This document shows positions 1 through 26,065 of a DNA stretch of 26,065 nucleotides, in pieces. Within the stretch, counting starts at the first letter, position 1; the number at the start of each line of letters is the position of its first letter. The translations under genes were made by a program, and so were the position numbers. The DNA comes from a virus, in IMG/VR virus record IMGVR_UViG_3300017917_003070, positions 1 through 26,065 of that record; one strand, 5' to 3'. The notes below the pieces were generated by a model. That model was not told the DNA's origin and did not search any database. It was given only the letters and a program-made list of their open reading frames with translations.

Positions 1-181
1 TAGTATTACATACCCAACAATGCCAAGGATTGTCACCTTTAGCATTTGTATCCATATTAACCTCAAGTTTAGGTTTATGATGTTTACAAAATGGACAGTG
101 GTATGCTCTGTTATTTTTAGAGGTATTTTTACCTTTACCTAAAACAGAGTCCACTAAAGTTATTAACAACTGGTTTACCAT
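1..181 (-). CDS. DNA primase, N-terminal zinc-ribbon part (cut by window edge)
   Basis: The first 60 codons of a gene that continues past base 1. The protein carries CPFC (Cys29, Cys32) and CWVC (Cys55, Cys58), a CX2C...CX2C zinc ribbon, separated by a basic stretch reading HHKPKLEVN and then NPWH. This arrangement is typical of the template-reading zinc domain at the start of phage DnaG/T7-type primases, which make RNA primers for lagging-strand synthesis. The ATG at 181 lies just past the stop of the GIY-YIG gene (3 nt gap), so it is probably co-transcribed with it. Whether a TOPRIM or helicase domain follows cannot be seen. A different zinc-ribbon protein is possible but less likely. Confidence 0.75.
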   Translation of the reverse strand, partial: MVNQLLITLVDSVLGKGKNTSKNNRAYHCPFCKHHKPKLEVNMDTNAKGDNPWHCWVCNT

Positions 182-184
182 ACA

Positions 185-661
185 TTATAATGTATGAAGG
201 AGAGCATTAGGGGCAAAGTCTTTTTTGAAAAACTTACCTAACACATTATCATTATAACTATTTACAAATAATACATTATACTTACACTGATAGGCAGTTT
301 CCCAATAAGTAAGTTCTTTTTTAGTTCTTACTAGTTTAATAATTTTTCTAGTAAATGCTAAGTTACCTTTAGATTTTATTTCTTCTAATATTTCCTTGTT
401 AGAACCCCAATATGTAGCCCAATCAGATTCTTTTTGTACTCTTTTAGTAGTAGCTTTTCTACCAGGACCAGATTGTTCTGCTAGTTCTTTTTTGGTAAGT
501 TTTTTCTTTACATTATGATAAAGACTTTTTTTACCAATGTAAAACTTACCTGTTATTGTGTTTTTGATTTCATAAATAAAACCAAAACATTCTTGTGGAA
601 AATCTTCTATTGTTTTAAATTCTTTGACTTCCACATTTTCATACCAAAACCAATTATTCAT
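185..661 (-). CDS. GIY-YIG endonuclease (SegE-like, possible homing nuclease)
   Basis: A 158-aa protein with the two motifs of the GIY-YIG nuclease fold: GFIY at residues 27-30 and FYIG at 40-43. These are followed by YWGS at 84-87 and a candidate metal-binding Glu121 in WETAYQ. The residues SDWATYWGSNKEI and the YWE motif resemble the T4 SegE type of free-standing homing endonucleases, which cut unoccupied sites and spread by repair. No clear extra DNA-binding domain is seen beyond a Lys-rich stretch at 52-77. It sits between the tail genes (3 nt after the 280-aa gene) and the primase gene (3 nt before), as expected for an inserted selfish gene. It could instead serve a phage repair or host-degradation role. 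Confidence 0.8.
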   Translation of the reverse strand: MNNWFWYENVEVKEFKTIEDFPQECFGFIYEIKNTITGKFYIGKKSLYHNVKKKLTKKELAEQSGPGRKATTKRVQKESDWATYWGSNKEILEEIKSKGNLAFTRKIIKLVRTKKELTYWETAYQCKYNVLFVNSYNDNVLGKFFKKDFAPNALLHTL

Positions 662-664
662 ATT

Positions 665-1507
665 TTAAAAGTTTAAGCCTATTTGCATTAATAACTCATT
701 ATTAAAGTTTTTATTATATGGTCTAGGAAGTTTGGCTGTTGCCATTAACTCATTATTATCATTATATAAACCAACAGTTGTAATATATGTTTGAGGATTA
801 TCAAACCAATCTTGATATATTATTTGTCCTGAACTACCTGAAATAAAACTTGGATTCATTGAATAATTATATTGGTTATTTCGGGCTCTTATAAAGACAT
901 GATTTGTTGGAGTAGGATTTAAATTACGAAGAACAAAACTAGTTATAGTTGATATAGTAAGAGATGTAATTATCAATCCAACATCTGGAAGGAATAAACC
1001 ATATTCAGTTGTACCTCTTCCAAAGGAAAATAATGGATTGATAGTTGAGGCTAAAACCACTTTATACGCTCTCCCACAATTAAGAATTTGAGGAGGATTT
1101 ATATTACTATCATCTGTGTAATTACCTAGACGAAAACTACCTGGGAGTAAAGAAGATTTTAAACAATTTTTAGATATAGATATAACAGTAAGTTGGGTTT
1201 TTTCTGAGCCATCCCATTCAAAAATAGCATTTTTATCACCATAAACTATATTACGAATAGCACCATATACTTTTCTTGATATTGAAGTAGTGGGGGCGTT
1301 TTTAAGAGCTTGAACTACACTAAATTGTAAATTAGCAGGATTATCGATGTAGTAATTAGTCACACTATTAACTGTTTCTGAAGAAAAAGATGGAGTGGTT
1401 GAAGGAGCACTACCTACTGGGTTGCCATCAGCATCTCTCCAACATGATGTTGAAATAGCATCATTATTAAAAACAAAATCTGCAGGGTCTATTCTTGTTA
1501 ATTGCAT
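665..1507 (-). CDS. Putative virion protein, paralogue 3 of a tandem family
   Basis: A 280-aa protein, last of three related genes in a row. All three open with a short motif like RIDPADF and end with a shared block. Here that block is YNYSMNPSF (near residue 215), then YITTVGLYNDNNELMATAK and a basic/hydrophobic tail. I do not recognise a named family. The location at the end of the baseplate/fibre operon, the Ser/Thr/Asn-rich composition and the lack of catalytic motifs suggest a structural part such as a baseplate accessory or fibre adaptor. It starts 2 nt after the stop of the preceding paralogue. The ATG is preceded by an AT-rich leader (GGATAAATAATC) without a strong ribosome site. Confidence 0.7.
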   Translation of the reverse strand: MQLTRIDPADFVFNNDAISTSCWRDADGNPVGSAPSTTPSFSSETVNSVTNYYIDNPANLQFSVVQALKNAPTTSISRKVYGAIRNIVYGDKNAIFEWDGSEKTQLTVISISKNCLKSSLLPGSFRLGNYTDDSNINPPQILNCGRAYKVVLASTINPLFSFGRGTTEYGLFLPDVGLIITSLTISTITSFVLRNLNPTPTNHVFIRARNNQYNYSMNPSFISGSSGQIIYQDWFDNPQTYITTVGLYNDNNELMATAKLPRPYNKNFNNELLMQIGLNF

Positions 1508-1509
1508 GA

Positions 1510-2385
1510 TTATTTATCCATATTAATAACTATATTCATATCAACTGTTCTACTTGTAGGTATAGGTTGAGCTAATTTACCCACAGCTAATAATTCATTA
1601 TTTGAATTATAAAGACCAACAGATGTTATATAAGGTGAAAATGATGATCCTGTCACAAAATCAACTACATCACCACTAACATTAATTGTTGAACCATTTG
1701 AATTTACTGGGTTGGTATATTCAGAACCTGAAAGTAAAGTTGGGTTTAATGAATAATTAAACTCATCAGGTCTAATAGTGCATTTATATTGAGTTTCATA
1801 TATTGTAGTTGTAGGGCGAAAGGTTATAGAAGTATCACCATTAAGAGTAGCTGCGGTTTGGTTTGTTAAAATTATTATACCATGAGTATAAATAATATTA
1901 CCCACATATTCAGCATTACTATCAACTATATTTCCTTGACTATCATCAAAATAGCTTGAAAATCCTACACTACCTGGTTTTATATTATCTCCAGATGAAG
2001 ATTGAGGAATAATACCTACAGATATTATTTCATTAGCTCCAGTAGGAAAATTTCTAACTGGATAAAGATCACTTTGTAAAAAATTATCATATCTACTAGT
2101 GACATTAGATGTTTGAGTACCTCCAACTACTTCTCCTTGACCATTAATGATAATAGAAGGTTGTGAGGGTGGAGGTAAAGTATTACTATAATATAAATGT
2201 TTTATAGAGGCATAAACTAATGAAGCTGAAGGCCAAGGGAATGGATTCGCTTCATCATCAACTGAATTATAAGTAGTATTTATACCTTTAATAAAGGTAA
2301 TGGTCTCAGAATTATTTATATCACCATATACAACTAATGGAGATACAATTATATCTTGTGATGTTAATGATTTGAAAGCACCCAT
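1510..2385 (-). CDS. Putative virion protein, paralogue 2 of a tandem family
   Basis: A 291-aa protein related to both neighbours. It has FNYSLNPTLLSGS near residue 210 and ITSVGLYNSNNELLAVGKL near the C-terminus, aligned with the same blocks in the 280- and 322-aa proteins. It is the most diverged of the three: the stretch between the two blocks is longer, and the N-terminal motif reads LTSQDIIVS instead of LDPEDFLVS. The start codon is 4 nt from the preceding stop. The role is inferred only from position among tail genes, namely a structural or host-contact component. It could be a separate specificity variant of the same virion part. Confidence 0.7.
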   Translation of the reverse strand: MGAFKSLTSQDIIVSPLVVYGDINNSETITFIKGINTTYNSVDDEANPFPWPSASLVYASIKHLYYSNTLPPPSQPSIIINGQGEVVGGTQTSNVTSRYDNFLQSDLYPVRNFPTGANEIISVGIIPQSSSGDNIKPGSVGFSSYFDDSQGNIVDSNAEYVGNIIYTHGIIILTNQTAATLNGDTSITFRPTTTIYETQYKCTIRPDEFNYSLNPTLLSGSEYTNPVNSNGSTINVSGDVVDFVTGSSFSPYITSVGLYNSNNELLAVGKLAQPIPTSRTVDMNIVINMDK

Positions 2386-2389
2386 TCAT

Positions 2390-3358
2390 TTAGAAATCTA
2401 ACTTAACACGCACTAAAGCTTCTTTAGTAAAATCTTTTTTAAGTGGTTTTGATAATTTAGCTATAGCTAATAATTCATTATTATCATTATACATCCCTAT
2501 AGAGGTAATATATGTAGCTGGGTTTTGCACAAAATCATTATATAAAATTGTTCCAGCACTTGAAGAAACTGAAAAACTTGGGTTTACTGAGTAATTAAAT
2601 TCAGCATTTCTGGCTCTACAAAATATAAAATCTGAGGTAATTGTTTCTTGGCTTTGAAGATAAAATTCAGTTAAATCTCCAATTAAAGTATTAGGATTAT
2701 CTTCATCTGAATCGCTGGTTCTATCTGGTGGTGTATCTAGAGCAAGAGCGTTTAAAATTATAACACCTACATCAGGGAATAAATAACCATATACACCATC
2801 ATTTCCATTTTCTACTCCATCTCCAAAACTACCAGAGCCTAAAATAAATCTTCTTCCTCCACTAGTATAGTCTACAACAGGTGTTATTTTACTATTATCA
2901 GTTATATTTACACCACTAATTAAACCACTAATTTGAATACTACCGGGCATAATGGCTTGTTTATAACGAGCTCTATCTATCACTATAGCGTAAAAACATT
3001 CATTATTTACACTTGGACCCCCAAAATCAAAAGAAGCATTTTCATCTTCTCCTAATAATAAGTTTATAAACTGTCCATAAACTGTTCTTGAAGGTGATAA
3101 ACCATTAACACCAGCATTATATAATAATGAACCTGATCCTTTAATATCTCCATAAGCTACAGAAAATTGAATTTCAGCTGCAGGATTTGGCATACTTAAA
3201 TTATAAACATTATAATAATATGGACCACTAGGACCAGAGAATTGAGTATTACTTGTGTTAAAACTTGTTAATGAAGCGGAATAATTTGACCAAGCAGGGG
3301 CAACAATAGATTCAGCACTAACTAAAAAGTCTTCAGGGTCTAATCTTTTAAATGACAT
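2390..3358 (-). CDS. Putative virion protein, paralogue 1 of a tandem family
   Basis: A 322-aa protein, first transcribed and longest of the three paralogues. It begins MSFKRLDPEDFLVS and has CRARNAEFNYSVNPSF around residue 246, then YITSIGMYNDNNELLAIAK and a Lys-rich tail. The match to the 280-aa protein is close at both ends: RARN, NYS-x-NPSF, the D-x2-x-NP-x-TYIT stretch and YNDNNEL. No enzymatic motif is visible. It lies 11 nt after the 221-aa gene in the same direction, so it probably belongs to the same late operon. The family resembles uncharacterised structural proteins of environmental T4-like phages, but I cannot give a T4 equivalent. Confidence 0.72.
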   Translation of the reverse strand: MSFKRLDPEDFLVSAESIVAPAWSNYSASLTSFNTSNTQFSGPSGPYYYNVYNLSMPNPAAEIQFSVAYGDIKGSGSLLYNAGVNGLSPSRTVYGQFINLLLGEDENASFDFGGPSVNNECFYAIVIDRARYKQAIMPGSIQISGLISGVNITDNSKITPVVDYTSGGRRFILGSGSFGDGVENGNDGVYGYLFPDVGVIILNALALDTPPDRTSDSDEDNPNTLIGDLTEFYLQSQETITSDFIFCRARNAEFNYSVNPSFSVSSSAGTILYNDFVQNPATYITSIGMYNDNNELLAIAKLSKPLKKDFTKEALVRVKLDF

Positions 3359-3369
3359 ATTTTAAAATA

Positions 3370-4035
3370 TTAACAATTTGTATTTTTGTTTAATTGAACA
3401 GGTACTGTTATTCTAGCTCCACTATCTCTACCTACAACAGTTAATGAAGTAGCTAATTGAGTCACACCCTCAGGAAATAGTACATTTACAGTAGTGGATG
3501 TTAAATTTATAGTAGTACCAACTACTGTTTTAGATACAGCCGCACCTAATGTAGTTGTTGAATTTAATGTTGTTGCTTGAGATGTATTAATACCTACTCC
3601 ATTAAATGTACTTAATAATCTAACATCTCCAATAGTAGCTACATATCCTGATGATTCATATGTTTGTGTACCACCTAAATAATTAAGAGTTTGAGGTGTA
3701 ATAGCAATTGAAGCTCCTTGATATAATGAAATTACTTGATAACCTAAATCTAAAATAGGCAGTTTTGAAGTACCTCTAGGTAAAGTAGTAAGTAAATATT
3801 TCATTGCTTGAGTTTCATCAGGAAAAGCTTCTAATAAAGGCATGTTTTCAATTGCTTGACCATAAAATGCTGAACCAAGAGGATTTGATGGATTATACAT
3901 TGTGTAATCAATTTCATCATCTGATAGGGCAAATTGTGTAATTTTAAAAGAACCATCATTTCTAGCTAACAATTCTCTACCTTTTCTAGTTAAAATAGCA
4001 TCAACTGTAACTATTGAATTATTAAGATATCCCAT
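3370..4035 (-). CDS. Putative phage structural protein (221 aa)
   Basis: A 221-aa protein. The N-terminal half contains TRKGRELLARNDGSF (residues 16-30) followed by ITQFALSDDEIDYTMYN and ENMPLLEAFPDE. This combination is familiar from uncharacterised virion proteins of marine T4-like phages. The C-terminal half (about 125-221) is Thr/Val/Ser-rich and likely beta-structured. There are no catalytic motifs. The gene follows a 27-nt gap that carries a candidate late-promoter element, making it the first gene of the distal late transcript with the three paralogues behind it. The ATG at 4035 is preceded only by A/T-rich sequence. Confidence 0.7.
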   Translation of the reverse strand: MGYLNNSIVTVDAILTRKGRELLARNDGSFKITQFALSDDEIDYTMYNPSNPLGSAFYGQAIENMPLLEAFPDETQAMKYLLTTLPRGTSKLPILDLGYQVISLYQGASIAITPQTLNYLGGTQTYESSGYVATIGDVRLLSTFNGVGINTSQATTLNSTTTLGAAVSKTVVGTTINLTSTTVNVLFPEGVTQLATSLTVVGRDSGARITVPVQLNKNTNC

Positions 4036-4053
4036 TTTTTATAAATTATTTTA

Positions 4054-4064
4054 TTATAAATATT
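4054..4064 (-). promoter_or_regulatory. Candidate late promoter element (AATATTTATAA)
   Basis: The minus strand reads AATATTTATAA, 19 nt before the start of the 221-aa gene and overlapping the stop of the previous gene by 2 nt. It is one base different from identical elements at 10695-10705 and 16558-16568. No TTTG box is found 20 nt upstream, unlike the other promoters here. The assignment to the gp55-like sigma factor is inference; AT-rich DNA produces such strings by chance. Confidence 0.4.
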
Positions 4065-5610
4065 AATTAATTATTTCTTTTGATGTTAAATCTGTGATTA
4101 TTTTATCATATTTTTTAATTAATTCTTCAGATATAAATTCAGGTTGAAGTATTCCTGTGTATGCTCCCCCAGGAGCGTCTTTTTTAACATCTAAAGTGAC
4201 ATATGTCCCATCATTTATAATTCGATAGATACAAAAATGACTAGATACTACATCTGAGTTAGGACCTTGGATTGTTCCAACATTAGGAGTTATAGTCATA
4301 CGTAATATTGTATATCCTGAGTCATCATATAATTTAATATCAGTTATAGTAAAATTTTGTAAAGTTTTGTTATATTCAAATCTGATTTTATCTCCAGGTT
4401 TAACATCATTAAATGGTATTTTTATTTCTGAAAATCCAAATTCAGCTGATGCAGGGTCTAAAGTTTGGATTAATCCAGGATTATTGTATATTTGAGCAGT
4501 ATTGACATCCCAAAAAACATAAGAGAATTCTTGGTCAGGATGATCTTCTATACTGTTAAATACTCCACCACTTAAATATATTGAATTCACACCATCTATA
4601 TATCCTGAACCTGATTCTGGTGTGTAAGGAGCATTTTCTTGTTGGATTAGTAAATATGTGTCAACACACCCATCATCACTTCCTACAATAATTCTATTAG
4701 TATTACCAGTACCTGATCCATTAAGATCATAAAATACTCTATATACATCATTTACAGAAGCATCTATCCAATCAGTTTCAACTGTGTAAACTTTAGGATT
4801 ACTCATAGGAGCAACTTCTATAGGAATATATCCTGAGGTGGCTATAATATTATCTCCAGGTACAGAAGTATTACGATTAATTGTGAGTTTTAGTGTATTA
4901 AATGTTGCTCCTACTGTTGGAGTTGATATACCTAATGATGCTTTAAGTTTTATTCTTGTCCCAGCTTCAAATGAACTAGTAGTTATAGTGATAGTACTAC
5001 CCCCAAAAGTATAAGCATCTCCATATATTTCATTTTGCCAATCTATAAGTTGAGCGTTAGCTTTACTAGCTGAAAAAGATGTATTCCGCCTAAATAAACC
5101 ACTTACATTAGTTACTGGAGGAGAACCTGGAGGGGGAGGTGGTATAAAACTCATAGTAGTGATATAATCAGATCTTGCAGGACCGGTTTCAGTTACTAAA
5201 ATAGGGACTATTCTACCAACAGAAGCTATATTATGGATACCTGTTAGTATCTCACTATTAGGTATGCTATCATATACTGGATTAGGTTCTATTAATTTAA
5301 CAGCAGCTCGTTTACCTGGTTCAAAGTTATTAATTAAATTATATAAAGCTATAGATTGAGGGTTATTAGGTGTATCTGTTGGTTCAGGATTAACAACATT
5401 ACCTTCAGTATCAATTAAATATTTTATAAAATAAGCAGTTCCATCTATATATTCAGGACCTGTTCCTCCTACACCATCAAAGTAAGCTATATAAGTTTGA
5501 TTTTGTTCCGCTACAGGATCTTTTGGTGTAGTACCATAATTAAATCTTTGGTTGCTTAAAACATCTAAATTACCTGGATTCTGATTGGCATAAACATTAA
5601 ATGAGGGCAT
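4063..5610 (-). CDS. Putative tail fibre or structural protein (515 aa)
   Basis: A 515-aa protein of unknown family. The N-terminus (1-60) has an Asn/Gln/Tyr-rich stretch with FNVYANQNPGNLDVLSNQRFN. A proline run PPPPPGSPP near residue 157 looks like a hinge between two parts. The rest is rich in Thr, Ser, Ile and Gly, as in beta-sandwich fibre proteins. It ends in a basic/acidic helix (EELIKKYDKIITDLTSKE) that could mediate oligomerisation or docking. It follows the 1051-aa protein by 11 nt. The position among baseplate-distal genes suggests a fibre, adaptor or receptor-binding part; no sequence motif proves this. Confidence 0.65.
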   Translation of the reverse strand: MPSFNVYANQNPGNLDVLSNQRFNYGTTPKDPVAEQNQTYIAYFDGVGGTGPEYIDGTAYFIKYLIDTEGNVVNPEPTDTPNNPQSIALYNLINNFEPGKRAAVKLIEPNPVYDSIPNSEILTGIHNIASVGRIVPILVTETGPARSDYITTMSFIPPPPPGSPPVTNVSGLFRRNTSFSASKANAQLIDWQNEIYGDAYTFGGSTITITTSSFEAGTRIKLKASLGISTPTVGATFNTLKLTINRNTSVPGDNIIATSGYIPIEVAPMSNPKVYTVETDWIDASVNDVYRVFYDLNGSGTGNTNRIIVGSDDGCVDTYLLIQQENAPYTPESGSGYIDGVNSIYLSGGVFNSIEDHPDQEFSYVFWDVNTAQIYNNPGLIQTLDPASAEFGFSEIKIPFNDVKPGDKIRFEYNKTLQNFTITDIKLYDDSGYTILRMTITPNVGTIQGPNSDVVSSHFCIYRIINDGTYVTLDVKKDAPGGAYTGILQPEFISEELIKKYDKIITDLTSKEIIN

Positions 5611-5621
5611 AATCTTTATTT

Positions 5622-8600
5622 TTAATACGGTTTATTAAAATTAATTGAGCTTATTCTTGATCCATTATATCTAATATTAGACCAAGATTTTGAAGAATAG
5701 TTTGAATCTTGAACAGAAGCTCTATCAGCTGTACCTGAAATAAGGAGTTCAAAGTTATATGGGGTTACAATACCTGCACCATAATCTACTTTCATGTAGT
5801 GGGTTGATGTGACATTATTAACACTATTATTAATAATAGGATTATCTCCTGAGTAGTCAAAATTAAGACCTAAAGGAGAAAATGTTATTCTACCAAGAAC
5901 ACCATTAGAAAATACATTAGCCATATCCCAATAATATGGTATAACATTATACAAATATATTCCACTCCAAAGTGTTCCTAATTCAAGTTGCATTCCATAA
6001 AGAGGTTGACCTGTAGCCGTTTTTGGAAATGAAGAAAAATCAATATTTTGAATATAAGGTAAAAGATCAGAACAATCAACTGAATTTTGTGAAGTTTGGT
6101 TGATTTTTAAATAAATAACTCGATCTATATCAGTTCTAACATAGGCATATATATACCCAGAGCTTGGGGTAAGATTATTAAGAAAATCTTTAACATCAGT
6201 AGTTTTATCAGTATAAACATTTACACTATATTGTATTAAGTTTGTTGATGGAAATTTATATTCATTATTTGGATTTAACTCACCATTAGTGACTATAGTT
6301 GGATAATAGGGTAATTCTCCGTTATAGAATTCAGCTTGATCATTATGTAATGATTGGGTTAAGCCTAAAGGTGTTTTAATAGTTTCATACCAGGATTGAG
6401 TATTAAAAGGATTTGCTAGAACATTAAATTCATTAAAAACACCTCCTGTACTCCCTTCAATAAAAGCAGTATCAATAGATCCACTATATATACTACTACT
6501 AAGAAAAACTTGAGGTTGAACAAATTTACTTCTATTTAATAGATGAGGTTTAATAGTAATACCTGATTTTAGATTTGTTCTGGCAGGGACAAAATCTTTA
6601 ATCATATTAAATAATGAATTATCAAAATATTTTATTAAACGGATATAAGCTGAAGAAGTATATATAGCTCCTCCTAAAATATTATCTGCTTGGCTATATA
6701 AATTAGGGTAATAAGGTAAAAATGTTTGAGAAGGGATTCCTATATATTCTCCTATATCAAAATTACCTTGAGATATAATATAATTATCTATATCATTTTG
6801 AGGTGAAAATGAAACTTCTATTGTATTCACACTAGGGGATAAACTAGGAGATGTACTAATATCATCCACATAATTTTGTAATACACTTTTTTGAGATGAT
6901 AAAATTAATTGAGGTTTATAAGCATAATTAGCATCAATAGTATTTGGAGGAATAATTGGAGGGAAAGATTGAGTGATAGCTTGTGTGGTAGTGAGAATCT
7001 TAATGTTATCATTATTTATATCTTGAATACCAGTGATAGTTAAACTGTCTTTTCCTCCAAATTCTTTAACACTTAAAATAGAGCTAGTTATACCAAACAT
7101 ACTAATAATGTTTTGCAAACCAGTTACTGTTCCTTTAGATTTTAATAAATAAGGTAAATTATGGTAAATACGTTTATACATTTCCTTATTAACATCATCT
7201 AATGGAGTATAAAGTGATTGTTGTGATGCTGTATAGTAAGTGTCAATTATTTCTTTATCATTATAATCTGTTGGATTAGTAGTTCGTAAATAACTTCCTG
7301 AGTTAAATCCTGTGAATGCATTAAATAGATCATTAATTGAGAAGTTGTTTTGGTATATGTTTAACCCAAATGATCTAATAGCGTCTGCTACTAAGTCTTT
7401 AGAAATACCATATTCTAAACGATTATCTCCATTATATCGATTTGAAACATCTTTATAATAAACCCAAATGTTATCATAATGTTGACCAATCATATCAATG
7501 AACACTTTATATGGTTCATTTTGTGGATCATCTCTTAAATATTCAGGTACAGTATTATATAAATAATCTTTATTAAATTCATCAAAAAGAGAAGCACTTT
7601 TTATTGATGAAGTGTACCAAGTTTGAACTGTGGCATTACTACTAGTTAATAAAGTATAAGGTAATGTATTTGATGATTTAGGGTAAGTATTTGATCCTGA
7701 TGAGAAATACAAATAATATTCAAATCCATCAAAATTTTTGATTAAATTAGATATACTATTTTGTAAAGATATAATACTAGATGATGTTATAGGAGTATCA
7801 GCGATACTTATTTCTTCTAAACTAGCACTATATCGTTCTAATAGTTGGATTTTATAAAAAAAATTTTCAATCCTTGATTCAGCTGATGAAAAATGAACAA
7901 AATTTTCAAACTCAGTATAATCAATACTTATATTAATACTTTTATCTTCTAGATATGAAAGAATTTGATTATATGATGTTATATTATCTGTTGTTAATAA
8001 TTGTTCATAATTGATATAATTAGTTGAATTGTTAGTTCTATTCTTAACAGGTAAATCAAAATTTGGGCTTTTAAGAGTAGGAGTAACAATTTTAGGTATT
8101 ATAAGTTCTGGTGGAAATTGAATATTAAAAGCTAATGGGTTAGCTACTTGGGTCACAATCCACAATACTTCTTTTAGTTTGAATTGTGGAGGTAGTGGTT
8201 CATATAAGTTAATTAATATTTCATATTTAACTTTAGTATTATCAAGTAATATATTATTAGCTATGATTAAATTATTACTACCAAAATTTAAGTAAAAATC
8301 TTGAAAATATTTTGATGAGTTAATTTGTTGTTTAAAATTATCAACAATATTTATTAATTCATCATTTGTTAAAATATTAGAGGCTAGTCTTAATTCTGTT
8401 CTATCAGGTGATATTTCTTTTATAAAATATGGTCGAGTATCTGAGGAAGAATTTAATTCGTTCTTTAAAAACTTATAAATAACATTATACTCACCATTTA
8501 TAAAACCTTTATTTTTTAAATCTTTTTCAGGATCTAAATCAATATTAAAAGTAACTCCAGTACCAGCATCAACACTTGTTATAGTAATATTTTCAAGATT

Positions 8601-8777
8601 CTGATCTGTTATTTGAAAAGAATTATCAGGAGATAATATTGTATATTCAACATAACTTCCTTTACTAGGATCAAAAATAGAATTAACTGTCTCAGGAGAC
8701 ATAGCTGTTACATCCTGAGAAGAATATGTTTGAATTTCGAAAGTAAATGGATTTATTTCTGTTATTATAGCAGCCAT
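5622..8777 (-). CDS. Large baseplate/tail structural protein (1051 aa)
   Basis: At 1051 aa this is the largest protein of the window. The composition is that of a virion protein, rich in Asn, Ser, Tyr, Ile and Thr, with no Cys clusters or catalytic motifs. A middle region includes FDGFEYYLYFSSGSNTYPKS and later NRLEYGISKDLVADAIRSFG, patterns seen in uncharacterised structural proteins of environmental T4-like phages. Its place after gp6 and the DNRLRE-like protein, and its size, would suit a gp7-like baseplate wedge or a large peripheral baseplate protein, but I cannot show homology to T4 gp7. The start is 1 nt after the stop of the 118-aa gene, so the two are translated together. Confidence 0.68.
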   Translation of the reverse strand: MAAIITEINPFTFEIQTYSSQDVTAMSPETVNSIFDPSKGSYVEYTILSPDNSFQITDQNLENITITSVDAGTGVTFNIDLDPEKDLKNKGFINGEYNVIYKFLKNELNSSSDTRPYFIKEISPDRTELRLASNILTNDELINIVDNFKQQINSSKYFQDFYLNFGSNNLIIANNILLDNTKVKYEILINLYEPLPPQFKLKEVLWIVTQVANPLAFNIQFPPELIIPKIVTPTLKSPNFDLPVKNRTNNSTNYINYEQLLTTDNITSYNQILSYLEDKSINISIDYTEFENFVHFSSAESRIENFFYKIQLLERYSASLEEISIADTPITSSSIISLQNSISNLIKNFDGFEYYLYFSSGSNTYPKSSNTLPYTLLTSSNATVQTWYTSSIKSASLFDEFNKDYLYNTVPEYLRDDPQNEPYKVFIDMIGQHYDNIWVYYKDVSNRYNGDNRLEYGISKDLVADAIRSFGLNIYQNNFSINDLFNAFTGFNSGSYLRTTNPTDYNDKEIIDTYYTASQQSLYTPLDDVNKEMYKRIYHNLPYLLKSKGTVTGLQNIISMFGITSSILSVKEFGGKDSLTITGIQDINNDNIKILTTTQAITQSFPPIIPPNTIDANYAYKPQLILSSQKSVLQNYVDDISTSPSLSPSVNTIEVSFSPQNDIDNYIISQGNFDIGEYIGIPSQTFLPYYPNLYSQADNILGGAIYTSSAYIRLIKYFDNSLFNMIKDFVPARTNLKSGITIKPHLLNRSKFVQPQVFLSSSIYSGSIDTAFIEGSTGGVFNEFNVLANPFNTQSWYETIKTPLGLTQSLHNDQAEFYNGELPYYPTIVTNGELNPNNEYKFPSTNLIQYSVNVYTDKTTDVKDFLNNLTPSSGYIYAYVRTDIDRVIYLKINQTSQNSVDCSDLLPYIQNIDFSSFPKTATGQPLYGMQLELGTLWSGIYLYNVIPYYWDMANVFSNGVLGRITFSPLGLNFDYSGDNPIINNSVNNVTSTHYMKVDYGAGIVTPYNFELLISGTADRASVQDSNYSSKSWSNIRYNGSRISSINFNKPY

Positions 8778-8778
8778 A

Positions 8779-9135
8779 TTATATATTTATCGAAGCTGAA
8801 AGAGCAGTGGATTGGAGTAAAATAATTTGTTCATTAGCTGCTAATAGGTCTTGTCTTAAAACTGTTATTTCATCTAATAAAGCTTGAACATCTTCATTTT
8901 CTTGTTCAAAATTAATATAATCTCCACTAGTTTTAACTAAATATTCATGTGAATTAGCATCTCCATTAGTTGGTATGTCATAAAAAAGAGCATTATAGAG
9001 GTTAAAAAATTCATCTATAGTTATAGTGTCTTCTAAAGGAAGAGGTGGGGTAGAAACTTGTGAAAACGTAGTATCAATAGTATTTTCATAAGTTTCTTTT
9101 TTAAAAACTGTTTTATTTAAAGAATAATTAGCCAT
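8779..9135 (-). CDS. Small structural protein with C-terminal coiled coil
   Basis: A 118-aa acidic protein of unknown family. Residues about 78-110 (NEDVQALLDEITVLRQDLLAANEQIILL) show a regular hydrophobic heptad pattern, so it likely forms a coiled-coil oligomer. The start overlaps the end of the 373-aa gene by 8 nt (ATGGCTAA), indicating translational coupling, and the stop touches the start of the 1051-aa gene. It is therefore likely made in fixed proportion with its neighbours, perhaps as a fibre or baseplate connector or a chaperone for the large protein behind it. Function is not shown by sequence. Confidence 0.65.
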   Translation of the reverse strand: MANYSLNKTVFKKETYENTIDTTFSQVSTPPLPLEDTITIDEFFNLYNALFYDIPTNGDANSHEYLVKTSGDYINFEQENEDVQALLDEITVLRQDLLAANEQIILLQSTALSASINI

Positions 9136-10249
9136 TTATAACTTTAAAATAATAGTTATCATCAAAAACTAATGTTGATCCATCAATAATAGTTTTGATT
9201 AAAATTTTATAATATCTTTCAGGTTCTAAACCATTCATATAAAGTGTAAAGTAACTACCTTGTTCATCAGCACTTAATTGAGTGTATTGATCATCGAAAT
9301 CTACAACAACTTCATTAGTATCCAAGTCTTTTATTGAAAAATATGAAGCAGTTGGAAGATAATAATTTTTTGTAAAATAGGAAGCTGTTTGAAAAGTTCT
9401 TGTTGGATAGGTTGGTCTACTATTAACCCTAAATTTATTTATACTCTCAGGATAAAATACACCTGGGTTTTCATCTAGAGCAATAGTGGCATTGGATGTG
9501 TTTAATATAGTATTAGTAGATGAACCTGTGTTCCAAATATAGTCTCTCCATCTAAACTCTAATTGTGGGGGATAAATAGTACTAGTATCTCTTGAGAAGA
9601 ATTGCATCTTAATTTGATAATTCTCATCATCAATAAATTCAATAGCTTGTTTAGCTATTAAACCATTATTTTCTATAGTACCACTATACCATGCTTTAAC
9701 CATATTAGTAATATCAGTATTGATATCACCAGTTTCAGTGTAAGCGAAACTTTGAGTTGAATAAATAGGTAATACAGTGGTATTTGAAGAACTATAATAC
9801 CAATTACCTCCACCTAAAGTACCACTATATGAGGCAGTAACATTAGAAGGATAACCACTTGTTACCCAAGCATTACTACCAGAATATGATCTCCAACCCC
9901 AACTAACACCATTTTGAACTTCAGGATTATAATTATATCTTCCTGTTCCCATATTCCAAGAACCAAAAACAGGATAAAATACAAGTTGAGTGTCTAAATT
10001 TAATCCTTCTAAATCAGCTAAAAATCCTCTAAAATAAGCTCTCCAATCAGACCCACTAATTTTATTAATAATAACATCATTAATTTCAGTATCTGAAAAT
10101 TGAATAAGAAATCTACTGGTTTGAGGTGTGATAGAAGCATCAATAACTGAAGTTGATGTTTCTATTATTTCATCTAACCCAGTGTTTTTACTTGGATATA
10201 ACGAATATATAGTAGCATCTTTAGTAGGAAAAATTTTATATACAGCCAT
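9128..10249 (-). CDS. DNRLRE-like beta-sandwich tail/baseplate protein
   Basis: A 373-aa protein. Residues about 8-215 follow the layout of the DNRLRE domain. An early KDATIYSLYPSKNTG is followed by SRFLIQF, a region LVFYPVFGSWNMGTGRY, WGWRSY, and then DINTDITNMVKAWYSGTIENNGLIAK. DNRLRE domains are beta-sandwiches found in extracellular and sugar-associated proteins. The C-terminal third (about 260-373) looks like a separate Ig-like or carbohydrate-contact module. The many aromatic residues (Trp, Tyr) would suit surface binding. It starts exactly at the end of the 143-aa gene (1-nt overlap) and overlaps the 118-aa gene. A role as a fibre or baseplate surface protein is inference. Confidence 0.65.
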   Translation of the reverse strand: MAVYKIFPTKDATIYSLYPSKNTGLDEIIETSTSVIDASITPQTSRFLIQFSDTEINDVIINKISGSDWRAYFRGFLADLEGLNLDTQLVFYPVFGSWNMGTGRYNYNPEVQNGVSWGWRSYSGSNAWVTSGYPSNVTASYSGTLGGGNWYYSSSNTTVLPIYSTQSFAYTETGDINTDITNMVKAWYSGTIENNGLIAKQAIEFIDDENYQIKMQFFSRDTSTIYPPQLEFRWRDYIWNTGSSTNTILNTSNATIALDENPGVFYPESINKFRVNSRPTYPTRTFQTASYFTKNYYLPTASYFSIKDLDTNEVVVDFDDQYTQLSADEQGSYFTLYMNGLEPERYYKILIKTIIDGSTLVFDDNYYFKVING

Positions 10250-10680
10250 TATTTATAAGGATCAATAGTTCTATTTAAAAGAGTTTCATCAGCACCTTGT
10301 GATCTAAGTTGGTCAGAATAAGTATTTTCTGAAGTGTAAGGAGTTGAAGTATTAATATTAGTAACTTCAGAACCAATAATAGTTGTATATTGGGTTGAAG
10401 GAAGATCTAATAAACCATCTTCTTTCATAGTTTTATATAATTCTAAAAGATTACCTTGTCCTCTAATAGCTCCTTCAGGAGTTTTAGTATATTGGTTCAA
10501 AGCATCATATTTTCTAGTGGATGTAACTTTATTAGATATAGCGTTATTATATCTTCCAGGTGATCCATCTAAATATGTATCATCTAATTTATTTACTAAT
10601 CCTTCCATATTATTATTTTTAATTAAAGAATTTGGATTACCTAAATTTGTTTTATTTAGTTTATCTTTTAATCCTTCCAT
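10249..10680 (-). CDS. Small baseplate-operon protein with internal repeat (143 aa)
   Basis: A 143-aa hydrophilic protein of unknown family. It starts with MEGLKDKLNKTNLG and repeats the pattern as MEGLVNKLDDTYLDG at residues 25-39, suggesting a short duplicated peptide-docking motif. The remainder is rich in Asn, Thr, Ser and Tyr and likely extended. It is the first gene after a candidate late promoter and ends by overlapping the start of the DNRLRE-like gene by one base. It could be a linker or small tail component; no T4 counterpart is evident. The second Met (residue 25) could be an alternative start, giving a 119-aa form. Confidence 0.65.
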   Translation of the reverse strand: MEGLKDKLNKTNLGNPNSLIKNNNMEGLVNKLDDTYLDGSPGRYNNAISNKVTSTRKYDALNQYTKTPEGAIRGQGNLLELYKTMKEDGLLDLPSTQYTTIIGSEVTNINTSTPYTSENTYSDQLRSQGADETLLNRTIDPYK

Positions 10681-10694
10681 AGTGATTATTTTTA

Positions 10695-10705
10695 TTATAA
10701 ATATA
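10695..10705 (-). promoter_or_regulatory. Candidate late promoter element (TATATTTATAA)
   Basis: The minus strand reads TATATTTATAA in the short gap between the gp6 gene and the 143-aa gene, 15 nt before the start codon. It is identical to the element at 16558-16568, which sits 14 nt before its gene. There is no TTTG box at the spacing used by the other promoters. It may be recognised by the gp55-like sigma factor, by analogy with T4 late promoters, which have only a -10 type element. Confidence 0.45.
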
Positions 10706-10709
10706 AAAA

Positions 10710-12551
10710 TTATAAAGATACAACACGTCCTTTAATATCAATATCTGGGAATTTAACTTCAAAAATCATTGGGTCTACAGAAGGATATATAACATTATCT
10801 TTTGTCGCTCCAGGTATATCATAAGCAAAACTTGAATATAATCCTCCTACTTGGTTAGATATATTAATAGTTTTAACAGTTTGAACACCTTCTATTTTAT
10901 CCAACATAATATATATATCTCTTAATATAATAGGTTCATTTATTTGCCACTTATCAATATTAAAATAATCTCTAACAGCTGTTAAACATCTAAATAAAAC
11001 TTCATTATTATTATAATTAGGTAAAACTATAATATCAAATCCTACATTAATATTGATAATAAATCCATCTCTAATTTTAACTGAATCGTTTATAATTCTA
11101 TATTGGGATAAGTAGGTTTTTATATTTTGTTTTAACCCTGAAGTGGCATTTTTTAATTTTTTATTATTATCATAAGCTAAAACATATAAGTTTATTGATG
11201 ATAAAGATTCACCTGGGAGTAGGTTTTCTAATCTTTCAGGTTCAGCATATACTTTAGCTATAGATCCATATTGAGGAGGTAAACTTAAAGCTCTAACAGT
11301 ATAGTCAGCTTGAGTGACAGTACGTAATTGAGTACCAAAAGCTGCTAAAGAGTTAAGTTTTAATTCTTCAACTGTGTCACCATTTTGTCCTCCAGTAGCG
11401 GCTGTTGGATTAGTTATTATAACTGATTGTCTAACATAATTTATTATCCCAGCGTTATTTCCTCCATTAGGAAAAGTAATGAAAGTATCTCTATCAGTTA
11501 TATCAGTAATAGAGTTAGCAGGAACATTTGCTGTCACACCACCACCAGTTAAATATCTAACTCTTAATGTGGTGTTATTTGGGGCTATACCATAAGTACT
11601 AGTGTATAAAAAATTAGCAGGATCATAAGCAGTTGTTAATTTACTATCAACTGGTATTAAACTATTACCAATATTAGTAGGATTAGGAATGATTTCTTCC
11701 TCAGTGTTAGCAGTTGTTGTTCCCGCCCCAAATTGAATTTGAAGAGTTGAAGGAGAAGTAAATCTTGTAACAAAACGTCTAGGCATTTTTGTTAATTGTA
11801 ATAAATAAGGTACTTCTCCAGAATCAGATCCAACATTAGATATTGGATCATATATCATTTCTTGAGCTAAATATGGTACTTCATACCATTTATCTCCATT
11901 ACTACCAGTGATATCTAATATTTGTATAATATTAGAATCATTAAGTTCAATTGTTTGAAAACGTTGAGGAGACCCAAATGAGAAAGTTTTAGTTTGAATA
12001 TTACCTGATATAGCTTTACGAGTTTTTTTAAGTAAAAAATACTCAGGTGTACCCCCAGGAGTTGAAGGAGGTATAATTGTTATTTCTGTTGGGTCTAAAG
12101 AACTTGAGATAGTGAAATCAACACTATCTAATAATAAAAAATTAGTTGAATTAGCTATATTAGAAGTTAACACAGCATTACTAGGTATATAAACAGCATA
12201 TCCATAATCAGGAGTATCCCCTAAACCAGATGGTATTTGTTGATATATATCTATATCAGCTAATGCTACTCCAGTCACTTTAGGTTTATAACCTAACATA
12301 TAAGCTAAAGTATACAAATTATTTTCTTGACGAGCAAATTGAATAAAATTTTCTTGTATTTGATTATCAAGATAAAAAGATAAAATATCACCAACATAAG
12401 CTGACATTTCCATAAACATCATACCAGGGGATGATGGGGAAAAATCATTATAAGTACTAGGAAAGTATGTTTTGGTGAATTCAATAAGAGATTCTCTTAA
12501 ACTTCCAAAGTCTCTATTTAGATATTTTATATCTCTATTTTCAGCGGCCAT
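10710..12551 (-). CDS. 6: Baseplate wedge protein gp6-like (baseplate J family)
   Basis: A 613-aa protein clearly of the T4 gp6 type. The N-terminus contains YLNRDFGSLRESLIEF, TYFPSTYNDF, SPGMMFMEM (41-49) and AYVGDILSFYLDNQIQE, the hallmark block of T4-like wedge subunits. The C-terminal half includes the baseplate-J region with TVRALSLPPQYGSIAKVYAE and a late IIVLPNYNNNEVLFRC stretch. In T4, gp6 forms the iris-like ring of the inner baseplate and works with gp25 and gp53 to trigger sheath contraction. Length is close to that of T4 gp6 (about 660 aa). It follows the gp25-like gene with a 2-nt gap, the same order as in T4-like tail clusters. Confidence 0.93.
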   Translation of the reverse strand: MAAENRDIKYLNRDFGSLRESLIEFTKTYFPSTYNDFSPSSPGMMFMEMSAYVGDILSFYLDNQIQENFIQFARQENNLYTLAYMLGYKPKVTGVALADIDIYQQIPSGLGDTPDYGYAVYIPSNAVLTSNIANSTNFLLLDSVDFTISSSLDPTEITIIPPSTPGGTPEYFLLKKTRKAISGNIQTKTFSFGSPQRFQTIELNDSNIIQILDITGSNGDKWYEVPYLAQEMIYDPISNVGSDSGEVPYLLQLTKMPRRFVTRFTSPSTLQIQFGAGTTTANTEEEIIPNPTNIGNSLIPVDSKLTTAYDPANFLYTSTYGIAPNNTTLRVRYLTGGGVTANVPANSITDITDRDTFITFPNGGNNAGIINYVRQSVIITNPTAATGGQNGDTVEELKLNSLAAFGTQLRTVTQADYTVRALSLPPQYGSIAKVYAEPERLENLLPGESLSSINLYVLAYDNNKKLKNATSGLKQNIKTYLSQYRIINDSVKIRDGFIININVGFDIIVLPNYNNNEVLFRCLTAVRDYFNIDKWQINEPIILRDIYIMLDKIEGVQTVKTINISNQVGGLYSSFAYDIPGATKDNVIYPSVDPMIFEVKFPDIDIKGRVVSL

Positions 12552-12553
12552 TG

Positions 12554-12958
12554 TTATAATACTATTTGGATATTTTGAGGAGTATTAGAAAAAAATGAAT
12601 ATACAATATCTAGTTGTATAGCATAATCTTGATAAGTGGGTTGAGAAAAAGTTAAACTATTAATATTAACATTTGGAAAATTATTTTTTATATCATTAGT
12701 TAATTTAATTTCCAAAGCTCTTAAATTATTTTCAGTAATATCTTCAAATATAGCTTTTCTTAAATCAGCTCCATAATTAGGTTGATATAATTTTTCACCT
12801 TTATTTGTTAAAATAAAATTTATAATATTTGATTTAACCTGTTCTTCAGTAATATACACAGAATTAAAAACAGCAGGACCATTAAAAGGAATAGACACAC
12901 CAATGGCTACTCTTTTATTAATATCTAAAGGATGTCGGTATGCTACTTGTACTGCCAT
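12554..12958 (-). CDS. 25: Baseplate wedge subunit gp25-like (GPW/gp25 family)
   Basis: A 134-aa protein of the gp25/phage P2 gpW family, a conserved core part of contractile-tail baseplates that joins the wedge to the first sheath ring. The key block is INFILTNKGEKLYQPNYGADLRKAIFEDITE (about residues 46-76). It is followed by a helix and FPNVNINSLTF, matching the family pattern of ILT..GE....P.YG..L....FE. Its length is normal for the family. The start codon overlaps the stop of the 123-aa gene by one base and the gp6-like gene follows after 2 nt, so the wedge proteins are made from one message. Confidence 0.92.
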   Translation of the reverse strand: MAVQVAYRHPLDINKRVAIGVSIPFNGPAVFNSVYITEEQVKSNIINFILTNKGEKLYQPNYGADLRKAIFEDITENNLRALEIKLTNDIKNNFPNVNINSLTFSQPTYQDYAIQLDIVYSFFSNTPQNIQIVL

Positions 12959-13329
12959 TACTTAGTCATTAATCCCATTATTTGATCTAAACTTACTTCA
13001 CCACCAGGTAAACTTGAACCTTCACCTATTGTGCTAACAGGAGGAGGCGTGTATGCTGGTTGAGCATGTAATGAATTAGCAGTTATAGTAGTGTCAAATT
13101 CACCTCCAATCATAGCTCTTAAATTACGTTTAAGATCATGGTTCACTGTTGATGTTGTAGTTCCATGTACTGTCACAGGTTGATTTAGGAATGGATTGGA
13201 TAATGGTATGTTTTCTTGTATTACAGTTTTAGGTGATTTTACAGCTTCAAGAAGTATATCTTTGATTTCTTCTTGAATTGCTTCACGAACTGCTTCTTTA
13301 ATTAACTTTTTTAACATATCTGTTTTCAT
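12958..13329 (-). CDS. Small baseplate-operon protein, N-terminal amphipathic helix
   Basis: A 123-aa protein of unknown family. Residues 4-32 (MLKKLIKEAVREAIQEEIKDILLEAV) form a long amphipathic helix that likely binds a partner. The rest is Pro/Thr/Gly-rich and probably extended, with a middle LKRNLRAMIGGEFDTTI. The C-terminus reads VSLDQIMGLMTK. It lies between the 499-aa and gp25-like genes and overlaps the latter by one base. The pattern fits a small assembly factor, linker or virion decoration protein; the sequence does not decide. The ATG is preceded by AT-rich DNA (AATATTTATATAT), resembling but probably too close to act as a late promoter. Confidence 0.62.
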   Translation of the reverse strand: MKTDMLKKLIKEAVREAIQEEIKDILLEAVKSPKTVIQENIPLSNPFLNQPVTVHGTTTSTVNHDLKRNLRAMIGGEFDTTITANSLHAQPAYTPPPVSTIGEGSSLPGGEVSLDQIMGLMTK

Positions 13330-13345
13330 ATATATAAATATTTAA

Positions 13346-14845
13346 TTATTCAGCTGTTAACTGAGGATTTGAATCTATAATAAATTTTAATTGATCAAGT
13401 AATACTTGTGGATCAGATGCGAATGATGAGTCAGTTTTTAATACAGGTATACCAGTTTTAGTCAATGCTTGGGCAAAGCGTTTAGGATATTTACTAGAAC
13501 TAGTTAAATCAAATTTAATCTCTAAATCAAATCCCTTATAAGTATTATCTTGTTGTATTATTTCACTATTACTTATTCCTGTTGATTGGTTTACTAAAGT
13601 ATTTAATTCATTATTAATAATATCAAAAGGAATATTTTGACTTTGGGAACATTCTTGTAATAAAAAATCTAAAGAATTTAATAATCCTAAAATAATACCT
13701 AAAACAGCTCCAAATGCTGCTAATGTTAAGGTTAAAATATTAACAACTATTTTAGCTTTTTTTAATTCATCTTCAAGATCAATTAATTTTGAAACTATAC
13801 CTGATGGTACAGGGTATGGATTAATTTTAAGAGTTGTTATACCAAATTGAACACCTGTTAATACAGCATTTGTAGTAGATAATGTTTTTTCTATTTTACT
13901 AGTTGTTTTATATATTTTATTTATTTGTCTAACTAATTTATTTCTTTTATTTATTAAATTTAATATTTTATCTTGACGAGGACATAAAATTTGATTTTTA
14001 ATGTCTTCTAAAGGAACTTTAGCTAAAATAGCTTGCACTGTTGCTATACCAAAAGGTAATAATAATCTAAGAATATAAGGTATTAATTTTCTTTTAAGAT
14101 TTTCTTTTTCAATATTAACAGTAAGAGCTACTTTTTCAGGATAAGATTGTTCTTGTTTATTTTGTTCAAAATTTTGGTCATTTTCAAGTTTATTAATCTC
14201 ATCAACAATTGGTGCTATAAGAGAATTAATAGCATCTTCTGGGTTAGGAGCTTTATATAGTTTTTTTGTTATATTAACTATAGCAGCACCTTTATATTTA
14301 GGATCATTAGCTTTTAAAGCATAATTAGTAGCTTTAGATTTAGCTACATTTTGATCTTCACTTTTAAAAATCTTATTTCCTACTCTATATTCATAAGGAG
14401 GTTCAGTATCTGGGGTTGATGTTTTTATAGCTTCAACAGGAGTATCTGATATAGGGTATTGGTCTGTAATTTGGGGATTAGGTATAGTTTCAGTTTTATA
14501 GTCTTGTTTAAAAAGTATTATAGTGACAGATTTTAAATCAATTTTTGTTCTAGGATAAACTAGACTCCACTCACCTTTATCATTAGTTGTGACGTTATCA
14601 ACAATAGACTCAATAATTCCATTAGACCCAATATTAACTCCAAATTTTTGAGTAAAAGTTATATTAACACCTGCTAATGGGTTATTTTGATCATCAGTGA
14701 CTACACCTCCTATAAAAATATTAGATTTTACTCCAGAAAATATATTATTTATTTCATTAGATCCACTAGTACCTGAAAGAGAATCAAATGTCCCTACCAC
14801 AGATGTAGTTGAGACATTTGATGGTATGGGGATATTAATAGGCAT
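13346..14845 (-). CDS. Baseplate-operon protein with CarboxypepD_reg-like domain and two hydrophobic segments
   Basis: A 499-aa protein. Residues about 44-120 match the carboxypeptidase regulatory-like (CnaB-type) beta-sandwich: FIGGVVTDDQNNPLAGVNITF, TTNDKGEWSL and a closing LFKQDYKTE. This domain is common in Bacteroidetes surface proteins. Two strongly hydrophobic stretches follow, at about 253-276 (LIPYILRLLLPFGIATVQAI) and about 366-391 (VVNILTLTLAAFGAVLGIIL), separated by a Lys-rich helical region. A virion protein with possible membrane segments could help penetrate the inner membrane, or the segments may pack inside the tail. It overlaps the hub/spike gene by one base. The T4 equivalent is not recognised; gp48, gp53 or gp54-type roles are possible by position only. 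Confidence 0.68.
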   Translation of the reverse strand: MPINIPIPSNVSTTSVVGTFDSLSGTSGSNEINNIFSGVKSNIFIGGVVTDDQNNPLAGVNITFTQKFGVNIGSNGIIESIVDNVTTNDKGEWSLVYPRTKIDLKSVTIILFKQDYKTETIPNPQITDQYPISDTPVEAIKTSTPDTEPPYEYRVGNKIFKSEDQNVAKSKATNYALKANDPKYKGAAIVNITKKLYKAPNPEDAINSLIAPIVDEINKLENDQNFEQNKQEQSYPEKVALTVNIEKENLKRKLIPYILRLLLPFGIATVQAILAKVPLEDIKNQILCPRQDKILNLINKRNKLVRQINKIYKTTSKIEKTLSTTNAVLTGVQFGITTLKINPYPVPSGIVSKLIDLEDELKKAKIVVNILTLTLAAFGAVLGIILGLLNSLDFLLQECSQSQNIPFDIINNELNTLVNQSTGISNSEIIQQDNTYKGFDLEIKFDLTSSSKYPKRFAQALTKTGIPVLKTDSSFASDPQVLLDQLKFIIDSNPQLTAE

Positions 14846-16203
14846 TAGGATATTTGTGTAGTTTTAGATAATAAATCGTTTAAAGTACTTTTTAATTGTA
14901 TAGCCATGCTAGTTATTTTAGGACCTTCTTGATTTAAAGATGGAACAGCACCTCCCGCATTACCAGCTACTGTTAAAGCTTTTCCTAATTGTTCTAAAGT
15001 ATTTAACATAATTGATAAGGTTTGTTTAAGGTCATTTCCTAAAACAGCAGGTTGGAATTTGTCTCCATTTCCTAAAAATACTTTAGGTGAAGTTAATCTG
15101 ATTTCATTAGAAAACACAGATGTGATATTTGTATCAATATTAACCGATCCGTTAGATGATAAATGAACTGATTTATCAGCGTTTAAAATAATATGATCAT
15201 TTTTAGCATTAAAAACTAATCTACCTGAATTTAATAGAATTTGATTGCCTGAAAATTGATTTGGGGGTTGAGGTGTTTCTTTTATATTTTCAGTAGCAGA
15301 TGTGGCTTTATATGATCCTTTTTCATCACTAGCTAATATTAAAGGTACATGTTGAGTAGAAGTTAGATAAACTGATGATTGATCATCATTTATATTTTCA
15401 ATACTAGGTACCCAAGGGTCAGTTGAACTATTAACACCTAATTGATTATATGATTGTCCATTTCTTATAATAGTGATAGGATCTCCATCTGTACCATTAG
15501 ATGACCAATTGTTTTTAAATCTAGGGTTTTTAACAGTTGATCCAAATCTTATAGAATTACCAAAACGACCTTCATATATTATATCTCCTTCATATGGTAA
15601 TAAAGGATGAACATCAGTTACATTACTTTCATTAAATGTTTTACCTAAATTTATATCAGTTGTACCACCTGTTATTCTTCTAGCATCAGCATTTATATCA
15701 CCGTTTGTAATATCTTTATAATCATCAATAGTGTTAGGATTTTCTTTAGTTTGGGTCTCATTAGGAATAGCATTATGAATTTGACTATTCCATATGTTTA
15801 TAGGAGGTAAATAATAATTAGAAGTATTAGCTACATTTAAATTACTATCAGCATCAGCTAATTGAATAACCCAAACAATTTCTTCCTTTAAAGGATATTG
15901 TTTAATATTTGGGAAAAGAGGATAGGCATATGTTGCTGGGGTTTTATCCTTATTAGCGTTATCATTAACAGGTTCTATAATAATAGTACCTATACCATTC
16001 CACTCACCAAAATATTTAAAATCATGAGGTGGATCATTTATTGGTTCACTAGAATCAGAATCTTTAAATGTGTCATCTAAAATAATATCTTTAACTCTAT
16101 AAGAAGCAAAATTAGTTTGAGGAGGTGAATCTGATGCTTTTCTTAATTTATCAGCAGCATTACGAACTACAGATAAAATTCCTTTATTTTCATATTGAGC
16201 CAT
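14845..16203 (-). CDS. Baseplate hub / central spike protein, gp5-like without lysozyme domain
   Basis: A 452-aa protein. The middle contains EGDIIYEGRFGNSIRFGS (205-222), a signature of OB-fold hub/spike proteins in environmental T4-like phages. Residues about 319-378 (QILLNSGRLVFNAKND, HIILNADKSVHLSSNGSVNI, VFSNEIRLTSPKVFLG) show the short alternating strands and D/N turns of a gp5/VgrG-type beta-helix spike. No lysozyme catalytic domain is visible between them, unlike T4 gp5. The C-terminus (about 390-452) is helical. The protein should sit at the tail tip and puncture the outer membrane. It overlaps both neighbours by one base, consistent with a tight late operon. Confidence 0.8.
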   Translation of the reverse strand: MAQYENKGILSVVRNAADKLRKASDSPPQTNFASYRVKDIILDDTFKDSDSSEPINDPPHDFKYFGEWNGIGTIIIEPVNDNANKDKTPATYAYPLFPNIKQYPLKEEIVWVIQLADADSNLNVANTSNYYLPPINIWNSQIHNAIPNETQTKENPNTIDDYKDITNGDINADARRITGGTTDINLGKTFNESNVTDVHPLLPYEGDIIYEGRFGNSIRFGSTVKNPRFKNNWSSNGTDGDPITIIRNGQSYNQLGVNSSTDPWVPSIENINDDQSSVYLTSTQHVPLILASDEKGSYKATSATENIKETPQPPNQFSGNQILLNSGRLVFNAKNDHIILNADKSVHLSSNGSVNIDTNITSVFSNEIRLTSPKVFLGNGDKFQPAVLGNDLKQTLSIMLNTLEQLGKALTVAGNAGGAVPSLNQEGPKITSMAIQLKSTLNDLLSKTTQIS

Positions 16204-16544
16204 TACTCACCTCCTTCTTTAAACTTATCTATTTCAGCAAGTAATTGAGCTTTTTCTTCTTCAGATATACCAAAACCACCTTCAGCAGTTCCATTATTAC
16301 TCATAATACGTTGAATAATAGTAGCCATTTTGATTAATTGTTCATCATTTTTAACACTTATTTCTAAGTATTCTTTAATTAAAGGGACAATTAAAGTAGC
16401 ATCACCTATCTCATTAACTAATGGTTTAAGTTCTGATATGAGAGCAGAGATTTGTTTTTCTTTTTTCTTTTGATTATTATATATCTCTTCTAATATATCA
16501 GAAAATTTTTTTCCACCAAATACAATATTATCTAAACCATTCAT
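16203..16544 (-). CDS. Small helical protein, first gene of the baseplate operon
   Basis: A 113-aa protein of unknown function. After MNGLDNIVFGGKKFSDILEEIY, residues about 20-85 form charged helices (QKKKEKQISALISELKPL, EYLEISVKNDEQLIKMATII), probably a coiled-coil bundle. It ends in an acidic tail containing SEEEKAQLLAEIDKFKEGGE. It is the first gene after the candidate late promoter at 16558-16568 and overlaps the hub/spike gene by one base. The position suggests a baseplate assembly helper or small structural part. The second ATG 6 nt downstream is not used in this annotation because it is not at codon phase with Met1; Met1 is kept. Confidence 0.65.
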   Translation of the reverse strand: MNGLDNIVFGGKKFSDILEEIYNNQKKKEKQISALISELKPLVNEIGDATLIVPLIKEYLEISVKNDEQLIKMATIIQRIMSNNGTAEGGFGISEEEKAQLLAEIDKFKEGGE

Positions 16545-16557
16545 GGTATTTATTTAG

Positions 16558-16568
16558 TTATAAATATA
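16558..16568 (-). promoter_or_regulatory. Candidate late promoter element (TATATTTATAA)
   Basis: The minus strand has TATATTTATAA just after the gp55-like stop codon and 14 nt before the start of the 113-aa gene that opens the baseplate operon. The same 11 bases stand 15 nt before the gene at 10680. No TTTG box is present at the 20-nt spacing of the other promoters. Recognition by the phage late sigma factor is inferred. Confidence 0.48.
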
Positions 16569-16569
16569 C

Positions 16570-17277
16570 TTATGGGAAATTTGTATACCCGTTCTCCAAA
16601 TAGAAATAGTAATGTTCTTTAAACATATCATATAGTTTATTTGCTATTTTAGTGATTTTAGGAGTTTTAACATCAATTATTTCTCGAATGTATATATATA
16701 ATGCTTTTTTATTAAATATTTCTATACTTTCTCTTCTACGAAATAATTCCAAAATTGCGTCAGCTATTTTAGCGTCACTTTCTTTAGGGAATAATTTATA
16801 TATATTTTTAGAACAATATCCTGTAAATTCATCTAAAAATAAAGAAAGTTTATCTGTAGGATCATCTAATGAATAACTATATTTTTCATCTGATTCAAGT
16901 TCTTCAATTGGGGCTTTATCTACTCGTTTTTTATAATTTTTAGTGTTAGAAATAATTAAATAACGTTTAGCAATAGTTCCAAAATATGAGTATGCTTTAG
17001 CTCCTTTATCTGGGTTGAATAAATGGATTTTAGAAAGTAAAAATGAAATTACTTCATGTTGTAAATCCTCAATATTATCTACTTCAGTATAATAGAATTT
17101 AAAAGTATGAATAATATTTTCTGTTAGTTTAAAAAATGCATAATGAATACGCTCACGATATATTTTATCTCTCACATCATAATCTAAAGTATTATTATAT
17201 TCAATAATAGCATTTTCTGTTTCTTGAGTGAAATACATTCCACTTGTTTTAGGTTTTACAACCACCTCACTACTCAT
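16570..17277 (-). CDS. 55: Late transcription sigma factor, gp55-like
   Basis: A 235-aa protein with a sigma-70 region-2-like core. Residues about 68-110 (IEDLQHEVISFLLSKIHLFN, PDKGAKAYSYFGTIAKRYLI) match the pattern of T4 gp55, where a 'K-x-E-M' helix is followed by 'FD..K..NP.AYI......AF'. gp55 replaces host sigma on RNA polymerase and directs it to late promoters, with help from the sliding clamp. Length is somewhat above T4 gp55 (185 aa). No region 4 is seen, so it should read only a -10 type element. It is the last gene of an overlapping operon (ATGA overlap with the membrane-protein gene) and lies just before the baseplate genes it probably activates. An alternative is another small sigma-like regulator. 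Confidence 0.78.
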   Translation of the reverse strand: MSSEVVVKPKTSGMYFTQETENAIIEYNNTLDYDVRDKIYRERIHYAFFKLTENIIHTFKFYYTEVDNIEDLQHEVISFLLSKIHLFNPDKGAKAYSYFGTIAKRYLIISNTKNYKKRVDKAPIEELESDEKYSYSLDDPTDKLSLFLDEFTGYCSKNIYKLFPKESDAKIADAILELFRRRESIEIFNKKALYIYIREIIDVKTPKITKIANKLYDMFKEHYYFYLENGYTNFP

Positions 17278-17549
17278 AAATTTTTAATATTAAACTGATT
17301 TAAAATACTTTGGATTTGTTTTATTGATTCAAAAAAGAAACCTACCTCATCATCTGATTTAAATGATTCTCTAGCATCTACTTCTTTAAGTTTTTTATCT
17401 GATAGATCAATTATATCAGATATTTTATTTAAATAAGACATATATCCTATAAGGATATCTTCTTGTTTTTCATTTTTTCTAAGAAGATTAAAGGTTGTGT
17501 ATCCTAAGATCACAACCAATATACTTAATATAACAATTGCTATAATCAT
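17274..17549 (-). CDS. Small single-pass membrane protein (91 aa)
   Basis: A 91-aa protein with one N-terminal transmembrane segment (IIAIVILSILVVILGYTTF, residues 2-20). The Lys/Arg-rich flank RKNEKQ suggests that the rest lies in the cytoplasm. Residues 25-88 are a hydrophilic helical tail with likely coiled-coil character (ISDIIDLSDKKLKEVDARE). The gene overlaps the HD-domain gene upstream and the sigma-factor gene downstream, each by ATGA, so it is translated in step with both. Function is unknown; small membrane proteins of this form in T4-like phages may act in lysis timing or superinfection exclusion, but nothing here shows it. Confidence 0.65.
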   Translation of the reverse strand: MIIAIVILSILVVILGYTTFNLLRKNEKQEDILIGYMSYLNKISDIIDLSDKKLKEVDARESFKSDDEVGFFFESIKQIQSILNQFNIKNL

Positions 17550-18322
17550 ATATTATCTAATAAACTTTTTAATCCTTCACTCTTGATATTACCTAAAGCT
17601 TTAGTTTTAACAGGTGCTTTCTTTGTTTTTTCAATTGTGAAATTTGATTGATTATTTTGGGTTACTTCGCCTTTAAGTTTAGGCATCCATACTTGCTCGA
17701 ACTCAATACGTGCCGCCATTAAATCCGCTTGATGCACAATAAACACTAACGCAGTACGTGGTTTTGTTTCTGGTGACCAAGACATTAGATATGGTTTGTT
17801 AGCATCATCATATAAACCATCATGTAATTTAATTGCTAACATTTCGTTTCTGGAGAATGTAATGCCATGAGACATGAGTAAATGTAATCCACGATCTGGT
17901 ACTGACATGTATTCAAGACGATCATTGAATTTATAGTCTTCACCTAGTTTCTCTTTACGCCATTGGTCTGTCTGAGGGATGTATGATTCATTTTGTTCAT
18001 CTCCCATTTTACCTAAGTCATGATTTAAAGCAGCAAATACTAATTCTTCAACTGTATATGTTGAAGTGTCAACTCCCATATCTACCCAAACTTTATTTAG
18101 TTTAAGAGCACAATCTACAACTCGTAGAACATGATCTACATAACCACCTGGGAATGCATTATGATATTCTTTTTTATGAGAAGCGGGCATAAGCATAATA
18201 CGCTCAGCATACTGTTCATAAAATACTTTTAATTCAGAACATCTAGGTTCAGAAATATGTTCATCAATGATAGATAAAAATTTGTTCCAATTATCTTGGA
18301 TTTGTTCTGCTGTTAGTTTCAT
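17546..18322 (-). CDS. HD-domain metal-dependent phosphohydrolase
   Basis: A 258-aa protein with an HD-superfamily core. His64 lies in GGYVDHVLRVV, His101-Asp102 in NHDLGKMG, further His residues are found at 152 (MSHGITFSR) and 167 (KLHDG), and the closing Asp200 is in VHQADLMAAR. These residues bind metal and cut phosphate esters, for example of nucleotides or signalling nucleotides. The C-terminal 45 residues are Lys-rich and probably disordered. The gene is in an operon with the gp55-like sigma factor, overlapping the 66-aa gene by 1 nt and the membrane gene by 4 nt. Substrate cannot be read from sequence; dNTP/NMP processing or removal of a host signal nucleotide are possibilities. Confidence 0.82.
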   Translation of the reverse strand: MKLTAEQIQDNWNKFLSIIDEHISEPRCSELKVFYEQYAERIMLMPASHKKEYHNAFPGGYVDHVLRVVDCALKLNKVWVDMGVDTSTYTVEELVFAALNHDLGKMGDEQNESYIPQTDQWRKEKLGEDYKFNDRLEYMSVPDRGLHLLMSHGITFSRNEMLAIKLHDGLYDDANKPYLMSWSPETKPRTALVFIVHQADLMAARIEFEQVWMPKLKGEVTQNNQSNFTIEKTKKAPVKTKALGNIKSEGLKSLLDNI

Positions 18323-18522
18323 TAAATTGAGGTATTTAATTCGTAACCACTAATAGGCTCACTTTCAACATAAGCTCTAGTTTGCTCAAGTGATTCTCTA
18401 ATACGTTCTAAAGCAGCCTTATATTCTTCAATTGGCTGTTGTTGGTTAACAATAAAGTTAAGTTGATTTGTTAATCCCTCAATCTTATTGAGTTCATGTA
18501 AAATACTGTTTCTATGTTTCAT
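18322..18522 (-). CDS. Small coiled-coil protein, first gene of the sigma-factor operon
   Basis: A 66-aa protein, almost wholly helical: NSILHELNKIEGLTNQLNFI and YKAALERIRESLEQTRAYVE show heptad-like hydrophobic spacing joined by a QQQP turn. It likely forms a helical hairpin or dimer. It is the first gene after promoter 18580-18613, and its stop overlaps the HD-gene start by one base (TAATG). Function unknown; it might be a partner of the HD protein or a regulator. The start ATG at 18522 lies 5 nt from an inverted repeat that could affect ribosome access. Confidence 0.65.
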   Translation of the reverse strand: MKHRNSILHELNKIEGLTNQLNFIVNQQQPIEEYKAALERIRESLEQTRAYVESEPISGYELNTSI

Positions 18523-18527
18523 ATACT

Positions 18528-18561
18528 GTTTATATTATAAACGTTACTACATTATAACGTT
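18528..18561 (-). repeat. Two overlapping inverted repeats before the sigma-factor operon
   Basis: On the plus strand, GTTTATA-T-TATAAAC occupies 18528-18542 and AACGTTA-N8-TAACGTT occupies 18540-18561; they share three bases. They lie between the promoter and the first start codon, so they would be in the 5' leader of the message. They could be an operator for a repressor or alternative RNA hairpins. A similar GTTTATAAT...ATTATAAAC repeat precedes the secreted-protein gene. Confidence 0.5.
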
Positions 18562-18579
18562 TTCTTCATAACCCGTAAT

Positions 18580-18613
18580 TATATTATAACTAATAAAAGT
18601 TATGGGGCCAAAC
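18580..18613 (-). promoter_or_regulatory. Bacteroidetes-type promoter of the sigma-factor operon
   Basis: The minus strand has GTTTGGCC and, exactly 20 nt after TTTG, TATAATATA. The TTTGGC box and the 20-nt spacing equal those of the small-gene promoters, but the -7 region differs from TATATTTAG. It stands 58 nt before the first start codon of the operon that ends with the late sigma factor. Confidence 0.55.
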
Positions 18614-18618
18614 TATTT

Positions 18619-19032
18619 TTAAGAGAGGTTTACTATGTCTTGAATTTGTTTCAAGAATATACATCTTTCATATTCTTCTACACTTTCAAAGTATATTAAA
18701 GCTGCATTTAGCGTTTTTTTAAACATGTCATCTGAGTATAAATGAATGCAATCAAGATGTGTTTGGTTAGTTATGTCTAATTTAATTAAATGATTGTAAG
18801 CTTTATCATAAACCATATACCCACTAACTCTTTCAATTTCATTGACATCTAGATCTGGGTTGGCATCTCCTAAAAATTTAATTAGCTGTTTAGCAAATGT
18901 TTCATAGTTAGTAATTAATCTTTTAAACATCCCTATCCAGATTACAGGACTTTCAGATAAGTCTATCTGTGATATAGTTTCTTCAGGTTCTTCAGGAGAT
19001 TTAAATAAACTAAATATTTTGTTAATATTCAT
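18619..19032 (-). CDS. Hypothetical protein (137 aa)
   Basis: A 137-aa acidic protein that I do not recognise. After MNINKIFSLFKSPEEPEETISQ the sequence is mainly helical, with ITNYETFAKQLIKFLG and YMVYDKAYNHLIKLDI stretches and a C-terminal EEYERCIFLKQIQDIVNL helix. There is no membrane segment or catalytic motif. It stands alone between the terminator at 19113-19143 and the promoter of the next operon, and its stop is 5 nt from that promoter's TTTG box. No clear TTTG-type promoter is visible before it; an ATATGTATAA motif occurs twice upstream (19036-19045 and 19090-19099). Confidence 0.6.
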   Translation of the reverse strand: MNINKIFSLFKSPEEPEETISQIDLSESPVIWIGMFKRLITNYETFAKQLIKFLGDANPDLDVNEIERVSGYMVYDKAYNHLIKLDITNQTHLDCIHLYSDDMFKKTLNAALIYFESVEEYERCIFLKQIQDIVNLS

Positions 19033-19112
19033 ACATTATACATATGGTTAAAACTGGTTTTTAGTGGATTTAATAGTACCACTTATACCTTATACATATT
19101 GTAATATAATAA

Positions 19113-19143
19113 GAAAAAAAGCGGCTAAAAGCCGCTTTAAAAA
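19113..19143 (-). terminator. Rho-independent terminator (bidirectional form)
   Basis: The stem AAAGCGGC-TTTTA-GCCGCTTT is flanked by a run of T on the minus strand and also by A/T on the other side. It lies 17 nt after the stop of the 105-aa membrane protein gene, so it ends the transcript carrying the tRNAs, and it isolates the 137-aa gene. Confidence 0.85.
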
Positions 19144-19160
19144 GTAAGTTTAAGTTATTA

Positions 19161-19478
19161 TTATCCTTTAATTAATTGTTTAGTACCTGTTAAACTAGTT
19201 GCTTTATCAAAGCGTGAGTCTGTATACGAACGACATTCAGCCATTTGTCTATAGATTTCTTGTACTTCAAATTGCAATTGTCGTTCTCCATCGCTGATTT
19301 TTTTATAAACTTGTTCAAAATTATAATCTCTCTCTCGAGTATTATTATCTATCCACTCATGAGTGGCTTTTAACTCTGTTGTTAATTTGTTAATCTTAAC
19401 TATACCCCAAACAACTACAGTTACAATAGCAACCGCAACAATCGAGAGCATACCTAAAATGAAAGACATTGTTTCCAT
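19161..19478 (-). CDS. Membrane-anchored coiled-coil protein (105 aa)
   Basis: A 105-aa protein with an N-terminal transmembrane segment (FILGMLSIVAVAIVTVVVWG, residues 6-25) and a charged helical tail (KINKLTTELKATHEWID and later YKKISDGERQLQFEVQEIYRQM). The tail likely forms a coiled coil, probably in the cytoplasm. It is the last gene before a strong terminator and starts 39 nt after tRNA-Met. Unusually for this window, its start has a good Shine-Dalgarno-like site (AAAGGAG, 9 nt before ATG), which supports Met1 over Met4. Function unknown; a membrane scaffold or a spanin-like lysis role are guesses only. Confidence 0.68.
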   Translation of the reverse strand: METMSFILGMLSIVAVAIVTVVVWGIVKINKLTTELKATHEWIDNNTRERDYNFEQVYKKISDGERQLQFEVQEIYRQMAECRSYTDSRFDKATSLTGTKQLIKG

Positions 19479-19517
19479 AATTTATTTCTCCTTTATTTCA
19501 AATAACTTACTTTTTAG

Positions 19518-19591
19518 TGCACCTTACAGGAATCGAACCTGTGACCTACTGATTATGAGTCAGTTGCTCTAACCTATTGAGCTAAAGGTGC
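19518..19591 (-). tRNA. tRNA-Met (CAT anticodon; could be read as Ile2)
   Basis: A complete cloverleaf: acceptor GCACCTT/AAGGTGC, D-arm GCTC...GAGC, anticodon stem ACTGA/TCAGT with loop CTCATAA (anticodon CAT), T-arm ACAGG-TTCGATT-CCTGT and discriminator A. CCA is not encoded. It lacks features of an initiator tRNA, so it is an elongator Met or a lysidine-modified Ile2 tRNA; the sequence alone does not settle which. Confidence 0.9.
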
Positions 19592-19623
19592 TAGTTGAAA
19601 TTAATATAATAAAAAATTTTTAA

Positions 19624-20013
19624 TTACCAAACTTTGTTTGGAGAATAAACTCTAAAGAAATGATATGAAGTACGAGCTATAGGAAATTTAATTACAAAGA
19701 AATTATAACTATCCCAAAATTTAATAGCATATTTACCATCAAATATACCATCAAAATAAACTTCAGCTGTTCCTGTTCTAAGATTACATATGAACTTTAA
19801 AGCATTATTTTGAATAACATATGTGTCTTCTTCCTCTATTAATTTGATTTTATAAAGTTGATCTGTTCTATAAAGTGAATCAACAACCATATGACTATGA
19901 CCTGGGATGAATAGCCTATATTCTTCGTTTTTAAATCTTTGACTTATAGGAACATATTGAGAATATAATGAAACCTTTATTAGTAGTGCTAGAAGCACAG
20001 TTAATATTTTCAT
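19624..20013 (-). CDS. Secreted or periplasmic protein with signal peptide (129 aa)
   Basis: A 129-aa protein beginning MKILTVLLALLIKVSLYSQ, a classical signal peptide ending in the SxxSQ style common in Bacteroidetes. The ATG at 20013 was chosen over an upstream in-frame start at 20046 because the extra 11 residues would precede the signal peptide and run towards the tRNA. The mature part is basic and beta-rich (FIPGHSHMVVDSLYR, TGTAEVYFDGIFDGKYAIKFW) with no known motif. It lies between tRNA-Arg and tRNA-Met and is probably co-transcribed with them. It may act in the periplasm, for example in envelope change or superinfection exclusion; this is inference. Confidence 0.68.
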   Translation of the reverse strand: MKILTVLLALLIKVSLYSQYVPISQRFKNEEYRLFIPGHSHMVVDSLYRTDQLYKIKLIEEEDTYVIQNNALKFICNLRTGTAEVYFDGIFDGKYAIKFWDSYNFFVIKFPIARTSYHFFRVYSPNKVW

Positions 20014-20021
20014 TATGGTGT

Positions 20022-20043
20022 GTTTATAATAAATATTATAAAC
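20022..20043. repeat. Inverted repeat before the secreted-protein gene
   Basis: GTTTATAAT-N4-ATTATAAAC, a perfect 9-bp stem with a 4-base loop, stands between tRNA-Arg and the start codon (8 nt away). It may shape tRNA processing or translation, or be an operator; a shorter version (GTTTATA-T-TATAAAC) lies before the gene at 18522. Confidence 0.5.
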
Positions 20044-20047
20044 CAAG

Positions 20048-20119
20048 TACCCCTACCTGGACTCGAACCAGGAATAACAGATTAGAAATCTGTGGTTATA
20101 TCCCTTTAACTATAGAGGC
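20048..20119 (-). tRNA. tRNA-Arg (TCT anticodon)
   Basis: A cloverleaf with acceptor GCCTCTA/TAGGGGT (two G-T pairs), D-arm GTTA/TAAC, anticodon stem ACAGA/TCTGT with loop TTTCTAA (anticodon TCT, reads AGA), T-arm CCTGG-TTCGAGT-CCAGG and discriminator A. CCA is not encoded. AGA is a codon favoured by this AT-rich genome, a usual reason for phages to carry this tRNA. Confidence 0.9.
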
Positions 20120-20124
20120 ATTTG

Positions 20125-20248
20125 TGGTCAAGGTAGGATTCGAACCTACACGGGCTGTCATTATAGTAACCTGGATGTGTACACATACCTTTTTTTACCC
20201 ACAGTGCTATAACCATCTGTCACGTCTTACCAATTCCGCCACTTGACC
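20125..20248 (-). tRNA. tRNA-Leu-like gene with expanded central arm (anticodon unclear)
   Basis: Both ends are intact: acceptor GGTCAAG/CTTGACC, a Leu-type D region TGGCGGAATTGGTAAGACGTG, T-arm GTAGG-TTCGAAT-CCTAC and discriminator A. The part between the D and T arms is 71 nt instead of the roughly 32 of an ordinary tRNA-Leu. It includes a 52-nt hairpin (20161-20212): TTATAG pairs with CTATAA, ACT with GGT and TGGGT with ATCCA, around a loop with seven A. I see no normal 7-base anticodon loop. It could be a tRNA-like RNA, a decayed tRNA or a tRNA with an insertion. It is 4 nt from tRNA-Arg and likely processed from the same transcript. Confidence 0.6.
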
Positions 20249-20252
20249 TAAA

Positions 20253-20444
20253 TTAATCTTTTAGATTATCATACTTACAGCATGTCAAATAATAATCAAT
20301 AATGTTCTCTTTAGAAACATTAATTCCTTTATGTAATGTTCTAGTAACCACCACCCACAACTCGTCTATGTGGGTGGTAATTGGTTCTAGATTCAGCTCT
20401 TTGTTTATTAGCTGATGTAAATCTTGTTTACTATTAAGCTGCAT
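20253..20444 (-). CDS. Small protein overlapping the DUF932-like gene (63 aa)
   Basis: A 63-aa protein beginning MQLNSKQDLHQLINKELNLE when started at 20444, which gives an 11-nt overlap with the preceding stop. Starts at 20462 or 20474 would make a longer overlap and are less likely. It is hydrophilic and helical, with two late cysteines (LTCCKYDN), and I do not recognise it. A perfect 10-bp inverted repeat lies inside the gene (20350-20378). It ends 4 nt before the tRNA-Leu-like gene, so it shares the transcript of the DUF932-like gene and the tRNAs. Confidence 0.55.
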   Translation of the reverse strand: MQLNSKQDLHQLINKELNLEPITTHIDELWVVVTRTLHKGINVSKENIIDYYLTCCKYDNLKD

Positions 20445-21234
20445 ATTCAACTGCAAGTTCATATAGTTTAGCATTCAAATCAAGGTCTTGTTTAAAGTTC
20501 TTAATTTTTCTTGCTTTACGCAACTTAGTACCTGATGTGTATTCAAACATACCATGTACTAGTTTCTCTTGAACTACATTAAATACACTCCACAAATCAT
20601 TACCATTATCTTCAGGACGAGTTGGTGTAACCAAATCATCAAAATCAATTGTAATGTTTTCTAGTTGTTCAACTCCAAATCGAATTGCAGCTGCTTTTTT
20701 AGCAAACTCAGCAATCTGTTCTTTACGAAGTTTCTTCTTCTTAAATTGATTCATTGATTCAACTGTCAGTGGAAGTTTTTCAACCATTGTACCAATAACA
20801 TTCTTCAATTCTTCAAAATCATATCCGTAGTGACGAATTTTAAGATTTTCAAATTCCTTAGAGCAAATAACCAAACCATTCTCACACACCATACGGAACA
20901 AACCAGCTGTGAAAGTAAATGCATTTTTACCATCATGGCTATTAGTTAATAGAATCTGTGGGTAAGCATGATCACCATCTTCACCATTAATGACAATATC
21001 ATTATTACGGAACACAACTAGGTGTTTTTGGTAACCATCACCTTTGCGGGCGCGTACTTCTTTTGCGTCAACTACTCCCCAACCTAGCTTTTCCATATCC
21101 TGAATGATTTGGAAGGTTGAAATGTGAGCATATTTTTCACTAGTGCCTGGAGCACCTTTAGCTGTGAAGATTGATTTTGCTTTGTCTTTGATTTCTGACT
21201 CTGTCAAAAATGTGTTGCTTTCAATGTTTAACAT
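20434..21234 (-). CDS. DUF932 / phage-plasmid-like protein
   Basis: A 266-aa protein resembling the DUF932 (phage/plasmid-like, TIGR03299) family. Family-like features include YPQILLTNSHDGKNAFTF and LFRMVCENGLVI at about 112-123, followed by a helical C-terminal half (ESMNQFKKKKLRKEQIAEF; VVQEKLVHGMF). The family is widespread in phages and plasmids and its molecular role is unknown; links to DNA replication or recombination modules are often noted. The gene has its own cassette promoter at 21270-21303 and an ATAAAGGTTATG start region. Base composition is less AT-rich than the structural genes. Confidence in the family is moderate to high; in function, none. Confidence 0.75.
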   Translation of the reverse strand: MLNIESNTFLTESEIKDKAKSIFTAKGAPGTSEKYAHISTFQIIQDMEKLGWGVVDAKEVRARKGDGYQKHLVVFRNNDIVINGEDGDHAYPQILLTNSHDGKNAFTFTAGLFRMVCENGLVICSKEFENLKIRHYGYDFEELKNVIGTMVEKLPLTVESMNQFKKKKLRKEQIAEFAKKAAAIRFGVEQLENITIDFDDLVTPTRPEDNGNDLWSVFNVVQEKLVHGMFEYTSGTKLRKARKIKNFKQDLDLNAKLYELAVEYAA

Positions 21235-21269
21235 AACCTTTATTATTTATTTTAATTATTAATTTATAT

Positions 21270-21303
21270 CTAAATATAACATCCTTTTCCTGTGAAGCCA
21301 AGC
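21270..21303 (-). promoter_or_regulatory. Cassette promoter of the DUF932-like gene
   Basis: On the minus strand, CTTGGCTTC is followed after the 20-nt spacing by TATATTTAG, with GATGT directly before it. It is nearly identical to the copy at 21827-21860. The start codon is 36 nt beyond the -7 box, longer than the usual 24. The TTTG box is CTTG here. The stop of the AT-hook gene is 6 nt from it. Confidence 0.8.
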
Positions 21304-21309
21304 CTCCTG

Positions 21310-21621
21310 TTAAAGACTTTCAATCAAGTAACAGATTCGTTGAATAGTGTCGTGTTTTTTCATACGAATATCCATTCTGTACGGTTCTAAATCCAATGTT
21401 TTGTCCATTTGTTTCACTTGAATTGCCATGAACTTCAACTTTTCTGTGGTAGATCCTTCAATCTCCCCCTCTAAAATCATATCAGGAAACACAATATGTG
21501 GTTTCTCTGCTGCTTTCCTACCACGTTTTTTTGGCTCTGTTGTAGTAGTTGTGTTCAATTGAATTTCTACTTCTTTCTTTTTACCCGTTCCTGGTGGGCG
21601 ACCTCGACGTTTTTGTTCCAT
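21310..21621 (-). CDS. AT-hook DNA-binding protein (103 aa)
   Basis: A 103-aa protein with two AT-hook-like motifs: KRRGRPPGTGKK at residues 4-15, with the canonical RGRP core, and KKRGRKAAEKP at 31-41. They are separated by a Thr-rich linker. AT-hooks bind the minor groove of A/T-rich DNA, so the protein may coat or regulate phage DNA or act on host chromatin proteins. The C-terminal half (IEGSTTEKLKFMAIQVKQMD to the end) looks like a small folded domain with no known family. It follows the 54-aa membrane-protein gene by 19 nt and uses the ATAAAGGTTATG start region; it is probably expressed from promoter 21827-21860. Confidence 0.72.
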   Translation of the reverse strand: MEQKRRGRPPGTGKKKEVEIQLNTTTTTEPKKRGRKAAEKPHIVFPDMILEGEIEGSTTEKLKFMAIQVKQMDKTLDLEPYRMDIRMKKHDTIQRICYLIESL

Positions 21622-21640
21622 AACCTTTATTTGTGTTTAA

Positions 21641-21805
21641 TTATATGATAAATAATGATGTCAAAATCCAATAAAATATGATCTGAATAGCATACCATAT
21701 ACCTTGGGATTTAAGTGACAAATCTTCATTTTTCTTTTTGGCTTCAATGCGTACATGTGATACTGCGCAATATGCCATCCAAATATATGCTGCTGTTGCT
21801 ATCAT
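21641..21805 (-). CDS. Small two-helix membrane protein (54 aa)
   Basis: A 54-aa protein reading MIATAAYIWMAYCAVSHV, then a charged loop EAKKKNEDLSLKS, then GIWYAIQIIFYWILTSLFII. Two hydrophobic segments with a basic, probably cytoplasmic, loop make a hairpin membrane protein. The start at 21805 stands 22 nt beyond the -7 box of promoter 21827-21860, matching the other cassettes. The size and topology are compatible with a holin-like or superinfection-exclusion peptide, but the sequence gives no proof. Confidence 0.65.
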   Translation of the reverse strand: MIATAAYIWMAYCAVSHVRIEAKKKNEDLSLKSQGIWYAIQIIFYWILTSLFII

Positions 21806-21826
21806 GTTCTAATTATTTAATTATGA

Positions 21827-21860
21827 CTAAATATAACATCCCTTTCCTGTGAAGCCAAGC
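21827..21860 (-). promoter_or_regulatory. Cassette promoter of the membrane/AT-hook gene pair
   Basis: On the minus strand, CTTGGCTTCAC is followed 20 nt after CTTG by TATATTTAG with GATGT before it. It differs from the 21270 copy at only a few positions. The start codon of the 54-aa gene is 22 nt beyond the -7 box. Confidence 0.8.
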
Positions 21861-21903
21861 AAGAGGTAAGGAAAGTGTGGAAGATCCACTAGAACATTGA
21901 AAA

Positions 21904-22773
21904 TTAAACAGGTATAACGTCTAAATCCTTAGTAACTATGAACAATACATTACTAGCTTTCACCAGGATAGCTTCAGGGTTAGCATTAGCTACTACATCA
22001 TGATAGATCATTTTATCATCATTAATTACTTCTTCTAATGAGTCACTTTCACCTACCATTGTATCAAATTCTTCACCTGATCCTTCATAAGTGTATATTC
22101 CATACTCTCCTTTACTTAATGATAGACCATCTAAATAGTCTTGTAGTTTTATCATTTGGGGACTAGGATTAGTACTAGCTACATAGCTGACTATATCCTG
22201 CATTCCCATGATTTTATCATTCTTAGCATCTTCAAGAGTTAAGGGAGCATAGAACCCACCTGTTTCTACTCCAAAGAAACCTCCAAGTTGAGTGGCTGGG
22301 TAGATTTTGTTTGTCCAAACAGCTCTTGAACCTTCATAAAGGATGTTGTCAGAGAAGAGGTTTTCATAGTGAACCAAAACCATGTAGTACATTAAAGCAC
22401 CTAAACCTTGACCTCTATAAGGTTTACTAATATATGTTAAAACAATCTGCCCTCCCTTTAATCCATAAGGTTTACCCATTACATCCTCTACATCTACAGA
22501 ACCGACAATATATTCTTTCCAGGTTTTACCAGATGGTTTTACTAGGTATTTTGTAGTACCATCAACACCAGTTGGTTCTATCATTCTATACTCACCTACT
22601 TCGGATAATTCTTTATATTGTAGTTTAGATTCATCTACAGGACTATTATCACCAACCATTAAGTCAAAATTATAAAAGAAACTTTCTCTTAATTGATCAT
22701 CGTTAACAAATGCTTGACCTAAATTTCCTTTACGAATATCTATTTCTCGAAGTAAATCTACTAGTTTTATCAT
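21904..22773 (-). CDS. GNAT-family acetyltransferase-like protein
   Basis: A 289-aa protein from the ATG at 22773. The longer reading from 22797 is rejected because it would lie in the terminator's T run. Residues 114-130 (YISKPYRGQGLGALMYY) match GNAT motif A (R/Q-x-x-G-x-G/A), which binds the pyrophosphate of acetyl-CoA. The domain is preceded by strands VGSVDVEDV and QIVLTYIS. The N-terminus MIKLVDLLREI is a short amphipathic lead seen in several phage proteins. The C-terminal 80 residues are acidic with no recognised fold. It may acetylate a host or phage protein, or a small molecule; the target is unknown. It lies 43 nt from the next promoter. Confidence 0.68.
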   Translation of the reverse strand: MIKLVDLLREIDIRKGNLGQAFVNDDQLRESFFYNFDLMVGDNSPVDESKLQYKELSEVGEYRMIEPTGVDGTTKYLVKPSGKTWKEYIVGSVDVEDVMGKPYGLKGGQIVLTYISKPYRGQGLGALMYYMVLVHYENLFSDNILYEGSRAVWTNKIYPATQLGGFFGVETGGFYAPLTLEDAKNDKIMGMQDIVSYVASTNPSPQMIKLQDYLDGLSLSKGEYGIYTYEGSGEEFDTMVGESDSLEEVINDDKMIYHDVVANANPEAILVKASNVLFIVTKDLDVIPV

Positions 22774-22795
22774 ACTAATAAATATTCTAATAGAC

Positions 22796-22831
22796 AAAAA
22801 AGAACCCCGATGAGTAGCGAATTCATCGGGG
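22796..22831 (-). terminator. Rho-independent terminator before the GNAT-like gene
   Basis: A perfect 9-bp stem (CCCCGATGA / TCATCGGGG, loop 9 nt) is followed on the minus strand by TTCTTTTTT. It ends the transcript of the 37-aa gene. A second small hairpin (AACGG-N7-CCGTT, 22851-22867) lies between them. Confidence 0.88.
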
Positions 22832-22871
22832 CCTAAGTAGCCTAAACTACAACGGTCCTAAGCCGTTATCC

Positions 22872-22985
22872 TTAGTTCTCTAAAAGTGCTTTGAGAACTC
22901 TTTCGTTTTCTTGTATTCTCTTAAAGTTTTTCTTTAAGTTAATTTTGTTTTTAGGTTTAGGTGTATCTTTTTTAGCTCTTCCCAT
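22872..22985 (-). CDS. Short basic protein (37 aa)
   Basis: A 37-aa reading frame with sequence MGRAKKDTPKPKNKINLKKN followed by a helix FKRIQENERVLKALLEN. It is strongly basic in the first 24 residues, with 10 Lys/Arg, as in small nucleic-acid-binding peptides. The start ATG at 22985 follows a TATATATAAAAATACAAGTC leader. It ends just before a terminator hairpin pair. Function is unknown. The lack of a close TTTG-type promoter suggests read-through from the hydrolase operon or an unseen promoter; the weak terminator at 23014-23042 lies between. Confidence 0.5.
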   Translation of the reverse strand: MGRAKKDTPKPKNKINLKKNFKRIQENERVLKALLEN

Positions 22986-23013
22986 GACTTGTATTTTTAT
23001 ATATACATATATA

Positions 23014-23042
23014 AGAAAAAAGGCCCCCACATGCGGACCCTT
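23014..23042 (-). terminator. Weak terminator after the hydrolase gene
   Basis: On the minus strand, GGTCC and GGGCC can pair (one G-T pair) around a short loop, followed by TTTTTTCTTAT. The stem is short, so termination may be partial and allow expression of the 37-aa gene. Confidence 0.55.
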
Positions 23043-23069
23043 CACCTATACACTTTAATACGTATATAC

Positions 23070-23522
23070 TTATATACCAAAGTATGTTTGGAAGAAATAC
23101 TTGGGAATTTTACTATGACCCATATCTATATGAATAGCTTCCCCACCACCTTTAGTGACAGCATCTGCGGCTAAATATAGGTTTTTATTGATGTTACCCC
23201 AATTAGATATGTCATACATCATATGAACATTATTGGTGTATTTTAGTTGGTTATAGCGGCGATCTGTTGATGGGTCTATTAGACCGATGAAGGCATAATC
23301 TGGGCTATAGTTCTTGAATACATCCAATCCTCCCGCGCTGAAACCAATTAATGCTGTAGTGCGGGGATCAATTTTAGGTTTTATTTTGGTTAAAGGAGTA
23401 CCGTATGGTACTATATGTACTTCATATTGGTACCTAAGATGTTCTGGAATTTGATTTTCCATCCATTGTGGGGTGGCATAATACATTCCACACCATATGA
23501 TAATTGTTTTAATGAGTGTCAT
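23070..23522 (-). CDS. Small alpha/beta-hydrolase-like (serine esterase/lipase) protein
   Basis: A 150-aa protein with the nucleophile elbow GFSAGG (60-65, Ser62) after the strand TTALI. It has an acidic candidate at Asp83 in LIDPSTDRR and a His near the C-terminus (His131 or His136 in HIDMGHSKIP), together forming a possible Ser-Asp-His triad. The N-terminus (LIKTIIIWCGMYYAT) is the first strand rather than a clear signal peptide. At 150 aa it is shorter than most alpha/beta hydrolases. Its start overlaps the stop of a 35-aa membrane peptide by one base. It might be an esterase acting on outer-membrane lipids or the cell wall during lysis, or on a host metabolite; only the fold is suggested by sequence. 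Confidence 0.68.
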   Translation of the reverse strand: MTLIKTIIIWCGMYYATPQWMENQIPEHLRYQYEVHIVPYGTPLTKIKPKIDPRTTALIGFSAGGLDVFKNYSPDYAFIGLIDPSTDRRYNQLKYTNNVHMMYDISNWGNINKNLYLAADAVTKGGGEAIHIDMGHSKIPKYFFQTYFGI

Positions 23523-23629
23523 TAGGCTATGGCTTTAATTATGTGAATAACAATGTAAGCTAAACCTAAGAAAACAGCAAAGTAATACATGATGTTTTCA
23601 AATGGGGAATGTAAGTGATTTTTATTCAT
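23522..23629 (-). CDS. 35-aa membrane peptide, coupled to the hydrolase gene
   Basis: A short frame reading MNKNHLHSPFENIMYYFAVF, then LGLAYIVIHIIKAIA, with one transmembrane stretch (about 14-33) and a short polar N-terminus. The start ATG follows ATAAAGGTTATG, the same start region as two other genes here, and is 21 nt beyond the -7 box of promoter 23650-23683. The stop overlaps the hydrolase ATG by one base, so the pair is translationally coupled. A holin-like or membrane-anchor partner for the hydrolase is possible, but one-helix peptides are too generic to name. Confidence 0.6.
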   Translation of the reverse strand: MNKNHLHSPFENIMYYFAVFLGLAYIVIHIIKAIA

Positions 23630-23649
23630 AACCTTTATTTATTTTATAT

Positions 23650-23683
23650 ATGAATATACGTATATACTCTGTTGATGCCAAAA
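23650..23683 (-). promoter_or_regulatory. Cassette-type promoter of the hydrolase pair
   Basis: On the minus strand, TTTTTGGC is followed exactly 20 nt after TTTG by TATATTCAT. It shares box and spacing with the other promoters but lacks the conserved GATGT before the -7 box. The start codon is 21 nt downstream of the box. Confidence 0.6.
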
Positions 23684-23917
23684 ATTTTTATAAAAGAGAG
23701 ATTTTGGGTTTTACCATTTGTGGTGCAAAGGGGTAGTTTGGAAATTGGAGGTGTGTTGTGGAGCGTATATATGTATATACAATCGGCGCGCAAAGATCGT
23801 ATACGATCTGTTTTGTGGTCATTCACGCAGGAAGATCAAGTATCCGGTTATATGGACCATAACGCGCATGGGAGCGTAATATACACATACCGTATATGTA
23901 CGTACCGTGTACTGCGG
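23684..23917. other. Palindrome-rich non-coding region
   Basis: About 230 bases without a supported gene. It contains a perfect 16-bp palindrome (AGATCGTATACGATCT, 23794-23809) with two GATC sites, an inverted repeat GTATATA-TG-TATATAC at 23765-23780, GGCGCGC/GCGCGC strings and GTACGTAC with related GTAC steps near 23898-23910. It ends in the stem TGCGGC-TAA-GCCGCA (23913-23927), whose loop holds the stop codon of the next upstream gene. It has more GC and alternating purine-pyrimidine runs than the rest. It could be a regulatory hub, a replication origin or a methylation/restriction-related site; none is proven. Confidence 0.5.
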
Positions 23918-24181
23918 CTAAGCCGCAAGATTACTTTTTACCAACCTCACAAATTCATTTATCTTGTCAGCATCGGCTTTACTTTCATCACACGCCCATT
24001 TTAAAACATCAGCGTAATGTGATGAACGATGATAGTCAATCATGTCATCATATGTTTTGAAGTTGGGTTTAGAAAACGTTACATATGAGCCATCAGCATC
24101 ATCTGAAATTTGGTAACCGAGTGCTTCAACGAATGCATAAACTGATTTGTTGATGTGTTTTTTCTGTTCTGTCTTTGTCAT
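23918..24181 (-). CDS. Small cassette protein (87 aa)
   Basis: An 87-aa unknown protein started at the ATG at 24181, which is 24 nt beyond the -7 box of its promoter and follows the common AACACATG leader. A TTG three codons upstream is not needed. Basic N-terminus (MTKTEQKKHINKSVYAFVEAL), then GYQISDDADGSYVTFSKP and a C-terminal helix rich in charge (WACDESKADADKINEFVRLV). No membrane segment or known motif. Its stop lies in a hairpin (23913-23927). It may be a host-takeover or anti-defence protein, as often found in such arrays, but nothing identifies it. Confidence 0.62.
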   Translation of the reverse strand: MTKTEQKKHINKSVYAFVEALGYQISDDADGSYVTFSKPNFKTYDDMIDYHRSSHYADVLKWACDESKADADKINEFVRLVKSNLAA

Positions 24182-24204
24182 GTGTTTCAATTATTTATTT
24201 ATAT

Positions 24205-24238
24205 CTGAATATAACATCAAGGTTGGGCGAGGCCAAAC
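24205..24238 (-). promoter_or_regulatory. Cassette promoter (87-aa gene)
   Basis: On the minus strand, GTTTGGCCTCGCCC is followed 20 nt after TTTG by TATATTCAG with GATGT directly before it. The -7 box is 24 nt from the start codon, and the previous gene's stop is 6 nt before the -33 side. Confidence 0.85.
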
Positions 24239-24244
24239 ATAGAG

Positions 24245-24403
24245 TTAAGCTTCTAATCTTTCAGAAGCAACCACATAATCAAATTTCACTATTCCAGCGT
24301 ATGTCTTACCTTTAAAGCTGTAGTGGTTTAAACCAGCATCCAAACCATCATAAGTAAATGCTGTTACCAATTCTGTGCCTACATATCCCTTTGTTACTGT
24401 CAT
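24245..24403 (-). CDS. Small cassette protein (52 aa)
   Basis: A 52-aa frame reading MTVTKGYVGTELVTAFTYDG, then LDAGLNHYSFKGKTYAGIVK and FDYVVASERLEA. It is mostly beta-like, near neutral, without membrane segments or Cys. Its start is 25 nt beyond the -7 box of promoter 24428-24461, and its stop is 6 nt before the next promoter. This promoter spacing, rather than similarity, is what supports it as a real gene. Function unknown. Confidence 0.6.
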   Translation of the reverse strand: MTVTKGYVGTELVTAFTYDGLDAGLNHYSFKGKTYAGIVKFDYVVASERLEA

Positions 24404-24427
24404 GTTATTACTATTTTTAATTATGAA

Positions 24428-24461
24428 CTAAATATAACATCCTCCCCTCACGAAGCCAAAC
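24428..24461 (-). promoter_or_regulatory. Cassette promoter (52-aa gene)
   Basis: On the minus strand, GTTTGGCTTCGTG is followed 20 nt after TTTG by TATATTTAG with GATGT before it. The start codon is 25 nt from the -7 box, and the 54-aa gene ends 1 nt before it. Confidence 0.85.
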
Positions 24462-24462
24462 C

Positions 24463-24627
24463 TTAGGCTATGTTATCGTTTTCTAAGGTTTCGATGGTTA
24501 CGTTAAGTACACCTCTCAAATAACCAATGATCCAATCTTTACTATCACCATTCATACACATTGTGTCTACTTCGTTGATTTGGTTCTTCAACATTCCAGC
24601 TAAAATTGTCTTGTTACTTTTGTTCAT
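24463..24627 (-). CDS. Small cassette protein (54 aa)
   Basis: A 54-aa frame reading MNKSNKTILAGMLKNQINEV, then DTMCMNGDSKDWIIGYLRGV and LNVTIETLENDNIA. It is helical with a short acidic end and one Cys, and I do not recognise it. The start follows AATAAGTAACACATG and is 24 nt beyond the -7 box. The stop is 1 nt before the next promoter. A small soluble helical protein with a binding rather than catalytic role seems likely, by size only. Confidence 0.6.
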   Translation of the reverse strand: MNKSNKTILAGMLKNQINEVDTMCMNGDSKDWIIGYLRGVLNVTIETLENDNIA

Positions 24628-24650
24628 GTGTTACTTATTTTTAATTATGA

Positions 24651-24684
24651 CTAAATATAACATCAGGGCCGGGCGAGGCCAAAC
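24651..24684 (-). promoter_or_regulatory. Cassette promoter (54-aa gene)
   Basis: On the minus strand, GTTTGGCCTCGCCC is followed 20 nt after TTTG by TATATTTAG with GATGT before it. The -7 box is 24 nt from the start codon. Confidence 0.85.
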
Positions 24685-24690
24685 AGGAGG

Positions 24691-24876
24691 TTAATCACGA
24701 TAACGTTGAGCGTATCGTTTTATTACCTCACTGCACTCATCTAAAGTCAAGCTATCAGCTAATCTGATCACCTCATCAGCGGTTTCATGATCACATTCAC
24801 CGTAAGCGTTAATCATGTCGTTACACTTGATCTGTAAATCAATTACTCTGTTAATCAAATCTTCTCTCATGTTCAT
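24691..24876 (-). CDS. Small acidic cassette protein (61 aa)
   Basis: A 61-aa protein reading MNMREDLINRVIDLQIKCND, then MINAYGECDHETADEVIRLA and DSLTLDECSEVIKRYAQRYR with a final Asp. It is a helical, acidic protein with three Cys (C18, C28, C48) that are not in a tight metal-site pattern. Start at 24876 lies 17 nt beyond the -7 box, the shortest spacing of the array, and follows AACACATG. The second Met (residue 3) is an alternative start. Function unknown. Confidence 0.62.
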   Translation of the reverse strand: MNMREDLINRVIDLQIKCNDMINAYGECDHETADEVIRLADSLTLDECSEVIKRYAQRYRD

Positions 24877-24892
24877 GTGTTTTTAATTATGG

Positions 24893-24926
24893 CTAAATAT
24901 AACATCCCTCTCCCACAAGGCCAAAC
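24893..24926 (-). promoter_or_regulatory. Cassette promoter (61-aa gene)
   Basis: On the minus strand, GTTTGGCCTTGTG is followed 20 nt after TTTG by TATATTTAG with GATGT before it. A terminator palindrome (24931-24946) sits just before its upstream end. Confidence 0.85.
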
Positions 24927-24930
24927 AGAA

Positions 24931-24946
24931 GGGCACCTAGGTGCCC
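24931..24946 (-). terminator. Palindromic terminator-like hairpin
   Basis: GGGCACCTAGGTGCCC, a perfect 16-bp palindrome (6-bp stem with CTAG loop), followed on the minus strand by TTCTGTTT. It lies 31 nt after the stop of the 147-aa gene and 4 nt before the next promoter, and would separate these two transcription units. The T run is short, so it may be partial. Confidence 0.6.
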
Positions 24947-24977
24947 AAACTGCTCATAATTAAAAATAACACACACA

Positions 24978-25421
24978 CTATACTTTCTTCATAAACTGAA
25001 TCACATTTGTTGCTTCATCAAAAACTGAATCATCATCTGTCTCAAATGCGTCTTCTATATTAGAAATAATTTCACTGTAAATACTATCATCATCTACTTC
25101 AACTTGTAGTTCTCGACCGTACAAACCAAATTCAACATATGACTCTATATCCACACCTGATCCTTTAATTGCTTCTTTAGCCGCTTCTAATGCTCGTTCT
25201 TGAATTGTACGAGTATATTCAATCAATGAATCTTTTGTGAACACAGCTGCTACTATACTTTTACCTCGTTCTAACTCAACAATATCACCTTGGGGTGTTA
25301 ACTGTTTAATCATTTGGTCTCGCATCCCTACTTCATTGATGATGCGTTCCATTGTTTCACCATCCAATTCGATTTCTTTTAAAGCCGCAATTACAATCGG
25401 CACAATACTTTTGTTTATCAT
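24978..25421 (-). CDS. Acidic cassette protein (147 aa)
   Basis: The largest gene of the array (147 aa), unrecognised. The N-terminal part (SIVPIVIAALKEIELDG, ETMERIINEVGMRDQMIKQL) is helical. The middle VELERGKSIVAAVFTKDSLI and ALEAAKEAIKGSG suggest an alpha/beta domain. The end is strongly acidic (VEVDDDSIYSEI, EDAFETDDDSVFDEA), which could mimic nucleic acid or bind a basic host protein; that is inference. Start at 25421 follows GACACATG and is 24 nt beyond the -7 box. It is the only array gene followed by a terminator-like palindrome. Confidence 0.65.
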   Translation of the reverse strand: MINKSIVPIVIAALKEIELDGETMERIINEVGMRDQMIKQLTPQGDIVELERGKSIVAAVFTKDSLIEYTRTIQERALEAAKEAIKGSGVDIESYVEFGLYGRELQVEVDDDSIYSEIISNIEDAFETDDDSVFDEATNVIQFMKKV

Positions 25422-25444
25422 GTGTCTTAATTATTTATTTATAT

Positions 25445-25478
25445 CTGAATATAACATCCTTCCCCCACGAAGCCAAAC
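25445..25478 (-). promoter_or_regulatory. Cassette promoter (147-aa gene)
   Basis: On the minus strand, GTTTGGCTTCGTGG is followed 20 nt after TTTG by TATATTCAG with GATGT before it. The preceding gene's stop is 1 nt away. Confidence 0.85.
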
Positions 25479-25479
25479 C

Positions 25480-25719
25480 TTAGTTCAAAATGAATTTATT
25501 TTCTCTGATGAACTTGTTTATCGCTTTCAAAGCACTCTCACATGCTGCTTGATGCATCTTTAGTTCCATCATCTGTTCAATGATTTCTTCTGATTCAGAA
25601 TATGAAATAGGTTGATCAAGTTCTTGACTGCACAACGTAAGTTGTTCTTGTGCTTCCTGAATTCCTTCTTTGGCTAATTTTGCCATTTCAATGGCGTCAA
25701 TCATTACTAGATATTTCAT
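25480..25719 (-). CDS. Helical cassette protein (79 aa)
   Basis: A 79-aa protein reading MKYLVMIDAIEMAKLAKEGI, then two long helices with coiled-coil character (EAQEQLTLCSQELDQ and SEEIIEQMMELKMHQAACESALKAI), and a basic end NKFIRENKFILN. The helix pair is joined by a PISYSES turn, so a helical hairpin is likely. Start is 24 nt beyond the -7 box. No family recognised; it might bind a host protein. Confidence 0.63.
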   Translation of the reverse strand: MKYLVMIDAIEMAKLAKEGIQEAQEQLTLCSQELDQPISYSESEEIIEQMMELKMHQAACESALKAINKFIRENKFILN

Positions 25720-25742
25720 GTGCTAACGTTTTTTAATTATGA

Positions 25743-25776
25743 CTAAATATAACATCCTTCTCCCGTGAGGCCAAAC
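25743..25776 (-). promoter_or_regulatory. Cassette promoter (79-aa gene)
   Basis: On the minus strand, GTTTGGCCTCACGG is followed 20 nt after TTTG by TATATTTAG with GATGT before it. The stop of the 82-aa gene is 6 nt before its upstream end. Confidence 0.85.
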
Positions 25777-25782
25777 AAGTGG

Positions 25783-26031
25783 TTACACCCACATGTCATA
25801 AGCATACATCTCTCTTGAGTTATGATCTGCAGTTACTACTAAACCATCACCGCATATCTCTTGGAGTTCCTTAATCCCCACACTAGTGAAAACATAAGCA
25901 GCCCACTCATCATTCCTCTTAGCTACTACCCTACCACTTAAACCTGGTAGTGGATGAGGCATATATACTGGTTTGAAGTTCTTTGATTTACGAATTGCTG
26001 AAACGTACTTGTGAAATGAATTCATTGCCAT
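25783..26031 (-). CDS. Small cassette protein (82 aa)
   Basis: An 82-aa protein, unrecognised. Basic N-terminus (MAMNSFHKYVSAIRKSKNFK), then VYMPHPLPGLSGRVVAKR and a beta/alpha part DEWAAYVFTSVGIKELQEI, ending in ADHNSREMYAYDMWV. The start at 26031 is 26 nt beyond the partial -7 box at the window edge; Met3 (26025) would give 32, outside the usual range, so Met1 is preferred. Function unknown. Confidence 0.62.
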   Translation of the reverse strand: MAMNSFHKYVSAIRKSKNFKPVYMPHPLPGLSGRVVAKRNDEWAAYVFTSVGIKELQEICGDGLVVTADHNSREMYAYDMWV

Positions 26032-26056
26032 ATCTTTATGTGTTTTTAATTTATAT

Positions 26057-26065
26057 CTGAATATA
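26057..26065 (-). promoter_or_regulatory. Partial cassette promoter at window edge (-7 box only)
   Basis: The minus strand starts with TATATTCAG, the -7 element of the array promoters, 26 nt before the 82-aa gene. The TTTG box would lie just outside the window. Confidence 0.6.

Follow-up and report, generated by a model that had tools for sequence, protein, structure and literature searches.

The window, that is, the whole stretch of DNA that was analysed, is the entire 26,065-base virus fragment IMGVR_UViG_3300017917_003070 of IMG/VR (G+C 30%); it contains a T4-like tail block, two tRNA genes, a DUF932 gene and small open frames, together with a gp55-like late sigma factor gene, the sole sigma-like gene detected in these phages (Table 1). 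With the baseplate wedge protein of Flavobacterium phage immuto, a T4-like phage of 160 kb, that of the window shares 49% identity; its identity to the wedges of large IMG/VR phages in which the repeated element described below is also found is 54–77%. The host is probably a member of the Bacteroidota, given these relatives, a promoter resembling the -33/-7 type and A-rich leaders devoid of a Shine-Dalgarno sequence.

The minus strand of the window carries eight complete copies of a 33-bp element, TTTGGCYTN12GATGTTATATTYAG, and two further ones, a ninth truncated at the edge and a divergent tenth; a scan with the pattern TTTGGCNTCN10GATGTTATATTYAG, with up to three mismatches allowed, found eight sites, each of them on the minus strand, whereas dinucleotide shuffles gave a mean of 0.01. 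The initial annotation had described seven genes in a row, from 26031 down to 23918, each behind such an element; all seven are present, six of them with complete elements and the remaining one with an element cut at position 26065. Its count of six complete copies was correct for this array, and two more complete copies, ahead of a 54-aa gene and of the DUF932 gene, as well as the divergent copy, had been missed. In every complete copy of the window TTTG (CTTG in two of them) and TATATTYAG are separated by exactly 20 nt, as had been claimed; the compact layout of starts and stops is also borne out, the start codons lying 16–25 nt past the element and the stop codons 1–7 nt ahead of the next one, with the exception of a single 51-nt gap that accommodates a terminator-like hairpin.

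Table 1. Elements, cassette genes and neighbouring features of the window (F, cassette gene families; G and L, phages and arrays used for comparison).
Feature	Position	Strand	Remarks
Element cut by window edge, TATATTCAG box only	26057–26065	-	
Cassette gene 1, 82 aa (MAMNSFHKYV...)	25783–26031	-	Common to G012/G014/G001
Element copy TTTGGCCTCACGGGAGAAGGATGTTATATTTAG	25743–25775	-	
Cassette gene 2 (F2), 79 aa	25480–25719	-	Nearest relative L113, 92% nt
Element copy TTTGGCTTCGTGGGGGAAGGATGTTATATTCAG	25445–25477	-	
Cassette gene 3 (F3), 147 aa	24978–25421	-	Nearest relative L113, 82% nt
Terminator-like hairpin GGGCACCTAGGTGCCC directly before element	24931–24946	-	Sole find of the terminator scan in the seven-gene array
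Element copy TTTGGCCTTGTGGGAGAGGGATGTTATATTTAG	24893–24925	-	
Cassette gene 4 (F7), 61 aa	24691–24876	-	Entire cassette missing in G012/G014
Element copy TTTGGCCTCGCCCGGCCCTGATGTTATATTTAG	24651–24683	-	
Cassette gene 5 (F4), 54 aa	24463–24627	-	Nearest relative G012/G014, 95% nt
Element copy TTTGGCTTCGTGAGGGGAGGATGTTATATTTAG	24428–24460	-	
Cassette gene 6 (F21), 52 aa	24245–24403	-	Window only, among compared phages; F19 there in G012/G014, none in the others
Element copy TTTGGCCTCGCCCAACCTTGATGTTATATTCAG	24205–24237	-	
Cassette gene 7 (F5), 87 aa	23918–24181	-	Confident predicted fold, pLDDT 92.8
Divergent element TTGGCATC...TATACGTATATTCA (also written TTTGGCATC...TATACGTATATTCA)	23650–23682	-	TATATAYR replaces GATGT
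Element copy, C at first position, ahead of 54-aa gene	21827–21859	-	
Cassette gene (F6), 54 aa	21641–21805	-	Unrelated F24 at same place in L113
Element copy, C at first position, ahead of DUF932 gene	21270–21302	-	
DUF932 gene, 266 aa	20434–21234	-	Conserved, final member of array
gp55-like late sigma factor	16570–17277	-	Weak region 2 match; relatives without region 4 match

The small open frames are, on the evidence of their substitution patterns, real genes under purifying selection, since nonsynonymous change is suppressed between relatives (pN/pS mostly 0.1–0.5 for F2, F4, F5 and F7). Their products had been called unrecognised, and the small genes of the window gave no confident match in Pfam or PHROGs; among 89 representative cassette proteins there were almost no family matches (single members only, mostly larger enzymes) and no named anti-defence protein. 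The predicted fold of cassette gene 7, the best of the models, has no significant structural match; the predicted structure of cassette gene 3 is of low certainty. The host-takeover or anti-defence roles suggested earlier for these proteins find no support in these searches and are speculation.

At least 120 stretches of IMG/VR, phages of 142–163 kb among them, contain the element in its exact form. Bacterial and archaeal genomes amounting to 257 Gb yielded a single match, inside a coding gene of a Parcubacteria MAG; about 0.9 chance matches are expected in that amount of DNA, as calculated from the information of the pattern, and this match, sitting within a coding gene, was rejected as due to chance. 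Judged from the sequences searched, the element is phage-only in occurrence. Its architecture is rigid: in the fetched DNA, TTGGC is followed by ATGTTATATT at a spacing of 14 nt at 321 unique places, with zero cases at spacings of 8–13 or 15–29 nt, and TTGG lies exactly 18 nt ahead of the GATGTTATATTYA box in 294 of 295 cases. A profile built from 455 copies reads GT-TTGGC-YT-N11-GATGT-TATATT(T/C)A-G, with an A-rich leader behind it, and the blocks that had been noticed beyond the two boxes, GGCYT and GATGT, are kept in hundreds of copies in other phages. Some subclasses keep TTGGC and TATATTTA, GATGT being swapped for TATATAYR or a T-run; the TATATAYR subclass, to which the divergent element of the window belongs, recurs in three other genomes (G001, G002 and G003). 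Mel-JY01, a Microcystis phage, and LR756508, a phage of 484 kb, have the wedge and sigma genes in common with these phages but zero copies of TTG-N20-TATATTYAG.

Within each genome the copies keep to a single strand, without exception or nearly so, and control scans with the reversed pattern gave zero matches. A 163-kb relative (G001), with 233 predicted genes almost all on the same strand, holds about twenty strong copies within one 15-kb block; 25 of its 26 strong copies are intergenic and ahead of a gene, and the remaining one overlaps an antisense open frame only, so that conservation of the element inside genes, which the initial annotation had named as evidence against its reading, is absent there. 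Across the arrays the distance from element to start codon is typically 21–24 nt (about 23). Since layout, polarity, fixed start-codon distance and leader all fit, the element appears to behave as a promoter that serves a single small gene in each case, and probably as one of early type.

Promoters of the Bacteroidota primary sigma factor are built of -33 and -7 boxes (TTTG and TAnnTTTG), and transcription starts 4–5 nt past the latter. The element shares with them the boxes TTTG and TA..TT, the former placed 20 nt before the -7 box, and an A-rich leader of about 23 nt lacking a Shine-Dalgarno sequence; it differs in having T or C before the final A, in its additional conserved blocks and rigid spacing, and in the fact that its exact form is no commoner than chance in bacterial genomes. 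The -7 consensus of F. johnsoniae is TAHHTTTG with a nearly invariant final G (PMC6847099); relative to this species, the host of the present phage being a presumed one, the element has A at that position in 99% of the 455 copies. Taken together, the element would act in the phage as a strong promoter of the Bacteroidota -33/-7 type, its most likely reader being the host RNA polymerase early in infection, and it would have been copied ahead of nearly every small accessory gene of the variable region. A search of these phages for sigma factors detected no second one as a reader of the element; the -33 box presumably needs a sigma other than the gp55-like one, namely that of the host, because the phage factor has no detectable region 4. 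Structural and other genes are preceded, instead of by the element, by the late-type motif ATATTTATA, which is the reverse complement of TATAAATA, the motif of T4 late promoters.

A cultured relative, Flavobacterium phage vB_FspM_immuto_2-6A (MW353175, Immutovirus), shares with these phages the baseplate wedge (49–51% identical), the DUF932 neighbour and an array in which every small unknown gene follows a TTG-N20-TATMTTTAG, with 33 copies of TTG-N20-TAT(A/C)TTTA in all; it differs in using TTGCYT...TTCN, and the protein encoded by DUF932, the early gene compared, is only distantly similar (43%). In the immuto dialect, TTGC...TTCNTATATTTAG, TTGC stands for TTGGC and TTCN for GATGT at unchanged spacing, and zero GATGT-type elements were found in immuto even with two mismatches allowed. 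The TTC-dialect pattern matched 38 IMG/VR stretches, immuto's own record included, and its spacing is equally fixed (173 cases at one gap, zero at the neighbouring ones). Loci retrieved with the GATGT pattern contained 289 GATGT and 2 TTC copies, those retrieved with the TTC pattern 0 GATGT and 199 TTC copies, and genome-wide listings are equally clean: the dialects hardly ever mix inside one genome. Dozens of promoters per genome differ together in this way, the 20-nt spacing and the TATATTTA box being the same in both dialects. That the dialects form one clean clade was considered and set aside: the DUF932 tree, in which one dialect change is needed (support 96/94), agrees with it and the wedge tree, with two changes and two TTC-dialect phages inside the GATGT group, contradicts it, and the sigma tree gives no decision, so that the claim is limited to lineage-wise dialects and does not extend to the number of their origins. 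All copies of one phage lineage follow one dialect, TTTGGCYT...GATGT here and GTTGCYT...TTCN in the immuto lineage, and the concerted change of dozens of promoters may reflect either selection after the reader had changed or exchange that made the copies uniform.

Two other accounts of the repeat bear on who, or what, reads it. Its position between genes, and the cassette-like gain and loss described below, would also be expected of a site at which DNA recombines or a recombinase acts, of an integron-like or REP-like kind, that is no promoter; against this stand the fixed polarity, the fixed start-codon distance, the -33/-7 layout and the A-rich leader, and such a site is in our judgement highly improbable. 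Integron-type cassette arrays have a palindromic recombination site; the element has no internal palindrome, and no base-pair covariation is seen in 185 non-redundant copies, for which reason a conserved hairpin within the element, at which copies like GGCCTTCGGGCC had hinted, was also rejected. A structured leader RNA was discarded as well, the region having no Rfam match, which also speaks against a recombination site. The other account accepts the promoter and alters its reader, proposing a polymerase modified by a phage factor (an activator or a sigma appropriator), with the arrays as a second, "middle" wave of expression and the dialects as marks of different factors. It would explain why the G that is nearly invariant in the host is consistently missing from the -7 box, why the spacing is completely rigid, why GATGT and TTGGC jointly become TTCN and TTGC between lineages and why the subclasses with TATATAYR or a T-run in place of GATGT retain TTGGC and TATATTTA; a second sigma factor was not detected, however, and the -33 TTTG and the TAnnTT do match the host consensus, and we consider this account unlikely. 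Its corollary, that the specificity factor of such a polymerase differs by lineage and that dialect limits the exchange of accessory genes, because cassettes would function only in phages of the same dialect, is likewise rather doubtful.

Comparison of gene content among related phages, which the initial annotation had proposed, reveals that single promoter-plus-gene units are present or absent at otherwise collinear places. Five related arrays have the common order F15-F2-F3-F7-F4-F5-F6-DUF932; F7 is missing in G012 and G014, F22 stands between F2 and F3 in G013 only, F20 between F7 and F4 in L113 and G001, F21 is found in the window only, with F19 at that place in G012 and G014, and L113 has F23 ahead of F2 and F24 in place of F6. 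Hybrid promoters were found at joints between related arrays, and in G012 the terminator flank of F3 runs directly into the F4 gene, the coding sequence of which is 95% identical to that of the window. Adjacent cassettes of the window have differing nearest relatives, L113 for F2 and F3 (92% and 82%) and G012 for F4, F5 and F6 (95%, 92% and 93%), and the location of several cassette families varies from phage to phage. Given these single-unit differences, hybrid joints, mosaic nearest relatives and moved cassettes, the idea holds, as far as comparison of sequences goes, that units of promoter plus gene are cassettes, which come, go and change place one by one. The unit would consist of the element, the A-rich leader and the gene; because each brings its own transcription and translation starts, it could be inserted, deleted, replaced or moved without harm to its neighbours.

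Whether the repeat itself promotes this traffic is a different matter. Among 284 units, pairs with the same upstream and a different downstream gene have a similar spacer in 21% of cases, and pairs with the same downstream and a different upstream gene in 11%, against a background of 2%. In the arrays, homology ends 59 times per kb within element zones, 40 times per kb at gene starts that lack an element and 11 times per kb elsewhere; breakpoint density at elements is 5.4 times that of gene interiors, but only 1.5 times that of element-free gene starts. Selection for intact genes could therefore explain much of the junction pattern, and a causal role of the repeat in exchange is weakly supported: the shuffled modules of the initial annotation are upheld in the gain, loss and movement of single units and in junctions in or at the promoter, and not in recombination between the repeats as their cause. 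It might even be that the promoters are merely homogeneous, through strong selection or gene conversion, within an ordinary gene flux in which joints inside genes are lethal and cassettes are not mobile units at all, as the enrichment of homology breaks at element-free gene borders and the largely common order of shared cassettes (1339 consistent against 69 conflicting pairs) would suggest; the hybrid promoters, with spacers similar in 21% and 11% of pairs over a 2% background, the families found at different places and the neighbouring window cassettes with different nearest relatives argue otherwise, and this reading without mobile cassettes we hold to be possible though somewhat doubtful. 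The joints of exchange would fall in or beside the element, recombination at the repeats being the presumed route. The best explanation as a whole (an early promoter read by the host polymerase, cassette units, joints at the element and lineage dialects) is one in which we place considerable confidence; it predicts that 5' ends of immuto transcripts should lie 4–7 nt past TATATTTAG.

Promoter early stem-loops (PeSLs) have been described as "mobile regulatory cassettes" of T4-like phages (Arbiol et al. 2010, doi 10.1093/gbe/evq006; Comeau et al. 2014, doi 10.1093/gbe/evu129; via PMC4503421) and, as far as that account goes, these shuffling cassettes are the closest known kind. In both cases the phage is T4-like (here with a T4-like baseplate wedge and a gp55-like sigma, immuto being annotated with T4-like gp20 and gp23), a promoter-like motif stands in many copies between small genes of a hyper-variable region and is linked, in the present phages as a putative mediator, to gene shuffling, and some copies have a stem-loop directly before the promoter. 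A stem of at least 6 bp ending no more than 10 nt before TTGGC was found at 35 of 205 elements (about 17%), against 8.5 expected, and elsewhere in these phages TTATATTTA follows without a gap on a terminator hairpin plus T-run; since stem-loops adjoin some elements, part of the family resembles the composite promoter-terminator PeSLs of that account. Set against the same account, the differences are that most elements have no such abutting stem-loop, there being one in the window array, that the element, with the -33/-7 layout of Bacteroidota promoters, has in addition extended GGCYT and GATGT blocks at a fixed spacing, and that lineage dialects were found for it.

The exchange of genes in promoter cassettes, known from T4-like phages, would in this way be extended to the widespread and little-studied T4-like phages of the Bacteroidota type, and the motif is precise enough to find the accessory genes of these phages in metagenomes. 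The existence of two dialects makes it testable how dozens of promoters in one genome change together and whether promoter compatibility limits gene exchange between phages; for such experiments a cultured pair, immuto and Flavobacterium sp. LMO8, exists.

At 26 unique sites, distributed over loci L130-L138 of G001 (a 163-kb relative of the phage of the window, also carrying the repeated promoter-like element) and other loci, terminator and predicted promoter are fused; in this class, exemplified by GGCTTGCAAACGCAAGCCTTTTTTGTTATATTA, the T-run of an intrinsic hairpin passes straight into TTATATTTA or TTATATTA.

The intergenic stretch beside the array (see table), in which alternating TATACGTATA-like and palindromic sequence is abundant, contains the divergent subclass of the element, found again in G001-G003; one possibility is that this stretch is a replication origin. 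The DUF932 protein, encoded by the last gene of the array, shares 98-99% identity with its counterparts in G001 and in the phage G030, whereas the baseplate wedge reaches only 77% and 69%, respectively, a disparity in sequence suggesting that the DUF932 gene was either recently exchanged or strongly constrained.

Coordinates of the features discussed
Feature	Location	Remark
SegE-like GIY-YIG homing endonuclease gene	window 185-661	Pfam PF19835
DUF932 gene	window 20434-21234	
Intergenic stretch between array and next genes	window 23650-23918	
gp55-like sigma gene	G004, bases 130335-131258 (L269-L271)	within 345-aa open frame

Since the gp55-like sigma match in phage G004 is split into three pieces within a 345-aa open frame, compared to about 240 aa in its relatives, this gene contains extra internal sequence.

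A second motif, ATATTTATA(A), lies 5' of many non-array genes, structural and others, in G001 (L130-L138); it is the T4 late promoter TATAAATA in reverse complement. It may serve these phages as their late promoter, with the gp55-like sigma as its reader.
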